Source of the DNA: Carboxylicivirga linearis
Lineage (GTDB): Bacteria > Bacteroidota > Bacteroidia > Bacteroidales > Marinilabiliaceae
Assembly (NCBI RefSeq): GCF_018271995.1
Contig: NZ_JAGUCO010000002.1
Span: 434,001-498,000 of the forward strand
Direction: 5' to 3'
Length of the DNA: 64,000 nt
The position numbers and the translations under genes were made by a program. Below, one piece after another: positions 1 to 64,000 of the stretch. Positions within the stretch are counted from its first letter, which is position 1. Every line of letters begins with the position of its first letter. Below the pieces are notes generated by a model. That model did no database searches and had not been told where the DNA came from. It was given only the letters and a program-made list of their open reading frames with translations.

Positions 1-1172
1 TACTGAGCAGCATCACTTAAAGAAGCATGATCGATAACTAAAGTTGAACCTGTTTCTCCAGAAATCAAGACTCCATCTTTAGTCCATGCATAATTACCAT
101 ATGAACCACTACCACCTGATGCTGTTGCTGTGATAGTTAAATTACCACCGACACACACAGGTGCGTTATACGACAAAGTAACTGTTGGAATAGAATTAAC
201 AGTTACTGTTGTTTGATCTGTATTTTGGCAGGTATTGTTATCAGTGACAGTTAAGGTAAAAATATGATCACCGGAACCATAGCTTGTTGATGACAATGTA
301 ACATCCTGAACTGAACCAACAGGATTTCCACCTGCATCAGTCCATGCGTAATTTGTTAATCCATCAGGATCACCTTCAAGTGTGAAATCTTCACCTAAAC
401 AAACAGCCCCTGTATTACCGGCAGAAACAGAAGGTAGAGAATATTCAATTAACGTAACTGAAGAAGTCATAGTTACCTCACAACTTGGAGCACCACTTCT
501 CTCTACATCTACAGTATAAGTACCACCTGAAGTAACTGTCCATTGCAATGGAACCCCCGTATTACCACTAATAGCCATTTGTTCGTCAGCACCATCTAAC
601 TGCAATTGATAACTATATCCAGATTGAGAATTTGAAAGCGTGAGGGTGGCTGAATTTCCAGCACAAATAGCTGGAACATCACTAGTTAACATATATTCCT
701 CAGAAGACATATACACTGTAGTAAAGTCAGTTAAGATACCAACTTCTACTCCACCAGCATCATAAGCTCTTATAATAATATATACCGGAACCCCATCATA
801 TTTTCTATCAACTCTACTTGGAAAAAACTCAAGATATGAATCCAGACCTGTATCATATACATCTCCCCAACCAGGATGATCCAATGTACCTTCTCCAGCC
901 AAATTTGTAATCATTTGCCATTGAACAGTAGCTGTATAAGCTGGCAAAGAGTTTTCTGGAATTTCAATTTTACTAAAACCATCTATCGAACAATAATCTG
1001 ATGCTAATGTTGGCAATGTACCATAACCACCTTTTAACACAGGAATACGAGTACCCAGATAGTCCCCTATTGCTTTAAGATCATTCGCAACATTTTGCCT
1101 TTGCCCAAAAGTATTTGACAAAAACAAAAGTCCAAATGCAATTACTAGCGTAAGACGTAAATTTCTTTTCAT
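1..1172 (-). CDS. Secreted PKD/Ig-like repeat protein, N-terminal part
   Basis: The frame is open from an ATG at 1172 to the window edge, giving about 390 residues without a stop; the C-terminus lies outside. The protein starts with a signal peptide (residues 1-23, ending in NTFGQ). A unique segment follows to about residue 160. After it come Ig/PKD-type modules with the recurring pattern 'VxAGNTGxVCLGEDFTL...YAWTDxGGNPVG' and paired cysteines. Such modules are typical of large Bacteroidota cell-surface or adhesin-like proteins exported by the type IX system, whose sorting domain would be in the missing part. The exact role cannot be told. Confidence is high for a secreted repeat protein and low for function. 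Confidence 0.85.
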   Translation of the reverse strand, partial: MKRNLRLTLVIAFGLLFLSNTFGQRQNVANDLKAIGDYLGTRIPVLKGGYGTLPTLASDYCSIDGFSKIEIPENSLPAYTATVQWQMITNLAGEGTLDHPGWGDVYDTGLDSYLEFFPSRVDRKYDGVPVYIIIRAYDAGGVEVGILTDFTTVYMSSEEYMLTSDVPAICAGNSATLTLSNSQSGYSYQLQLDGADEQMAISGNTGVPLQWTVTSGGTYTVDVERSGAPSCEVTMTSSVTLIEYSLPSVSAGNTGAVCLGEDFTLEGDPDGLTNYAWTDAGGNPVGSVQDVTLSSTSYGSGDHIFTLTVTDNNTCQNTDQTTVTVNSIPTVTLSYNAPVCVGGNLTITATASGGSGSYGNYAWTKDGVLISGETGSTLVIDHASLSDAAQ

Positions 1173-1267
1173 AAACGTTTGTTTATCTAATCCCCAACTT
1201 CACAATCCAACTACGTACGTTAATTAATATTTACTAACCATCATTTTATGTTAGTTAAATCTATTAT

Positions 1268-1408
1268 TTAAACATCTATTCCAACACATGCTCTCCATTT
1301 ATTTAATGATTTCCAGCTCTGATCTTCCGAAAACCATTGAAAAGTCGCAATAAATGTTCTGTTCAATAGTATTAACGTTTCTACGAAGCACCATTCAAGT
1401 TGTTTCAT
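1268..1408 (-). CDS. Possible 46-residue Trp-rich small ORF
   Basis: A short frame starts at ATG 1408 and ends at TAA 1268-1270 (begins MKQLEWCFVETL, ends WRACVGIDV). It lies between two minus-strand genes, in their orientation. There is no recognisable domain; the composition (four Trp, two Cys) is unusual for random AT-rich DNA. A purine stretch (GAGAAG) lies about ten bases upstream of the start. It may be a real small gene or chance. Confidence 0.3.
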   Translation of the reverse strand: MKQLEWCFVETLILLNRTFIATFQWFSEDQSWKSLNKWRACVGIDV

Positions 1409-1440
1409 TAAATCTGCTTCTCATTCAATATTTTTGATAA

Positions 1441-2100
1441 TTAATTATTAACACCAACCCCAAGACTCTGTAAAGCTTTGGGAGAATGCTCTAAAGCAAT
1501 CCGAGCAATTTTAATAAAGTCACTGACATAATTTTGCATTTTTATCACCATCTTCTTCCGCTGTGCTGTAAGTCGCTTTAGCTCTGCAGCACTTTTAATG
1601 CACTCATCATTCACTTCATTTAACTTTACCAACTGCTTTCGCAAATCTTCAATTTTGACTACCTCTATTCCATATTGAGCCATTCTATCCTGATAACCAT
1701 CATCATTTTTAAGCATGATAGAACAGAATACACTCACCTGAAAATACCACTCTTTATAAGTACGTTCTCTCCCTCCATCTAAAATCAGAACATTACGAGC
1801 TTTAAAATCTTCCGCAAAAGCAATACGTGCAATCTTTAAATACTTCATATACTCTTTATGAATCTTTGATTGCAAATCCTGCTTCAGCTTAAACTTCTCC
1901 ATTTTATCAGACTTTGCCTGATGTTGTTTAAACGAAATCTCCTTTAACATTTTAAACACCTGCTCACCGTCGTCCAACCGCCGTTCATCATAACCATACT
2001 GCATTACAGCATTCTTTATATCATCTACATGCTTGCTATTATACACAAGTATGCCTGCCTGATGAATAAATGATGTTATCGTTTGCTTAGTATAATGCAT
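1441..2100 (-). CDS. Helical protein of unknown function with two-fold internal repeat
   Basis: This 219-residue protein has no signal peptide and is predicted from sequence to be mostly helical and charged. Two halves resemble each other. Residues about 89-96 (KIARIAFA) and 197-204 (KIARIALE) match, each about fifty residues after a YGYD/YGIE-type segment. The pattern GGRERTYKEW, then AQYGIEVVKIED, then a C-terminal DFIKIARIALEHSP...LGV resembles a widespread uncharacterised family of all-helical proteins in Bacteroidota and other phyla (from memory, not searched). No catalytic motif is visible. It stands alone, with AT-rich DNA on its 5' side, and no partner can be inferred. Confidence 0.8.
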   Translation of the reverse strand: MHYTKQTITSFIHQAGILVYNSKHVDDIKNAVMQYGYDERRLDDGEQVFKMLKEISFKQHQAKSDKMEKFKLKQDLQSKIHKEYMKYLKIARIAFAEDFKARNVLILDGGRERTYKEWYFQVSVFCSIMLKNDDGYQDRMAQYGIEVVKIEDLRKQLVKLNEVNDECIKSAAELKRLTAQRKKMVIKMQNYVSDFIKIARIALEHSPKALQSLGVGVNN

Positions 2101-2526
2101 ATAAATCTTAATATTTAATTCTAATATTTAAAATTTAGAGTATAGATTTAATATTATTACAAATATTTACAAAATAATTTAACTAATCCAAATTTTTATT
2201 AAAATATTTTTAAAAAAAACAAATCTAATTTGCTTTTAAATCCTTACATTTATATTTTAGATACGTTCATTAATATTAAGAATAGCCATATTAATTTTAG
2301 CAATCAACAATAATTTATTAGATATTAATAATAATACCAAGATAGTCCCATTAATAAAATAGATCGTAAAAAATTAAAATCGTTAGATGTATTTAAAATT
2401 TAGAAACATGACTTTAGTAACTAGGAATGAGTATCTATAAATAGATGAAGATTAGACAAAATAGAAAGACACATAAAAGCTTTAGCATCATTTCTAACAG
2501 AAACTCAAAAACAGAACTTTAAACAC
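2101..2526. other. AT-rich intergenic stretch without a gene
   Basis: No convincing ORF, RNA gene or ordered repeat was found on either strand. The stretch is extremely AT-rich and probably holds the promoter of the minus-strand gene that starts at 2100. The terminator of the next gene follows at 2527-2556. Confidence 0.5.
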
Positions 2527-2556
2527 AAAAAAGCCCGCTTCCAAATGGAAACAGGC
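2527..2556 (-). terminator. Intrinsic terminator of the DUF5686 gene
   Basis: On the minus strand GCCTGTTTCC and GGAAGCGGGC pair (10 bp including two G-U pairs) around an ATTT loop, followed by six T. It lies about 34 bases beyond the stop codon of the DUF5686 protein gene. Confidence 0.85.
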
Positions 2557-2589
2557 TCAATAAAACAAGCGTTTGTTTATATTTCTTAT

Positions 2590-5109
2590 CTATAAATTAA
2601 GTGACACTTTAGCCCGAATACCAAAATTAGGAACATTTAACTTCGACTGCGGAGTAACTCGCCAGACAGCTTCTATACGAATCAATCGAAGAATATTTTC
2701 AAAACCGGCACCAACCTCCAGATAAGGTTGATCTACCCCTGAAACATTAGCGGGAATAGTAATCCCATCATACTGCTTATCACTTAAGCTTCCTATCATT
2801 GATTTTGCCGATAAAACTTCTCTTAATCCCATGCTTCGAAGCAAAGGCATTCGATTAACCACAAACCCATTTAAATGATATTCAAAATAGGCGTGCACAT
2901 ATCTATCATGCGCAAACTCAAGGTAATTAAGCATATTAAAGTCGTACAAATAGTACCCAAAGGTTTCGTTTCCCCTGGGTAATTCCAGCAAGGTAAAAGG
3001 CACGCGACCAAAAATCATCCCTGCCTCAAAAGCATACTTAAAAAAAGTCTGCCCCATAAAAACACGATGCTTAAAGGTTGTGTGTATTTTTGAATAAACA
3101 TCATTCTGCCCAAGATACCGCGCCTGTCCTGCCGTAAAAGCAACATGTATTATTGGATAATCGGTAGATACATACAGACGCATAAATTCATCATCAATCA
3201 CCTTTTCTTTAAACGAAAACCGAAAATCAAGAGTAGATTCATATATATTAACATGCTTCACTTGACTGCCTTTATATTCAAAAGGATAATATTCAGGTGA
3301 GTACTGAGATTTATAGCCCACATTTAGTTGTGTTGTGAAACCCGTTCGCCATTCATGCTCATAACTAACATCCACTTCTTTCTGACGCAATAATTCATCA
3401 AATGGATCGCGCACAAAAAAAGCTGATACTAAATTATTCTCAGATGGAGTCAGCATATTTTCATACAGATACAATATCTTTCGGTTTTCACCCATCCGTA
3501 TATATCTATCATCATAATATGCTTCTAACACCCTACGCTTTGGATGCTTAAATTTATATCCCCCTCCCAGTAATCCAGACATCTTTTCGGTTTGAAGACC
3601 ATAACCCAATCCTCCCCACAACATCCAGTTTGTACTGATTTCCTTGCTAGTACGAGCTCCTGCAAACAAACGCACGCCTTCCACTTTATTAAACTGTAGA
3701 AAATTCATATATGGCCCCAACTCAAACTTACCAAGATCATAATAGCCAGTCATCATCATGCGGGCAGTATTATCCAATATTTTAATTAAAGGAATCTCAT
3801 TTATTGAATCGATAGAGGCATAAATTTGCTTATCAATATCAGTCAAGGGAACATGACGGGCTTTATCCCAATACAATGAATCCCGAGAGTATGATCCATC
3901 AAGTTTAACAGACTCATAGCTCAAATTTCGTGCACTAAGCTTAACCTCTTCTTTCGGACTTAAATCAACATTGGTAAAGGATGAATACTCGTTAAACTCT
4001 AATTCCATACGATTGGTCTGCCCGGGTATTTCAAAAGGCAGATAATCGAAGGTTGCAAACACTTTTTGGTCTTTATAAAAAGGTTGATTATCACTTACTT
4101 TTTCATAAGAAACATTCACCTGCATTTCTTTCAAAAAGTTCATATTTGTTTTTGAGGATAATGCGGCATCTATACTTATAATTGAGAAGTCTTTATCATC
4201 AACAATCATATGTCCTCTAAACACTTTGTCGTGTTTTCGCCGGGGAGTAAATAAAATTTGATAATGCTTATATCCCTCATGCTGTATACTATCTACCAGA
4301 TAATATTTATAATAAAACCAACCATTGGAAGCCGCCGGACTTACAAAACTTTCTTCAAATACCTTTATATAATTGTCGTAAAAATTGTATTGATTATTGA
4401 GTCCCGCTGTATATCCACCCACTTCATAATCGCCTAAAACACCAAGACCTTGAGTATTATCAGCAACTATCACAGACTTCTGTCTTAAAGGTTTATTCTG
4501 AAACTGATTATGCACAATCTGCTCAGAAAGATATACGGGCAAATATTTTGTGCCATCAAAAGCAGTTTTGAAATAAGATTTGTAATTTTTAAAAGGTCCT
4601 GAATACATTAAAGCACTATCAACATTTGCCAGGTGATACTCCCACTTGGTGTATTTCTCATAGGAATAATAAGGATGTTTATCCGGATTATTGATTGGTT
4701 TGGCTTCAACCATTTTCTTTAAAATATACCTCACCCAACTATCGTCTGGTTTTACAGCCACTTCACCTAAATTAATTTCATCGGGATTAAGAAATACCTC
4801 AAATGGCGTTTTGATTTTACTTACCTTAATTTCTTTTTTATGATATCCTACTGAAGAAAATACAATTGTATCATTGTATGAACGCAGCTGAAGCTTAAAA
4901 TAACCGATTGAATCAGTTATTGTACCTAAAGTAGTGCCTTTAAGGTAAACATTAACCATAGGAATAGTGGCGTCTGTTTTAGAATCAATAACTAAACCTT
5001 CGACCTCTTGCTGCCCATGCATTGCAAATCCATTACACAATATCAAAAACAACAGGCTTATGAAACGACAACTTCTCAATATTTGGGTATTTAGGTTAAT
5101 GAAATTCAT
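2590..5109 (-). CDS. CarboxypepD_reg-like / DUF5686 outer-membrane protein
   Basis: This 839-residue protein has a signal peptide (about residues 1-32, MHGQQ at the end). A carboxypeptidase-regulatory-like beta-sandwich follows at about 33-118, with the usual 'VEGLVIDSKTDATIPMVNV' and 'GTTLGTITDSIGYFKL' pattern. The remainder matches the DUF5686 type: long, rich in Tyr/Phe/Arg, alternating hydrophobic strands in the last 400 residues, and a strand-like C-terminus ending RAKVSLNL as in outer-membrane barrels. The combination is characteristic of Bacteroidota. The molecular role is not established; an outer-membrane location is inferred. It is transcribed away from the PAP2 gene with a shared 171-bp control region. 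Confidence 0.88.
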   Translation of the reverse strand: MNFINLNTQILRSCRFISLLFLILCNGFAMHGQQEVEGLVIDSKTDATIPMVNVYLKGTTLGTITDSIGYFKLQLRSYNDTIVFSSVGYHKKEIKVSKIKTPFEVFLNPDEINLGEVAVKPDDSWVRYILKKMVEAKPINNPDKHPYYSYEKYTKWEYHLANVDSALMYSGPFKNYKSYFKTAFDGTKYLPVYLSEQIVHNQFQNKPLRQKSVIVADNTQGLGVLGDYEVGGYTAGLNNQYNFYDNYIKVFEESFVSPAASNGWFYYKYYLVDSIQHEGYKHYQILFTPRRKHDKVFRGHMIVDDKDFSIISIDAALSSKTNMNFLKEMQVNVSYEKVSDNQPFYKDQKVFATFDYLPFEIPGQTNRMELEFNEYSSFTNVDLSPKEEVKLSARNLSYESVKLDGSYSRDSLYWDKARHVPLTDIDKQIYASIDSINEIPLIKILDNTARMMMTGYYDLGKFELGPYMNFLQFNKVEGVRLFAGARTSKEISTNWMLWGGLGYGLQTEKMSGLLGGGYKFKHPKRRVLEAYYDDRYIRMGENRKILYLYENMLTPSENNLVSAFFVRDPFDELLRQKEVDVSYEHEWRTGFTTQLNVGYKSQYSPEYYPFEYKGSQVKHVNIYESTLDFRFSFKEKVIDDEFMRLYVSTDYPIIHVAFTAGQARYLGQNDVYSKIHTTFKHRVFMGQTFFKYAFEAGMIFGRVPFTLLELPRGNETFGYYLYDFNMLNYLEFAHDRYVHAYFEYHLNGFVVNRMPLLRSMGLREVLSAKSMIGSLSDKQYDGITIPANVSGVDQPYLEVGAGFENILRLIRIEAVWRVTPQSKLNVPNFGIRAKVSLNL

Positions 5110-5172
5110 TAGTTACTTTTTACCTACTGGCAAAACTTAAATTAGTTACAATATTAGTTAAACTCCCTCAAC

Positions 5173-5195
5173 TTTGTTACACATAATGTAACAAA
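5173..5195. promoter_or_regulatory. Inverted repeat between divergent genes
   Basis: TTTGTTACA and TGTAACAAA form perfect 9-bp arms separated by CATAA. The repeat sits in the 171-bp region between the divergent DUF5686 and PAP2 genes. The symmetry and position fit an operator for a dimeric regulator; a transcript hairpin is the alternative. The regulator is unknown. Confidence 0.5.
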
Positions 5196-5280
5196 ACAAC
5201 TAATTTGAAGTATGAATCGAAATATTGCAATAGTCTAACAAGAAAAAGCTAATTTCGGGCTAAAATAAAAACAGCTAGTA

Positions 5281-5985
5281 ATGATTCCAACGCTTATTGA
5301 AATTGATAAAGACCTACTGATGTTTCTCAATAGTCATTTCTCTACCTATTGGGATAATTTCTTTTGGATGTTTACCAGTAAAGAAGTTTGGATACCCCTT
5401 TACCTAAGCATAGCCTATGTTCTGTTTAAAAATCATGGAATTAAAGGCCTTGTAACCTTGTTGTTTTTCGGATTACTTGTTGCTCTCTGCGATCAGATAT
5501 CAACCAATGTTTTTAAGGAAGGTTTTGAACGTTTGCGACCTTCACACGATGAAGAGTTGAAATACCTTGTTCATTTAATTAATGGTAAACGGGGAGGTTC
5601 ATACGGATTTGTATCGTCACACGCAACTAATTCCTTTGGCTTGGCAATGCTAAGCTCACTTTTATTCCGTAATAAGGCTTATACCTTTATTATTTTTGCT
5701 TGGGCAGCAATAAACTCCTACTCTCGAATATATATGGGAGTTCATTTTCCCGGCGACATTATTGGAGGTTGTCTTTTGGGTATTATCCTGGCTCGTATCG
5801 TTTACGAAATATATTTGCGGGTTATCACACGTTTTATTGTTATTTCGCATCATAACAAACGCTTGTTAAAATCAGGTTTAGCTGAGAGTTTCGGAAAGGA
5901 CTCACGCATTATCTTCTACACTATTATAGTTATGACAGGCACACTGTTATTAGCTGCCAAAGTGATGCTAAAATTAGTTGCTTAG
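5281..5985 (+). CDS. PAP2-family membrane phosphatase
   Basis: This 234-residue protein has about six membrane segments. The three phosphatase signature blocks are present: K79xxxxxxR86P87, the SSH block around residues 112-115 (VSSHA), and S148-R-x5-H155-x3-D159 (SRIYMGVHFPGD). The central block reads SSH rather than the classic PSGH, a common variant. Family members dephosphorylate lipid phosphates such as undecaprenyl pyrophosphate or phosphatidic or phosphatidylglycerol phosphate at the periplasmic face. The substrate cannot be decided. The C-terminus carries an extra helix after a basic loop. Confidence 0.92.
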   Translation: MIPTLIEIDKDLLMFLNSHFSTYWDNFFWMFTSKEVWIPLYLSIAYVLFKNHGIKGLVTLLFFGLLVALCDQISTNVFKEGFERLRPSHDEELKYLVHLINGKRGGSYGFVSSHATNSFGLAMLSSLLFRNKAYTFIIFAWAAINSYSRIYMGVHFPGDIIGGCLLGIILARIVYEIYLRVITRFIVISHHNKRLLKSGLAESFGKDSRIIFYTIIVMTGTLLLAAKVMLKLVA

Positions 5986-6020
5986 TCGTTCTCTTAGGTG
6001 TGAAAACACATTATTATCGA

Positions 6021-6872
6021 TTAATTCTCCACGTAATCCTTCAACTCTCTTTTGCAGGCTCTAAGGTTACGAGGTTTCACCGGAAGAATTTCTCTATCTA
6101 AGGCTTTTTTGTATAAATCGTTACACATTACAATTCCCTTATTTAGCAATGCAGTCTTTTCTTTTCGGGTAATAGATGATAAGCAAGTAATTGGATGCAG
6201 ATTCTCCATTTCTATCCATTGCTTGAGGCTTGCTTTAGCAGGATAATCCCAGGCAAGCAGATTCAGACCATAATCAGAACCAAATTTTTCGGCATCCTCG
6301 GTAAATCGGGTATTGGTAATAATCCAACCTTCGGCATTTATATTTTTAAGTTGATGATCGTATGAACGGGCTCTATTGATATCATCAAAACGAGAGCGAA
6401 TATACATCGGCACTTTTACATCAGACTTGGTTCCCTGATAGTTATGAAATTTGCATTCGACAAAAATATGCTTGTGCTCATTTTTTGCAAAAACATCTAT
6501 CTCATGACGGACACTGTAACCATTCACCAATTTACCCACTTCAACATCAAAACCTCGCGCCTTAAATAATTCCCCAACAAAATGTTCGAATGGATAACCC
6601 GACGGTCCCAATTGACCTACAGCCTGCTTTAATCTATAATTAACGGCAATTTTGGTTTCTTGTTTTCGAAGTATTTCGTATGCCTTGTTATATATTACTT
6701 TTGTTGAAATACCATCATGCATAATCATACCAACAGCCGTTAAAATAGTCTCGGCTATTTCATCTGATGCTCCGGATCTTTTCAAAGAAGAAAGTAGCTT
6801 TTCACTTTCAAAATAAACTTTATCACCCGATGCCTTTTCTATTAAAAAATCATTTAAACGTTTAGTATGCAT
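6021..6872 (-). CDS. ATP-cone domain fused to Mrr-like PD-(D/E)XK nuclease
   Basis: This 283-residue protein has two parts. Residues 1 to about 85 look like an ATP-cone, the nucleotide-sensing domain of ribonucleotide reductases and NrdR (FLIEKASGDKVYFESEKL, then IAETIL). Residues about 90-210 form a restriction-endonuclease-like fold: EHFVGELFKARGF, then D126 in HEIDVFAK and E139-C-K141 in IFVECKF, the D...ExK active site. The last 70 residues may be a helix-hairpin-helix-like tail (LSSITRKEKTALLNKGI). It is probably an intracellular DNA-cleaving enzyme gated by nucleotides. There is no methylase beside it, so a classic restriction-modification role is not supported. Confidence 0.85.
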   Translation of the reverse strand: MHTKRLNDFLIEKASGDKVYFESEKLLSSLKRSGASDEIAETILTAVGMIMHDGISTKVIYNKAYEILRKQETKIAVNYRLKQAVGQLGPSGYPFEHFVGELFKARGFDVEVGKLVNGYSVRHEIDVFAKNEHKHIFVECKFHNYQGTKSDVKVPMYIRSRFDDINRARSYDHQLKNINAEGWIITNTRFTEDAEKFGSDYGLNLLAWDYPAKASLKQWIEMENLHPITCLSSITRKEKTALLNKGIVMCNDLYKKALDREILPVKPRNLRACKRELKDYVEN

Positions 6873-7024
6873 AATTATTTCAATTTGCTTAAAGATAGTA
6901 AAAGAGTTAATTGAAAAACTACCTCTACAATTTTTTCATGTTTAACTTTTAAAATGTTTGAATAAACAAAATGAGATTCATCCTGTTTTTCTGAAAAGAA
7001 TAAATTCATATAAATAATTCATCA

Positions 7025-7483
7025 ATGGCATTTTATCAATTTAGAAGACAGCAACTCGTTCACACTAAACAGGAGACATTATGGAACTTTATATCTTCAC
7101 CCGAGAACTTGAGCAAAATCACACCGGAACATATGAACTTTCATATAACCACACCCGATCTACCGAATAAAATGTATAAAGGAATGATAATTGCCTATCG
7201 TCTTCGATTGTTTTCTGCATTTAAAGCAACCTGGGTAACTGAAATAAGCAATATTGAAGAGGGTAAATATTTTGTAGATACTCAGTTAATTGGCCCATAT
7301 AAACTTTGGCACCATCAACATATACTTACCCCCACAGATAATGGTATTTTAATGACTGATATAGTGAGTTACGCTCCACCTTTAGGTATATTCGGTATAG
7401 TTGCCAATCACCTGTTTATCAAGCAGCAATTAAACAACATCTTCATTTACAGAGAAAAGGCTTTAAATAACTTATTTAAATAG
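7025..7483 (+). CDS. SRPBCC-family (START-like) protein
   Basis: This 152-residue protein matches the SRPBCC ligand-binding fold. It opens YQFRRQQLVHTKQETLWNFI with the usual helix (ISSPENLSKITPE), then alternating strands, and ends with a long C-terminal helix (LFIKQQLNNIFIYREKAL). The subgroup is the 'cell-division-inhibitor/cyclase-like' set with unknown ligand. No signal peptide is seen, so it is cytoplasmic. It ends one base before the convergent EamA transporter gene; the two stop codons abut in a palindromic TAGCTA. Confidence 0.85.
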   Translation: MAFYQFRRQQLVHTKQETLWNFISSPENLSKITPEHMNFHITTPDLPNKMYKGMIIAYRLRLFSAFKATWVTEISNIEEGKYFVDTQLIGPYKLWHHQHILTPTDNGILMTDIVSYAPPLGIFGIVANHLFIKQQLNNIFIYREKALNNLFK

Positions 7484-8392
7484 CTACCATACAAAAAGCA
7501 TCACTACACCAGCTACTGCTATAAAGGACCCTATTATTTCCATAATAGTTACCTTTTCTTTAAATAATACAACTGCGGGTGCAATAATTAAAACCGGCAC
7601 AATTGCCATAATAGTTGAAGCTACACCTGTTGTGGTATATTTAATTGCCCACAATGATAATGACACTCCTAAAAAAGGTCCAAAGAAAGCACCAATAGAT
7701 ATGCGAGCCATGGCGGCTCCATACCTAACAGCTTTTATTACTTTAGGCCAATGTCCGGTAAAAATAAATATAAAAGAAAAGCCAATTACGCCGGTAATCA
7801 CACGGATCATAGTTGCCGGAACCGGATCATAATCACCCATCCCCAACTTACTTAAAACCAATCCCAATCCTTGCCCGGTAGCGCCACCAAAAGCCAGTAA
7901 TATACCTTTAACCGAATATTTTATCTGAATCCTCTTGCCTTTAACCGGCCTACCTAAAATAACCAGTGATATTCCAAAAATGGTAACCACCATACCTAAT
8001 ATGTTACCTAAAGTGAGTTGTTCTCCCAAAATGATCCATCCAAACAAGGCAGCCAAAGGAGGAGCTAATGCCATTATAAGCATTGATATGCGTGCCCCGA
8101 TAACAACAAAAGCCTGAAATAAAAGCAAATCACCAACAACAAATCCAACCAAACCACTAATCGAAAGCCAAACCCATTGAGAAGTTGTTGCACCTTCTGG
8201 AAAGAAATATCCGAAACGAATAAAAGACAGACTGCCTAGCAAGAATATTGCCATTACCAATCGAATCAGATTTACTGACATAGATCCGACTTTTTTCCCG
8301 GCCGATTCAAAGGCCAGTGAAGTAAAAGTCCAGCATACCGCAGTTAGTAAAGCAGCCACTTCACCTTTGTGCGAAAGAAAGATTTGTTCCAT
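7484..8392 (-). CDS. EamA/DMT-family transporter
   Basis: This 302-residue membrane protein has ten hydrophobic segments in two homologous EamA halves (about 10-145 and 160-300). Conserved pieces are 'AVCWTFTSLAFESAG' near the start and 'ALAPPLAALFGWIILGEQLT' at the end of the first half, repeated as 'IVPVLIIAPAVVLFKEKVT' in the second. The family exports amino acids or other metabolites across the inner membrane; the substrate is not predictable. It is transcribed away from the RND efflux operon, sharing a 149-bp promoter region. Confidence 0.9.
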   Translation of the reverse strand: MEQIFLSHKGEVAALLTAVCWTFTSLAFESAGKKVGSMSVNLIRLVMAIFLLGSLSFIRFGYFFPEGATTSQWVWLSISGLVGFVVGDLLLFQAFVVIGARISMLIMALAPPLAALFGWIILGEQLTLGNILGMVVTIFGISLVILGRPVKGKRIQIKYSVKGILLAFGGATGQGLGLVLSKLGMGDYDPVPATMIRVITGVIGFSFIFIFTGHWPKVIKAVRYGAAMARISIGAFFGPFLGVSLSLWAIKYTTTGVASTIMAIVPVLIIAPAVVLFKEKVTIMEIIGSFIAVAGVVMLFVW

Positions 8393-8433
8393 GCCGCAAA
8401 GTAAGCACTTTACTCACAACCAAAATCGTACTT

Positions 8434-8453
8434 CAGCTGTTTTTTAACAGCTG
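8434..8453. promoter_or_regulatory. Inverted repeat upstream of RND operon
   Basis: CAGCTGTT and AACAGCTG form perfect 8-bp arms around TTTT between the divergent transporter and efflux operon. A second short dyad (AGATAG/CTATCT) lies at 8479-8494. Either could be a repressor site for the efflux genes; no regulator gene is adjacent. Confidence 0.4.
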
Positions 8454-8502
8454 CTTAACAAGTTTTTATTTAACCATCAGATAGAAACCTATCTAAAATG
8501 TA

Positions 8503-8510
8503 TACTTTTG
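8503..8510 (+). promoter_or_regulatory. Candidate Bacteroidota -7 box for RND operon
   Basis: TACTTTTG matches the Bacteroidota -7 consensus TAnnTTTG and ends 31 bases before the adaptor start codon. No clear -33 TTTG element is seen at the ideal spacing, so the call is tentative. Confidence 0.4.
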
Positions 8511-8541
8511 AACAAAAATCATGAATTAACAATTTAAACCC

Positions 8542-9666
8542 ATGTCTCGTAAGCAAATAATCAATACTTTATCTATTCTAAGTTTTGTAACCCTAGGCAT
8601 TTTGGTCTTTTTTATATTTAAAAGTATGAAACAACCACCTAAAGTTGCCTTACCGCAAAAAGCAATTAGAGGAATTCATACTATAACCGCAAATTACAAA
8701 GACTTACCCGGTACTATTGAAACATCAGGAAGAATAACTGCTTTTGATGAAATTATTATTAGTAGTGAAGTAAGCGGTCGCTTAGCCAAAGGTGATAAAT
8801 TATTTAAAAATGGTGCTTCCTTTCAAAAAGGGGAACTGATTGTGGTTGTAAAAAACGAAGAGTTTATTTTTCAATTACAGGCATCTCGAAGTCAGTTTAT
8901 GCAGAACGTTGCAGCGAGTCTGGCTGATATAAAGATTGATTTTCCTGAATCGTACGATAAATGGTTTTCTTTTTTTGAAAAGATTCATTCCCACCAGAAC
9001 CTTCCTTCATTACCTGAAATTACCAACTCAAAAGAGCGGGTATTTTTAGCCGCTAAAAGCATTTTAAATGATTATTATACCATTCAGAGTAATGAAGCAC
9101 GATTAATGAAACATTATATTCGTGCCCCTTTTAATGGCACACTTAAGCTGGTTAACCTCGAAGTGGGCTCTGCAATTAATCCAGGCACTCAATTGGCTAC
9201 TTTTACGCGTACTGATTTATTTGAACTGGAAGTGCCGATTGCCTCAGAAAACATTGACATTATTAAACCTGGCATGAAGGTGCAAATAAAGAACAAAAAG
9301 GGAGAATTATTTTGGACCGGAACAGTTAATCGCATTGCTGAAGTTATGAATGCGGCTACTCAATCTGTTAGTGTCTATATTTCTATTCCCAGCACATTTG
9401 ATCACCCTTTGTACGATGGTATGTACCTATCTGCTCATATCGAAGGTAAAGCAATTAATCAGGTAATTGGCATTCCCCGAGATGCTATCTTTAACGGCAA
9501 CTATGTTCATGTGTTGGAGGCAAAAAAACTGAAAGCTAAAGCCATTGAAAAAGTATTTTACAATAACGAAACGGTATATATTAAAGGTATTCCCGAAGGC
9601 TCAGAAGTAGTTACTGAACCCATCATGGGAATAACTGATTACCTCGAATTTGAATCCATCAAATAA
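8542..9666 (+). CDS. RND efflux periplasmic adaptor (membrane fusion protein)
   Basis: This 374-residue protein has an N-terminal membrane anchor (about 9-27). A barrel-sandwich/lipoyl half follows (ETSGRITAFDEIIISSEVSG), then a fairly short helical hairpin (about 110-190), the second lipoyl half (APFNGTLKLVNLEVGSAINPG) and beta-barrel and membrane-proximal domains. This is the HlyD/AcrA type layout. It bridges the inner-membrane pump and outer-membrane channel encoded immediately downstream (14-bp gap to the pump gene). It is the first gene of the operon. Confidence 0.93.
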   Translation: MSRKQIINTLSILSFVTLGILVFFIFKSMKQPPKVALPQKAIRGIHTITANYKDLPGTIETSGRITAFDEIIISSEVSGRLAKGDKLFKNGASFQKGELIVVVKNEEFIFQLQASRSQFMQNVAASLADIKIDFPESYDKWFSFFEKIHSHQNLPSLPEITNSKERVFLAAKSILNDYYTIQSNEARLMKHYIRAPFNGTLKLVNLEVGSAINPGTQLATFTRTDLFELEVPIASENIDIIKPGMKVQIKNKKGELFWTGTVNRIAEVMNAATQSVSVYISIPSTFDHPLYDGMYLSAHIEGKAINQVIGIPRDAIFNGNYVHVLEAKKLKAKAIEKVFYNNETVYIKGIPEGSEVVTEPIMGITDYLEFESIK

Positions 9667-9680
9667 AGTTCTGTTACAAC

Positions 9681-12600
9681 ATGAGAAAGTTAGTTGAATC
9701 GTTTGTAAAGTACCCTTTCTATGCCAACCTTGTTGTGGTGGTTTTAGTTTTAGCTGGTGGAATAAGTTTCTTTTCGATGAGTAAATCCTTTTTCCCCGAA
9801 AGAGAATCTAAGATGATATACGTTACGGTAGCGTATCCAGGAGCCTCACCCATTGAAATGGAGGAAGGAATAACATCCAGAATAGAAGAAGCCATTCGAG
9901 GAATTGCCGGCATCAAAGAAATAACTTCCACCTCTTCAGAAAATTCAGCGCGTGTTACTATCGAAACCACGGGCAAATTTGATATTGATGAAACTTTAAC
10001 CGAAGTAAAAAATGCCGTGGACGGTATCACCAGTATGCCGATAGATGCTGAACGTCCAATTGTTTATAAGCAACGCACTACTACGCCTGCTATGCGATTG
10101 GGACTGTCCGGCAACATGGAACTGATGAAATTGAAGAAGCTGGCTTATCAAATTGAAGATGATTTTCTGGCTTCCGGATTGATGAGTCAGATTACCATTA
10201 GCGGAATACCAGCCACCGAAATAGCTATTGAAATTTCAGAGGAAAACCTCATACGTTACGGTATAACACTGGAAGAAGTAAGTACCACTGTTGCCCGAAC
10301 AAACCGTGATGTCTCAAGCGGAATGCTGAAGAATGATCAGCGAATGATTTATATTCGATCGCGTAACAGAACCGTGAATACAGAAATTATAGGTAATACG
10401 GTTATAAAGGCAAGACAAGATGGAAGTCTGGTGCGCATTAGAGATGTTGGCGAAGTTAAAACACAGTTCGAAGATGTTCCTAACAAATCATACTTAAACG
10501 GCAAGCCGGCTATCAGCATAATGGTAAGTAAGCTAATCACTGAAGATTTACAGGATATTTCAGAGTACATCAACCAATATGCTAAAGAATTTAACGAGCT
10601 ATATCCCAATGCCAAGATATCTGTATCTTTTGACTTTATGGGAATGCTAAATTCCCGTATCTCCCTATTATATCAAAACGGATTTATGGGGTTAATACTT
10701 GTTGTTATTGTTCTGGCATTATTCCTTAGTTTCCGATTGTCACTGTGGGTTGCCTGGGGAATACCCGCTTCCTTTTTGGCAATGTTTGTCGCAGCCAACT
10801 TATACGGTATCACCATTAATATGATTTCGTTGTTCGGGATGATATTAGTTATTGGTATCATAGTAGATGATGGAATTGTAATAGCCGAAAATATCTTTAG
10901 CCATTTCGAAAAAGGCAAGACTCCCATGAAAGCAGCAATTGATGGAACCATGGAAGTATTGCCGGCGGTAACCACATCTGTTACTACCACTATCCTGGCC
11001 TTTGTTCCTTTATTTTTACTGGAAGGAAACATGGAGTTTTTATTCGAGATGGCCTTTGTAGTAGTTTTCAGCCTTGGTTTTTCGCTGATTGAAGCCTTTT
11101 TTGTCTTACCGGCTCATATTGGAACACCTCATATTTTAAAGCGAACTACCAATCATGTAAGTTTTGGAAATAAAGTAAGAAACCGACTTGAAAAATTCGT
11201 TGCCTTTTTAAGAGACCGATTATATGGTCGCTTTCTGTCATTTATTCTTAAATGGCGGTTCCCCGCATTGGCTTTTCCGGTATTTGCCATTTTATTGACT
11301 GCAGGTTTATTTGCTGGTGAGTTAATTAAGTACACCTTTTTTCCAAGTATTCCGCCGGATGATTTTGATATTAATGTAGCATTTACTCCTGGTGAAGGAG
11401 AAAAACAGACTTTTGATGCACTGCAATATTTCGAAAAGGTTGCTTGGGAAGTTAACGAAGATTTGAAAAAAGAATATAACGATACTTCAGACTTTATCAT
11501 CTACACTTATTTAAATACAGGTTCATCGTTCAGTGGTCAGGAAAGAGGAACACATGCCGGACATGTTTCGGTAAATCTAAAAAATTTGGAAAAAAGCCCT
11601 ATTTCAAGCTTTGATATCGCTAGTCGGGTACGTAAAAAAATTGGCACTGTGCCAGGTGCTGATAAGTTTACCGTTGCAGGTCGCAATCGTTGGGGAAGTC
11701 CTATTGAAATAAGTTTATTAGGTAGTAATCAGGAAGCTTTGGAAAAAGCTACCAATAACCTAAAGAGTGAGCTTAAAAAGATATCGGAATTAACCGAAGT
11801 TGTGGATGATAATGCTTTAGGTGCGCAAGAGATAAAAATAAAATTAAAACCCAAAGCCTATTTTCTGGGATTAACTGATTTTATGATTCTTAATCAAGTA
11901 AGAAGTAGTTTCTTTGGAGCGCAGGCTCAACGTCTACAGCAAGGAAAAGATGAAATCAGAGTCTGGGTGCGTTATCCACCCGAAGACCGGGAAGATTTTA
12001 GTCAATTAGAAAGACTAAAGATTGTTACTGCCCAAGGAGAGTTTCCATTAAAAGAATTGGTAGATTACGAAATAACTCGCGGACCGGTAAGTATTAACCG
12101 TTTCAATGGTAAGAAAGATATTCGTGTATCTGCCGATCTGGTTAATCCTACAACCCCTGTTCCACCTATTCAGGCTTATATTACGGACAGTATTATGCCA
12201 GATATTTTGGCTCATTCGCCAGGTGTAAGTTTTATGTATCAGGGACAGCAAAAGAATGCACAGGAAAACATGAAGTCAATGCGTTCTTTCTTTTTACCGG
12301 CATTTGCCTTGATCATTATCATCATCATGATCCATTTTAAGTCTGCCGGTCAAGGTCTGATTATTGTATCCATGGTACCTATGGGATTTATTGGTGCAGC
12401 ATGGGGACACTTACTTCATGGCCTGCCGGTTTCGATGTTAAGTGTTTGGGGAATGGTAGCTCTATCTGGTGTTATTGTAAATGACGCAGTCGTATTCCTC
12501 TCGAAATACAATATACTGATCAGAGAAGGTTACAAAGTGCGCAATGCTATTTTTGAAGCGGGATTATCGCGTTTCAGACCAATAGTACTAACAACACTTA

Positions 12601-12878
12601 CCACAACCATTGGTTTATACCCAATCATATTAGAAACAAGTCGTCAGGCACAATTCCTAATTCCAATGGCTGTAGCGTTAGCATACGGAGTATTTTTTGG
12701 TACGTTCTTTATTCTAACGGTATTTCCTATAACCATATTTGCACTTAACGATGTACTGCGCACCTTCAGATGGATAAAAACAGGTGTTTGGCCAACACGA
12801 GAAGAAGTGGAGCCTGCAACAATTTATCACAAACGAGATTTGCAATTACATCCTGATATGCAAGAACAGACTAATTAA
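9681..12878 (+). CDS. RND-family efflux pump (AcrB/MdtB-like permease)
   Basis: This 1065-residue protein has the RND layout: TM1 at about 14-33, a large periplasmic loop, TM2-6 at about 330-480, a second periplasmic loop at about 570-870, and TM8-12 near the end. Family signatures include 'VTVAYPGASPIEMEEGI' in the porter domain and the TM4 acidic pair in 'GIIVDDGIVIAENIF', which carries the proton relay. The closest pattern is the large Bacteroidota 'efflux RND transporter permease' group; drugs, bile-type detergents or lipids are possible substrates. Metal-pump hallmarks were not seen. The channel gene follows eight bases after its stop. Confidence 0.95.
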   Translation: MRKLVESFVKYPFYANLVVVVLVLAGGISFFSMSKSFFPERESKMIYVTVAYPGASPIEMEEGITSRIEEAIRGIAGIKEITSTSSENSARVTIETTGKFDIDETLTEVKNAVDGITSMPIDAERPIVYKQRTTTPAMRLGLSGNMELMKLKKLAYQIEDDFLASGLMSQITISGIPATEIAIEISEENLIRYGITLEEVSTTVARTNRDVSSGMLKNDQRMIYIRSRNRTVNTEIIGNTVIKARQDGSLVRIRDVGEVKTQFEDVPNKSYLNGKPAISIMVSKLITEDLQDISEYINQYAKEFNELYPNAKISVSFDFMGMLNSRISLLYQNGFMGLILVVIVLALFLSFRLSLWVAWGIPASFLAMFVAANLYGITINMISLFGMILVIGIIVDDGIVIAENIFSHFEKGKTPMKAAIDGTMEVLPAVTTSVTTTILAFVPLFLLEGNMEFLFEMAFVVVFSLGFSLIEAFFVLPAHIGTPHILKRTTNHVSFGNKVRNRLEKFVAFLRDRLYGRFLSFILKWRFPALAFPVFAILLTAGLFAGELIKYTFFPSIPPDDFDINVAFTPGEGEKQTFDALQYFEKVAWEVNEDLKKEYNDTSDFIIYTYLNTGSSFSGQERGTHAGHVSVNLKNLEKSPISSFDIASRVRKKIGTVPGADKFTVAGRNRWGSPIEISLLGSNQEALEKATNNLKSELKKISELTEVVDDNALGAQEIKIKLKPKAYFLGLTDFMILNQVRSSFFGAQAQRLQQGKDEIRVWVRYPPEDREDFSQLERLKIVTAQGEFPLKELVDYEITRGPVSINRFNGKKDIRVSADLVNPTTPVPPIQAYITDSIMPDILAHSPGVSFMYQGQQKNAQENMKSMRSFFLPAFALIIIIIMIHFKSAGQGLIIVSMVPMGFIGAAWGHLLHGLPVSMLSVWGMVALSGVIVNDAVVFLSKYNILIREGYKVRNAIFEAGLSRFRPIVLTTLTTTIGLYPIILETSRQAQFLIPMAVALAYGVFFGTFFILTVFPITIFALNDVLRTFRWIKTGVWPTREEVEPATIYHKRDLQLHPDMQEQTN

Positions 12879-12885
12879 AAAAATA

Positions 12886-14196
12886 ATGAAAAAACAGATC
12901 ATATACATCTTCACACTCATTTTACTAAGCGCTTATTCTCAAAGAGGATATAGCCAGGAAGAAATGACATTGAATGATGCCATCATAACAGGACTTGCCA
13001 ATAATTTTGATATTCAGATAGGCGAAATGAATTATAAAATTGCTCAGGTACAAAATTCCTGGGGTAATGCAGGCAAGTGGCCATCCATTTCTCTTTCATT
13101 GGGAATGAATAACTCATTAAACGATCGTTTTAACGAAACGAATCAAACCGGTTACTTTTCCGGTTCATTGCAAGCCAACTGGGTGTTATTCGATGGCTTC
13201 GCTGTTAACATCAGAAAAAGCCGTTTGGAATATTTGGAACGTATAAGCGGAGGCAATGCAGCTGTTTTAGTTGAAAACACCATTCAGGCAATAATTTTAG
13301 GATTTAACAACGTTCTATTAGAACAGGAACGTAGAGAGGTATTAGAATCGGTGATGAACTTGTCGAAAGATCGTTATGATTACATTCAGCACAAAGCCGA
13401 TTTAGGAGCAGGATCAACCTATGAAGTATCTCAGGCTAAAGGCGACTGGCTAACGGACAGAGCTAATTATTTGAATCAAGACATGACACTTCAATCAACC
13501 AAAAGACAGTTAACGTACCTTTTAGCTTTAGCACCCGAATCAGAGATTGAGATAACAGGCAGCTTAACACCTGACTTGATGGAATATGAGTTGGCGGCAC
13601 TGATAGATAAAATGACAACTGAGAATCGCACATTGCAGAATCAATACCTTAACTTATCAGTTTTAGATAAAGCTCTTCAGCTTGAAAAATCGGCTCGTTA
13701 CCCAACGTTGTCGTTTAGCACCGGTATTTCAAGCAACTATTACCCCGATGGTTTAAATACCAATGATAATATTGCAGCTTTTAGCGGCACCTATTCTACC
13801 TTTGCTAACCTGTCGCTTAGTTATAATTTATTTAACGGCAATCAGGTAAATAGAAATATTGAAATTGCAGAAATACAGGAGCAAATTGGCGAAGTTCAAT
13901 TGGCAGATATGAAATCTCAATTAACTATTCAGCTACACGATTTTTTTGCTCTATACAATGTAAGAAAAGAGTTATATGAATTACAAACCGAGAATCTGGA
14001 GACTGCACAGTTAAATATGGATCTTTCAACAGAGAAGTATCGTAATGGCGCAATTTCATCATTCGATTTTCGCAATGCTCAACGCACCTATCTCGAAACA
14101 GCTATCAGGCAGATACAATCAGTTTATAACTTAATTGAAACCAATACTAACTTAATTAGAATTACAGGAGGTATTATTGCAGAATTTGGAGAATAG
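12886..14196 (+). CDS. TolC-family outer-membrane efflux channel
   Basis: I chose ATG 12886 because it opens a good signal peptide (MKKQIIYIFTLILLSAYSQ). The frame extends upstream to a GTG inside the pump gene, but that leader has no export signal. The 436-residue product has the two-fold OEP repeat, with long helices around 60-220 and 270-430 (for example 'LEYLERISGGNAAVLVENTI' and 'TEKYRNGAISSFDFRNAQRT'). It forms the outer-membrane exit duct for the adaptor and pump encoded upstream, completing the tripartite efflux set. Confidence 0.93.
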   Translation: MKKQIIYIFTLILLSAYSQRGYSQEEMTLNDAIITGLANNFDIQIGEMNYKIAQVQNSWGNAGKWPSISLSLGMNNSLNDRFNETNQTGYFSGSLQANWVLFDGFAVNIRKSRLEYLERISGGNAAVLVENTIQAIILGFNNVLLEQERREVLESVMNLSKDRYDYIQHKADLGAGSTYEVSQAKGDWLTDRANYLNQDMTLQSTKRQLTYLLALAPESEIEITGSLTPDLMEYELAALIDKMTTENRTLQNQYLNLSVLDKALQLEKSARYPTLSFSTGISSNYYPDGLNTNDNIAAFSGTYSTFANLSLSYNLFNGNQVNRNIEIAEIQEQIGEVQLADMKSQLTIQLHDFFALYNVRKELYELQTENLETAQLNMDLSTEKYRNGAISSFDFRNAQRTYLETAIRQIQSVYNLIETNTNLIRITGGIIAEFGE

Positions 14197-14232
14197 TTAT
14201 AGATTTACTTCTGTAACTATCATCCAATTAGA

Positions 14233-14796
14233 ATGAAAGGCATTTCATTTGAAATACATAAAGCTAAAAACAATCAGCAATTATTGGAGTATTTAAGCGG
14301 ACTTAGCAATACAACAAAGAAACGCTTTGGCCCTCATTCATTCGAAATTAAAACAATCAATAATTTAGCTGCTAATCCTGGTTTCAGACTATATACAGCC
14401 TTTTATAGAAGAAAAATAATTGCCTATGCCATCATCAAAATTGGTTGGCTCGATCACGAAAAACCTCGTTTGATGAAATATGGTATTGTAGAAAATTACC
14501 ATGATATAACATTAGCTCCTTCCGTTGCAGATGAACACCAGAATAAAGGTATAGGTACTCATTTCCTGCAGTTTATTCTGGACGACATTGATAGTTTAAT
14601 GCCACCCGGTAACATTTATTTATGGGGTGGTGTTCAGAAAAATAATAAAAGAGCAGTGCATTTTTATCAGAAAATGGGCTTTACTATTTTAGGTGAGTTT
14701 AAAACTTCTTCAACCTACTTGGATATGAACTTAAATAGAAGAGATCGCCCACCCATAGAGGACACTTCTTTGACATTGCATAAATTGGAACAATAG
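14233..14796 (+). CDS. GNAT-family N-acetyltransferase
   Basis: This 187-residue protein has a GNAT core. The acetyl-CoA pyrophosphate loop is at 103-108 (QNKGIG, Q-x-x-G-x-G), preceded by the beta4 strand (ITLAPSVAD) and followed by 'NKRAVHFYQKMGF', the usual motif B region. The substrate is unknown. It lies 36 bases after the efflux channel gene on the same strand and may be co-transcribed, but no functional link is evident. Confidence 0.88.
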   Translation: MKGISFEIHKAKNNQQLLEYLSGLSNTTKKRFGPHSFEIKTINNLAANPGFRLYTAFYRRKIIAYAIIKIGWLDHEKPRLMKYGIVENYHDITLAPSVADEHQNKGIGTHFLQFILDDIDSLMPPGNIYLWGGVQKNNKRAVHFYQKMGFTILGEFKTSSTYLDMNLNRRDRPPIEDTSLTLHKLEQ

Positions 14797-14798
14797 TT

Positions 14799-14819
14799 AA
14801 TAGAATCGTGAATTCTATT
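14799..14819. terminator. Bidirectional hairpin between convergent genes
   Basis: AATAGAAT and ATTCTATT pair around CGTGA between the GNAT gene and the convergent phosphatase gene. T-rich flanks are modest, so termination strength is uncertain. Confidence 0.5.
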
Positions 14820-14839
14820 TACATTTTAAATCAATCTAC

Positions 14840-15691
14840 TCAAAGATTTTCTTGCAGATTTACGATAAAATCAGCGAGTTCTTTGTTGCTAGCATATAAA
14901 ATACCCGAACGATTCATAAAAACAGAATCTTTACGGTTTAAATCCAGTTTTTTTCCTTTACTATCACTTACAATACAATTAGTTTTACTTCCAATTGCAA
15001 CAGTTGCCGCATAATCCCAAACGCTTCCTCCTCCTTTGCTGGGCTTTGGATATTTAAAATAACAGGCATTGATATGTTGAATTACATTAATAGCATTCAC
15101 AACAGCACCTGCTCCACTTATCACCTTAAATCGCTTTAAACCTATTCTTTTTGCATATTCATCCAGTTTATGAAAGATTCTATTATATTTTGGATGACGT
15201 AAAAAGCTTTTATCGCAGTACATTACCAATTCGTTGGCACCTTCTTCTGATACAGGAAATTCAGTATCTTCTGAAGATATCAGGGTTTTACTAAAAGGCA
15301 TATAAATAACTCCTAATACAGGATTACCTTGTTTTGATATTAATGAAATAGAAACAGCATATCCGGGATACATTTCCGTAAAAGCCAAAGTGCCATCGAG
15401 CGGATCTACACACCAGAAATAATCCTTTTCAAACCGACTGCCATCATCCTCTGATTCTTCACCTAACCAGCCCAAATCATACTCAGCAATAGTCGGTGTC
15501 AGTTTATTAAATATAATTTCCTGAGATTTCAAATCAGTTTCTGTCAGTACTTGTGAAGCCAAACTGTGTCCGCTCTTATCATCCAGCCTCTTTTGAGAAT
15601 GAATCATACTCTGAATAACACTTCCGGCTTCAACAGCAGCTTCTTTTGCTATATTATTTAACTTCTGAAGATCTTTCTTATCTAATTCCAT
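14840..15691 (-). CDS. Inositol-monophosphatase-family phosphatase (CysQ-like)
   Basis: This 283-residue enzyme has the Li-sensitive phosphatase metal motifs: GEESE (77-81), the WCVDPLDGT block (DPLDGT at 96-101) and GGSVWDYAATVA late in the protein. Family members hydrolyse inositol phosphates, PAP (CysQ) or sugar bisphosphates with Mg2+; the substrate is not fixed here. It starts on the last base of the upstream kinase gene's stop codon (one-base TAATG overlap), which implies translational coupling and perhaps consecutive action on one phosphorylated compound. Confidence 0.88.
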   Translation of the reverse strand: MELDKKDLQKLNNIAKEAAVEAGSVIQSMIHSQKRLDDKSGHSLASQVLTETDLKSQEIIFNKLTPTIAEYDLGWLGEESEDDGSRFEKDYFWCVDPLDGTLAFTEMYPGYAVSISLISKQGNPVLGVIYMPFSKTLISSEDTEFPVSEEGANELVMYCDKSFLRHPKYNRIFHKLDEYAKRIGLKRFKVISGAGAVVNAINVIQHINACYFKYPKPSKGGGSVWDYAATVAIGSKTNCIVSDSKGKKLDLNRKDSVFMNRSGILYASNKELADFIVNLQENL

Positions 15692-16671
15692 TACAATGTC
15701 ACTCCTAATTCTTTGATTACTTTACGGGCCATTTTTTCACTATAGCTATTCAACTTCCAATGATCAGGACTCCAACCTTTTAAGAAACGATGAAAATCAG
15801 TCCAGGCATATGGATACAAGTCTCTCCACTCCTGTTCAAGATCATCCATATCAACTTCTATATTTAATTTAGCAACAGCTTCACGTAATTGTTTAAAGTA
15901 GTATTTCAATAATGGTTGTTCATATTTTTTACACTCCTCTTCGTAAATACAGCTTCCAATAAAATAAGCTACATCTTTCATACCACAACCACCACCAACA
16001 TACTGAAAATCAACAGCAGCTACTTGATCCCCATCAGAGAAACAAAAGTTAGCCAACTTGGCATCGCCATGCACAAATGTAAGATATTGACATTCATTTA
16101 ATTTTTGATCCACAAGAGGAGCCGCTTCTTTCAGCAAAGGATCGTCCATCACTTCCAATTCATCCGGACGAGTGGCGAGATGCCAGTAGGTTCCAACATC
16201 CCATAACTCAACAGGCTTTTTATGTAAAAAGGTTGCATGAAAATAAGCCAGCCAACTCAGACAAGATTCCATATCCTTTATACTAACAGAATGCTTGCGC
16301 ACAGGAAAACCAGAAGCATCCAGATCTTCTAATACGATCAACACTTCATTTTCGAGTTCTTCCTGAAAAAGACATTTGGGCACCCTACAGTCATTAGTAC
16401 AATTATGGCTATATTGTTTATACCAATGAGTTTCTACTTCATAGGATTTTACTTTTCGCTGATGTGAAAAATCAGTATTCCAACCTCTGGGATGATTGGC
16501 TGAATCGGGCAGTTTTACATGCTTAACAATTATGCTCTTCTCTTTTCCTCCATCTACTTTATAGCGTACTATCTCGCCATATCCACTCCACAAATTTTGT
16601 ATTACCTCTAGTCTGGTAATATTTTCTGCACCTATATTTTTTGCAATTTTATGCTCTAAGAGTTTATTCAT
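15691..16671 (-). CDS. APH/choline-kinase-like small-molecule kinase
   Basis: This 326-residue protein has the aminoglycoside-phosphotransferase/EcKinase fold. The Brenner motif is [11 protein letters not shown] (catalytic Asp in HGD) and the metal-binding motif is [11 protein letters not shown]. The N-lobe contains a Lys strand ([11 protein letters not shown]). It resembles the CHK/'DUF1679-type' kinases whose substrates are alcohols or amino-alcohols. The gene is the first of a pair with the IMPase-like phosphatase, so kinase and phosphatase are made together. No antibiotic resistance context is present. Confidence 0.85.
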
Positions 16672-16850
16672 AATAAAACCTGTGAACTACAAATATAAAC
16701 ACAATACTCTGATTGTTTTCTGTCAGAAGTCACAACTTTCTGTAGAATTTCGTTAAGAAACTTAAACAATATTGTATTTTCTTACAAGATCTGAAACGAT
16801 AATTTGATTTTAAAACTACACCACCCCTTACTCAATAGCTTAAAAATGTT

Positions 16851-18494
16851 TTAAAAAAGTACCTTATTAGGGATTTGTCTTTTATTTCTAATTTTACTGT
16901 AGGCTAATGATATAAACACGCTTACCACTGCTATCACCGCATAGGATACCCAATAAGGTAAAAGAGTAACTCCGAAAACTAAACCTATAATTACACCTGT
17001 TATAATCATACTTATAATCATTCTACCCGTATACCCACCTTTTTTTAACATATCACGATGCACAGAAAAAGGTAAAGGTTGTTTTTGCAATGTTATTCCA
17101 AAAACAGTCCACAATACAGTTAGTAAAGCTCCTGCCACAATATAAATAGCTTCCTGTATTCCCCAAACATAAAAAGTAAAACAGATTAAGAATAAATATA
17201 TCGGGGTAAAAAATTTAAAAATAATAAGCTTTAAAGCCCCTGAATGTATATGGTTCGTATTTTTAGGTTTTGCTATTTTATATATCCATGATGCTTCTGG
17301 GGAATCAGTATAAGGAAGTATACTTGCAGAAACAACACACATAAAGCCAATAAAAATAAAAGCCAGATACTTTTTAGATTCCGCAATCTCCTGCCAAAAA
17401 TTATTTAAATTTTTAAAATCAGGCATAAGCATCACAACCGAAAGTATTATGGCGTATGCAATCATTGGATAAACCTGTTGCTTAAATTTCCGGTCTCTCT
17501 TTGTAACATTATTTGCAAAATTCCAACCTTGACGTTCCATTGAAGAAACACAGACTATTTTACTCCACCATTCTAAAAAGCCTTTACTCTCCCCTTCAAT
17601 TCTTTTCGTTTTTTTATTTTTTGTGTTAACCTCACTATGCTGACTTAACACAACATCAAAACCATTAGCTAATAAGCGAACCACCACAAATGCTCCGAAA
17701 ATTGATGCAACTATGGCTGTTAATGCCAGTATTACACCACTCAATTGCATTCCACTAATAAATAAATCAGTAAAACCCGCAAACCAAACGGGTGGAATAA
17801 GATAAACCCACCAATGCATTTCTAATGACATATTTCCTACACCCTCAATATCAAATATTCGGGGTAATATCTGATAACCGCCTAAAATGATAACTGTTAA
17901 TCCAATTTGGAAATAATTGATAATATCTTTGAATCGTTCTCCATTTACTAATTGAGCCATTGACATATAAAAACCAACTACTACTAATAAAGTAAACAGG
18001 GAAGCAAGAAAAACACCTATCAGAAATGGAAAAAATGCGATTCCAAATTTTATAAGAATAAAGATAGAAGCAGGCAAACTCAATGAATAGGTTATTATTG
18101 AGATATACGTCATAATATGTGCCAACCTTGTAAATAAAAGAGTTCGGGAAGAAATCGGTCGCGGCAATAATATGTAATTCTCATTCTCGTCGAATAGTAC
18201 AGAGGTAAATTCCACTAACATTGTAGAACCTGTCATCACCATAATCATTGCGAATAGAATAGAAAACGAAACCTTAGGATCTTGTACTGCAAATAACAAG
18301 GGTAACATTACCAATCCAACTACTCCATACATTAAAATCTGTTTCCCAAACGTTTGCTTCTTTCCGCCTGCTTGCATTCCACTGGGTGTTCTACGAAAAT
18401 CCATTTTCATTTTCATCGAATACAAAGAATAAAAATGCTCTGCATTCACCCCCAGTAATTTTAGGAATGGTGTAACAATTAACTTTTTAATCAT
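16851..18494 (-). CDS. ABC-2-type exporter permease
   Basis: This 547-residue polytopic protein has about twelve hydrophobic segments, with a hydrophilic loop near residues 285-335 (SQHSEVNTKNKKTKRIEG). It fits the large two-half 'putative ABC exporter' permeases of Bacteroidota and Firmicutes, not the usual six-helix ABC-2 form. The ATPase gene lies directly upstream with a 5-bp gap, so the two subunits are co-expressed. The substrate is unknown. Confidence 0.85.
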   Translation of the reverse strand: MIKKLIVTPFLKLLGVNAEHFYSLYSMKMKMDFRRTPSGMQAGGKKQTFGKQILMYGVVGLVMLPLLFAVQDPKVSFSILFAMIMVMTGSTMLVEFTSVLFDENENYILLPRPISSRTLLFTRLAHIMTYISIITYSLSLPASIFILIKFGIAFFPFLIGVFLASLFTLLVVVGFYMSMAQLVNGERFKDIINYFQIGLTVIILGGYQILPRIFDIEGVGNMSLEMHWWVYLIPPVWFAGFTDLFISGMQLSGVILALTAIVASIFGAFVVVRLLANGFDVVLSQHSEVNTKNKKTKRIEGESKGFLEWWSKIVCVSSMERQGWNFANNVTKRDRKFKQQVYPMIAYAIILSVVMLMPDFKNLNNFWQEIAESKKYLAFIFIGFMCVVSASILPYTDSPEASWIYKIAKPKNTNHIHSGALKLIIFKFFTPIYLFLICFTFYVWGIQEAIYIVAGALLTVLWTVFGITLQKQPLPFSVHRDMLKKGGYTGRMIISMIITGVIIGLVFGVTLLPYWVSYAVIAVVSVFISLAYSKIRNKRQIPNKVLF

Positions 18495-18499
18495 TCCTA

Positions 18500-19279
18500 T
18501 TAGTTTAAGGATTCAAACATTGCTTTACTTTCTTCTGTATTCTCTGTACTTCCGGTTAAACGGGCAAACACTTGCTCCAGTGACGAGTTGTCTAATTTTA
18601 ACTCTTCAAAAGTACCATCAGCAATTACCACACCATCATTAATAAGTACAATGCGATCTGATATTTTTTCTACCACATCCATTAAATGAGAGCTGTAAAA
18701 AATGGTTTTACCTTGTTCGGCTAATTTGGTAAGCATTTCTTTAACTAAAATAACCGAATTGGCATCTAATCCCGACAAAGGCTCATCTAAAAAAATAATG
18801 TCGGGATTATTGATAATTCCGGCAATAATTAAAATTTTCTGACGCATCCCTTTCGAAAAAGAATCCATCCTTTGATCGGCATATTCAATCATACCAAAGA
18901 ACTTTAGCAGACTATCGATTCGTTCTTTTGTTTTTACCTCAGGTATTTCAAATAATGTTGCTAAAAGAGAAAGGTATTCATTTGGCGTTAGTGTTTCGTA
19001 AATTGCTGAAGTTTCGGGTACATAACCAATTTTTGATTTTATCTCCATTTCATGATCTCTAAGGTTCAAGCCATTCACCTGAATATCTCCTTCAAAATCT
19101 TTTAATAGCCCACACAAAATTTTTACTGTAGTACTTTTTCCTGCTCCATTGGGTCCGATATAACCAATTATCTGGCCACCCTTCACCTCAAGATCAATAC
19201 CTTTAAGCACTTCTTTACGATTAGTTCCTCTTCCATAGGATTTGCGCAATCCTTGAATTATAATGGCAGAATTATTCAT
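18500..19279 (-). CDS. ABC exporter ATP-binding protein
   Basis: This 259-residue ATPase has Walker A GPNGAGKST (42-50), a Q-loop-type 'GYVPETSAIYETLTPNEYL', signature SKGMRQ, Walker B IIFLDEPLSGLD and the switch His in SSHLMDV. It is the CcmA/NatA-like ABC-2 exporter class. It energises the permease encoded just downstream. Confidence 0.93.
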   Translation of the reverse strand: MNNSAIIIQGLRKSYGRGTNRKEVLKGIDLEVKGGQIIGYIGPNGAGKSTTVKILCGLLKDFEGDIQVNGLNLRDHEMEIKSKIGYVPETSAIYETLTPNEYLSLLATLFEIPEVKTKERIDSLLKFFGMIEYADQRMDSFSKGMRQKILIIAGIINNPDIIFLDEPLSGLDANSVILVKEMLTKLAEQGKTIFYSSHLMDVVEKISDRIVLINDGVVIADGTFEELKLDNSSLEQVFARLTGSTENTEESKAMFESLN

Positions 19280-19313
19280 TTAGGTAAGATTAGATTTTTA
19301 AAAGCTTAAATAT

Positions 19314-19340
19314 AAAAAAAGGGTGCGAAATTCGCACCCT
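19314..19340 (-). terminator. Strong terminator after nhaA
   Basis: GGGTGCGAA and TTCGCACCC are perfect 9-bp arms. On the minus strand the hairpin is followed by seven T. It ends the nhaA run 25 bases after the nhaA stop and insulates the ABC genes downstream. Confidence 0.93.
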
Positions 19341-19364
19341 TATAAACATATTATCGTTGTATGA

Positions 19365-20732
19365 TTATTTTGCCATTGCTCTGTCTTCATCTTTCTTAAG
19401 AGAATACTTTAATATTAAATAACCGGCAAAACCAGCAATTATTGACCCTACGAAAATTCCAATTTTTGCCTGATTCAATAAATGTGGGTGCTCTTCAAAC
19501 CCTAATGAGGCAATAAAAATAGACATTGTAAAACCTATACCTCCCAGTAAAGCAAGTCCTAAAAACGACATCCATGATGAGCGTTTTGGCTTTACAGCAA
19601 ATCCTAATTTAACAGCTAACCACGAAAAGAAGGTAATACCGATGGCTTTTCCAAAAACAAGACTAAACGCAATGGCTAAGGATAGAGATGTAAAAATCTC
19701 TTCTCCTCCTTCGTGAGTATAAAGACTTACACCGGCATTTGAAAGAGCAAAAACAGGTAAAACAAATAAACCTATAAAACCATGAAATTGGTGTTCTAAA
19801 CGCTGTAGCGGACTTTGCACCTTACTTACACTGTACTCAACATCATTTATGGCATACAACTGCTCATCGGTTAATACTCGATAGTTATTACTTCTGTCGG
19901 TGTTTGAAAAACGATGAACTCCATTTTTAATTCGATCTATAAAATCATCCACTTTTACTTTTGGACGTGCTGGAATAGTAAAGGCAATTAATACTCCAGC
20001 AATAGTACAATGAATACCGGATCCTGGACCATCAACACCTGACATCAGGAAGAAATACCAAATAATAAAACCTAGAAATGTATACAGTTTTAAATCCTGA
20101 ATATTTTTTAGGTTAGCAATAACCAATACGGCCAATAAAATACCAGCGATTAAAAGATAGGTCCAGTTTAAATCACCACCATAAAAGACGGCTATAACCA
20201 AAACTGCTCCCAGGTCATCAACAATAGCCAATGCTGTTAAAAATACTTTTAAAGCCAAAGGCACTCGTTTACCCAACATGGCTAAAACACCCAAAGAAAA
20301 TGCTATATCGGTAGCCATAGGTATTCCCCATCCTTCGGCAGCATGACCATCAAATCCGAATGAGAAGTATAAAACGATAGGTATCACCATACCACCTATA
20401 GCGGCAAAAATAGGTAATGAAGCCTGTTTAAAAGAGCTTAATTCACCGGCCAGAAATTCGCGTTTTATTTCAAGACCAACCACAAAAAAGAATATGGCCA
20501 TTAATCCATCATTCACCCAATGCTGCAACCCAAGCTTAACGTCAAATAATTCAGACTCTACTTCGAATAAACTATGCCAGAAATGCTCATAGCTATGATG
20601 ATCAATGTTGGCCCATAAAATAGCAACAAATGTAGCTACCATAAGCATTACACTCCCACTACTTAGGAAACTTATGAATTGTTGAAAAGGATCTCCCAGC
20701 CTCCTTTGATTAGATTTTTGTTTCGTAGACAT
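19365..20732 (-). CDS. nhaA: Na+/H+ antiporter NhaA
   Basis: This 455-residue protein has the NhaA hallmarks: 'GWGIPMATDIAFSLGVLAML' with the Asp of TM4 and 'ALAIVDDLGAVLVIAVFY' with the TM5 Asp pair that binds Na+. The N-terminal 'FFFVVGLEIKREFL' and 'PIFAAIGGMVIPI' blocks are also present. An insertion around residues 265-310 (hydrophilic, including 'NTDRSNNYRVLTDEQLY') makes it longer than the 388-residue E. coli protein. It exchanges protons for Na+ across the inner membrane. It is the last gene of a tight minus-strand run, 14 bp after the nucleotidyltransferase gene. Confidence 0.97.
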   Translation of the reverse strand: MSTKQKSNQRRLGDPFQQFISFLSSGSVMLMVATFVAILWANIDHHSYEHFWHSLFEVESELFDVKLGLQHWVNDGLMAIFFFVVGLEIKREFLAGELSSFKQASLPIFAAIGGMVIPIVLYFSFGFDGHAAEGWGIPMATDIAFSLGVLAMLGKRVPLALKVFLTALAIVDDLGAVLVIAVFYGGDLNWTYLLIAGILLAVLVIANLKNIQDLKLYTFLGFIIWYFFLMSGVDGPGSGIHCTIAGVLIAFTIPARPKVKVDDFIDRIKNGVHRFSNTDRSNNYRVLTDEQLYAINDVEYSVSKVQSPLQRLEHQFHGFIGLFVLPVFALSNAGVSLYTHEGGEEIFTSLSLAIAFSLVFGKAIGITFFSWLAVKLGFAVKPKRSSWMSFLGLALLGGIGFTMSIFIASLGFEEHPHLLNQAKIGIFVGSIIAGFAGYLILKYSLKKDEDRAMAK

Positions 20733-20746
20733 TTTTCAATAGTTGA

Positions 20747-21460
20747 TTAGTAATTTAATTTTGCTTCATTAAGTTTATCCACTGTACCAACATCAAACCA
20801 TTTATCACTATCGGCAATCTGATAACCTGCAATCTTATATCGATCAGCCAGATTAAGATAAGCCTTGATTATTGAAAATGGGCGGGATTCTCCCATCGCC
20901 TCTATCAAACTTGGTTCCACAACATGTACCCCACAAAATCCCAGTTTATGATGAATTGATTCTTCGTTTACCTTTATCTGCTCATTGCTATTTACATTCT
21001 CCCATCCTATTAAACGATAATCATTATTAAACAGCAAGTAACGCGATGTGTTACGATTCTTTACCATTAAAGTTGCATCGTTACCTGAGTTTAAATGTGA
21101 AGATATACACTTTTTTATATTTGTAGATATTAATATATCGGCATTTTGTATTATGATCGGCTTATTTGGAATAAATCTAGATTTCGCCTTTACCAAACCT
21201 CCACCCGTATCAAGTAACAAATCAGATTCATTTGAGATCAATACCTCAGCATTCCATTGATTGCTATTAATGTACTCAATAACCTGTTGTGCAAAATGAT
21301 GAACATTAACAACAACTCTTTCTGCTCCTGCATTAATTACATTCTGCATAGCATACCATATTAATGGTTTGCCTTTAAATTCAACGAGTGCTTTGGGTTT
21401 ATTATTGGTTAATGGTTGCAGTCGGGTTCCCAAACCCGCTGCAAAGATCATTGCGTTCAT
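20747..21460 (-). CDS. Sugar-1-phosphate nucleotidyltransferase (MurU-like)
   Basis: This 237-residue protein starts MNAMIFAAGLGTRLQPLT, the G-x-G-T-R-x(n)-K nucleotide motif of NDP-sugar pyrophosphorylases, with K in NNKPKALVEF. The metal Asp of the QNADIL block follows. Length and lack of a left-handed beta-helix fit MurU (MurNAc-1-P uridylyltransferase) or a related mannose/glucose-1-P enzyme. The AmgK-like kinase gene two genes upstream makes the cell-wall-sugar salvage reading attractive: kinase makes the sugar-1-phosphate, this enzyme makes the NDP-sugar. Assignment to MurU is inference. Confidence 0.88.
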   Translation of the reverse strand: MNAMIFAAGLGTRLQPLTNNKPKALVEFKGKPLIWYAMQNVINAGAERVVVNVHHFAQQVIEYINSNQWNAEVLISNESDLLLDTGGGLVKAKSRFIPNKPIIIQNADILISTNIKKCISSHLNSGNDATLMVKNRNTSRYLLFNNDYRLIGWENVNSNEQIKVNEESIHHKLGFCGVHVVEPSLIEAMGESRPFSIIKAYLNLADRYKIAGYQIADSDKWFDVGTVDKLNEAKLNY

Positions 21461-21529
21461 GCATTATCAGTTTACAGATATACTCGCTAACGCAATTGAA
21501 AACAATCAACGTTGAAAGAATATCTTTAT

Positions 21530-21664
21530 TTAGGTTTTTATTTTACGTGGTTTACAAAGCTTATCCTCTTTCTTGGCGCTTGCACCACACTTTTTACATT
21601 GGTATTTGTGAGAATCTTTTACCTGATTAGGTTCGTTTTTATCCTTACACTTGGTCTTTGACAT
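21530..21664 (-). CDS. 44-residue zinc-ribbon-like protein
   Basis: A short frame starts at ATG 21664, seven bases after the kinase-RapZ gene, and ends at TAA 21530-21532. The product is very basic, begins MSKTKCKDKN and contains YQCKKCGASAKKEDKLCKP, giving a CxxC...C pattern with a fourth Cys at position 6. This looks like a small zinc ribbon. Similar tiny Cys-Lys-rich proteins occur in Bacteroidota genomes (from memory). The function is unknown. Tight spacing and shared orientation argue that it is real and co-transcribed. Confidence 0.75.
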   Translation of the reverse strand: MSKTKCKDKNEPNQVKDSHKYQCKKCGASAKKEDKLCKPRKIKT

Positions 21665-21671
21665 CTTTCGG

Positions 21672-23108
21672 TTATTTACGCTTCATATCCTGTTCGACAT
21701 GCTTCAACTCAACCTTTACTTTGTATTTATTGAGTAGATGAGCACTTAACTGTTCAGCACTAAAAACTGAACGGTGTTGTCCACCTGTACAACCAAAATT
21801 TACCATTAAATGTTTAAAACCACGAGCTATATATTTCTCTACTGATTTATCAACAATAGAATAAACATCAGTAAGAAATTCCGACATTTCGGGTTCTTTA
21901 CCAAAAAATGCAATGACTTCTTCATCCTTACCTGTTTTTTCAGCATATTCAGGATATCTACCAGGATTATGAATGGCTCTGCAATCAAAAACAAAACCTC
22001 CTCCATTACCAGAAATATCAACGGGGATACCTCTTTTATATGAAAAACTGGTTATACGCACAGTTAAAACTTCTTTATCCTGAGAAATATTAATTAGCTC
22101 TTCCGACTCCGTTACATTTGTTAATGCCGTAAAAAGTGTCGGCATCTTATCTTTAAAATCAATAATAGAAAGCAGATATTTTAGATTTTCGATGGCATAA
22201 GGTATACTTTTTAGAAAATGTTCTTTCTTCTCATAAAACCCTCTAAAACCATAAGCCCCCATAGCCTGCATGATACGAATTAACACATATCCGAAATAAT
22301 GCTTTTTAAACTGGTCTTTATCGATTGGTTTAATCTTATTTAATTCGTCAATGTAGTAATCCAATAACTCATTCCGGATTTCATTGGGTATATCTGCTTT
22401 TGCATCAAATAAAAGGGAAGCCACATCGTATTGCAAAGCTCCCTTACGACCTCCCTGATAATCGATAAAGTAAGGCTCTTCGTCAACTACCATTACATTA
22501 CGTGACTGAAAATCGCGATATAGAAAATAATCCTGTTCTGCTTCCATTAAAAGCTCAATCAACTGATGATAATCATCTTCCAGCGATTGCTCATCAAAGG
22601 GTACGCGAGCCAACTTCAGGAAATAATATTTGAAATAATGTAAATCCCATAGCATCGACTGCTTATCGAAGGCTTTTCGGGGATAACAATAGGTGTAATC
22701 AAGTCCATTATTTCCATCTACCTGAAACCTTATCAGGCTCTTTAAAGTCTTTTTGTAAAAAGCTTTTAACTCATCCGGAAAATCGTCACCTTTTCTGATT
22801 CCCTGCAGAAATCCATACAATGTAATATCTCCTAAGTCTTCCTGCAGATACACATGATTCGATGAATCTTCACTATAAATGTCCGGAACAGCTAATCCTT
22901 TAGCTTTAAAATGTTTAGAAAATTGCAGAAAAGCAGCATTCTCTTTCTCATCAGCATTGTATACCCCCATGGCTGTTCTATCTCTTCCGGTAATACGATA
23001 ATACTCACGATACGACCCTGAAGGAGGGAGCATAACAAACGAACGGGCCTCTTCTCCGGCCCATTTCTCAAACATATCTATTAATAATAGCTTTGTATTC
23101 TTTTCCAC
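21672..23108 (-). CDS. AmgK-like sugar kinase fused to RapZ C-terminal domain
   Basis: This 478-residue protein joins two domains. Residues about 10-330 form an aminoglycoside-phosphotransferase-like kinase: the N-lobe glycine loop 'PPSGSYREYYRI', catalytic YRDFQSRNVMV and metal-binding FIDYQGG. This resembles AmgK, which phosphorylates MurNAc/GlcNAc at C1. Residues about 350-478 match the RapZ C-terminal domain, with FSYKRGIP, 'FDCRAIHNPGRYPEY' and GCTGGQHRSV (439-448). In E. coli that domain senses glucosamine-6-phosphate. The N-terminal P-loop part of RapZ is absent. The start is GTG at 23108; an internal ATG (23075) would cut the first helix. It probably couples sugar salvage to amino-sugar level. 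Confidence 0.88.
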   Translation of the reverse strand: MEKNTKLLLIDMFEKWAGEEARSFVMLPPSGSYREYYRITGRDRTAMGVYNADEKENAAFLQFSKHFKAKGLAVPDIYSEDSSNHVYLQEDLGDITLYGFLQGIRKGDDFPDELKAFYKKTLKSLIRFQVDGNNGLDYTYCYPRKAFDKQSMLWDLHYFKYYFLKLARVPFDEQSLEDDYHQLIELLMEAEQDYFLYRDFQSRNVMVVDEEPYFIDYQGGRKGALQYDVASLLFDAKADIPNEIRNELLDYYIDELNKIKPIDKDQFKKHYFGYVLIRIMQAMGAYGFRGFYEKKEHFLKSIPYAIENLKYLLSIIDFKDKMPTLFTALTNVTESEELINISQDKEVLTVRITSFSYKRGIPVDISGNGGGFVFDCRAIHNPGRYPEYAEKTGKDEEVIAFFGKEPEMSEFLTDVYSIVDKSVEKYIARGFKHLMVNFGCTGGQHRSVFSAEQLSAHLLNKYKVKVELKHVEQDMKRK

Positions 23109-23122
23109 AATTTCTAAGTCTT

Positions 23123-23821
23123 TTAATTCGGAAACCAGGATATTTTAATCCAGGTAAAAACAATTACCAGTATTAAAGCCGGTAACATATTCATTACTTT
23201 TAATTGTTTTATCTCTAAAATATTAATTCCCAAGCCAATTAGCAATATACCACCAACAGATGTTAATTCAGTTACAATCTGCTGAGCAATAAAATCGCCT
23301 AACCAATAGGCTAAGAGCGTTATACCTCCTTGATAAATAAGCATAGGAATAACCGAAAAGGTAACACCAATACCCATGGCTGAAGCAAGCGCCATTGATG
23401 AAAATCCATCCATCATTGATTTGGTTAACAATACCTCCGATCCATTACCTAACCCTTCGTCTATGGCTCCCACAATAGTCATGGCTCCCATACAAAATAA
23501 TAAAAATGAAGTAACTAATCCATCAGAAAAGTGTGGATTGCCAATTTTAAATATACCTTTTATTTTTCCCGATATTCGTTCTGTATTCTCATCAATATGT
23601 AAGACTTCACCAATAATTGTACCTACAATAAGGCTAAATACAATAACCAGCATTTCATTCCCCTTTAATGCCATAATAATACCAATGACAACAGTAAATA
23701 AACCAAGAGCCTGAAATACACTTTTTACAATTCGCTGTGGCAACCGTGTTCCCACAATAATACCAACAGTACTGCCTATTAATACAGCGATAACATTTAC
23801 AATTGTACCTTGTAGAATCAT
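23123..23821 (-). CDS. DUF554-family membrane protein
   Basis: I set the start at ATG 23821 (232 residues); the frame extends four codons to a TTG, which is less likely. The protein has about seven hydrophobic segments with the DUF554 pattern: 'GTIVNVIAVLIGSTVGIIVG' at the start, then 'DGLVTSFLLFCMGAMTIVGA', and 'LTKSMMDGFSSMALASAMG'. DUF554 proteins are inner-membrane and of unproven function, possibly transporters. It leads the minus-strand run, 14 bp before the kinase-RapZ gene. Confidence 0.9.
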   Translation of the reverse strand: MILQGTIVNVIAVLIGSTVGIIVGTRLPQRIVKSVFQALGLFTVVIGIIMALKGNEMLVIVFSLIVGTIIGEVLHIDENTERISGKIKGIFKIGNPHFSDGLVTSFLLFCMGAMTIVGAIDEGLGNGSEVLLTKSMMDGFSSMALASAMGIGVTFSVIPMLIYQGGITLLAYWLGDFIAQQIVTELTSVGGILLIGLGINILEIKQLKVMNMLPALILVIVFTWIKISWFPN

Positions 23822-24009
23822 TGAAAAAATCAATTATCGTATAAAAGTAAAAGAATGTATTCAATAATAAAATTCACATTCTATAAGCTGTTTGTAATAT
23901 TTGCATCACATGATAAAACTCAGCTTTTGTAAGCACCAAATATTCAGCTAATAAATTATATTTGTTAGCAACCTTTGATGAAGTTTAAACCAAATAAAAT
24001 CTAGCATTT

Positions 24010-25233
24010 ATGACCAAGAAAATGACTCCCGCTGATTATATCGAAAGGGAAAATAAGTACGGTGCCCACAATTACCATCCACTTCCCGTAGTTCTGGAAA
24101 AGGGCGAAGGCATCTATGTTTGGGACGTAGAAGGGAAACGTTATTTCGATTTTCTGTCTGCCTATTCTGCCGTTAACCAAGGCCATTGCCACCCAAAAAT
24201 CATTAAAGCACTTACCGACCAGGCAAAAGATTTAACCTTAACATCAAGAGCTTTTTACAGCAGTGTTTTAGGTGAGTTTGAGGAATATGTAACCAACTAT
24301 TTTGGCTACGACAAAGTATTGCCCATGAATACAGGTGCTGAAGCTGATGAAACAGCTTTAAAACTATGCAGAAAATGGGCCTATGAGAAAAAAGGGATTC
24401 CTGAAAATGAAGCTAAGATTATTGTATGTGCCAACAATTTTCATGGACGTACTATCACTATTATTTCCATGTCAACCGATCCGGATTCATATAAAGGATT
24501 CGGCCCCTTTACTCCAGGATTTGTAACCGTTCCATACAACGATTTGGAGGCTTTAGAAAAAGAGCTGGAAGACCCTAATATTGCAGGATTTTTAGTAGAA
24601 CCCATACAAGGTGAAGCCGGTGTGTTTGTTCCAGACAATGGTTTTCTAAAAAAAGCGCATGAGATGTGCAAAGCCAAAAACGTTTTGTTTATGGCTGATG
24701 AAGTACAAACAGGAATTGCCCGCACAGGTAAATTACTAGCCTGCGATCATGAAAACGTTCGTCCTGATGTTTTGATTTTAGGGAAGGCCATCTCTGGAGG
24801 TGTATTTCCGGTATCAGCCGTACTGGCCGATGACGACATTATGCTGGTAATAAAACCTGGTGAACATGGTTCAACATACGGAGGTAATCCTTTAGGATGT
24901 AAAGTTGCTATAGCTGCATTGGAAGTAGTTAAAGACGAAAAACTAGCAGAAAACGCAGAACGCTTAGGTAAGATTTTCCGAGAAGAGATGGAAAGCACCA
25001 ACTCCGACATGATTGAATTAGTTAGAGGTAAAGGTTTACTAAATGCAGTTGCCATCAAACCTAAAAATGGTAAAACAGCCTGGGATGTTTGTGTTGCTAT
25101 GAAAGAAAATGGTTTAATCGCCAAACCTACTCATGAGCATATTATTCGCTTTGCTCCACCATTAGTAATTAATGAAGAACAGCTACGCGAAGCCATTGCC
25201 ATTATAAAAAATACTTTGACTCAGTTTGAATAA
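24010..25233 (+). CDS. rocD: Ornithine-oxo-acid transaminase
   Basis: This 407-residue class III PLP aminotransferase has the ornithine-aminotransferase pattern throughout: '[15 protein letters not shown]', '[20 protein letters not shown]', '[20 protein letters not shown]', '[20 protein letters not shown]' and the Schiff-base Lys in [10 protein letters not shown]. It converts ornithine and 2-oxoglutarate to glutamate-5-semialdehyde and glutamate in arginine/proline metabolism. It is monocistronic, followed by a terminator. A TATATTTG at 23957-23964 resembles a Bacteroidota -7 box. Confidence 0.95.
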
Positions 25234-25273
25234 ATTGGATTACAACATAGAAAGTTAAAATTCTCGTACATAT

Positions 25274-25302
25274 AAAAGGTGCTATCTATGCACCTTTTTT
25301 TT
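25274..25302 (+). terminator. rocD terminator
   Basis: AAAAGGTGC and GCACCTTTT pair around a 7-base loop and run into eight T, about 40 bases after the rocD stop. Confidence 0.92.
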
Positions 25303-25380
25303 CATTTGTTAGTTTGATGTGACCAGCAACGAAGCCAATAAAAAACCGTTGACAGACCAAACTTAAAGCTTAAAAGACAT

Positions 25381-25673
25381 GGTCAAAATATTTACCGATG
25401 ATTTTGGGGCTCGAGAAGCGGTGGTCAAATCTTATACATACCCTTTTCTTGCAAAAAAAGCAGTCGTAAAATATTTAACGAACCTACTTTATCGATAAAA
25501 AGCCACCGTCATAACTTTTACGAACACATTTAGCCGTTATTATTCCTTGGTAAAAAAATACACGCAGACTTTTTAATGATGAAAAACGTTCGTCAAAACT
25601 TTGACGCTTACTTTTCAGATCATGATGCATACGTCATCGTTTTATAACTTACTATCCCTGATTCGCCTATTGA
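25381..25673. repeat. Degenerate 42-bp-period array of palindromic units (array 1)
   Basis: Seven units begin at 25381, 25423, 25465, 25507, 25549, 25591 and 25632, so the spacing is 42 bp (the last is one short). Each starts with a 16-bp dyad-like core of the form (C/G)GTCAAAAnTTTTACG. The clearest are GGTCAAAATATTTACC, CGTAAAATATTTAACG, CGTCATAACTTTTACG and CGTCAAAACTTTGACG. The 26-bp remainders are poorly conserved apart from a T-rich block. The array lies in the 580-bp gap between the rocD terminator and the next gene. The flanks (25303-25380 and 25674-25813) show nothing recognisable. It is not a CRISPR array: the repeats are short and diverged. Confidence 0.65.
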
Positions 25674-25813
25674 TATTTCATCTTAATAATAGTTCAAATC
25701 AGCTATCAATATGGATGCATTGTCAAAAACTGCATTATTATTCATTTCTTCATTGTATATTTATTGAGTACATTTAAGTATCAGCACCAAATTATTGTTA
25801 AAAAACAGAAAGC

Positions 25814-26323
25814 ATGGCAGATAAAGAAACTTATATGGCCCTTCTTAAAGAGCAGATGCTTCAGATTGATCAAAAGAATTTTGACCTTAATTCCTGGAAA
25901 AAAGCAACAGGTTTAGTAGTTGAAGGATGCTTTGGAGCTAACTCTCCGCATATTAAATCCATTGAAAACATCAATTATGAATACAATAGCTGGGTACTTC
26001 GTGATGAGTCGGGAGTTACCGATCCGGTAAAAACTACCTGTAAGAGCATCTTAAAAATTATTATAAAACAGCTTGAAATTAGTGATATCAACACTTCATC
26101 ATCTCAAACAAATGCAGAGTTAGAATTTGTATGGTTACCTTTTGAAGATGAATTAACTGGTGCTTCTTCCAAAAAGCTTAAACAACTGATTATTGACTCA
26201 AAGACATCAAAAGAAAACATAGAAAAATTTTTGAAAGATTTGCCCGGACAAACCGCTATTGATATTTTAAACAGTATTATTACTTCAACTGAATTCAAAA
26301 ACTGGTTGGGTAAAAAAGAGTAA
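25814..26323 (+). CDS. Hypothetical protein, 169 residues
   Basis: No recognised family. The N-terminal ~85 residues (LLKEQMLQIDQKNFDLNSW...GCFGANSPHIKSIENINYEY) look like a compact helical/beta domain; the C-terminal ~60 residues are a charged helical pair (KLKQLIIDSKTSKENIEKFL). There is no signal peptide or membrane segment, so it is cytoplasmic. The start ATG is at 25814. It is followed nine bases later by a STAS-like protein gene and probably forms a two-gene operon ending in a strong terminator. Confidence 0.75.
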   Translation: MADKETYMALLKEQMLQIDQKNFDLNSWKKATGLVVEGCFGANSPHIKSIENINYEYNSWVLRDESGVTDPVKTTCKSILKIIIKQLEISDINTSSSQTNAELEFVWLPFEDELTGASSKKLKQLIIDSKTSKENIEKFLKDLPGQTAIDILNSIITSTEFKNWLGKKE

Positions 26324-26332
26324 AAAAAGACG

Positions 26333-26707
26333 ATGATAACATATGCTTATGTAGACAATTATCTACACGTTACCCCTTCTAAAGAAATTAATTACCTGGA
26401 CTTAGTTGATTTTTTGATGGATTTTTCAAAAATGGAGGCATTGCCAGATGAAGTAAAAGTTTTATTTGACCTGAGAAATGCTCATTTAGATTTGCATCTG
26501 GACGACATAAACAAACTGTCATCTTTAGCAGAAGAATTAACGAAGAATGTACAATCTATTCGTACAGCATTTATTGTTGAAGATCCTAAAGTAACTGCTT
26601 ATACAATGCTTTACTCTTGGATGCCCAAAGATGACAGGTTACTTCGCGAACATTTCTCAACTGAACAAGCTGCTATTGAATGGCTAAATAAAAAAGAACG
26701 GATATAA
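26333..26707 (+). CDS. STAS/SpoIIAA-like small protein
   Basis: This 124-residue protein has the alternating strand-helix order of STAS/SpoIIAA-like domains: an N-terminal strand pair (ITYAYVDNYLHVTP), then 'VKVLFDLRNAHLDLHLDD', helices, 'IRTAFIVEDPKVTAYTML', and a C-terminal 'FSTEQAAIEWLNKKE', typical of the 'STAS/SEC14-like' proteins of Bacteroidota. No conserved phosphorylatable Ser can be asserted. It pairs with the upstream unknown gene; the partner and signal are not known. Confidence 0.72.
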   Translation: MITYAYVDNYLHVTPSKEINYLDLVDFLMDFSKMEALPDEVKVLFDLRNAHLDLHLDDINKLSSLAEELTKNVQSIRTAFIVEDPKVTAYTMLYSWMPKDDRLLREHFSTEQAAIEWLNKKERI

Positions 26708-26733
26708 AAAAAACCGCTTTCGCGGTTTTTTTT
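26706..26733. terminator. Terminator shared by convergent genes
   Basis: AAACCGC and GCGGTTT pair around TTTC with long flanking A and T tracts, so it can terminate in both directions. It lies directly after the STAS-like gene and before the end of the convergent coiled-coil gene. Confidence 0.9.
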
Positions 26734-26786
26734 ATTTGTATGTGTGCAATATTGTTGCCCCTGTATAAATAATTTACTTGAAAACT

Positions 26787-27377
26787 TTATAAATTATTTT
26801 TAACCTTCAAATCCATCAGCTCTCTTGCTAATTTCTGCTCTCTTTTCAAGGCAGTTTTTCTATGTTTTTCAAACTCCTCCTCAACTTCCGTCAACCTCTC
26901 TTTTGTTTCCTTTGTGACAGCATGACTACGCTTGAATAAGAAAAACAATATGGCAGACAAACCAATTAATACAAAAATAAGTCCCCACATTACGGAGTTA
27001 TATAGAGTTTTCTCTATTTCCTGTCCTAAAAAAGCCATGCTGTTTTTACTGGTTGTTACAGCTTCCAACTCTTTTTGTACATTAGTTAGATTTGTTTCCA
27101 ACTCATTTTGGGTAGCTTTTAGCTCATTTATCTCTTTCTCGTTGGTATTAATTTCTGTTTTAAGGTTTGAAATACTATCCAGCGAACTCTTTTTTAAAGC
27201 CATCATATGCCTATATCTTACAACCTTAAACTGTTCATAGGTATTTGACTTTTCTATTACATAATCAAACTGATCATTTATAGATGACTGTTTTAATACG
27301 TCCTCATCCTGAGCTGCTAATGGGGAAACACAAACAATAGTGATTAAAATAACAATGTACCGTCCAATCTTTCTCAT
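26787..27377 (-). CDS. Exported coiled-coil protein with one membrane segment
   Basis: I set the start at ATG 27377 (MRKIGRYIVILITIVCVSPL); the frame continues seven codons to a TTG. A signal peptide ends near LAAQDED. A long coiled coil follows (about 60-115, ETNLTNVQKELEAV), then one membrane helix (VMWGLIFVLIGLSAILFFLF) and a cytoplasmic, highly charged helix (TKERLTEVEEEFEKHRK) to the end. Homologues in Bacteroidota are sometimes mislabelled tRNA methyltransferase; no such domain is present. A structural or signalling role is possible. Confidence 0.78.
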   Translation of the reverse strand: MRKIGRYIVILITIVCVSPLAAQDEDVLKQSSINDQFDYVIEKSNTYEQFKVVRYRHMMALKKSSLDSISNLKTEINTNEKEINELKATQNELETNLTNVQKELEAVTTSKNSMAFLGQEIEKTLYNSVMWGLIFVLIGLSAILFFLFKRSHAVTKETKERLTEVEEEFEKHRKTALKREQKLARELMDLKVKNNL

Positions 27378-27510
27378 CTCATTTTTTTTACCATTCAATA
27401 ACTTTCTTAATTATTAGGTCAACGCTACTCTTGCCGGCAATATTGTGTGATTATGCCATTTTTGACCTTTATTAAAGAATTTAATCAAATTTATCAATAA
27501 AATTAAACTA

Positions 27511-27546
27511 TAAAAAGCGAAAGAGCCCCCAAATGGAGGCTCTTTC
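27511..27546 (-). terminator. argS terminator
   Basis: GAAAGAGCC and GGCTCTTTC, extended by a C-rich/G-rich inner stem, form a 12-pair hairpin with a 4-base loop at 27519-27546. On the minus strand it is followed by a T tract, 26 bases after the argS stop. Confidence 0.9.
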
Positions 27547-27571
27547 TATATTTAAATATCTTTTCTTACAA

Positions 27572-29365
27572 TTACATTCTTTCAGGTACATCAATTCCCA
27601 TCATCCACATACCATTTTTAATAACCGTTCCAACACTTTTACACAAAACTAATCTCATTGCACGTTTTGCTGTATCCTCCTCAACTGCAATAGGTGATTC
27701 GTGATAAAACTGATTAAATTCCTTTGCCATATCGTAAACAAAGTTGGCAATTAAAGCCGGACTATAAACTTTACCAGCCTCAGCTACTATTGCCGGAAAG
27801 TTAGAAATCATCTTCATTAACTGAACTTCTTTCTCAGTTAACTCTACATCAGTTCCAGCTTCTTCAGGTATAATAATTCCCTTTTCTTGTGCTTTACGGC
27901 CAATTGATTGAATACGCGCATACGTATATTGAATAAATGGTCCGGTATTTCCATTAAAATCAATCGATTCTTTTGGATCGAAGGTCATATTTTTGCGAGG
28001 GTCAACCTTGAGGATAAAATACTTTAACGCACCCAAAGCAATAGTTTTATAAACCTGTTCAGCTTCTTCTTCGGTATAACCTTCCAGTTTACCTAACTCT
28101 TTCGACATTTCGCGCGCTGTATCAATCATGTCTTTCATCAAGTCATCCGCATCAACAACTGTTCCTTCACGAGACTTCATTTTACCTTCAGGTAATTCAA
28201 CCATACCATAGCTGAAATGAACAAGATCTTTTCCCCATTCTAACCCTAATTTATCTAATAAAATGGCTAAAACTTTAAAGTGATAGTTTTGCTCGTTACC
28301 TACCACATACACCATCTTATCAATTGAGTAATCATCGTAACGAAGTTTAGCCGTTCCGATATCCTGAGTCATATAAACACTAGTGCCATCTTTACGTAAC
28401 AACAATTTTTCATCTAAGCCATCATTTTGAAGATCGGCCCAAACACTATTATCGTCACGGCGATAGAAAACTCCTTTATCAAGACCTTCCAACACCATAT
28501 CACGCCCCGTTTTGAATGTGTCTGATTCGTAATAGATTTTATCGAAATCAACCCCCATCATTTTATAGGTCTCGGCAAAACCGGCATAAACCCATTGGTT
28601 CATCATTTCCCACAAACCATAAACTTCTTTGTCGTGCGACTCCCACTTAAGTAACATCTCACGAGCTTCAGCCATCAATGGTGATTGTGTCTCAGCCTCT
28701 TCCGTAGTAGCTCCTTTTTCGATTAATTCAGCTTGCTCCTTCTTGTATTCCTGATCGAACTTCACATAAAAATCCCCAACAAGGTGATCGCCTTTTTTAC
28801 CTGTTGATTCAGGAGTTTGACCTTTACCCCACTTTTGCCAGGCTAACATCGACTTACAAATATGAATACCCCGATCGTTAACAATGTTCGTTTTCACAAC
28901 ATTATTACCGTTGGCAGCAACAATACGAGATAAAGCAAATCCTAATAAGTTATTACGGATATGCCCAAGGTGAAGCGGTTTATTGGTATTAGGTGATGAA
29001 TATTCAATCATCACCAATGGAGAATCGTCTGTAGCGGCCATCTTCCCATGATCAACATCCTGAACCAATTGGTTTAACAAACCTAACCAATAAGCATGCG
29101 AAAGTTGAATATTCAAAAAGCCTTTAATTACTTCAAAAGCCGAAACTTCTTCACAATCATTAATTAAGTATGATCCAAGATCCTCACCCGTTTGTACAGG
29201 ATTTTTCTTAGATACCTTTAAAAGAGGGAACACTACAATAGTATAGTCTCCCTTCATATCTTTGCGGGTTAATTGCAACTGAACACTTTCTTCAGCTATT
29301 TCGGCCCCGTATAATTCTTTAACAGCCTTGGCAACAGATGCCTTTATGCGATTCTCAATTACCAT
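27572..29365 (-). CDS. argS: Arginyl-tRNA synthetase
   Basis: I chose ATG 29365 (MVIENRIKASVAKAVKEL), the usual N-terminus; the frame extends 14 codons to a TTG. The 597-residue class I synthetase has an N-terminal additional domain, the HIGH motif in NKPLHLGHIRNN, a KMSK-like KMKSREG in LPEGKMKSREGTVVD, and the anticodon-binding helical C-terminus ending 'GMWMMGIDVPERM'. It charges tRNA-Arg with arginine. It is monocistronic with its own terminator. Confidence 0.97.
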   Translation of the reverse strand: MVIENRIKASVAKAVKELYGAEIAEESVQLQLTRKDMKGDYTIVVFPLLKVSKKNPVQTGEDLGSYLINDCEEVSAFEVIKGFLNIQLSHAYWLGLLNQLVQDVDHGKMAATDDSPLVMIEYSSPNTNKPLHLGHIRNNLLGFALSRIVAANGNNVVKTNIVNDRGIHICKSMLAWQKWGKGQTPESTGKKGDHLVGDFYVKFDQEYKKEQAELIEKGATTEEAETQSPLMAEAREMLLKWESHDKEVYGLWEMMNQWVYAGFAETYKMMGVDFDKIYYESDTFKTGRDMVLEGLDKGVFYRRDDNSVWADLQNDGLDEKLLLRKDGTSVYMTQDIGTAKLRYDDYSIDKMVYVVGNEQNYHFKVLAILLDKLGLEWGKDLVHFSYGMVELPEGKMKSREGTVVDADDLMKDMIDTAREMSKELGKLEGYTEEEAEQVYKTIALGALKYFILKVDPRKNMTFDPKESIDFNGNTGPFIQYTYARIQSIGRKAQEKGIIIPEEAGTDVELTEKEVQLMKMISNFPAIVAEAGKVYSPALIANFVYDMAKEFNQFYHESPIAVEEDTAKRAMRLVLCKSVGTVIKNGMWMMGIDVPERM

Positions 29366-29481
29366 TTTCAAATTTGTTATGAGTATGCTAAATTTTCGAA
29401 TTCGCAAAGGTAATAAATTAACGCCAACTCTTTAACATTTACATAAGATGATAAGGTAATAGTAAACTTTTAAAGAGCAAT

Positions 29482-30114
29482 CTATAATCCTAAATCAAAT
29501 TCAATAGGAATCTTATATTCACTTAATAAAGCCCGACCTTCGTGAGTTGCAGGAAAAAAATGCCAGTCTTTCGGTATTCTGCGTGCTGCTTTTATTACTG
29601 CTTGATCAAGGTCTGAGTGTAATTTCTCAGAAATATAGAAACCGTAGATTTCACCATCCTCATTAATCTGAAGAGTAAGCACAACTCTTCCTGTAAGCTC
29701 TTCTGCTATAGCTTTTTTAGGATAAAAAACATTTTGAACCATAAAAAGATATGGTACCATTTGACTACCTTCAAAAAAACACGGGGTATTAAATCGTGAC
29801 GTCTCAGTTATACGTTCTCCTCCAATTCTGGTTATTACCTTACTATCGAAATCATATTCGTAATCAAGAATTTTATTAAAACTATAAAACTGCCATTTAC
29901 CTACCTTTTCACCATTTTTATATTGACCTTTCTCAACCAAATTATCTTTGTAAAACAGTTGGTAAGAGCCATTTCGCAATCCATCTTCTGACTCGATAAA
30001 TTTAGATTGCAACAAACCTTCATCTCGGGTAACTTCCTTACCTTGTGCACTAATAGTCATTGAAACTATTAACAAAAGCTGGATCATCACTATTTTTCTA
30101 CACATCTTCATCAT
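29482..30114 (-). CDS. TonB C-terminal domain protein with MORN-like N-terminus
   Basis: The frame runs upstream to a TTG at 30129; I set the start at ATG 30114 (ATGs also at 30111 and 30105), which leads into a signal peptide (RKIVMIQLLLIVSMTISAQ). Residues about 50-85 hold antitoxin YwqK/MORN-like repeats (NGSYQLFYKDN, GQYKNGEKVGKWQFY). The last ~90 residues match the TonB C-terminal domain: 'GRVVLTLQINEDGEIYGFYI' and 'ALLSEYKIPIEFDLGL'. A cytoplasmic helix for an energy transducer is lacking, so it is periplasmic and need not be a true TonB. It lies 30 bp after the giant AAA gene. Confidence 0.82.
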   Translation of the reverse strand: MMKMCRKIVMIQLLLIVSMTISAQGKEVTRDEGLLQSKFIESEDGLRNGSYQLFYKDNLVEKGQYKNGEKVGKWQFYSFNKILDYEYDFDSKVITRIGGERITETSRFNTPCFFEGSQMVPYLFMVQNVFYPKKAIAEELTGRVVLTLQINEDGEIYGFYISEKLHSDLDQAVIKAARRIPKDWHFFPATHEGRALLSEYKIPIEFDLGL

Positions 30115-30144
30115 TCCTATAACGAACAAAAGGCGCGTAAGTTT

Positions 30145-33100
30145 CTAATTTTTGTTCTTTCCTATCTCCTCTTTAATCCCCTGCACTCCTTTAGCAATCT
30201 CTTCCATTTGAACCAGAACATGAGCTGTTTGATTATTATCACCCATACCTTTTAGTTTATTATTGCGAACAAAGGTCTCTTTTAGTTCCTTCCAGCGTGT
30301 TTGTTCCTCTGTAGTTATCACTCCATAAATCTCTTTAAACTTCAGGATGTTTGCTTCTGCACCACTGGTCAGTGTTTGCGCTTCGTTTCGATAATGCGAT
30401 TGCAGTAGAGTTTCCAATTCCTGATCATTCATAACAGGAAGAATCTTCTCTGATATCTTATTCATATCACGATACGAGCCCTGTAATTTAAACGGAGGTT
30501 CTGTTCGATATTCATCCGCCTGAGCAGCTGAGGCTATGTATTCCAGATTCACTTTTAAGATGATATCTCGAGCTATTATCAGCTTTTTAAGTACGGTAAC
30601 GTATTCATTCACTTCTTCAGGCGTATGAGCCGATTCAAATTCTAATCCGTCTTTTCGACCGGTTTGAGCGATGGAAATTAGGGTATATAAATCCTTTTGA
30701 CTCTTGGTGGCCAGTTTATTCAATATCGGATTCGATGTTAAAGAGTTTTCGATATAACTCATCTTGAATTCTTCATCGGAGCCACCAATAATATCACCAA
30801 TATTGTAGATATCGGCACGGTTGGCCAACATATCAGGAATCTTGAACTTCTCACCACTCTCAGTGTAAGGGTTACCAGCCATTACCACACACACTTTCTT
30901 ACCCCTGAAATCGTAGGTTTTACTCTTGCCTTTGTAGACCCCTTCCACCTTGCGTTGAGCATCACAAAGGGAGATGAACTTCTGCAAAAACTCAGGATTA
31001 CAGTGCTGAATATCGTCAAGGTAAATCATTACGTTATCACCCATTTCAAAAGCCAGGTTCAATTTCTCCAATTCCTCACGGGCAGCGGCATTGGCTGCTT
31101 CAGAAGGATCAAGCGATGTAATAGCATGACCAATAGACGGACCGTTGATCTTCATAAAGATGATTCCTAAACGACTTGCCAGGTATTCCATTAAAGTGGT
31201 TTTACCATAACCCGGAGGTGAAATCAACAGTAACATACCCATTAAGTCGGTGCGCTTACCAGCACCTTCGGCTCCAATTTGTTTAGCAAGGTTATTACCT
31301 ATCAATGGCAGATAAACCTTATCAATCAACTTATTTCGCACAAACGAGGTGAGCACACGAGGTTTAAACTCATTCAAACGTAAATCGTCAGAACAGTCTT
31401 TCACCAATTGCTTTTTCAGAATGTTATATTGCTCATATTTAATAACACTATCACCACTAAAAAATCTCAGCTTATCCATAAAGCGATTAAAATGGAAACG
31501 ATATTGTTGCCCTTCAATCAACTGATGAGAACCTTTCAAACCGACCAGTACATTATGCACAGGCTGATCTATGAGTTGCTTTCTCAGTTTAGAATCCAGC
31601 ATTAGCGTTATTGTAACCTCATTCAGATATTCTTCTGATTGTTTTTCCATGACCAGATAGGCTTTAACCCATTTTCTGATTAATCGATACGAGGCTTTTT
31701 TATCATCTTCCAATGGCTTGATAGATGCTTCATAATTTTTAGTCGCCCTGTTTTTGCGCAGATAGCCTGTAAAACCATCCAACAAACTCACAGCATCTTT
31801 CGAAATAATAAATTCATCGGCTTCAGCCATTTGATAAAACAGAAATTGTGCAGCATCATTAATTATAGGCACACAAAACAAGTTTGTTTTCTCCTGAAAT
31901 TCTTGTAACAGACTTTTCAATGTGTCTATCAGGTAATCGAACTGCTTTGTTTCCGGAAATACTTGAACAATCAACCCCGCACCTTTCAGGTTGTTATTTA
32001 AATCCTTGCGCAATTCGTCATCACAATACACATTCCAAAAATACTCAGCCATAGCACGAGCATCTGCTGAATAGCGCAATAAGCCAGCGTTGAAATATAC
32101 GTTCAACAACTCTTTTAGAATAATGGCAGCATCCTCATCATGAATGCCTTTAGCATATCCTTCATTGTATCGCACCGACATAGCTTTTTGAACATAACCA
32201 ACTAGTTCCTTCTGCTCCAACTCTGCCAGTTCCTTTAATCCTAAATGCCCTTCTTCTTTATTTAACGATGAAGTATACAATAGATAAGCCAAATATTCAG
32301 CACGATAAACGCGATCATTCTCCGAGGGTAATAATTGATTCCAGATAGTTTTGGTAGCCTGAAAATCAGCATTAGTTACCTTCTCAAAGAAATTAGTTCC
32401 GGTAAGGTGATAATACATCTCACCATCCTTATTCACCATCGAAAGCTCCAACGGCTGCGTGTTCACCGAAAATTTATGATTGCCAAACTTGATGATGTTG
32501 GCCCCTTCTTCAAATAACTCAGTTTTATCTTTTATCTGACGGATGGTTTCTTCCTTCACTGACTTTAGCTTACTCTCTAGATCATCCGCTTTTACATTAT
32601 CATCCAGTTCTTTGAGTTGAATAACCACATCACGAACCTTCTCAATCATCAGATCCGAAGCAAAATAACCATTCACATCATTTACATCTTTAAACTTAGA
32701 AGCACGATTACGAATCGCTTTTAATATTCTTTCAGCAGATGATTGTAAGGAAGTTGTTTTACGGTTACGTTCTTCAACCAAGCTCAACTTCTTCGATTCA
32801 AAAGCATTGTATACCTGCTCTCGCTTCTCTGAAATACCATCCATAAATTCTTCGAAGTCGGAAAACTTACCTTCCAACTCTTCCAGCTGAACCATCAATT
32901 TAGATAGATATTCATCTGCCTTACCCGGAGAATCACACAGGTCGATATAATTGAGCATACCTTGCTCAACCAACTTCAATTGAGATGTAAATTCAGCCTT
33001 AGCTTCAACTGCACGCAAGCCTTTACGTTGCTTTTTTAGTTCCGATTTAATCAGGTTAAACTGCGAATATACAGCTGAAATATTATTGATGATTTGTGTG

Positions 33101-35046
33101 GTTTGAGTAGCATCTTCAATCTTCAGGTTGCTAACAATATCAATCAACATCTCCAGCTGATCTGCCAACTTCATTATCTCTTCCGAAAGTTCATCAGCCT
33201 CGCTTACCTTTTTCACCTTACTAACGTTGGCTCTGATCTCATCTACTTTATCGTTGTATGAATCTAAAGCTTCATCACGCAAAAGAAAAGTAACACAGTT
33301 CTGTGAGAGACTTTGCGTTCTCTCTTCCACCTCTGTTTCGAGCTTTTGAACCTTATCCAAATCAACATAGCGAAGCTCACGAAGTGTAATTATCTCACCT
33401 CGAACCGTTCGTAATGCAGCCAACATATCAACATATCTGTCGATATGATTCATATTCTGCCTGTTGAGGTGACTGATAATCTCGTTTACTTTATTGTCAG
33501 TTTCTTTAACTCTATCCTTGGTATTTTTTCTAATATTGCGGACCTTTTCATATTCTGTAATCGCAGAAAAGGCTGATTCTTTTATCTTAACTAGTGGTGA
33601 TTTAATATCAAACGCATCCTCCTCGGATAACCAATAATAAGTATCCATTACGTCGGTGCATCGCTTTACCAAATCGCCATAAACACCCGAATACGATTCA
33701 TCTTTGTTTACAAGCAGAATCACCTCGTTACATTCGGCCATGGCTTTTACCACATCCTTATTTCCAATCTTAAACAGGCGATTATTATTGGTAGGTTGTT
33801 TTTGATATTCAACAGCCATAAATGGCGTTTGCCACATTTGAATCACATGGTGACGAGTAGGTTCATCTGGTTTCTTGAAATAGCAAAGTTCACCTGTTTC
33901 AAAAATAGAGAAACCATTACAAACGATAGGCGTTTCAATTTTTTGATTGATCAGATTATAAATCAATAAAACATAGGCTCCAATCTCGCGATTGTAAAAT
34001 GTATATAAGAAATCTTCGCCATTGATTGAGGCAATTTTCTTTTCAAACATCAGATCATCAAAATCTGTATCAAACAGCTTAAATTGGCCATTCTGTAGAT
34101 AATATCCATTAGCAAATATCACCCCTTGATTATCGGGTAATAAAACACATGAATCTTCCAAGGCATCAATACGTTTTACTTCCTGAACTTTGGAATTATA
34201 TACAAAATATCGATATTCTTTTTCTTTATATGGAAGGATACGAATGACAACCAGATTACCGATAATGGCATAATCAATATCTGCATCATCCAGAGTTTGG
34301 TCATGAACTTCAACTTCCTCGGCATAAATTCCCATGCCGCTGTCAGTATTGTCTTCAATCTTAAAGGTGATATCACCTCCAACAGCTTCCACAAACACAA
34401 TATCCTCGATTGATACATGCGGATGCTCGCCATACACATATTGCTCACGACTGGCTTTCACCCATTGAAACTCATGTTGATCGGGAAACACAAACTCATG
34501 CGTACTTCTGTTTCCCAGATATTCTAATTTTGTACCTTTTACCAACCACTTAAACGCTTTGATATCATCAACATTTTTACCCGTTTGAAACACCATAAAC
34601 AAATGGGGACCAATGATAGCAAACTTTCTGAATTGCGTTTCTTTGTAGTATTCATATAAATTCTCAAAATCGGTAACAAACTGTTGATCACCGATTATAT
34701 TCATATTCTTTTGCGCGAATTTATGTTCTTTAAAATCATAAACACTGAAGACATCATCCAAACTGATTTTGGATTTAAGACCCATTATTACATTGTAACC
34801 AAACAACATAGTTTCACCTAATGCAATCATATCCGCAGGGGTACAATTGTTTTGCGTATTAATTCTATCGGTTGCAATAAGGGTACTCTCCACTGAACCA
34901 AATACCTCTTTACGGGCTGCGTTCAGTTTTTCCAATCTTTGATCAAGGTCATCAGCATTCTTTCGAAGTCGGTTCTTTATTATCTCATAAGTTCCTTCTT
35001 CGAGTTGTTCTTTATTTTCGGGATTGGTGTTTTGATTCTCAGACAT
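30145..35046 (-). CDS. Giant coiled-coil AAA+ ATPase ('DNA repair ATPase' family)
   Basis: This 1633-residue protein has an N-terminal ~450-residue beta-rich, propeller-like region. A long coiled-coil stretch follows (about 480-880), then a helical middle and a C-terminal AAA+ domain. Walker A is SPPGYGKTTLMEYL near residue 1280 and Walker B is VMIYLDDIQHC near 1340, with a sensor-1-type VVMAGNPYTE after it. Similar proteins are annotated 'DNA repair ATPase', but no DNA-repair evidence is visible. The gene lies in the same orientation behind flotillin, OB-fold membrane protein and PspA genes. A role in remodelling PspA or flotillin assemblies, as Vps4 does for ESCRT-III, is inference. Confidence 0.85.
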   Translation of the reverse strand: MSENQNTNPENKEQLEEGTYEIIKNRLRKNADDLDQRLEKLNAARKEVFGSVESTLIATDRINTQNNCTPADMIALGETMLFGYNVIMGLKSKISLDDVFSVYDFKEHKFAQKNMNIIGDQQFVTDFENLYEYYKETQFRKFAIIGPHLFMVFQTGKNVDDIKAFKWLVKGTKLEYLGNRSTHEFVFPDQHEFQWVKASREQYVYGEHPHVSIEDIVFVEAVGGDITFKIEDNTDSGMGIYAEEVEVHDQTLDDADIDYAIIGNLVVIRILPYKEKEYRYFVYNSKVQEVKRIDALEDSCVLLPDNQGVIFANGYYLQNGQFKLFDTDFDDLMFEKKIASINGEDFLYTFYNREIGAYVLLIYNLINQKIETPIVCNGFSIFETGELCYFKKPDEPTRHHVIQMWQTPFMAVEYQKQPTNNNRLFKIGNKDVVKAMAECNEVILLVNKDESYSGVYGDLVKRCTDVMDTYYWLSEEDAFDIKSPLVKIKESAFSAITEYEKVRNIRKNTKDRVKETDNKVNEIISHLNRQNMNHIDRYVDMLAALRTVRGEIITLRELRYVDLDKVQKLETEVEERTQSLSQNCVTFLLRDEALDSYNDKVDEIRANVSKVKKVSEADELSEEIMKLADQLEMLIDIVSNLKIEDATQTTQIINNISAVYSQFNLIKSELKKQRKGLRAVEAKAEFTSQLKLVEQGMLNYIDLCDSPGKADEYLSKLMVQLEELEGKFSDFEEFMDGISEKREQVYNAFESKKLSLVEERNRKTTSLQSSAERILKAIRNRASKFKDVNDVNGYFASDLMIEKVRDVVIQLKELDDNVKADDLESKLKSVKEETIRQIKDKTELFEEGANIIKFGNHKFSVNTQPLELSMVNKDGEMYYHLTGTNFFEKVTNADFQATKTIWNQLLPSENDRVYRAEYLAYLLYTSSLNKEEGHLGLKELAELEQKELVGYVQKAMSVRYNEGYAKGIHDEDAAIILKELLNVYFNAGLLRYSADARAMAEYFWNVYCDDELRKDLNNNLKGAGLIVQVFPETKQFDYLIDTLKSLLQEFQEKTNLFCVPIINDAAQFLFYQMAEADEFIISKDAVSLLDGFTGYLRKNRATKNYEASIKPLEDDKKASYRLIRKWVKAYLVMEKQSEEYLNEVTITLMLDSKLRKQLIDQPVHNVLVGLKGSHQLIEGQQYRFHFNRFMDKLRFFSGDSVIKYEQYNILKKQLVKDCSDDLRLNEFKPRVLTSFVRNKLIDKVYLPLIGNNLAKQIGAEGAGKRTDLMGMLLLISPPGYGKTTLMEYLASRLGIIFMKINGPSIGHAITSLDPSEAANAAAREELEKLNLAFEMGDNVMIYLDDIQHCNPEFLQKFISLCDAQRKVEGVYKGKSKTYDFRGKKVCVVMAGNPYTESGEKFKIPDMLANRADIYNIGDIIGGSDEEFKMSYIENSLTSNPILNKLATKSQKDLYTLISIAQTGRKDGLEFESAHTPEEVNEYVTVLKKLIIARDIILKVNLEYIASAAQADEYRTEPPFKLQGSYRDMNKISEKILPVMNDQELETLLQSHYRNEAQTLTSGAEANILKFKEIYGVITTEEQTRWKELKETFVRNNKLKGMGDNNQTAHVLVQMEEIAKGVQGIKEEIGKNKN

Positions 35047-35232
35047 AAAATCAAGTGTTAGTTAAAGGTAGATGGCACAATCAGCCAGAAGCATATTCCT
35101 TAATCAAGTATGATACTCCTAACCTATCACCTTAAACAAATATTCAATAATATTAACCACTAATAAGAATGACTGTTTTGAATTTTTCATCCACTCTTAT
35201 TTTCAAACTATGGTATGCAAAATATATTAATC

Positions 35233-35267
35233 AAGGAACGATTTTCTATTTACGAAAATCGTTCCTT
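35233..35267. terminator. 14-bp perfect hairpin between flotillin and AAA genes
   Basis: AAGGAACGATTTTC and GAAAATCGTTCCTT are perfectly complementary around a 7-base loop. The T tract lies on the plus-strand side; on the minus strand (the direction of the flanking genes) it is followed only by TTGATTAATATATTTT. It may act as a partial terminator or RNA-processing/stability site separating flotillin and AAA expression. Confidence 0.65.
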
Positions 35268-35287
35268 TTTGAAGTATTAATTTGCGT

Positions 35288-37423
35288 TTAGATTAATCCT
35301 AAACTCTTAGCTGAGCTATTTGAAACACCCAAACTTTTGGCTATTTCACTCAGACTGGTCAACATGTTGCCCGTTTTTTTATCGGTATTTTTTTCCATCA
35401 TCTGACCAATTAAAGCACTTATACTTAGGTTGCGTATATCTTCTGACGATACTCCAAACTGATCAACGAAAGTAGCAAATTGATCCTTAAAGCTTTTTCC
35501 ATCCGGACTATCAAAGAAATGTTCTTTGATATCAGTTATAATCTGACTGTTATTTACTACTTTATCTACTTGCTTACCTTGAGTGATGGAACCAATAATC
35601 TTATCGAAGAACATAGTTTCACCACCCACAATATCGATATTGGCAGCTTTCAGTGCTTCAGCAATAACCTGAGCCTGGGCATCAGCAATACCTTTCTGAA
35701 TATTGATACGAGCCAATTCAAGCTCTTTTTCCATATCCAGTTTCAACTTGAATTCTTCGTGGTCACGACCAACAGCATCCAGTTTCTTCATAGCCATACC
35801 TTTCTCTTCGATACCTTTTGCTTCAACGCCATAGCGTTCGTCAAGAACTTTGTTTTCAGCTTGTCCTTTTTCAGCTTCTGCATTACCCTTAGCCTTAATC
35901 ACTTCAGCTTCAGACTCACCAACTTTCTGGATTGACTCAGCTTCTGCTTGTGCTCTGGCTTTGGTTCCTTTCGCTTCAGCTTCCGCTTTTAATTCCATAA
36001 TACGAGCCTCGTTAACTCCTTGTTTTTCCATTGCATCAGCTTTGGCTTCAATTACCTGAGCTTCAGCAACACCCATAGCAGCTTCTTCAGCAGCTTTAGC
36101 CTCAGCCATAATCTTAGTGGCTTCCGCTTTTTTACCTGCAGCTTCAAACTCCGCTTCGGCATCAATCAACTTAGTTTTAGCATTGTGCTCAGCCGCATTT
36201 TTAGATGCTTCAGCAGCTTTAATCTCACGAACAAATGCTTCTTCCGCATCCATTTCAGCTTTGGTAATAGCCACTTTTTTAGCCCTGTCTGCGGTAGCAA
36301 ATTCTTGCGTATCTTTAATTTTCTCTTGCTCGGCAACGGTTGCTTTTTCTACTTCAACACGCTCGCGAATAACTTCCTGAATTTGCTTTTTCTGCATTTC
36401 CACTTCTTTCTCTTTCGCTATCTGAGCCAGAGTAACTACTTTTTCGCGTTCAGTTTGCTTTAAGGCACGCTCTTGTTCTACTGCTTCTGATTCGACCGCT
36501 TCAACTCTTTCGCGGTTTTTCTCAGCTATCACAACCTGACGTTCTTTATTTTTTTCAGCAACTGCCACTTCCTCTTCAGTAGCAATACGAGCTTTATCAG
36601 CTATTAAACGTTGCTCCTGTGCAACTTTAGCAATTTCAGCTGCCTGACGATCTTTGATGTTGGCTATTTCACGCTTTTGATTTTCTTCCGTTTCTGCTAA
36701 CTGACGTTCCAGTTCTAAAACAGTTTCGCGTGCTTCAACATCCTGCTTTGTAATGGTTTTTTGCTTGTCACGCTCAATTTGGTTAGATAGAATTTTTTGT
36801 CTGGCAGTAAGCTCAACAATCTTCTTAATACCCTCTGAATCCAGGATATTATTTTCAGATAGCGATTCCAAAGGAGTTTGCTCCAGGAAGTCAATGGCAC
36901 AGTCATCAAGGATATAACCATTTAAATCCGTACCAATGATATTCAAGATTTCGTGTTTGAATTTCTCTCGGGAGTTATACAATTCCACGAATTCAAACTG
37001 TTTCCCAACTGTTTTTAATGCTTCGGAGAATTTAGCATCAAACAGTTCAACCAATGCCTTGTGATCAGAAGCTCTGTTACATCCGATGGACTGAGCCACC
37101 TGAATAACATCTTCACTGGTTTTGTTTACACGAACAAAGAAAGCCACTTTAATATCAGCTCTCATATTGTCCCTACAGATCAAACCATCTTTACCTTGAC
37201 GTTCAATGGTTACCGTTTTCAGTGTAATATCCATTACCTCCATTCTGTGGAGTATAGGTATAACAAACATACCTGTAAAGGTTACCTTCGCACCTCCGGC
37301 ACCGGTACGCACCAAAGCATGACCTTGCGTTGCCTTGCGGTAGGTCTTTATAATCAGTGCAATTATACCAATTGCGACTATTACCAGTAAAATAATTACT
37401 GAATAACTTAATGATTCTAACAT
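35288..37423 (-). CDS. Flotillin/SPFH-domain protein (YqiK-like)
   Basis: This 711-residue protein has one N-terminal membrane segment (about 8-28). An SPFH/band-7 domain follows (about 35-230, RTGAGGAKVTFTG, RADIKVAFFVRVN), then an extremely long Ala/Glu/Lys-rich coiled coil (about 230-620), the flotillin signature, and a C-terminal ~90-residue tail. It matches bacterial flotillins of the YqiK/FloT type that scaffold membrane microdomains. The OB-fold membrane protein gene lies 3 bp upstream, the same pairing as yqiJ-yqiK of E. coli. Confidence 0.93.
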   Translation of the reverse strand: MLESLSYSVIILLVIVAIGIIALIIKTYRKATQGHALVRTGAGGAKVTFTGMFVIPILHRMEVMDITLKTVTIERQGKDGLICRDNMRADIKVAFFVRVNKTSEDVIQVAQSIGCNRASDHKALVELFDAKFSEALKTVGKQFEFVELYNSREKFKHEILNIIGTDLNGYILDDCAIDFLEQTPLESLSENNILDSEGIKKIVELTARQKILSNQIERDKQKTITKQDVEARETVLELERQLAETEENQKREIANIKDRQAAEIAKVAQEQRLIADKARIATEEEVAVAEKNKERQVVIAEKNRERVEAVESEAVEQERALKQTEREKVVTLAQIAKEKEVEMQKKQIQEVIRERVEVEKATVAEQEKIKDTQEFATADRAKKVAITKAEMDAEEAFVREIKAAEASKNAAEHNAKTKLIDAEAEFEAAGKKAEATKIMAEAKAAEEAAMGVAEAQVIEAKADAMEKQGVNEARIMELKAEAEAKGTKARAQAEAESIQKVGESEAEVIKAKGNAEAEKGQAENKVLDERYGVEAKGIEEKGMAMKKLDAVGRDHEEFKLKLDMEKELELARINIQKGIADAQAQVIAEALKAANIDIVGGETMFFDKIIGSITQGKQVDKVVNNSQIITDIKEHFFDSPDGKSFKDQFATFVDQFGVSSEDIRNLSISALIGQMMEKNTDKKTGNMLTSLSEIAKSLGVSNSSAKSLGLI

Positions 37424-37426
37424 TCT

Positions 37427-38131
37427 TTAGATTTTATAGGGTTCTACTAAATAACATTTCTTTTCAGGAATATATTCGATAATCAATGCGGTTTGACCTT
37501 TATCAAGTACAATTGATTCATCTTTAGTAAGGATATTAACACGATACGTATTTCCATCGCGTTTAATTTCAGCCTGACCAAATCGATTATGGCTGGCTTG
37601 CATCAGAACGGTACACATTTTACCAGTGTATTTAAACTGATCGTCATCGTTCTTTTTAATTTTTGTAAATATGGCAGCAATTGGAGTTGTGAGAATTTTA
37701 GAAACTAACAAACTTGCAACTACATTTGGAATAAGAGCTACCAAAGAAATTATGAAGGAACTATTATGAAGGTAATGATTAAAGAGAATGGATATCACCC
37801 ACATGGGAATTATCAGGAAACTTAACCATACCATAAAGGGTATTTTACCTAGGTTGAAGAAGGTTAGTATGGAGTTGAGAAAGGCTACCGAACCAATATC
37901 ATGACTATCTGCTTCTACGTCCGAATCAACATCTGCATCAGCATCCATATCAACGTCCGCATCCACATCTACGTCAACATCTAAATCAACATCGGTTTCT
38001 ATATCAACATTGATTACATCCATATCCATGGCACCAATAATGACAAATATCCAGTAAACCAGTATCAACAGCAGGAAAACTGTAGGGATTATATTCACTC
38101 CCGAAAACGCAGCTTCAAATAGTTCCTTCAT
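37427..38131 (-). CDS. OB-fold membrane protein (YqiJ/NfeD-like) with Asp-rich segment
   Basis: This 234-residue protein has an N-terminal membrane helix (about 15-34). A striking acidic stretch spans residues 36-75, where Asp alternates with Val/Ala/Met (DVDLDVDVDVDADVDMD). Membrane helices follow at about 83-150, then a C-terminal OB-fold (about 160-234, YTGKMCTVLM, GQAEIKRDGNTYRVN). Such proteins accompany flotillins (YqiJ/NfeD role) and are thought to organise them. Gene spacing of 3 bp to the flotillin gene supports a complex. The acidic stretch may bind Ca2+ or basic partners; that is inference. Confidence 0.87.
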   Translation of the reverse strand: MKELFEAAFSGVNIIPTVFLLLILVYWIFVIIGAMDMDVINVDIETDVDLDVDVDVDADVDMDADADVDSDVEADSHDIGSVAFLNSILTFFNLGKIPFMVWLSFLIIPMWVISILFNHYLHNSSFIISLVALIPNVVASLLVSKILTTPIAAIFTKIKKNDDDQFKYTGKMCTVLMQASHNRFGQAEIKRDGNTYRVNILTKDESIVLDKGQTALIIEYIPEKKCYLVEPYKI

Positions 38132-38220
38132 GAGTTAGGGTTATTAATAGTTCATTTGTATTTAGGCAGAAAGTAATCCTTAATCTATAATTACTTATCT
38201 AACTAAAATCTGGTATTCAT

Positions 38221-38253
38221 AAAAAGAGGTTAATGCACTTTTGCACTAACCTC
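38221..38253 (-). terminator. Terminator between pspA-like and OB-fold genes
   Basis: On the minus strand GAGGTTAGTGCA and TGCATTAACCTC pair (12 pairs, one G-U) around a 4-base loop, followed by five T. It lies 7 bases after the PspA gene stop, so the pspA transcript may end or be attenuated here. Confidence 0.85.
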
Positions 38254-38259
38254 CCAATG

Positions 38260-38976
38260 TTATTCTTCTTTTTTATTTGCAGCTAATTTAGCTTTTAACT
38301 GTGCTAACGACTCAGATGCTTCAGCTTTATTAGCTCCACCTATTGCTGTATCAATCTCATCATCCAATGATTTTGATTCACCGGCAATATCACCATAAGC
38401 TTCTGCCAAAGCTTCTTCTTGATTGACTTTTTCCTTCATCTTTTCAAGCATACTAATAGTACTTCCTGAATCGATCTGAGCCATTTGCTTATTTATATTT
38501 TTGGTTGCCGAACTTACTTTAACACGAGCTTTTAAAGTACGCAACTCGTTTTCGTAAGTACTGATTTGCGAACGAAGCTTTTTAATGTTTGCATCTAACT
38601 GAGCAATATTCTGGTCGAATTTATCTACTTCCTTCTGCTTATCGGAAGCAAAGGCAGCACATTCTTCTTTTTTAGTTAAAGCTTCCGTTGCCAAACGATC
38701 AGCTTCATCAGCAGAAATCTCCCCACTCTCAGCTTTTTTCAACAATAATATAGCTTTGTTCTCATAATCCTTGGCGCGATTACGATTGGTTTCCAAGTCG
38801 TTTTTAGAACGAATAGCTAAAGCTTTAACTTCAGCAAATGCTTTAAGACTATCGTCCAAATTCTTTTTTAAATCCCTGATGCCTTGTTCTGTCATCTTAA
38901 TGGGATCTTCTAATTTATCTATAGCTGAATGAGCCTCAGCGGTTCCTATTCTAAATAATCTACTAAATACATTCAT
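38260..38976 (-). CDS. PspA/IM30-family membrane-remodelling protein
   Basis: This 238-residue, almost wholly helical protein has the PspA/Vipp1 layout: amphipathic start (MNVFSRLFRIGTAEAHSAID), then 'KLEDPIKMTEQGIRDLKKNL', the conserved helical hairpin (about 25-150) and a charged C-terminus ending AANKKEE. PspA proteins are bacterial ESCRT-III homologues that coat and repair the inner membrane. This one is nearer the YjfJ-type than classic E. coli PspA in its linker. Its start codon overlaps the YbjN-like gene stop by four bases (ATGA). Confidence 0.93.
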   Translation of the reverse strand: MNVFSRLFRIGTAEAHSAIDKLEDPIKMTEQGIRDLKKNLDDSLKAFAEVKALAIRSKNDLETNRNRAKDYENKAILLLKKAESGEISADEADRLATEALTKKEECAAFASDKQKEVDKFDQNIAQLDANIKKLRSQISTYENELRTLKARVKVSSATKNINKQMAQIDSGSTISMLEKMKEKVNQEEALAEAYGDIAGESKSLDDEIDTAIGGANKAEASESLAQLKAKLAANKKEE

Positions 38977-39380
38977 GACACTAATTCTTTTGAGGATAAC
39001 TTAATAATTTCGTTTGCATACTCGCTAAGGAGCAGACTTAGAGAGTTAATTGAACCTTCCAGTTCATTCAAATCCAAATTTTCAATCTGAAGTGTATCCC
39101 TGAAGATAACTTTATGTCCGCTTTCATCTAAAACAAAAGCTCCATGAACGATGTCCCTGTTTTTCATCAATAGTTGTTTAAATACACTCAGACTATCTTC
39201 TTCGATCTCGAAAATGAATTGCTCCATAATAAGGATAGGGTCGGCACAACCAAGAACCAAATTTGCAATACCTTCTTCAGGTTTATTCACTACAAAAACA
39301 CCATCTTCTTCGTGCTCTGTAACTATTTCACAATTTAATTCCAATAGGTAGTTTCTTACTTTTTCAAAATACTTGTCCAT
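38973..39380 (-). CDS. YbjN-like / CesT-fold small protein
   Basis: I chose ATG 39380 (MDKYFEKVRNYLLELN), since the frame's longer upstream part is basic and unlike the family; the product is 135 residues. It resembles the YbjN/type III chaperone-like fold: helix, strand 'CEIVTEHEEDGVFVVN', then 'ANLVLGCADPILIMEQFIFE', 'FKQLLMKNRDIVHGAFVL' and a C-terminal helix. In E. coli-type clusters a similar small acidic protein (YjfI/YbjN) accompanies PspA homologues. It is coupled to the PspA gene by a 4-bp overlap and is the first gene of the cluster. Confidence 0.8.
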   Translation of the reverse strand: MDKYFEKVRNYLLELNCEIVTEHEEDGVFVVNKPEEGIANLVLGCADPILIMEQFIFEIEEDSLSVFKQLLMKNRDIVHGAFVLDESGHKVIFRDTLQIENLDLNELEGSINSLSLLLSEYANEIIKLSSKELVS

Positions 39381-39532
39381 TGTCGAGTGATTTAAACTAA
39401 TTTTTCGGGTTTTGAATTTAAATAATTTTCTCTTTTCATAAAGCACAAATTGTTAATTTAAAAATATTCTAAGAAAAGGTTAAAGTAATTAGCAATTATC
39501 AATATTATTTTTTTATTTTGACAATTACATTA

Positions 39533-39580
39533 GCAAATATAAATACAAAAATCATATTTGCAAATATTATTAGCATTTAT
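39533..39580. promoter_or_regulatory. Palindromic operator-like region before XRE gene
   Basis: ATATTTGCAAATAT at 39554-39567 is a perfect 14-bp palindrome. Half-sites repeat it: GCAAATAT at 39533-39540 and TTAGCA at 39569-39574 and near 39489. The site lies 15 bp before the XRE start and about 170 bp upstream of the divergent YbjN-PspA genes. A TTGACA occurs at 39518-39523. Autoregulation by the XRE protein is likely; control of the divergent cluster is possible. Confidence 0.6.
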
Positions 39581-39582
39581 TT

Positions 39583-40320
39583 ATGAGTTTTTTTGGAAAA
39601 AATATTCGCAAGATTCGCTCAATTAAAAAAATAAGCCAATCAGAATTTGCATCTATCTTTGATTTATCAAGGGCTAGCGTAGGATCATATGAAGAAGGAA
39701 GAGCTGAACCTAAAATTGAAATCATTAATAAGGTAGCTAAATATTTTAGCATCACAATTGATGAGTTGATAAATAAGGAGCTGACCGTAAATGAACTTTA
39801 TCACTTCGACGTTGGGAATGAACCTGCATTTAAGAACGCTTCTATTAAAAACATATCAGTCAGAAGGATTCCTTTTTTATACTCAAATAAACTAAGTAGT
39901 ATTAATAATAAGGAAGGGCTAACTTCTGAAACGTATATTGAAATACCTCTGGAGAGCAATCTCACCAATTGCATTGCTATACATATAAACAATAATGATT
40001 TTGCATGCACTCCGCATAACATACAAAACCAAAGTACCGTAACAATAAATTTACAACAAGAATTGCCTTCCAACGCAAGTTCATATTACTTGATTAAAAC
40101 AAGCAATGCTATATTTATTAGCAAGCTAAATATTTTAGCAAATAATCAGTTTCATATTCAAGACGCATTGAATGACTTTACCATAATATCAGCCGATGAT
40201 ATTGTTTTTTGTTATCCTGTTGTACAATATATGGGTGGCCTACCCTGCGAAGACCCAAATAGCAGAATAGAAAAACTGGAGCAACAACTCAATCAAATCA
40301 TATCAAAATTTATACAATAA
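39583..40320 (+). CDS. XRE-family regulator with degenerate S24/LexA-like domain
   Basis: This 245-residue protein begins with a helix-turn-helix (residues about 5-60, SQSEFASIFDLSRASVGSYE). Residues about 100-220 are beta-rich and arranged like the S24 peptidase-type sensor domain of LexA/CI proteins, with NDFACTPHNIQ where the catalytic Ser block would be and FISKL where the Lys block lies. The Ser nucleophile is missing, so self-cleavage is unlikely. A short coiled coil (RIEKLEQQLNQII) ends it, suggesting dimerisation. It sits head-to-head with the PspA-flotillin cluster. Confidence 0.85.
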   Translation: MSFFGKNIRKIRSIKKISQSEFASIFDLSRASVGSYEEGRAEPKIEIINKVAKYFSITIDELINKELTVNELYHFDVGNEPAFKNASIKNISVRRIPFLYSNKLSSINNKEGLTSETYIEIPLESNLTNCIAIHINNNDFACTPHNIQNQSTVTINLQQELPSNASSYYLIKTSNAIFISKLNILANNQFHIQDALNDFTIISADDIVFCYPVVQYMGGLPCEDPNSRIEKLEQQLNQIISKFIQ

Positions 40321-40327
40321 ACTTCCC

Positions 40328-41017
40328 ATGCAAGAAACATTAGACTATCTCAAATCTTCACTTGAAGACAAAATTTTATCGAAAGCTGAAAAGAAAGCTT
40401 TAAAATCAATTTTAGTAGATAAAAATCTTTCGAAGCATGATTTAAACAGATTAAGAAGCGACATTTTTAATGCTGCACGCGATCATCTTCCTGAATTTAA
40501 ACATCAACAAATATTGGATTGGCTGGAAGAAGCTAATAAACTAATCTTACCAAAGGCTACTCCATCGTTTTATTGCAAATCATACTTTAGTCCGGGTACT
40601 GATTGTGCCAATGCCATAATGAATCAAATCAGTTATGCCGTTAACACAATCGACATTTGTGTATTTACCATTAGCGATAACGATTTAAGAGATAAAATTG
40701 AATATGCTTTGGGTAAAAAGGTTAAAGTGCGAATCATAACCGACAATGAAAAAACATTAGATTTGGGTTCGGATATAGAGTACCTTTTTCGTAAAGGCGC
40801 ATCCATTAAAATAGATAATACAAGTCATCACATGCATCATAAATTTGCTATTTTTGACAAAAGCATCTTGCTGACCGGAAGTTACAACTGGACACGCAGT
40901 GCCGCTCAATACAATCAGGAAAACATACTGGAAACCAACGATCCGAAAGCTATAAATGATTATCAGAATGAATTTAACCGACTTTGGGAGACCATGGAAG
41001 ATTACTATTTTCAATAG
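40328..41017 (+). CDS. Phospholipase-D-type protein with one HKD motif
   Basis: This 229-residue protein has an N-terminal helical domain (about 1-75, TerB-like in pattern: ILSKAEKKALKSIL). A PLD domain follows at about 80-225 with a single HxKxxxxD motif (HHKFAIFD) followed by GSYNWTRSA. One-motif members act as dimers and include the Nuc endonuclease and mitochondrial PLD/Zucchini proteins, which cleave nucleic acid or cardiolipin. Which applies here is open; the membrane-stress neighbours make a phospholipid substrate plausible. The gene starts eight bases after the XRE gene, so the two form an operon. Confidence 0.88.
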   Translation: MQETLDYLKSSLEDKILSKAEKKALKSILVDKNLSKHDLNRLRSDIFNAARDHLPEFKHQQILDWLEEANKLILPKATPSFYCKSYFSPGTDCANAIMNQISYAVNTIDICVFTISDNDLRDKIEYALGKKVKVRIITDNEKTLDLGSDIEYLFRKGASIKIDNTSHHMHHKFAIFDKSILLTGSYNWTRSAAQYNQENILETNDPKAINDYQNEFNRLWETMEDYYFQ

Positions 41018-41032
41018 AAAACAACCTATAGC

Positions 41033-41278
41033 ATGAAAAGAAAAGCACTGATTATTGTAATATTAACTTTACTAGGTTTAATTTTTGGCTACTTGTTATT
41101 TGGAAAAATAGCAGGAGAATATGTTAAGATTAGCACCATTTTCAGTAACTCAGGAGGAAGCCTGGGTGACTTTGGTCGCAGCATTACAGGCATTTCAAAA
41201 ATAAGAAACAACATATTAATTAGTGGCAGTGCAGGATTTGTTTTAGGCATTGTTTTGATATTTGTTAAAAAGAAGTAA
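41033..41278 (+). CDS. Small two-helix membrane protein
   Basis: This 81-residue protein has two hydrophobic helices (about 5-25 and 56-78) joined by a Gly/Ser-rich loop (SNSGGSLGDFGRSI). There is no known family. It lies 16 bp after the PLD gene and in the same orientation, so it is likely the third gene of that operon. The final KKK suggests a cytoplasmic C-terminus. Confidence 0.72.
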   Translation: MKRKALIIVILTLLGLIFGYLLFGKIAGEYVKISTIFSNSGGSLGDFGRSITGISKIRNNILISGSAGFVLGIVLIFVKKK

Positions 41279-41290
41279 AAAAATACTATC

Positions 41291-41376
41291 TTGCACAAGG
41301 CTTTTGACCGTGAGTACCCGTAGCAATCAATTCCATCACAGCTGCTACTGGCGTGATCGGACAAAGGCCTTTTCTT
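41291..41376. ncRNA. Unidentified structured inverted-repeat element
   Basis: AAGGCTTTTGACCG (41297-41310) pairs with CGGACAAAGGCCTT (41358-41371) at 13 of 14 positions. Inside, CCCGTAGCA (41317-41325) pairs with TGCTACTGG (41343-41351). A competing pairing (ATCAC 41335-41339 with GTGAT 41353-41357) is also possible. A T-rich tail follows on the plus strand, and a run of seven T (41278-41284 region) follows on the minus strand. It may be a terminator, an RNA leader of the DUF1599 gene or a small RNA on either strand. I recognise no known riboswitch class. Confidence 0.45.
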
Positions 41377-41482
41377 TGCTTTCCCCACAAGTACTCAAAC
41401 TAAAATTCATAAACTCTGAATATTAATACAGAAATTTCTCATTTTTTGATATTTTTACGCCTCCAATTAAAAATAACTTAAA

Positions 41483-42040
41483 GTGACAAAAACCGATAAG
41501 CAATTCGAGCACGTTATAAATATCTGTAAAGACATCTTTGAAAAGAAAATGCGCGATTATGGCACTGCCTGGCGAATTCTTCGCCCATCGAGCATGACAG
41601 ATCAGATTTTTATTAAAGCACAGCGTATCCGAAGTATTGAAACCAAAGGCATATCAAAAGTTGATGAGGGTGTTCGCTCGGAATTTATCGGAATTGTAAA
41701 TTATTGCGCAATGGCGCTGGTTCAGTTGGAACTTCAACCGGCTGATCAACCTGAAATGGATGCTGATGTGGCCCTAAAAATGTATTTGGATAAAATATAC
41801 GGCTCAAAGGCTTTGATGGAAGATAAAAATCACGACTACGACGAAGCGTGGCGTAAAATGCGCGTGAGTTCATTCACTGATTTGATTTTAATGAAGCTTC
41901 ATCGCACCAAACAAATTGAAGATAATCAAGGTAAAACAATTATTTCGGAAGGAATTGATGCCAATTATATGGACATGATCAATTATGCCATTTTTGCTTT
42001 GATTAAACTGGAATTCCCCAACGACGAAGAAAACGCTTAA
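41483..42040 (+). CDS. DUF1599-domain protein with duplicated domain
   Basis: The start is GTG at 41483; the next Met is inside the domain. The 185-residue protein holds two copies of the DUF1599 motif: 'KMRDYGTAWRILRPSSMTDQ' and 'KNHDYDEAWRKMRVSSFTDL', each followed by a short helix and IVNYCAMALVQLEL / MINYAIFALIKLEF. The fold resembles MazG-like nucleotide pyrophosphohydrolases, but activity is not established. It precedes the BT_3928-type protein and tpiA, a common Bacteroidota order. Confidence 0.9.
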   Translation: MTKTDKQFEHVINICKDIFEKKMRDYGTAWRILRPSSMTDQIFIKAQRIRSIETKGISKVDEGVRSEFIGIVNYCAMALVQLELQPADQPEMDADVALKMYLDKIYGSKALMEDKNHDYDEAWRKMRVSSFTDLILMKLHRTKQIEDNQGKTIISEGIDANYMDMINYAIFALIKLEFPNDEENA

Positions 42041-42051
42041 CACTATATTTT

Positions 42052-43260
42052 ATGCTAAGAACTATAGCACGAATCATTATTGGTATTGTATTTTTATTTT
42101 CAGGTTTTGTTAAGGCTGTAGATCCCCAGGGAGGCGCCATTAAAATTGCTGAATATCTGGAAATAGTGAGCATACATAACGCCAATACATTATCAGTGTA
42201 TTTAGCAATAGCCTTATCAACCATTGAATTTATGATTGGTTTCATGCTATTCTTTGGGCTTAAAACTAAAAAAGCTGCTCTGCCGGCCTTTTTGTTTATG
42301 AGCTTTTTTACGGTTCTTACCTTGTACAGTGCAGTTTTCAATCCGGTAAGCGATTGTGGTTGTTTCGGCGATGCGGTAAAACTAACCAATTGGGAGACAT
42401 TTTTCAAGAATCTGGTTCTTTTACCCATTAGTTATATTATCTATCGAAAAAGAAATGACTACACAGCTTCGATAAGCGGATTGAAACAAAGTATTGGTGC
42501 TTTTTCGGGCTTGATCTTTATATTGGGTATATCGATTTACTCATTGGTTTATCTTCCATTGCTTGATTTCAGACCTTTTAAAGTGGGCCAAAACATACAG
42601 GAAGGAATGAGTACCCCTGAAGACGCTCCTCAATCCGAATATGTTACTACCTTTATTATGGAGAAGGATGGTGAGCGTAAAGAATTCGACATGGATAATT
42701 ATCCATATAATGATTCTACCTGGGTATTTGTGGATCAAAAATCAAAACTGATTAAAGAAGGTTATCAACCACCAATCCAGAATTTTATCCTTGAAAACAT
42801 TGATGGATTAGATGTAACTCTGGATATTCTTACCAGCGACAAACCTGTATTTCTAGTGATTGCTCCTAAAGTTGAAAAAGCATCGACCAAAAACCTGGAT
42901 AAACTAAAAGAAATAAGAGTGATGTGCTTGAAAAATGAATACCAGTTTTTTGTACTCACCTCTTCGTTGGTCGATAACTACTTTCAGTTTGATACCACAC
43001 ACTCGCTTGGATTCGATTACCTGAGTGTTGATGAAACCCTGTTAAAGACCATCTGCCGCGGAAATCCCGGTATGATTATTTTGGACAAAGGAACCATTAT
43101 TGCAAAATATAATCACACAAATCTGCCCGAAGCCAATGAATTATCGAATCCATTATCGTATTCGTTTAACTCGTACAGAAGCCTTAATAATAATTGGTTT
43201 ATCATAGCTTGGGCTTTACTGTTGGCAGGATTTGTTATAATATTGTATCGACTTAAATAA
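42052..43260 (+). CDS. BT_3928-family membrane protein (DoxX/MauE-like)
   Basis: This 402-residue protein has an N-terminal DoxX/MauE-like four-helix membrane domain ('ARIIIGIVFLFSGFVKAVDP', 'SDCGCFGDAVKLTNWETFFK'). A further membrane helix is at about 148-166, then a periplasmic domain (about 180-380) with a thioredoxin-fold look, and a C-terminal membrane helix. The periplasmic part lacks an obvious CxxC. Gene context with DUF1599 and tpiA matches the BT_3928 family. The function is unknown; a redox or quinone link is suggested only by the DoxX-like domain. Confidence 0.85.
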   Translation: MLRTIARIIIGIVFLFSGFVKAVDPQGGAIKIAEYLEIVSIHNANTLSVYLAIALSTIEFMIGFMLFFGLKTKKAALPAFLFMSFFTVLTLYSAVFNPVSDCGCFGDAVKLTNWETFFKNLVLLPISYIIYRKRNDYTASISGLKQSIGAFSGLIFILGISIYSLVYLPLLDFRPFKVGQNIQEGMSTPEDAPQSEYVTTFIMEKDGERKEFDMDNYPYNDSTWVFVDQKSKLIKEGYQPPIQNFILENIDGLDVTLDILTSDKPVFLVIAPKVEKASTKNLDKLKEIRVMCLKNEYQFFVLTSSLVDNYFQFDTTHSLGFDYLSVDETLLKTICRGNPGMIILDKGTIIAKYNHTNLPEANELSNPLSYSFNSYRSLNNNWFIIAWALLLAGFVIILYRLK

Positions 43261-43278
43261 ACTTTAAATTTTTATCTG

Positions 43279-44034
43279 ATGAGACAGAACATTGTTGCAG
43301 GAAACTGGAAAATGAACAACACCCTTGAAGAGGGTATCGCTTTAGCAAAAGAAGTAAATGCTATTTTAACTGAGAACAAGCCTAACTGCAAAGTAGTTTT
43401 GGGTACTCCATTCATCCACATTACTGAAGTTGTAAAAGCTGTTGACAGCAGTTTAGTGGGCGTTGCTGCTCAAAACTGTGCTGACAAAGCTAGCGGTGCT
43501 TACACTGGCGAAACTTCAGCTGCTATGATTCAGTCAACTGGTGCTCAATATGTAATTTTAGGTCACTCTGAAAGAAGAGCATACTACGGTGAAACTAACG
43601 CTATTTTGAAAGAAAAAACTGATTTGGCTTTAGCTAACGGCTTAACTCCTATTTTCTGTATCGGTGAGGTATTGGAAGAGCGCGAAGCTGAAAAACACTT
43701 CGAAGTAGTTAAATCTCAAATCGAAGAAGCGTTATTCCACCTTTCTGCTGAAGATTTCGGTAAAATTGTTTTAGCATACGAACCAGTATGGGCTATAGGA
43801 ACAGGTAAAACTGCTTCTCCTGAGCAAGCTCAAGAAATTCACGCTTTCATCCGTAAAACTTTAGCTGACAAATACGGAGCTGAAGTTGCTGATAACACAA
43901 GTATCCTTTACGGTGGTAGCTGTAAACCATCAAACGCAAAAGAATTATTCGCTAATCCTGATGTTGATGGTGGTTTGATTGGTGGTGCTTCATTAAAAGC
44001 TGAAGATTTCCACGGAATTATTGCTGCTTTCTAA
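43279..44034 (+). CDS. tpiA: Triosephosphate isomerase
   Basis: This 251-residue enzyme has the complete TIM signature: N-K in GNWKMNN, the catalytic His in ILGHSERR, the catalytic Glu in [14 protein letters not shown], and the phosphate loop GGSCKP and 'GGLIGGASL'. It interconverts glyceraldehyde-3-phosphate and dihydroxyacetone phosphate in glycolysis. Codon use is more regular than in neighbours, fitting a highly expressed gene. It ends the three-gene run with a strong terminator. Confidence 0.98.
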
Positions 44035-44059
44035 GAAAGACAACACATATTCTTTATAC

Positions 44060-44091
44060 AAGAGGTTATTCGAAAGAGTAACCTCTTTTTT
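44060..44091 (+). terminator. tpiA terminator
   Basis: AAGAGGTTA and TAACCTCTT form a 9-bp stem around a 10-base loop and run into a T tract, 26 bases after the tpiA stop. Confidence 0.93.
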
Positions 44092-44249
44092 ATTCTGACA
44101 GCCCATGTATTTTCTGCTGAATATGTGATAGATTTTGACTAATGCCTGCTAAAATTTAGTGATACAAAATTAGCTTGCCCATTGAGAATGACCTATGTTT
44201 GTCATCATTCTTATTACCAAAAACCATAAAAGTTTTAACCACATACTCA

Positions 44250-46811
44250 ATGAAAAAAACTTCTTTAAAATACACGTTTGTAACTCTTTTAACCACATTA
44301 ATATTTAGTAGCATTTCATTTGCTCAGATAATAGAACCAAAACCTTCTACCGATTATTATCTGATTCATTCAAGCGGAAATGTAGTTGCTGAAAACACCG
44401 AAACCAGAACTGTTATTAAGGAAGTATCTGGCTCTGATGACCAAATCATGCATTTTATCCCCGATGGAACTGGATATTACTGGATAAAACTTAAAGATCA
44501 GAAAAAGTTCATGGCATTAAGTGGTAGTTGGAATACTTATTTTATTACTGATTCAACAACTGACTATTCAAAATATGCCATCGAGAAAGTTTCAAGCTCA
44601 TTTGTTAGACTAAAATGCAAAGCTAACAGTAGATATTTAGGCACCGATGATATTACCGACGGTTCTTACATCTATTCTGATAAAAGTGGAACTGAGAGCC
44701 GTCATTATTGGTATATTTCTGAAGAATATCATCCAGTTCCGGCAGATACAATAAAATACCTGATAAATCCAAATGCAAGATTTACAAATAGTTTTGAAGG
44801 ATGGGGTGTTTCACTATGCTGGTGGGCCAATATGTGTGGCACCTGGAGCGATGATAAAATTGATGAAATTGTTGACTGGTTGGTTAGTCCTGAGGGCCTC
44901 AACTATAATATTTTTCGTTATAATATTGGCGGTGGTGATGATCCTTTAAACCAGAATTGCGATCCTCATCACATGGCAAGCGGAAAAGGTATACGAGCCG
45001 AAATGGAAGGATTTAAAGATTCATCTGATGGAGATTACGACTGGAGCCGCGATGCTGCACAACGTAAGATAATGCTTAAAATAAAAGAGAAACGGCCTGA
45101 TGCCATTTTTGAAGCTTTCAGTAATTCTGCTCCATATTATATGACATACAGTGGATGTTGTGCGGGGAATTTTAACGCTTGGGAAGACAACCTGAAACCG
45201 GAATACTACGAAGAATTTGCCAACTACCTTGTTGATGTATGTAAACACTATAAAGAAACCTATAATATTGAGTTTAAGACTCTGGAACCATTTAACGAAC
45301 CCGTTACCAATTACTGGGCTGCAAATGGTGGTCAGGAAGGCTGTCATTTTAGTACAGCTGCTCAAATTGACTTCTTAAAAATCCTTTCTCCTATTTTGAA
45401 AGAATCAGGACTAAATACCGTTATTTCTGCATCTGATGAAACCAGTGTTGCTCAATCAGTAACTGATTTTAATGCTTATATCGCGGATGGTACTGTACTT
45501 GATTTGGTTGATCAATGGAATACACATACCTATTCTGCCACAAACCAGGATAGAGCTAATATAAGAGCCTTATCAACAACATATAATAAAACACTATGGA
45601 TGAGTGAGGTCGGAGCTGGAGGAACTGGTTTATACGGCAACCTGAACATGGCACAAAAGCTCATACATGATATCAGATATATTCGCCCTGAGGCTTGGAT
45701 AGACTGGCAATATATAGAAGAGAATAACGATCAGTGGTGCCTGGTACAAGGTGATTTTGCAGCACAAACATACGAGCCTGTTAAGAACTTTTATGTACGC
45801 AAACAATTCAGTCACTATATTAAAACAGGAGCAAGATTTCTGGATGCACCCAATGATCAAATCCTGTCTACCTTGAATGAAACAAATGATACACTTACCA
45901 TCGTTTTGTTAAACAATTCATCATTAACAACCTATCACGAAATTGACTTGTCAATGTTTGATCAGGTGGACAATCCAAGTCATGTAACACGTACCTCTGA
46001 AACAGAAAACAACATAGATGTTACATCTTTTAAAACAGAAGGAGACAACTTGTTAGTTAGCCTTCCTGGTTACAGCTTAACAACTGTTGTAATACCTGTC
46101 AATACCGATCCTGTTGATAATGAATTACAAACTGATATTCCGTATTTAATTCTTTCACGAACTGCAAGTCTGGTAATGCAATCAACAGATAATGAAGTTC
46201 AAATTAATAACTATCAACATACCGATTCTACCCAATTATGGGTTTTATCATCCAATTCAAACGGATATACTATCAGTAATTTAAAAGGTGAATACCTTAC
46301 AGATGCGGGCACTTATTACTTGTCTACATCATCAGTACAAAATCCTATCAACCAAACATTTTTAATTGAAAGTGTAGGTGACGATTGTTATAAGATTGTT
46401 TCAACAAACACTGGTAAAGCATTGGATCTGGAAGGTGCCAACAATACCGCTGGTACCAAAGTGGGATTATACGACTATGGAACTAGCGCTGCAGCTAGCC
46501 ACAGGCAATGGATGTTTGCATTTCCACCTTCATTTAACAACCAGGATATTCCAAACAATATTAATGAGATTGAAAAGGATGACCATACCGATTTAGCACG
46601 AATTATTGGTACTAAGGGTGCTATTTTAGTGTTGCAGGCTTCAGAATTATCTGGTCAAGCATGTATTTATACCCTATCCGGAATTGAAGTAGCCCAACAG
46701 GAAATTAAAGGATCATCAAGCCTAGTACCTGTTAAAAGGGGAATTTACATAGTTCGTTACAATCTAAAAAAGCAAAATAGTATAATAACCACTAAGGTGT
46801 TTGTAAAATAA
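44250..46811 (+). CDS. Secreted GH30-family glycosidase with type IX sorting domain
   Basis: I set the start at ATG 44250, which opens a signal peptide (MKKTSLKYTFVTLLTTLIF); the frame extends to an unlikely TTG. The 853-residue protein has, in order: a ricin-like module (about 25-165), a GH30 TIM barrel and beta domain (about 180-615), a second ricin-type beta-trefoil (about 630-765) and a type IX secretion C-terminal sorting domain. The acid/base is Glu350 in FNEP and the nucleophile is Glu453 in MSEVGAGG. 'GWGVSLCWWANMCGTW' resembles the endo-beta-1,6-galactanase/glucanase branch. It probably degrades an extracellular polysaccharide. Confidence 0.92.
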   Translation: MKKTSLKYTFVTLLTTLIFSSISFAQIIEPKPSTDYYLIHSSGNVVAENTETRTVIKEVSGSDDQIMHFIPDGTGYYWIKLKDQKKFMALSGSWNTYFITDSTTDYSKYAIEKVSSSFVRLKCKANSRYLGTDDITDGSYIYSDKSGTESRHYWYISEEYHPVPADTIKYLINPNARFTNSFEGWGVSLCWWANMCGTWSDDKIDEIVDWLVSPEGLNYNIFRYNIGGGDDPLNQNCDPHHMASGKGIRAEMEGFKDSSDGDYDWSRDAAQRKIMLKIKEKRPDAIFEAFSNSAPYYMTYSGCCAGNFNAWEDNLKPEYYEEFANYLVDVCKHYKETYNIEFKTLEPFNEPVTNYWAANGGQEGCHFSTAAQIDFLKILSPILKESGLNTVISASDETSVAQSVTDFNAYIADGTVLDLVDQWNTHTYSATNQDRANIRALSTTYNKTLWMSEVGAGGTGLYGNLNMAQKLIHDIRYIRPEAWIDWQYIEENNDQWCLVQGDFAAQTYEPVKNFYVRKQFSHYIKTGARFLDAPNDQILSTLNETNDTLTIVLLNNSSLTTYHEIDLSMFDQVDNPSHVTRTSETENNIDVTSFKTEGDNLLVSLPGYSLTTVVIPVNTDPVDNELQTDIPYLILSRTASLVMQSTDNEVQINNYQHTDSTQLWVLSSNSNGYTISNLKGEYLTDAGTYYLSTSSVQNPINQTFLIESVGDDCYKIVSTNTGKALDLEGANNTAGTKVGLYDYGTSAAASHRQWMFAFPPSFNNQDIPNNINEIEKDDHTDLARIIGTKGAILVLQASELSGQACIYTLSGIEVAQQEIKGSSSLVPVKRGIYIVRYNLKKQNSIITTKVFVK

Positions 46812-47021
46812 ACACATTCCATCATACCTTTTTAATTGTAAAACAATTGTCTTATACCTTATCGAATCATAGACTAAAAAGTTAAAATGAAATATCTTGA
46901 TATTTTCATAAAACTATAATCATTAAACCTATATATCAAACACTATATCAATTTCATTTACGTTAATTATTATATTTACCCTACTAATTTCTGTGATAAA
47001 CATCTAAAATCAATCAAATTT

Positions 47022-48422
47022 ATGAGACTTACGTTTTTCATTTTATCTGTACTATTGTTAGCATCATGCAGTAACAACAACACAATTACCTTAAGCGGTG
47101 TTATTACTAACCCCGATAGCAATGTAATAACACTTAACATCCCTTACACGCAAACCCATGACACTATTGCAACCCTTGCTGAAGATGGAACATTTAAAGC
47201 TACCATTGAAATAAGTAAGCCACATATGGCCAATTTAATTAATGGGGATGCTTATTTGAAATTAAACCTTGTTCCTGGTGCCAATCTCAATATTAAATTT
47301 GATGGAATAGAATTAAAAAGTGGAAAAGCAGCCAATGTAACAATAACTGGTGAGGGAAGTGAAAGTTCCTCTCTCCTTTTAAATATGAGAAATGCCGACA
47401 CTAACAACAACCTGAGAGCGGTATTATCTCTGCCGACTGCTGAATTTGAAGAAACAGTAACTTCAGATGCGATGCTATTAAGTAAGATGATTGAAGAATT
47501 TGAATCCTCAAACCCCGGTAATGATACTTTTATTGAAATGCTTCGATTGGAACAAAAGGTTTTATTAGCTCAAAAGTATGATTACTTTGTGATGTATCAT
47601 GCCAGATTTGCACCCAACGATACCTTACCAATTCCGGAAGAATACAAAACATTTTCGGCAACCATACCAACCGATAACTATGAAGCTTTTAAGGAAATTA
47701 GAGTTTATCAGCAGTTTGTGGTTAATGAACATACTTCTAAAATAGAGAATCAAATAAAAGAAGAAGAAATTGAGGAAAGAAGTGCTGAATTTGTTAATAG
47801 GGAAATTGATATTATTAAAACATTAGAAGTTCCCCAAATTGTAAAAGATGAATTAGGTAACCGTTTATTAGGCTCATACACTTATCAGCCAGACAGCATT
47901 AAGAATATAATGAAAGAACGCTATACTGAAATTATCACTAATAAAAAATACACTAAAGCATTTACCGTTTTACTTGCTCAACTCGAAAAATTACAGCCGG
48001 GAGCAATTGCCCCAACCTTCGCTTATAATGATATCAATGGAGAGAAAGTAACATCTGAAGATTTAAAAGGCAAGGTAATTTATATTGATGTTTGGGCAAC
48101 CTGGTGTGGACCGTGTAAGGCTGAAATCCCTCATTTAAAAAAGATGGAAGAGGAATTGCACGAGCAAGACATTGCGTTTGTGAGTATCTCGGTTGATAAC
48201 AATAAAAGTGCCTGGGAGAAAATGGTAGCTGAAAAAGAATTAAAAGGTTATCAGCTTTTTGCTCCCAATGACTGGAACTCAGAAATCATAAAAGATTACG
48301 CTATTCGAGGAATTCCTCGTTTTATCATGATTGATAAAGAAGGTAAGCTGGTAAATGCAAACGCCAGCCGCCCTTCCAACCCTGAAACCAAAGAAAAATT
48401 AATTGAGCTGGCAAATAGCTAA
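47022..48422 (+). CDS. TlpA-family thiol-disulfide lipoprotein (copy 1)
   Basis: This 466-residue protein begins with a lipoprotein signal (LLLASCSNN; Cys16 is the lipidation site). A DUF4369-type beta-sandwich follows at about 20-130, then a helical middle and a C-terminal thioredoxin domain (about 325-466) with the active site WCGPC (Cys362/Cys365) and the cis-Pro in RGIPRF. The layout is common in Bacteroidota periplasmic TlpA/ResA-like reductases. It is followed 60 bp later by a paralogue in the same direction. Confidence 0.93.
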   Translation: MRLTFFILSVLLLASCSNNNTITLSGVITNPDSNVITLNIPYTQTHDTIATLAEDGTFKATIEISKPHMANLINGDAYLKLNLVPGANLNIKFDGIELKSGKAANVTITGEGSESSSLLLNMRNADTNNNLRAVLSLPTAEFEETVTSDAMLLSKMIEEFESSNPGNDTFIEMLRLEQKVLLAQKYDYFVMYHARFAPNDTLPIPEEYKTFSATIPTDNYEAFKEIRVYQQFVVNEHTSKIENQIKEEEIEERSAEFVNREIDIIKTLEVPQIVKDELGNRLLGSYTYQPDSIKNIMKERYTEIITNKKYTKAFTVLLAQLEKLQPGAIAPTFAYNDINGEKVTSEDLKGKVIYIDVWATWCGPCKAEIPHLKKMEEELHEQDIAFVSISVDNNKSAWEKMVAEKELKGYQLFAPNDWNSEIIKDYAIRGIPRFIMIDKEGKLVNANASRPSNPETKEKLIELANS

Positions 48423-48482
48423 ATCATAAAGCAAAGAGGGTCACTATTGATTCTCTTTTTTTTCCAAAAAATCCAAAATCCT

Positions 48483-49871
48483 ATGACTATGAAAAATGTA
48501 CTCATTTTAATTATTACACTATTTTTTTATTCGTGCACATCTAACAATAAGATCAAAATAAGTGGAAAGATCCATAATTGTCCAGATTCAATTGTTCGTG
48601 TTTATCTGCCAGCCCTTCAAAAATACGATACAATAGCACATATAAAATCAGACGGAACTTATCAAGGATTATTATCTGTTCCTAATGAAATGATAGGCTA
48701 CATATATTGGGGGAAAACATACATCAACAGCAATTTTAAACCCGGTACAGAAATTCACATTGAAGCCAAATACAATGAGATTCTAGAGCATAATTATTCA
48801 AATATTGAATTGAAGGGTGATGGAGCTCCTAATGTTAAATTATTGTTGAAATTAAAGTCCATTAAGGGCAATTTCTCCCAGAAAAACCTATTTAACCAGT
48901 CATTTAGTAAATTTAAGGAAGAAATTAACTCATTAAATTATGATTTAGGCAAGACTCTTAATAAATACAATACCCCAAAGAATACTAGTTTCTTGACTAA
49001 AGTTCAATTAATAAACGATGTTTACGTTGCTAAAATATGCTCTGAATTCCTTAGAAAACATAAAGCAGCCAATAATGATTCAATACAAATGATTCAAGTG
49101 CTATTTGATGAAGTACCGTTAGATAAAATCGAATTTTACAAGGAAATATTAACCTACAAATATTATGTGGTAGATCATTACGAAAGAAACATCGATGATA
49201 CCCTAAAGAATAAAAAATTGAATAAATATACTGTAAAAGGGACATCTGAAGTATTTGATCAAATTGAAAAACTAAATTCTAATCAACTAATAAAGGACGA
49301 ACTTGGAAACAGGCACCTAAGACATTACTCGATGTCTCCAAGAAATACACAGGAAATAATGGAATTGAGGTATCATAACATTATTAAAAATGAGATATAC
49401 TTAACTGAAATAGAATCTGAAATAAATAAAGTAAATAAGTTAAAAACAGGTGTTATTGCACCCGTTTTTTCATATAAAGATATTAATGGTAAACTGATTA
49501 CTTCTGATGATTTAAAAGGCAAAGTTATATATATTGATGTTTGGGCAACTGAGTGCGGACCATGTATAGGTGAAATACCATATCTAAAATCGTTGGAAAG
49601 AGAATTAAAAAATCTTGATGTCGCTTTTGTAAGTATTTCGGTTGACAATGATAAAAGCAAATGGGAGAAAATGGTAGTTGAGAAAGCACTGTGTGGATAT
49701 CAACTTTTTGCACCTGATGCATACGATTCTGAAATCATAAAAGATTACGCTATTCGAGGAATTCCTCGCTTTATCATAATTGATAAAGAAGGTAAATTGG
49801 TTAATACCAATGCCAGTCGCCCTTCTAATCCTGAAACCAAAGAAAAATTAATTGAGCTGGCAAATAGCTAA
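48483..49871 (+). CDS. TlpA-family thiol-disulfide lipoprotein (copy 2)
   Basis: I set the start at ATG 48483; the frame runs up to a TTG at 48447. The 462-residue protein has a lipoprotein signal (ILIITLFFYSCTSNN), the DUF4369-like domain, a helical middle, and a thioredoxin domain with active site ECGPC (Cys358/Cys361). The usual Trp before the first Cys is replaced by Glu, which may alter redox potential or partner choice. It is paralogous to the upstream gene: the N-terminal halves are strongly diverged while the 3' end is nearly identical. Confidence 0.9.
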   Translation: MTMKNVLILIITLFFYSCTSNNKIKISGKIHNCPDSIVRVYLPALQKYDTIAHIKSDGTYQGLLSVPNEMIGYIYWGKTYINSNFKPGTEIHIEAKYNEILEHNYSNIELKGDGAPNVKLLLKLKSIKGNFSQKNLFNQSFSKFKEEINSLNYDLGKTLNKYNTPKNTSFLTKVQLINDVYVAKICSEFLRKHKAANNDSIQMIQVLFDEVPLDKIEFYKEILTYKYYVVDHYERNIDDTLKNKKLNKYTVKGTSEVFDQIEKLNSNQLIKDELGNRHLRHYSMSPRNTQEIMELRYHNIIKNEIYLTEIESEINKVNKLKTGVIAPVFSYKDINGKLITSDDLKGKVIYIDVWATECGPCIGEIPYLKSLERELKNLDVAFVSISVDNDKSKWEKMVVEKALCGYQLFAPDAYDSEIIKDYAIRGIPRFIIIDKEGKLVNTNASRPSNPETKEKLIELANS

Positions 49872-49893
49872 TATCTAAGAGACAATACAAATT

Positions 49894-49922
49894 AAACCTG
49901 GCTTAACAAGTCAGGTTTTTTT
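49894..49922 (+). terminator. Terminator after TlpA pair
   Basis: AAACCTGGCTT and AAGTCAGGTTT pair (11 pairs, one G-U) around AAC and continue into seven T, about 25 bases after the stop of the second copy. Confidence 0.93.
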
Positions 49923-50039
49923 ATACCTCCCAATCAACCATTCACAGTGGTTTTTAGCAATATTCAACAACTAAAAATCAAACTCTTAATGAAGAATTTT
50001 CTCAAATTATTTTGAAAAGAAATTTTTCTCTTATACTTT

Positions 50040-50057
50040 TGACTGAACGTTCAGTCA
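50040..50057. promoter_or_regulatory. TetR-type operator palindrome
   Basis: TGACTGAACGTTCAGTCA is a perfect 18-bp palindrome ending 12 bases before the TetR gene start. Size, symmetry and place fit the autoregulatory site of the TetR protein, probably controlling the whole operon that follows. Confidence 0.88.
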
Positions 50058-50069
50058 TTTAAAAATATT

Positions 50070-50651
50070 ATGTCACCACGAACAGATACTCAAAACGAAA
50101 AAATACGCCTAGAACGCAAACAACAAATAATGAATGTAGCGCTCAAGGTAATTGCCGATAACGGTTTTTCGAATGCCTCCATTTCCAGAATTGCAAAAGA
50201 AGCCGGAATTTCAAAAGGATTGATGTATAACTACTTCGAAAGTAAAGAAGATCTGGTTATCAACATTATGCTGGAAGGGTTCAATCAATTAACAAACTCC
50301 TTCGATCCCAATCATGATGGTGTTTTAACAGAAGAGGAACTGCACTTCTTTATTGATCAATCTTTTCAAACAGTAGAACAAAATATTCCTTTCTGGAGAA
50401 TGTATTTTATGGTTCTTTTACAGCCCGATGTTTATTCTATCATTACTCCCCAATTAGAGAAAATTCTAACTCCTTTTTACAAAACAGCCATCAACTACTT
50501 TGCCAGTCAAGGATATGATGATCCCGTTACAGAAGTTCGATTTTTTGCTGCTATAATGGATGGCGTAGGCTTGCATTATATTATGGATCCTGAAAACTTT
50601 CCAATGGAAGGCGTTAAAACCAAAATACATCAATTGTTTAAATGTAAATAA
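50070..50651 (+). CDS. TetR/AcrR-family transcriptional regulator
   Basis: This 193-residue protein has the TetR N-terminal helix-turn-helix (about 15-60: 'MNVALKVIADNGFSNASISR' and 'IAKEAGISKGLMYNYFESK') and an all-helical ligand domain. A short acidic loop (NHDGVLTEEE) resembles an EF-hand-like insertion. It most likely binds the 18-bp palindrome just upstream and represses the five genes that follow; the ligand, perhaps a lipid or hydrophobic compound, is unknown. Confidence 0.92.
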   Translation: MSPRTDTQNEKIRLERKQQIMNVALKVIADNGFSNASISRIAKEAGISKGLMYNYFESKEDLVINIMLEGFNQLTNSFDPNHDGVLTEEELHFFIDQSFQTVEQNIPFWRMYFMVLLQPDVYSIITPQLEKILTPFYKTAINYFASQGYDDPVTEVRFFAAIMDGVGLHYIMDPENFPMEGVKTKIHQLFKCK

Positions 50652-50674
50652 TCAGACAAACTAAAAATAAGACA

Positions 50675-51436
50675 ATGACAACTATCAAACACCTAAAACC
50701 GATGCTTCTTGCAATTATTATATTGATTTCAACATCAATGCAAGCTCAGGATGCAAAGGAGATTGTGAAGAAAGCCGATGATAAAATGCAGGGTGAAGAA
50801 TCAAGTATTTCAACCATGTCAATGACGATCAAACGGCCAACCTACGAACGTAATCTGGCATTTAAAAACTGGACAAAAGGCACCCAATATGCCATGACTT
50901 TAGTTACAGCACCGGCTCAGGAAAAAGGTCAGACTTTTTTAAAACGAGATCGTGAGATGTGGAACTGGAATCCGCGAATTTCTCGTATGATTAAACTTCC
51001 GCCATCAATGATGTCGCAAGGATGGATGGGATCGGACTATACCAATGACGATGCATTAAAAAAATCATCTATTGTTGAAGATTACAATCACACTTTAATT
51101 GGAGAAGAAAAGATTGATGAGCAAGATTGCTATCATATACAACTAATACCAACAGAAGAAGCAGCCGTTGTATGGGGTAAAGTAATGATGTGGATTACCA
51201 AAGACGAATACCTTCAAATGAAGGTTGAATATTACGATGAAGATGAGTTTTTAGTAAAAACAGAACTGGCGCATAATATCACCACCATTGGAGGTAGAAT
51301 CTTACCCTCGCAGTTTGAGATTATTCCTGCTGATAAACCAAATCAGAGAACCATTATTAACATTGAAAATATAGAATTCAATGTTCCTATAAACGATAAT
51401 TTCTTTTCACAGCAAAGCATGAAACGAATTCGCTAA
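50675..51436 (+). CDS. Outer-membrane-lipoprotein-sorting-like (LolA/RseB-fold) protein
   Basis: This 253-residue protein has a signal peptide (about 1-24, LISTSMQAQ). Its fold pattern is that of 'outer membrane lipoprotein-sorting' LolA-like proteins: an N-terminal helix KADDKMQGEESSISTMSMTI, then 'KGTQYAMTLVTAPAQEKGQT' and 'WNWNPRISRMIKLPPSMMSQ', then a half-barrel and C-terminal FEIIPADKPNQRT. LolA-like half-barrels carry lipids or lipoproteins across the periplasm. Its place beside LolCDE-type genes supports that role; the cargo is not known. Confidence 0.88.
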   Translation: MTTIKHLKPMLLAIIILISTSMQAQDAKEIVKKADDKMQGEESSISTMSMTIKRPTYERNLAFKNWTKGTQYAMTLVTAPAQEKGQTFLKRDREMWNWNPRISRMIKLPPSMMSQGWMGSDYTNDDALKKSSIVEDYNHTLIGEEKIDEQDCYHIQLIPTEEAAVVWGKVMMWITKDEYLQMKVEYYDEDEFLVKTELAHNITTIGGRILPSQFEIIPADKPNQRTIINIENIEFNVPINDNFFSQQSMKRIR

Positions 51437-51454
51437 TCAATTAAACATCAAACC

Positions 51455-52678
51455 ATGTCAAATAGCGAAACAAAACTAGCCTGGCGTAATATCTGGCGCA
51501 ACAAACGTCGAACTCTAATAACTGTTGCATCCATCTTTTTTGGTGTAATATTAAGTACTTTGATGACTTCGATGCAAGATGGAACTTATTCGAAAATGAT
51601 TGATAACGTGGTAAGTTTTTACTCTGGATATGTACAGATTCATCACCCTGATTACTGGGAAACTAAATCAATTGATGATCTGTTTGTACCAACTGATTCC
51701 TTAATTGATATTGTGGCTGACAATAAAGACATTGACCTGATAATTCCACGTATGGAGTCTTTCTCTTTAATGTCATACGGTAACAGCACAAAAGGTGCAA
51801 TGCTGATTGGTGTTGATCCTGCAAAGGAAAACGAACTAACACGTCTGAGTCATTGGGTAAGCAAAGGTAAATATCTAAACAAGGACGATGACGGCATTTT
51901 GATGGCAGTTAACCTGGCAAAGGCACTGAATGTTGATTTGGGCGATACATTAGCCTTGATCAGTCAGGGACATCATGGATATAGCGCAGCCGGACTTTTC
52001 CCTGTAGTAGGAATCCTTGAATTCCCCTTCCCTGCCATGAACAATTTCGGAACCTATATCACAATTGACAAAGCCCGAGAGTTTTTCTCTGCACCAGGCA
52101 TGGTCACCAGTCTGGTATTAACGGTTGATGATTACGATGATGTTTATCCCATTAAGCACGAATTGGAAACAAGTCTCGGTGATCAATATTCTGTAATGAC
52201 CTGGGATGAAATGGACCCGGTAACAAAACAAATGATCGAAGGTGATAAGGGCCAAGGCATCATTATGAAAGGCATTTTATACATACTAATTGGCTTTGGT
52301 GTTTTCTCAACGGTAATTATGATGATTGCCGAGCGCAGAAAAGAATTGGGCGTAATGATTGCTGTTGGAATGAATAAGTTAAAGCTGGCAAAAGTACTGT
52401 TTTACGAAACCATGCTAATTGGTATTGTTGGTGTTGTATCGGGCTTTGCGGTTAGTGTTCCGTTAATCTGGTTTCTGGTAAAAAGTCCAATCCCACTAAC
52501 AGGAGAAGTAGCTGATGTGTACGAGCAATTTGGAATGGAACCAGCCATTTATTTCGGAAACGACACAATGGTTTTTGGAGGTCAGATACTGATTGTATTT
52601 GCCATCACATTATTGGTATCGATTTATCCGCTAAGTAAAATTTTACGCTTACAAGTAACCAAAGCTCTTCGTTCATAA
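51455..52678 (+). CDS. FtsX/LolE-type ABC permease 1
   Basis: This 407-residue permease has the MacB/FtsX layout: an N-terminal helix (WRNIWRNKRRTLITVASIFF), a large periplasmic domain (about 45-275) and three C-terminal helices ('VFSTVIMMIAERRKELGVMI', 'AVGMNKLKLAKVLFYETMLI'). It pairs with the next permease and the LolD-type ATPase. The system extracts a hydrophobic substrate from the inner membrane. The gene lies 18 bp after the LolA-like gene. Confidence 0.92.
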   Translation: MSNSETKLAWRNIWRNKRRTLITVASIFFGVILSTLMTSMQDGTYSKMIDNVVSFYSGYVQIHHPDYWETKSIDDLFVPTDSLIDIVADNKDIDLIIPRMESFSLMSYGNSTKGAMLIGVDPAKENELTRLSHWVSKGKYLNKDDDGILMAVNLAKALNVDLGDTLALISQGHHGYSAAGLFPVVGILEFPFPAMNNFGTYITIDKAREFFSAPGMVTSLVLTVDDYDDVYPIKHELETSLGDQYSVMTWDEMDPVTKQMIEGDKGQGIIMKGILYILIGFGVFSTVIMMIAERRKELGVMIAVGMNKLKLAKVLFYETMLIGIVGVVSGFAVSVPLIWFLVKSPIPLTGEVADVYEQFGMEPAIYFGNDTMVFGGQILIVFAITLLVSIYPLSKILRLQVTKALRS

Positions 52679-52697
52679 CCTTTAAAAACAAAAAATC

Positions 52698-53918
52698 ATG
52701 ATACTATCCATATCCTGGCGAAACGTGTGGCGAAGTAAAACCCGAAGCGCCGTTATACTTTTTGCCATTGCCTTGGGAATTTTCACGGGTGTATTTAATT
52801 ATGCATTTTACAATGGGATGGCCATCCAACGCATTAACTCAGCTATCTCAACGGAAGCATCACACATTCAACTACATCAAAAAGGCTACCTCGAAGAGCC
52901 TGATGAAAAGAAGTATATTGAAAATGCAACCACACTGGCAGTAGACATTGCAGCTGAAGATTCTGTTCAGGCAACATGTTCTCGCTTTATTGTACAAGGA
53001 ATGATTCAGTCTCCAACCACCTCATCAGGCATAAAAATAATGGGAATAAACCCTGAAATTGAATCAACCGTTACCAACCTACATACAAAAATCAAAGACG
53101 GTGCGTATTTCGAAGGTATCAAGCGAAATCCGGTTGTAATTGGTCAGAAGCTGGCTGATAAACTGAAGTTGAAAATTCGCTCTAAAGTAGTAATCACCTT
53201 TGCCGATAAAGAAGGTTATATCTCAGGAGCTTCGTTCAGAGTGGCAGGCATTTATCAAACTGCCAACAATATGTACGACCAAACCAATATTTTTGTGAGA
53301 GCTGAAGATTTAACTTCGTTGTATGGAGTTGATGCTTCTGCTGGACACGAAATTGCAGTATTATTAAATCATTCTGAGAACGTTCCTGCTGTTTTGGCAA
53401 ATTTGGAGAGTAAGTATTCGAAATACGATGTTAAAGAATGGCGGCAAATTATGCCTGAGGTTTCAATGCTCGAATCAAGCCTCGACATCTCTATGTACAT
53501 CTTTATGATCATCATCTTACTGGCATTGGTTTTTGGTATTATCAATACCATGCTGATGGCTGTATTGGAACGCACAAAAGAGTTAGGTATGTTAATGTCG
53601 ATTGGAATGAATAAATCGCGTGTGTTTAAAATGATAATGATTGAAACAGTCTTCCTCTCACTAATAGGTGGCGTTGTTGGAATAATTATGGGAGCCGTTG
53701 TTACTATTGCCACAGCTAATTCAGGCATTGATATTTCTATGGTCTCTGAAGGATTTGGTGCCATGGGTTATGATTCCATTGTTTATCCTGTTCTGAAGAT
53801 TAAAAATGTAATTGATGTTGTAATTATGGTATTTATTACGGGGATGCTGGCAGCCATCTATCCTGCCCTAAAAGCATTAAAATTGAAGCCTGCAGAAGCG
53901 ATTCGCATTGATATGTAA
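52698..53918 (+). CDS. FtsX/LolC-type ABC permease 2
   Basis: This 406-residue paralogue of the upstream permease (SWRNVWRSKTRSAVILFAIA at the start) has the same periplasmic domain and a three-helix FtsX module ('VFGIINTMLMAVLERTKELG', 'SIGMNKSRVFKMIMIETVFL'). The two permeases probably form a heterodimer, as LolC/LolE do. The gene starts 19 bp after permease 1. Confidence 0.92.
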   Translation: MILSISWRNVWRSKTRSAVILFAIALGIFTGVFNYAFYNGMAIQRINSAISTEASHIQLHQKGYLEEPDEKKYIENATTLAVDIAAEDSVQATCSRFIVQGMIQSPTTSSGIKIMGINPEIESTVTNLHTKIKDGAYFEGIKRNPVVIGQKLADKLKLKIRSKVVITFADKEGYISGASFRVAGIYQTANNMYDQTNIFVRAEDLTSLYGVDASAGHEIAVLLNHSENVPAVLANLESKYSKYDVKEWRQIMPEVSMLESSLDISMYIFMIIILLALVFGIINTMLMAVLERTKELGMLMSIGMNKSRVFKMIMIETVFLSLIGGVVGIIMGAVVTIATANSGIDISMVSEGFGAMGYDSIVYPVLKIKNVIDVVIMVFITGMLAAIYPALKALKLKPAEAIRIDM

Positions 53919-53939
53919 AACTCTTAAAAACCAAACATT

Positions 53940-54626
53940 ATGAATGTAATTGAAGTTAAAAAACTGACCAAAACATATAACGATTCAGAAGTTAAAGTCC
54001 ATGCTGTTCAAGGAATTGATTTAGAAATACAAGAAGGGGAATTTACAGCTATTGTCGGACCATCAGGATGTGGAAAAACCACTTTTCTGAACATGTTAGG
54101 AGGATTAGATCAACCAACTGAAGGAAATATTCGCATCGGAGACACTATGGTTCATGACTTAAAACCATCAGAACTGATCGATTTTAGATTGCACAATATA
54201 GGATTTGTTTTCCAGGCTTATAACCTTATTCCTGTGCTAACCGCCAAGGAAAATGTGGAATTTATCATGCAACTTCAAGGTAAAAGCAAGGAAGAGCGAG
54301 ACAAAAGAGCTATTAGCCTGTTAACCGAAGTTGGTTTAGGTGATCGTGTAGACGCACGTCCGTCACGCTTATCCGGAGGGCAACAACAGCGCGTGGCTGT
54401 AGCCAGAGCATTAGCTTCCAAACCTAAGTTTGTTTTAGCTGACGAACCTACGGCCAATCTTGATTCTACCTCAACAGAGACCTTGCTCGATATTATGGAA
54501 AAACTAAATCGAGAAGAAAATATCACATTCATTTTTAGTACTCATGATGCAAGGGTAGTAAATAAAGCTCGTCGTGTTATACAGCTTGAAGATGGCAAAA
54601 TTATTAAAGACGAACGCAAAGCATAG
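53940..54626 (+). CDS. LolD/MacB-type ABC ATPase
   Basis: This 228-residue ATPase has Walker A GPSGCGKTT, a Q-loop in FVFQAYNLIP, signature LSGGQQQRVAVARAL, Walker B KFVLADEPTANLDS and the switch His in STHDAR. It matches the LolD/MacB/FtsE class and serves the two FtsX-type permeases encoded upstream. It lies 21 bp after permease 2. Confidence 0.95.
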   Translation: MNVIEVKKLTKTYNDSEVKVHAVQGIDLEIQEGEFTAIVGPSGCGKTTFLNMLGGLDQPTEGNIRIGDTMVHDLKPSELIDFRLHNIGFVFQAYNLIPVLTAKENVEFIMQLQGKSKEERDKRAISLLTEVGLGDRVDARPSRLSGGQQQRVAVARALASKPKFVLADEPTANLDSTSTETLLDIMEKLNREENITFIFSTHDARVVNKARRVIQLEDGKIIKDERKA

Positions 54627-54652
54627 TTTTTTTGATAGTCAAGATGCTTTAT

Positions 54653-54695
54653 GGAACGGTTCTTTATCAACATCTAGCAAATAGAGAACCGTTCC
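54653..54695 (+). terminator. Long hairpin between ABC ATPase and barrel genes
   Basis: GGAACGGTTCT and AGAACCGTTCC are perfect 11-bp arms with a 21-base loop in the 109-bp gap. The T tract afterwards is weak (TTAGAGTTAAAATT), so partial read-through into the barrel gene is likely. Confidence 0.55.
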
Positions 54696-54735
54696 TTAGA
54701 GTTAAAATTATTATTCGTAGTTTAATTACTGAATC

Positions 54736-55977
54736 ATGTTCAAAACCAAATTATTAATCCTCGGAATACTATCATCCCTGTTACCGTCGATTGTTTCTGC
54801 GCAATACGGCGACTCAGGCAAAAAACTGGTAGTGAACGGGTATCTGGTAAATATGCAATCTGTATCCATCTCAAAAATACCCTTTGAATTACCCGATTCA
54901 CTTGATTATATCAAGCAAGATGATAATCATATGTACATCACTGACATCTATTTTCAAAACCGATTAAACCTGTTTTGGTATGCCAGCGATAAGCTAACCA
55001 TCTCTGCTCAAATGCGAAACCGTTTGATGGTAGGCGATCAGGTTAGATTAGATTTTTCTAATCAGCTTAGAGATGGATTCGAGAAAAACGGTAATCTGTT
55101 CAATCCATCGTGGAACATCGCTGTCGGAAACAGTTATATATTAAATATGGCTTTCGATCGTATTTATGCAGAGTATTCAACAGGCAATCTTGATTTAACA
55201 GTTGGTAAGCAACGAATTAACTGGGGCAAAACGTTTGCATTCAATCCTAACGACATGTTTAATACTTACTCCTATTTCGACTTTGATTACGAGGAGAAAC
55301 CCGGAACCGATGCCGTTCGGGCTATGTATTACACAGGAGCTACATCTTCCATCGAATTTGCAGCCAACATCGACAGCGCCAAGCAAGTATCAGCAGCTTT
55401 AAAATGGAATGCCAACATCTGGAATTACGATTTTCAGTTTATCGGAGGTACTTTAAAAGGTGAAGATTTGGCTTTAGGCTTTGGCTGGTCAGGTTATGTA
55501 AAAAACTCTAGTTGGCGGGGTGAGTTGGCATGGTATCAGCCTTTCGAGAATTTTGCTGATACATCAGGAGTGATAATGCTTTCAACAGGTATGGATTATT
55601 CCATAGGCTCAAAATGGACTGTTCAAGGCGAAGTAATGGTAGCTAAACTGCCGGAAGGAAAAGACATTGTATTTTTTGATGCATATGCACCACCTCAATC
55701 GGTTAAGGACTTAGCAACTTCCCCTTTCCAATTACTCGGAAGCGTGATGTTTCAGGCTACTCCCTTATCTACTTTTTCGCTGGCAAGTATCTGGTATCCT
55801 CACCCTGATATTAAAGGAATATTTCTGGGACCAACCTGGACTTATAGTGTTGCAGATAACTTTAGTGCATCGCTATACTGGCAATATTTCCATGGAAACT
55901 TCCCAAACAGTTTAACTGGTGAGGTTAGCACACAAGATGTAAACTCTGGCTTTTTACGTTTAAAATATAGCTTTTAA
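54736..55977 (+). CDS. Outer-membrane beta-barrel (porin-like) protein
   Basis: This 413-residue protein has a signal peptide (about 1-22, SLLPSIVSAQ). The rest has alternating strands rich in aromatic residues, with 'NLDLTVGKQRINWGKTFAFN' (a porin/DUF1302-like motif) and a terminal strand ending FLRLKYSF, with the C-terminal Phe typical of outer-membrane barrels. Its position at the end of the TetR/Lol-like operon suggests it is the outer-membrane receiver or exit of that system. A separate porin role is possible. Confidence 0.87.
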   Translation: MFKTKLLILGILSSLLPSIVSAQYGDSGKKLVVNGYLVNMQSVSISKIPFELPDSLDYIKQDDNHMYITDIYFQNRLNLFWYASDKLTISAQMRNRLMVGDQVRLDFSNQLRDGFEKNGNLFNPSWNIAVGNSYILNMAFDRIYAEYSTGNLDLTVGKQRINWGKTFAFNPNDMFNTYSYFDFDYEEKPGTDAVRAMYYTGATSSIEFAANIDSAKQVSAALKWNANIWNYDFQFIGGTLKGEDLALGFGWSGYVKNSSWRGELAWYQPFENFADTSGVIMLSTGMDYSIGSKWTVQGEVMVAKLPEGKDIVFFDAYAPPQSVKDLATSPFQLLGSVMFQATPLSTFSLASIWYPHPDIKGIFLGPTWTYSVADNFSASLYWQYFHGNFPNSLTGEVSTQDVNSGFLRLKYSF

Positions 55978-55981
55978 CCTT

Positions 55982-57796
55982 TTATTTAGAAGACGGATAA
56001 TATGGAATGGTTAAACTAAAAGAAGTTCCTTTTATTGATGAGTCTAGCAGTTTAACTTCTCCATTCAACATTTCAGCAAGATTTAGACAAATAGCTAAAC
56101 CAAGTCCTGTACCAGGAATACTAAAGGTTTTTTTATCCTTTACTTGTACAAATCGTTCGAAAATTTTTTCGTGAAACTTTTTAGGTATACCAATTCCGGT
56201 ATCAGAAATAATAAATTGAAGTTGATCCTTAACTATAGAGGTTTTTAAAGTAATAGATCCTTTCCGCGTATACTTAACCGAGTTATTTAATAGATTTGAT
56301 AATATCTGTCTTAACTGAACCTCATCTGTTAACACAAGCTTCTCTTCTAGTTCTTCTGCACTATCGATTATAATCTTTATGTGCTCCTTATTAAAATTAT
56401 ACAGTAACGATTGTACATTAAGCTCCAAATTTCGAAGTAAATGAGAAATATTTACCGGCATAAAAGTAGGTTTAACGTAACCAGCTTCAATTTTTGAGAA
56501 ATCAACTAAATCGTTAATAAGGTTAAGCAGATGTGAGCTGTTATTTAAAATTATATCGGCAAAATCCTTCACCTCACTCATTTCCAGGTTATCTTCCTTT
56601 ATAAGTTCCGTAAATCCACAGATGGCATTTAGTGGTGTTCTGATTTCATGACTCATATTTGCAAGAAATGAAGACTTTAATCGATCTGATTCCTCAGCTT
56701 GTTCCTTTGCATCAATTAAATCAAGTTCAATCTTTTTCCATTCTGAAATGTTTCTCGCTATAGATAAAATAACTTTCTTATCATCAAGGGTAAATAAATG
56801 AGAGTTAACTTCAACCGGGAATGTTGTACCATCTTTTCGCTGATGGATCACCTCAATCTTGCTTGTTTTATTCACCTCTAATTTCTCCAGAAAAGGCTTT
56901 AATTGGCCCTTCATACCTTTTACCATCAAATCAGATGGTGTCATATTCATTAGTTCATCATACGAATAACCTGTCATTTCAATGGCTGCCTGATTTACTT
57001 CCATGCATCTTTTGATACTCGCAACACCATCAATCTCCCATAAATAAATGGCATCATTTGCTTTTTGAAACAACTGATGAAATTTTTTTCTTTCAATATT
57101 TAATTCATGGTTGGTATTTTGATGTGTTTGAATCTCTTGAAAAAGCATATTATTTAGTCGGGTTAACTCAGTAGTCCTGGCTTTTACTTTTCTTTCCAAC
57201 GATTGATTTAATTTCTTTAACTGAAGAATTAAACCTAAACGCTCCCATTTATCAGTAACAATTTTCACGAATTGATTAAAGATAAAAAGGTCATCAAACA
57301 CTTCTTTATTGTTGATATCACTAACAAATACAAACACCCCATTTTTTACATTATGACTATGGAAGTGTATTAATACAATTTCGTATGGTTCAAATTTATG
57401 CTTAACCTTATCTTTAAATACTGCAGGGTCAACATCATCACATTTTATTTTCAACACTCCCTGACTTTGAAGCTGTGCAATTATTTCTTTTTTCAAGACA
57501 GGTTCAACACAATCATTTGAGCCACTATCATAAGCACAATAACTACTAATTACCTTGTAACTTCTTGATTTAATTTCAATACAATAACAAACTGGAATTT
57601 CTTTAAGAATGGATATTTTTTCCAACAAAGCCTCTATCAATTCCTTATCATTACTGATAGAATCAAAACTCTCAGAAATAAAATTGAAAAGAATAGTTTC
57701 CTCTACCTGATCCGAAAGTGCGTTGTTTTGTTTTTCCAGATCGGTAATTCTATCCTTAAGCTCTTCTATTGAATATTCTTTGTTATCCTCTACCAT
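55982..57796 (-). CDS. PAS-domain sensor histidine kinase
   Basis: This 604-residue cytoplasmic kinase starts with a coiled coil (about 7-32). A GAF-like sensor region follows (about 35-195, containing several Cys in CYCIE and DSGSNDCV), then a second coiled coil (about 200-250), a PAS domain (about 250-365), HisKA with the phospho-His in NMSHEIRTPLNA (about 382) and the HATPase domain (GTGLGLAICLNL). There is no membrane helix and no receiver domain, and no response-regulator gene is adjacent. The gene's start overlaps the end of the upstream hydrolase gene by 14 bp. Confidence 0.93.
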   Translation of the reverse strand: MVEDNKEYSIEELKDRITDLEKQNNALSDQVEETILFNFISESFDSISNDKELIEALLEKISILKEIPVCYCIEIKSRSYKVISSYCAYDSGSNDCVEPVLKKEIIAQLQSQGVLKIKCDDVDPAVFKDKVKHKFEPYEIVLIHFHSHNVKNGVFVFVSDINNKEVFDDLFIFNQFVKIVTDKWERLGLILQLKKLNQSLERKVKARTTELTRLNNMLFQEIQTHQNTNHELNIERKKFHQLFQKANDAIYLWEIDGVASIKRCMEVNQAAIEMTGYSYDELMNMTPSDLMVKGMKGQLKPFLEKLEVNKTSKIEVIHQRKDGTTFPVEVNSHLFTLDDKKVILSIARNISEWKKIELDLIDAKEQAEESDRLKSSFLANMSHEIRTPLNAICGFTELIKEDNLEMSEVKDFADIILNNSSHLLNLINDLVDFSKIEAGYVKPTFMPVNISHLLRNLELNVQSLLYNFNKEHIKIIIDSAEELEEKLVLTDEVQLRQILSNLLNNSVKYTRKGSITLKTSIVKDQLQFIISDTGIGIPKKFHEKIFERFVQVKDKKTFSIPGTGLGLAICLNLAEMLNGEVKLLDSSIKGTSFSLTIPYYPSSK

Positions 57797-58622
57797 TTAA
57801 TCCCCTGTAGAAATTAAGTATTAATTGTGAAAGCTGCTCTGGTTCATCCTCTTGAACAAAGTGACCTCCTGTGCTTATTTTCTTATATTGCGAATTGTGA
57901 ATATTCTTATGTAAGTCTTCACTGATTACCTTTCTTAAAAATACATCTCCCTCTCCACGTATAATTAAAACAGGTAAACGCAAGGCGGCCAAATCATCTT
58001 TGATTTCCATTAAATCTTGATTATTTAAACAATGAGCAAAATATAAAAATGCTTTTCGCCCATCCCGTGTATCCATCGGTTTCCAAAAGAATGACATTAA
58101 TTCATCATCTACTCGATTACGATAATACATCCCACGTTTTACTAAAAGCCGGAATGCCCCCAAATCAAGACTTATCATTGCCAGATTACGGATAATGGGC
58201 GTGCGCATTGAAATAATAGGTTGCACAGGCCAATAATCATAAGCTACTGAATTAATAAGAGTCAGACTTTTAAATAATATAGTGTTATTCACAACCATTA
58301 TCTGGCCAATTCCACCACCTACATCATGACATACTAAATGAACATTCTTAAGATCAAGATGTTCAATCAATTCTGCTAACATGAAAGCATGATTTTTAAG
58401 AGAAAAGGACCCTTCAATATTCTTACTCGATTCTCCACACCCAGCCAAATCAACCACAATAACATCATAATCATTAGCGAAATACGGCCAAATATTCCTC
58501 CAAATAAATGAGTATGTGGTGATACCATGAATAAATAAAACCGGCTCTCCTTTTCCAAATCGATGATAGACAATTTGCTGCTGATTAATATCAAATGTAT
58601 AGGTTTGATCAAAAGAGGTCAT
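57783..58622 (-). CDS. Alpha/beta hydrolase with Asp nucleophile
   Basis: This 279-residue protein has the alpha/beta-hydrolase fold: oxyanion HG at 32-33 (FIHGIT), nucleophile elbow C98-H-D100-V-G, catalytic acid Asp226 (GEGDVF) and catalytic His254 (GGHFVQ). The nucleophile is Asp, as in haloalkane dehalogenases and epoxide hydrolases, not Ser. A helical cap spans about 125-215. Dehalogenase or epoxide hydrolase activity is inferred. Its reading frame overlaps the downstream histidine kinase by 14 bp, implying coupled translation. Confidence 0.9.
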   Translation of the reverse strand: MTSFDQTYTFDINQQQIVYHRFGKGEPVLFIHGITTYSFIWRNIWPYFANDYDVIVVDLAGCGESSKNIEGSFSLKNHAFMLAELIEHLDLKNVHLVCHDVGGGIGQIMVVNNTILFKSLTLINSVAYDYWPVQPIISMRTPIIRNLAMISLDLGAFRLLVKRGMYYRNRVDDELMSFFWKPMDTRDGRKAFLYFAHCLNNQDLMEIKDDLAALRLPVLIIRGEGDVFLRKVISEDLHKNIHNSQYKKISTGGHFVQEDEPEQLSQLILNFYRGLNGRG

Positions 58623-58831
58623 GGTAAAGATTTAAGTTATTTCAATTTAGTAAATATTTTTCCTAATTGTAAAGTATTACCTACGTTTTATTCTATTGCT
58701 TTTGATGTACAATGAAAGTGTTATTTATGTCTTTCAGAAACTATTTGGAACAATAACTGGTTAGTGATTTACAGAATATGAAGTTTTATGAATAAGAGTA
58801 TTGGTCTGTTATTATTCAAAGACAATATCAT

Positions 58832-61800
58832 TCAATTACTTTTTACAGGTACTGTAAACCAAAATTCAGATCCTTCACCCAGATGACTATAAACGCCAAT
58901 TTCACCACCATTCTTTTCTACAAATTCCTTACAGATAATTAGTCCTAAGCCAGTACCTTTTTCACCATGCGTACCTTCCTTCTTTAATTTCTGATCTATC
59001 TTAAACAGTTTATCACAGCTCTCTTCCGACATACCCATTCCATTATCTTTTATACGTATTCTTAAATGATGCTGATTGTACTCTGTCTTTATTTGAATCA
59101 TACCACCATCATCGGTAAACTTTATGGCATTTCCCATCAAATTCCTAATCACTGTATTAATACTGTTACGATCACCATAAGCCCGCAACTGACCATCATT
59201 TTCCTGAAATTGTATTTGAATACTCTTTTTTTGAGCAGCTATACGGTAAAGGTTTATATTTTCATGTATTATCGCGCTGATATCAAAGGCTTGCGGCACA
59301 TAACTAATTTTACCTCGTTGTGAACGCGACCATGTTAATAAATTCTCGAGTAAGGAATATATTTGTTTAATTGAATGATGCATTTTTCCAACACACTCTT
59401 TTCTATCCTCTTCAGCATACTCATTATAATTATCGTGCAGAATATCACTAATGGACATTAAGCTTGTAAAAGGATTTTTTAAGTCGTGTGAAATAATTGA
59501 AAAGAATTTGTCTTTAGTAGCATTTAAACTGAGTAGGTAGTTTTCCGATTCTTTAAGGCGCTCATTAGCTTGTTTGATAGCACTATTCTGTTGTTTTAAT
59601 AATTTATTGGTTCTTTGGCGTAATAAATACTGGTAAATAAATATTACAATCATTAAAAGCAATAGCACTTCAATGATAATAAACCAGCCCTTAAGCCATA
59701 AAGGAGGCTGAACTATAATTGACAATTCGGCCACCTCGCTACTCCATCTCCCATCGGCCCCGGAGCTTCTCACCCTGAAAGTATAATCTCCTGGATTAAT
59801 GTTTGCATACGATACAAAATTACGCGTACCCGCATTATTCCATTCTTTATCTAATGGCCATAATTGAAACTGGTATTGAGTCTTATCGGAGAACATATGG
59901 TTCATTCCCGAAAACTCCAGAGAAAAGAAACGTTCTGCATAAGGAAGTGTAAAACTCTGAAGATATGAGATATGATTATCCAGCCAAAGTTGATCCTTAT
60001 CATCGCGATATAATAAGTTCGATTTGGAAAGTTTTGCATTGGTATTTACTCTTGATCCCATTACATCTAAACGAGTAAATACTGTTTTATTCGTCTTACC
60101 TAAAAAGTTGTTTTTATTGGGATCAATAACATTTAAACCATACACTCCTCCAAAATAAAGTTTACCGTCTCTACCTTTGTGAAAAGCTCCTCCATTAAAC
60201 TCATTGCTCTGTAATCCATCATTTATATCAAAATTAGTTGTTTTTCCGGTTTGAATATTAAAACAACAAATACCATAATTGGTGCTTAACCACAAACAAC
60301 CTCTTTCGTCGGGTAACAATCCATATATCACCTCATTGGGTAAACCATCTGCAGTGCCATAAAAAGTAACTTCCTTAGTGCTTGGATTAAGACTATTTAA
60401 TCCCTGATTGGTACCAATCCACAACAGCCCTGTTGAATCTTCATAGATCGAAAATACAATATCATTAGAAATTGATACTGATGTTTTTGTTGTATAATGA
60501 GTAAAAGACAATGTTTTTGGATCTATCATGTTTAATCCACCGCCATAAGTACCCAACCACAACCTTCCGTATGAATCTTCCATAATGGTTGAATAAACAA
60601 AGTTGTTACTAATGGAAGTGGAATCGTTGGGATTATGCATAAAACGACGAGCAGTATTAGTTTCCCGGTCGAATAGATTCAAGCCTTTTTTGGTCCCCAC
60701 CCATAATCGGTTTTGCGTATCTTCAAATATTACACGAACAGAATTATCTGATATAGTTTGAGGATCATTATCATTATGAGCAAAAACAGTAAATCCATTC
60801 GTACCGTAACGACATAGTCCGCCTCCATCGGTACCAACCCAAATGGTTCCGCTACGATCTTCATAAATATCCCTGACTGATGTATTAGGTAAGGAATGAT
60901 TGGTATCATCCACATCAAAATATTTGTATTGATCCGTTTGTGGATGATAGCAAGTGATCCCCTTATCGTTTGTACCAATCCAAATACAGCCATCACTAGC
61001 CTCACAAATCGTCCAGATAAAATTACTCGACAAACTATTTTTTTGCAACGGATTATGCTTCAAAATTTCAAACTTATTGCTACTTGAATTGTAAATATTA
61101 AGCCCGGCACCATATGTTCCCAACCACATGTTCTGATTAACGGGATCCTGATAAATACAGTTGATCTGATTTTGACTTAAACTTGACGGATCAAGAGGGT
61201 TATTGGTAAACCGACTAATATTACCCTCTTTAATTAAGAACAAACCGTTGCCATGTGTTCCATACCAAATATTAGTCATATCGTCTTTAAGTAAACACTT
61301 GTTTTGATTGACGGAAAGGCTTTTAGATTTTTCGGAAGCGGTAACAACTTTCTCCAGATAATTAATGTTGACTTGAAACTTATAAAGGCCGTCATCTCCA
61401 CCAATCCAGATGATATTATTATCACCTGCAACAATATTCTCAATTCTTGCTATGACATTATCTTTAACCAATTCATATTTTATCCACTTATCATTTTCAT
61501 ATTCTTTATACCACAAGCTATTCTTACCGGCTGCCCATAAACCCTTTTTATCGAAAGTCAGATCATTTACCGCCCCTTTCACTTGCACCTGTATTTGATG
61601 GTTAGCTAAATCAACGGTGAACAATCCATTTTCTGAGGCAATCCAAATTCTATTTTTAATTACATCAATAGAATTTACCCATCCTGTTTGCGGATAACTT
61701 TTAGTTTGCAGATTATTAATTTCAATAACGGATAAACCATTGGCTGTACCAGCAAGAACAAATTCGTTATAAACCTCAAGACTTAATATGGTATCATTAA

Positions 61801-62179
61801 CAATTTGAAATGTTGGATCTATAGTTGAGAAATTGGTAAATATCTCCTTCTGGGGGTTATATCTCGAAAGTCCGTGAGCTGAGCCGAACCACAAACATCC
61901 TAACGAATCTTCTGTGATGTTTTCAACCCACTTATGACAAATACTATTAGGATTGTTTGCCTCTGAACGAAAAACCTGAAAATGATATCCGTCATAGCGA
62001 TTTACTCCATCTTCGGTAGCAAACCACATATATCCTTTTGAATCACGAAAAACACAGTAAACAGAACTCAATGATAAACCATCATCAATGTCAATGTGTT
62101 GAAAGCGCATAGGTGGATTTTGAGCTTCAACACATACGCACAATAAGGCATATAGAAATGTAGATAATAAGTATCTCAT
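58832..62179 (-). CDS. Propeller-sensor histidine kinase (HTCS-like, without receiver)
   Basis: This 1115-residue protein has a signal peptide (about 1-19) and two periplasmic seven-bladed propellers of the two-component-regulator type (about 20-735, recurring 'GYMWFATEDGVNRYDG', 'IWVGTDGGGLCRYG'). A Y_Y_Y domain follows (about 745-815, GDYTFRVRSSGADGRWS), then one membrane helix (about 825-848), HisKA (SIISHDLKNP, His about 897) and HATPase (GTGLGLIICKEF). It ends there: the receiver and AraC DNA-binding domains of classic hybrid systems are absent. It probably senses a polysaccharide or other periplasmic ligand and signals to an unlinked regulator. Confidence 0.95.
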   Translation of the reverse strand: MRYLLSTFLYALLCVCVEAQNPPMRFQHIDIDDGLSLSSVYCVFRDSKGYMWFATEDGVNRYDGYHFQVFRSEANNPNSICHKWVENITEDSLGCLWFGSAHGLSRYNPQKEIFTNFSTIDPTFQIVNDTILSLEVYNEFVLAGTANGLSVIEINNLQTKSYPQTGWVNSIDVIKNRIWIASENGLFTVDLANHQIQVQVKGAVNDLTFDKKGLWAAGKNSLWYKEYENDKWIKYELVKDNVIARIENIVAGDNNIIWIGGDDGLYKFQVNINYLEKVVTASEKSKSLSVNQNKCLLKDDMTNIWYGTHGNGLFLIKEGNISRFTNNPLDPSSLSQNQINCIYQDPVNQNMWLGTYGAGLNIYNSSSNKFEILKHNPLQKNSLSSNFIWTICEASDGCIWIGTNDKGITCYHPQTDQYKYFDVDDTNHSLPNTSVRDIYEDRSGTIWVGTDGGGLCRYGTNGFTVFAHNDNDPQTISDNSVRVIFEDTQNRLWVGTKKGLNLFDRETNTARRFMHNPNDSTSISNNFVYSTIMEDSYGRLWLGTYGGGLNMIDPKTLSFTHYTTKTSVSISNDIVFSIYEDSTGLLWIGTNQGLNSLNPSTKEVTFYGTADGLPNEVIYGLLPDERGCLWLSTNYGICCFNIQTGKTTNFDINDGLQSNEFNGGAFHKGRDGKLYFGGVYGLNVIDPNKNNFLGKTNKTVFTRLDVMGSRVNTNAKLSKSNLLYRDDKDQLWLDNHISYLQSFTLPYAERFFSLEFSGMNHMFSDKTQYQFQLWPLDKEWNNAGTRNFVSYANINPGDYTFRVRSSGADGRWSSEVAELSIIVQPPLWLKGWFIIIEVLLLLMIVIFIYQYLLRQRTNKLLKQQNSAIKQANERLKESENYLLSLNATKDKFFSIISHDLKNPFTSLMSISDILHDNYNEYAEEDRKECVGKMHHSIKQIYSLLENLLTWSRSQRGKISYVPQAFDISAIIHENINLYRIAAQKKSIQIQFQENDGQLRAYGDRNSINTVIRNLMGNAIKFTDDGGMIQIKTEYNQHHLRIRIKDNGMGMSEESCDKLFKIDQKLKKEGTHGEKGTGLGLIICKEFVEKNGGEIGVYSHLGEGSEFWFTVPVKSN

Positions 62180-62244
62180 TTTATCAGGGTTAGCTATAAA
62201 TATAGCTAATAATTAAAGGAAAATCAATCTAAAAGTATTCCTGC

Positions 62245-62967
62245 CTAGTTCTTTTGCTTTCTGAACTGCTTTCTGTATTCTTTGGTCATTTTTTCAGTTG
62301 CATATTGAAAAATAAGACGGGCAGCATCATTCTTCCACTTATGCAGAAACTCTTCAACCGGCTTTGGTTGCTTTTTCCAACATTCGCGCAAAAACCAACC
62401 CAATCCCTGATGAACCACTCTTTCATTATCCATCATCATTGGATCGATAAATTCTAGCAGCAGAATTAGATCGTATCCCTGCTTAAATGGCTTAATAAAA
62501 CCTACAGGAACGGCTCTACGTTGAAATTTATTAGCAGCATCACGCCACGATACAAAATCATCTATTGTAACAATCTCTTTGTCGATAAAAAAAGGAATTA
62601 ATTCGCCACAAATAGCATCGGTAATAGCCCAGTTGTTAATCCCTTTTTCAAACCAACTTTCAACAGACAAGAAAGTACTTTTAGTGAATTCTTTCTTATA
62701 TTTCTTTGTTAAAGCAAAAGCAAAACTCATCTCTTCATATTTTCCTGTTGGGATGAGCAAGTTGGCTGTGTTTAAAACTAAATCCAGATCTACATCTTCT
62801 CTACTCGCAATTTCATCAACTTTGGCCAGTAATAATTCGGTAGTTAATCCGTAGGCATCAAAACCTTCCTTAAAATAGCGACTGTATTTTTCAACCACCT
62901 TTTCATCTGCGTTAGCAATGCAAAACGCGCGAAGTTCGTTAAATAAGTTATTGGGATTCATAGTCAT
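62245..62967 (-). CDS. AlkD-like DNA alkylation repair protein
   Basis: This 240-residue all-helical HEAT-repeat protein matches the DNA-alkylation-repair family: 'WFEKGINNWAITDAICGELI', the WRDAANKFQRRAVPV helix and 'HQGLGWFLRECWKKQPKPVE', followed by 'YATEKMTKEYRKQFRKQKN'. AlkC/AlkD enzymes excise 3- and 7-methylpurines. The tryptophan- and Arg-rich surface typical of the family is present. Upstream lies the second 42-bp array. Confidence 0.88.
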   Translation of the reverse strand: MTMNPNNLFNELRAFCIANADEKVVEKYSRYFKEGFDAYGLTTELLLAKVDEIASREDVDLDLVLNTANLLIPTGKYEEMSFAFALTKKYKKEFTKSTFLSVESWFEKGINNWAITDAICGELIPFFIDKEIVTIDDFVSWRDAANKFQRRAVPVGFIKPFKQGYDLILLLEFIDPMMMDNERVVHQGLGWFLRECWKKQPKPVEEFLHKWKNDAARLIFQYATEKMTKEYRKQFRKQKN

Positions 62968-63033
62968 TAGGATTTGTTTATTTATTAATAAATATAGTAA
63001 AGTAATTCCATTATATTTTTTCTACAGACATGA

Positions 63034-63210
63034 GTGTTTCTTATTGTCGGCATGTGCCGAAAGTTCCATGCAGTAGTGTTTGACGTTTTCAACCATGGTA
63101 GAATTTGCCATGCAGGGGTGTTTGGCGTTTTCGACTATTGCCGAAACCTTCAAACAAGTATGTTTGATCGTTTCGGCCACAACCGATGGGATGAAACACC
63201 CTTGTTTGAA
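63034..63210. repeat. Degenerate 42-bp-period tandem repeat (array 2)
   Basis: Units begin at 63034, 63076, 63118, 63160 and 63202, exactly 42 bp apart, each opening (G/A/T)TGTTTG or GTGTTTC. Units also share a dyad around the middle (TCGGCATGTGCCGA; TTCAACCATGGTAGAA; TTTCGGCCACAACCGA) and a CATGCAG-type end. The last unit is truncated. On the minus strand the same DNA reads as 14-residue repeats of the form KHxCLxxSAxVENA up to a TAG near 63020, but without an ATG start. It lies just upstream of the AlkD-like gene. Confidence 0.75.
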
Positions 63211-63333
63211 TAAAGAAGCTAAGAGTTTGTTTGTTTTAGGATCAATTTAACAAATCGTTTCATAAAAAAAGCTCCATCTTGGGGAAGATGGAGCAAACTA
63301 GAGTGAGCGAAAGGATTCTTGGGGAGAATCCCT
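63211..63333 (-). terminator. Two G-loop hairpins, first with T tract
   Basis: GCTCCATCTT and AAGATGGAGC (63271-63294) pair around GGGG; on the minus strand seven T follow (63264-63270). A second hairpin, GGATTCT/AGAATCC with loop TGGGG, lies at 63313-63331. The first is a strong minus-strand terminator for the gene immediately upstream. Confidence 0.85.
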
Positions 63334-63720
63334 TCAGATGGAGATCTTTTTGAAAAATTTCTCTCTTGTCTTAATTAATTGTTCATTCAAAGAAAACTCT
63401 TCTACGCTTATAAAGTCAACAAAAATGTCATGAAGCTGCAATTTTGGTGTATAAAACGCAAAATTATTTGCAGAAGGTTTTTTTTACTCTGAAAAGTCTA
63501 GTGTTGGACAAAGAACGGATGTGAATCCCCCCATGTAATTAACAACCACAAATAAATATGAGGACTGACGGATACGATCAATTAATGACATTTGTAGTTC
63601 ATTGTTAGTATACACTTTAATAGAGCCATTGGCATAGTGTACCGTTAATTGATCTACCTTTTCCAATTCCTTATTACTAGACAGTAATTTCTTTGTCCAA
63701 CTTAAATATCGAAAGCACAT
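63334..63720 (-). pseudogene. Small unknown gene, interrupted by in-frame TAA
   Basis: The frame opens at ATG 63720 and reads 78 residues (MCFRYLSWTKKLLSSNKELE...PTLDFSE) to a TAA at 63484-63486. The same frame then continues, with no further stop, for 49 codons (KKPSANNFAFYTPKLQLHDI... to FFKKISI) ending at TGA 63334-63336, right before the terminator hairpins. One base change (AAA to TAA) would explain the break. Either the gene is dead, or the first 78 residues are the product and the rest is chance. No family is recognised. Confidence 0.45.
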
Positions 63721-63814
63721 AAGAGTTAATTTTAGGTTGAACCAAAACTAATCTTTCGACAAAAATTGAACTCATTAAAAATGTATGAAACGGTAATTTT
63801 TGCGTTTGAAATAT

Positions 63815-64000
63815 TTACTTGGCAAATCGCATACGATATTTAGGAGAAACTTTACCTTCAGCAATCTGATTTAGTTTATTCTTCATTAATCGCTTGCTAA
63901 TACCCGAAACATGATCGATATATAAAATTCCTTCAGTGTGATCATACTCATGTTGTATTACACGCGCATTATATCCCGAAAAGGTTTTGGTTTGTTTATT
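63815..64000 (-). CDS. def: Peptide deformylase, C-terminal part
   Basis: The last 61 codons are visible; the start lies beyond the window. The third conserved deformylase motif is clear: 'VIQHEYDHTEGILYIDHVS', whose two His and Glu bind the metal and catalyse removal of the N-formyl group. The C-terminus SPKYRMRFAK is usual. It continues off the right edge. Confidence 0.93.
   Translation of the reverse strand, partial: NKQTKTFSGYNARVIQHEYDHTEGILYIDHVSGISKRLMKNKLNQIAEGKVSPKYRMRFAK

What the first reader, a model, noticed from the sequence alone, without database searches (positions are those of the whole stretch)
30145..39380. PspA - OB-fold - flotillin - giant AAA+ module: possible bacterial ESCRT-like membrane system
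Five same-strand genes encode a YbjN-like protein, the ESCRT-III homologue PspA, a YqiJ-like membrane protein, a YqiK-like flotillin and a 1633-residue coiled-coil AAA+ ATPase. Individual links (PspA with AAA ATPases, YqiJ with YqiK) are known from the Psp and flotillin literature. The giant ATPase is annotated as 'DNA repair' in databases with little support. Here the context argues it works on membrane scaffolds.
Basis: partly seen in the sequence, partly recalled or inferred. Interest (0 to 1): 0.75.

Follow-up and report, generated by a model that had tools for sequence, protein, structure and literature searches.

The report
Flotillin with its own AAA+ ATPase
The window holds a five-gene membrane-stress operon whose layout was published in 2024; the survey made here suggests that its giant "DNA repair" ATPase belongs with a special flotillin, a membrane scaffold protein, rather than with the ESCRT-like protein PspA.

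Summary
The five genes are there, in order, on one strand. Ravi et al. 2024 already described this operon (CesT/Tir, PspA, YqiJ, flotillin, propeller-coiled-coil-AAA+ ATPase), its form without PspA, and ESCRT-like analogues (PMC11237479). Gene 1 is CesT_Tir_1, not YbjN.

My survey shifts the weight. In 59 related loci with at least 9 kb upstream, YqiJ and flotillin accompany the ATPase in 57, PspA in 31. Of 28 genomes whose operon lacks PspA, 12 have none over Pfam's cut-off. The flotillin's C-terminal 168 residues ("FlotC", my name; no Pfam match in the window copy) have strong hits in exactly the 28 genomes with the ATPase, of 514 searched in two phyla; 21 others have a YqiK-like flotillin without FlotC or ATPase. 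The AAA+ model has a pre-sensor-1 hairpin and resembles NorQ/CbbQ more than the Vps4-clade chains listed.

Best explanation: an AAA+ remodeller dedicated to a flotillin cage, with CesT-PspA and a divergent HTH regulator as an added stress cassette. Linked flotillins form one clade, so docking at FlotC is inferred, not shown.

The parts
30145..35046 (-). ATPase, 1633 aa: beta-propeller (DUF3686), coiled coil (DUF7902), helical middle region, C-terminal AAA+
   Evidence: models of residues 850-1633 (mean pLDDT 86.3) and 1-870 (85.7)
33634..34950 (-). DUF3686 segment of the ATPase, residues 33-471; beta-propeller
   Evidence: PF12458 E 7.3e-185; matches include WD40, clathrin terminal and prolyl-oligopeptidase propellers
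30457..31299 (-). AAA+ core, about residues 1250-1530: Walker A K1282/T1283, Walker B D1344-D1345, sensor-1 N1392, candidate arginine finger R1410, pre-sensor-1 hairpin about 1366-1379
   Evidence: columns invariant in 39 sequences; hairpin strands in the model; best TM-scores with NorQ/CbbQ. Motif names are recalled, not from a call
35288..37423 (-). YqiK-like flotillin, 711 aa
   Evidence: E. coli YqiK found at 7e-60 by the family profile
36845..37324 (-). SPFH (Band_7) domain of the flotillin (alignment A5)
   Evidence: PF01145 E 3.3e-12; 34 of 34 rows match
35291..35794 (-). FlotC: C-terminal region of the flotillin, residues 544-711 (alignment A4); named here
   Evidence: no Pfam match at E <= 0.01 in the window copy; strong hits in the same 28 genomes as DUF3686
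37427..38131 (-). YqiJ-like (NfeD/YuaF-type) membrane protein, 234 aa
   Evidence: profile of 75 relatives finds E. coli YqiJ at 4.6e-11
38260..38976 (-). PspA/IM30 protein, 238 aa
   Evidence: PF04012 E 7.8e-44; phmmer hits solved Vipp1/PspA chains, best 3.1e-14
38973..39380 (-). CesT/Tir-type chaperone-like protein (GTG start possible at 39446)
   Evidence: PF22550 E 4.7e-57; starts aligned
39583..40320 (+). Divergent HTH regulator, likely controller of the operon (inferred)
   Evidence: HTH_3 E 2.1e-9; of 59 loci, present in the 29 with CesT and in 0 of the other 30
40328..41017 (+). Single-HKD phospholipase D-like protein, 7 bases after the HTH gene
   Evidence: PF13091 E 4.1e-29; motif HHKFAIFDKSILLTGSYN

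Best explanation
The core is a three-protein membrane machine: a YqiJ-type OB-fold membrane protein, a flotillin expected to form a membrane-attached cage, and a giant AAA+ ATPase dedicated to that flotillin. The ATPase most likely binds the cage through the special C-terminal region of the flotillin (FlotC), which should sit at the narrow, cytoplasmic end of the cage. Its beta-propeller and coiled coil would recognise cargo or scaffold, and its MoxR/NorQ-like AAA+ ring would use ATP to remodel the cage or whatever the cage holds. In this host and many other Bacteroidota a second cassette (CesT chaperone, PspA, divergent HTH regulator) is added. PspA would supply membrane repair, CesT would hold PspA or regulate the operon, and the regulator would switch it on under envelope stress. 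Shown here: gene content, near-constant flotillin and YqiJ, optional PspA, FlotC-ATPase co-occurrence, conserved ATPase motifs, predicted fold. Inferred: cage formation, solubility and oligomer state of the ATPase, docking at FlotC, remodelling, stress control.
For: YqiJ and flotillin in 57 of 59 loci with at least 9 kb upstream; the two exceptions (L041, L066) have a FlotC flotillin elsewhere in the genome. A flotillin with FlotC beside the ATPase in 12 of 12 matching plasmid-collection records from Pseudomonadota, Actinomycetota, Deinococcota and Bacteroidota (two Proteus records score alike, so 11 distinct), PspA in 2 of 12, YqiJ in 11 of 12. Among 514 genomes the 28 with DUF3686 are the 28 with strong FlotC hits, the two lying 123-1439 bases apart on one contig in 28 of 28; 21 further genomes have a YqiK-like SPFH hit (E < 1e-25) and neither. 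FlotC undetected at E <= 10 in 18 of 18 ATPase-less flotillins that I examined, E. coli YqiK included; one of them (L164) is only a 284-aa frame. Two linked SPFH domains scoring 156 and 162 bits still have FlotC, four unlinked ones at 169-179 bits do not. ATPase motifs invariant in 39 of 39. In the 50 Foldseek rows shown, 8 of 10 NorQ/CbbQ chains have TMt 0.51-0.59 (the other two 0.42, 0.43) against 0.38-0.41 for spastin, FIGNL1 and Msp1. Precedent: HflK/C cages hold AAA+ hexamers, and in human flotillin the C terminus lies at and narrows the narrow end (PMC11260169, abstract and passages).
Against: ATPase-linked flotillins fall on one side of a single branch of the SPFH tree (64 rows against 18, support 87, below the star), so FlotC and the ATPase may share one origin and the co-occurrence is not a set of independent events; many of the 28 genomes are relatives (5 of 171 genera in Bacteroidota). 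No complex was modelled and no binding is shown. Sequence does not settle the AAA+ type: PF00004 (AAA) and RuvB_N match 39 of 39 rows as AAA_5 does, PF00004 scores best in the window, and the best sequence hits in the PDB are p97/Cdc48 chains, over the Walker A segment. By Foldseek E-value MCM chains come first; RuvB scores TMt 0.36-0.42. Walker B ends D-D, not the usual D-E, so the hydrolysis rate is unsure. In P. aeruginosa, deletion of the SPFH gene of the bac operon had only a mild effect (about 20% less biofilm; PMC13086221, passages). In the evenly drawn Bacteroidota sample PspA is in the operon in 10 of 10.
Confidence: 0.55

Rival explanations
1. ESCRT-like pair: the ATPase disassembles PspA polymers as Vps4 does for ESCRT-III, with flotillin marking the membrane site.
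For: PspA adjacent in 31 of 59 loci and in 10 of 10 Bacteroidota genomes of the evenly drawn set. PspA resembles solved Vipp1/PspA chains. The best PDB sequence hits of the ATPase are classical AAA proteins such as p97. Ravi et al. propose ESCRT-like analogues.
Against: 12 of 28 genomes with the ATPase and no operon PspA have no PspA over the cut-off (9 no match at all, two of these Pontibacter isolates). The PspA label needs 9 changes on the ATPase tree. Pre-sensor-1 hairpin in the model and no MIT match.
Confidence: 0.2
2. The unit is a stress cassette in which the ATPase acts on both flotillin and PspA, or on membrane proteins confined in the cage, as a MoxR-type assembly chaperone; flotillin is only the platform.
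For: Best TM-scores are with NorQ and CbbQ, which are assembly or activation chaperones (function recalled). CesT-PspA-HTH and the core form separable blocks.
Against: Does not explain why the flotillin C-terminal region tracks the ATPase, and no shared client gene was found upstream of 29 PspA-less cores.
Confidence: 0.17
3. DNA repair ATPase, as annotated.
For: Pfam description of PF12458; 5 of 12 plasmid-collection records name it DNA repair ATPase or protein; weak RuvB_N similarity at the P-loop.
Against: No nucleic-acid-binding domain among the Pfam matches apart from that P-loop similarity. Near-constant neighbours are membrane-type proteins. DUF3686 gave 0 papers, and of 48 papers with 'DNA repair ATPase' none of the 15 listed was about this family by title or abstract start.
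Confidence: 0.03
4. FlotC-ATPase co-occurrence is inherited operon linkage without physical contact.
For: ATPase-linked flotillins are one side of a branch; the genes are adjacent in 57 of 59 loci (on opposite strands in L091) and in 28 of 28 genomes.
Against: L041 and L066 keep both although no flotillin gene lies in the 10 kb held on either side of the ATPase; the pair is kept across several phyla while PspA comes and goes.
Confidence: 0.05

Closest known systems
CesT/Tir-PspA + band-7/flotillin + YqiJ + AAA+ operon of Ravi et al. 2024 (PMC11237479)
   Same: Same five components, same AAA+ with coiled coil and beta-propeller, same abbreviated form without PspA, HKD gene in some Proteobacteria (section 19 read in full; other passages).
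   Different: The parts that I read give no counts for the ATPase, no distinct flotillin C-terminal region, no MoxR-type assignment and no divergent HTH for this group; figures, tables and supplements were not seen.
Pseudomonas aeruginosa bac operon (bacA-F; PMC10948618)
   Same: CesT-like BacA, PspA BacB, NfeD-type BacC and SPFH BacD in the same order (abstract and passages); PA3728 is called 'ATPase' in a table of PMC8190622.
   Different: BacA is DUF2170, not CesT_Tir_1; a putative sigma-54 site; that BacE is PA3728 or has DUF3686 was not checked by sequence here.
HflK/C-FtsH and prohibitin-m-AAA (SPFH cage with an AAA+ protease)
   Same: SPFH protein paired with an AAA+ enzyme at the membrane (listings and passages; m-AAA recalled).
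   Different: No protease domain matched in this ATPase (a membrane anchor was not tested); flotillin subgroup; extra C-terminal region.
MoxR-type AAA+ (NorQ, CbbQ)
   Same: Best TM-scores, AAA_5 match in 39 of 39, pre-sensor-1 hairpin.
   Different: Fused to propeller and coiled coil; helix-2 insert not evident; partner is a flotillin. Whether a VWA protein exists in these genomes was not searched.
Archaeal/eukaryotic ESCRT-III-Vps4
   Same: PspA is reported to have an ESCRT-III-like fold (seen as a citation); an AAA+ gene lies nearby.
   Different: AAA+ features, no MIT match, PspA dispensable to the gene association.

Membership tests
Ravi et al. CesT/Tir-PspA-flotillin-AAA+ operon | CesT/Tir, PspA, YqiJ-type, band-7/flotillin and propeller-coiled-coil-AAA+ genes together | tested here: met
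YqiK-type flotillin | SPFH domain, YqiK similarity, YqiJ partner | tested here: met
   Band_7 3.3e-12; YqiK 7e-60 and YqiJ 4.6e-11
YqiK-type flotillin | C terminus like that of E. coli YqiK | tested here: not met
   a different region, FlotC, stands there
ESCRT-III/Vps4 | ESCRT-III superfamily member | tested here: met
   PspA PF04012, similarity to solved Vipp1/PspA; that these count as ESCRT-III superfamily is published, recalled
ESCRT-III/Vps4 | Vps4-type AAA+ without pre-sensor-1 hairpin, closest to the spastin/FIGNL1 group | tested here: not met
   strands 517-522 and 525-530 of the model; TMt values; clade feature recalled; Vps4 itself is not among the 50 rows shown
ESCRT-III/Vps4 | MIT domain | tested here: not met
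   no Pfam match at E <= 0.1
ESCRT-III/Vps4 | ATP-dependent disassembly of the polymer | not testable with these tools
   needs biochemistry
MoxR AAA+ | pre-sensor-1 hairpin and MoxR-like core | tested here: met
   AAA_5 matches 39 of 39, but so do PF00004 and RuvB_N
MoxR AAA+ | helix-2 insert | tested here: inconclusive
   no strands seen between model residues 457 and 471
DNA repair ATPase | acts on DNA | not testable with these tools
   no DNA-binding domain matched except weak RuvB_N at the P-loop

The most novel reading that the evidence does not exclude
An unrecognised class of SPFH-AAA+ machine: a flotillin cage whose C-terminal FlotC roof is the dedicated docking site and substrate of a giant MoxR-like, beta-propeller AAA+ remodeller, spread as a unit across Bacteroidota, Planctomycetota, Pseudomonadota, Actinomycetota and Deinococcota, to which PspA repair cassettes are attached or lost.
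Probability: 0.4. Interest if true: 0.75.

Novelty: new member of a known kind. Interest (0 to 1): 0.5.

Why it matters
The mechanism of bacterial flotillins is poorly known. If a subset has a dedicated ATP-driven remodeller, cage opening or turnover becomes directly testable with two genes and one C-terminal truncation. It would also correct a 'DNA repair' label (5 of 12 plasmid-collection records), and would make PspA an optional attachment instead of the centre of the system.

Tried and rejected
Considered: a Vps4-binding-like motif at the PspA C terminus; dropped because the Leu-rich tail looked like an ordinary PspA helix; not tested. DNA repair: no support found. Defence system: no PADLOC hit at E <= 0.01 for the ATPase; I took the hits of the PLD and HTH proteins as generic domains and did not follow them. 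Phage origin: no match among phage records. A conserved partner replacing PspA upstream of PspA-less cores: among 29 loci the only shared groups were pairs of loci (L024-L025, L062-L071, L044-L100) or same-locus paralogues. PDB searches with the SPFH and FlotC profiles gave no hit at E <= 0.01 for SPFH and, for FlotC, one at E 0.04 to a chain named O43_129 component A, which I did not follow.

21 of the 80 with under 9 kb upstream were left out of the 59; one of them, L096 (8.7 kb), shows no flotillin in the locus but its genome has FlotC. Presence means anywhere in the locus; in L091 flotillin and YqiJ are on the other strand. Two shortened Rufibacter PspA genes count as PspA. L085 was counted as having PspA because its Pfam match lies in the locus; my first profile and the clean rerun missed it, so other diverged PspA genes could be missed, though by coordinates I saw none. 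Many genomes are MAGs and no completeness is given for genomes reached through loci. In one search, 5 of 14 genomes had no FlotC hit; in all five the ATPase starts within 1.6 kb of a contig end. Not counted as strong: one partial FlotC hit without ATPase (G074, E 6e-5). Set aside as other SPFH proteins: 27 and 2 weaker SPFH hits (E 9e-12 to 7e-4). The second phylum is that of G421, the genome of L099, whose record title is Rhodopirellula baltica; the genomes themselves are unnamed.

Error: one row of the PspA2 profile was a wrong-strand translation of L002 with stops; the profile was also used. Clean reruns gave no further PspA in the 29 PspA-less loci at E <= 0.1 and the same 2 of 12 plasmid-collection records.
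Full report
Observation. The minus strand of 30145-39380 holds five consecutive genes: CesT_Tir_1, PspA_IM30, a YqiJ-type membrane protein, a YqiK-type flotillin and a 1633-residue ATPase. The flotillin has no Pfam hit as a whole, but its SPFH segment gives Band_7 at 3.3e-12, and 34 of 34 rows of the alignment match Band_7. Profiles built from relatives find E. coli YqiK (7e-60) and YqiJ (4.6e-11).

Known work. Ravi et al. 2024 (PMC11237479; section 19 read in full, other passages seen) describe the same operon, its abbreviated form without PspA, and a general role of analogues of ESCRT-like complexes. PMC9239133 (2022; passages) notes band-7 genes next to pspA in Bacteroidota. The finding is therefore largely a rediscovery. 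In P. aeruginosa the bac operon looks related (PMC10948618, abstract and passages): RT-PCR shows six co-transcribed genes, and a bacA mutant accumulates the other Bac proteins 6.1- to 13.5-fold. Deletion of its SPFH gene, paFlo3, gave about 20% less biofilm (PMC13086221, passages). PA3728 is listed as 'ATPase' in a table of PMC8190622 (passages); I did not verify it by sequence.

Distribution. DUF3686 was found in 10 of 395 Bacteroidota genomes and in 18 of 119 genomes of the phylum of G421, Planctomycetota by the title of L099. In the 10 Bacteroidota genomes the full five genes plus a divergent HTH gene are together in 10 of 10. Of the 59 with at least 9 kb upstream, 57 have YqiJ and flotillin, 30 have PspA by my profile (31 with the diverged PspA of L085), 29 CesT, 29 HTH and 6 PLD. 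HTH, CesT and PspA go together: 29 loci have all three; L039 has PspA alone by my profile, and L085 a diverged PspA. So there are two blocks, HTH-CesT-PspA and YqiJ-flotillin-ATPase.

PspA is optional. A whole-genome search of the 29 genomes without an operon PspA by my profile found PspA over the cut-off in 17, one of which is L085's own; of the other 28, 16 have it and 12 do not (9 no match, 3 weak). On the ATPase tree of 87 rows the PspA label needs 9 changes. Pontibacter lacks it while its sister Rufibacter has a shortened copy.

Flotillin is near-constant, and a special one. Two of the 59 loci have no flotillin in the locus, but both genomes have one elsewhere. The ATPase-linked flotillins share a C-terminal region (window residues 544-711, FlotC) where YqiK and the ATPase-less Bacteroidota flotillins have another end. 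FlotC has strong hits (E < 1e-30) in exactly the same 10 of 395 and 18 of 119 genomes as DUF3686, 123-1439 bases from it on the same contig. YqiK-like SPFH domains (E < 1e-25) occur in 12 and 9 further genomes, which have neither. In 12 of 12 matching records of the plasmid collection a FlotC flotillin lies beside the ATPase; PspA is there in 2, YqiJ in 11. FlotC was not detected at E <= 10 in 18 of 18 ATPase-less flotillins examined (one is a short frame). Against over-reading: the 64 linked SPFH domains are one side of a branch from the 18 others (support 87), so this may be one event kept ever since.

The ATPase. Models of residues 850-1633 and 1-870 have mean pLDDT 86.3 and 85.7. The N-terminal part is a beta-propeller, as Ravi et al. 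said. Walker A K1282, Walker B D1344-D1345, sensor N1392 and R1410 are invariant in 39 sequences. Two strands (model residues 517-530) before the sensor-1 strand form a pre-sensor-1 hairpin. Of the 50 Foldseek rows shown, 8 of 10 NorQ/CbbQ chains have TMt 0.51-0.59 (two 0.42-0.43), above spastin, FIGNL1 and Msp1 (0.38-0.41) and RuvB (0.36-0.42); MCM chains rank first by E-value. By sequence the picture is mixed: AAA, AAA_5, AAA_22 and RuvB_N all match 39 of 39, and the best PDB sequence hits are p97 chains over the Walker A segment. This argues against, but does not exclude, a Vps4-type enzyme; the exact AAA+ clade remains open because the helix-2 insert was not evident.

Mechanism. Human flotillin forms a cage whose C terminus lies at the narrow end, and HflK/C cages contain AAA+ hexamers (PMC11260169, abstract and passages). 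By analogy FlotC should face the cytoplasm at the narrow end and receive the ATPase. This is inference. The same host has a second CesT-PspA pair in a spermidine-synthase operon, which fits the view of CesT-PspA as a movable stress cassette.

Not in print, as far as searched: DUF3686 gave 0 papers, and searches combining flotillin with AAA+, MoxR, PspA or YqiK (listings only, 20 of 116, 7 of 7, 3 of 4 and 3 of 3 papers listed) showed no title or abstract start on an ATPase-specific flotillin C terminus; of the listed papers I looked into passages of PMC11237479, PMC13086221, PMC2636767, PMC10948618, PMC9239133 and PMC8190622. The library holds open-licence papers and, by its own statement, no bioRxiv preprints.

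Noticed in passing
L175 592-6010 (own genome, G000:C93:489500-500000): The host's second PspA sits in a CesT-PspA-DUF4178-(no match)-DUF350-spermidine synthase-AdoMet decarboxylase run, like another CesT-PspA group of Ravi et al.; both operon types coexist in one genome.
   Followed up: partly
window 40328-41017; L022, L027, L030, L033, L040, L053, L138, L140: A single-HKD phospholipase D-like gene recurs beside the operon in Bacteroidota, one Planctomycete, and directly after the ATPase in Vibrio and Photobacterium, with the motif HHK(F/Y)A..D......GS(Y/F)N.
   Followed up: partly
L085 6149-7230: Kiritimatiellota B12222 has a diverged PspA next to a Phage_CP76-like gene immediately upstream of yqiJ, possibly an independent PspA recruitment.
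   Followed up: no
L027 4154-4780, L036 4895-5503: Rufibacter PspA open frames are shortened and diverged, perhaps on the way to the loss seen in Pontibacter.
   Followed up: no
L134 1031-14235 (plasmid pQBR103): One plasmid run joins YjfI-PspA and polyamine-type genes with YqiJ-SPFH-ATPase, combining two published operon groups.
   Followed up: no
window 31012-31029: Walker B of the ATPase ends D-D, not the usual D-E (recalled), and the pair is invariant in 39 sequences.
   Followed up: no
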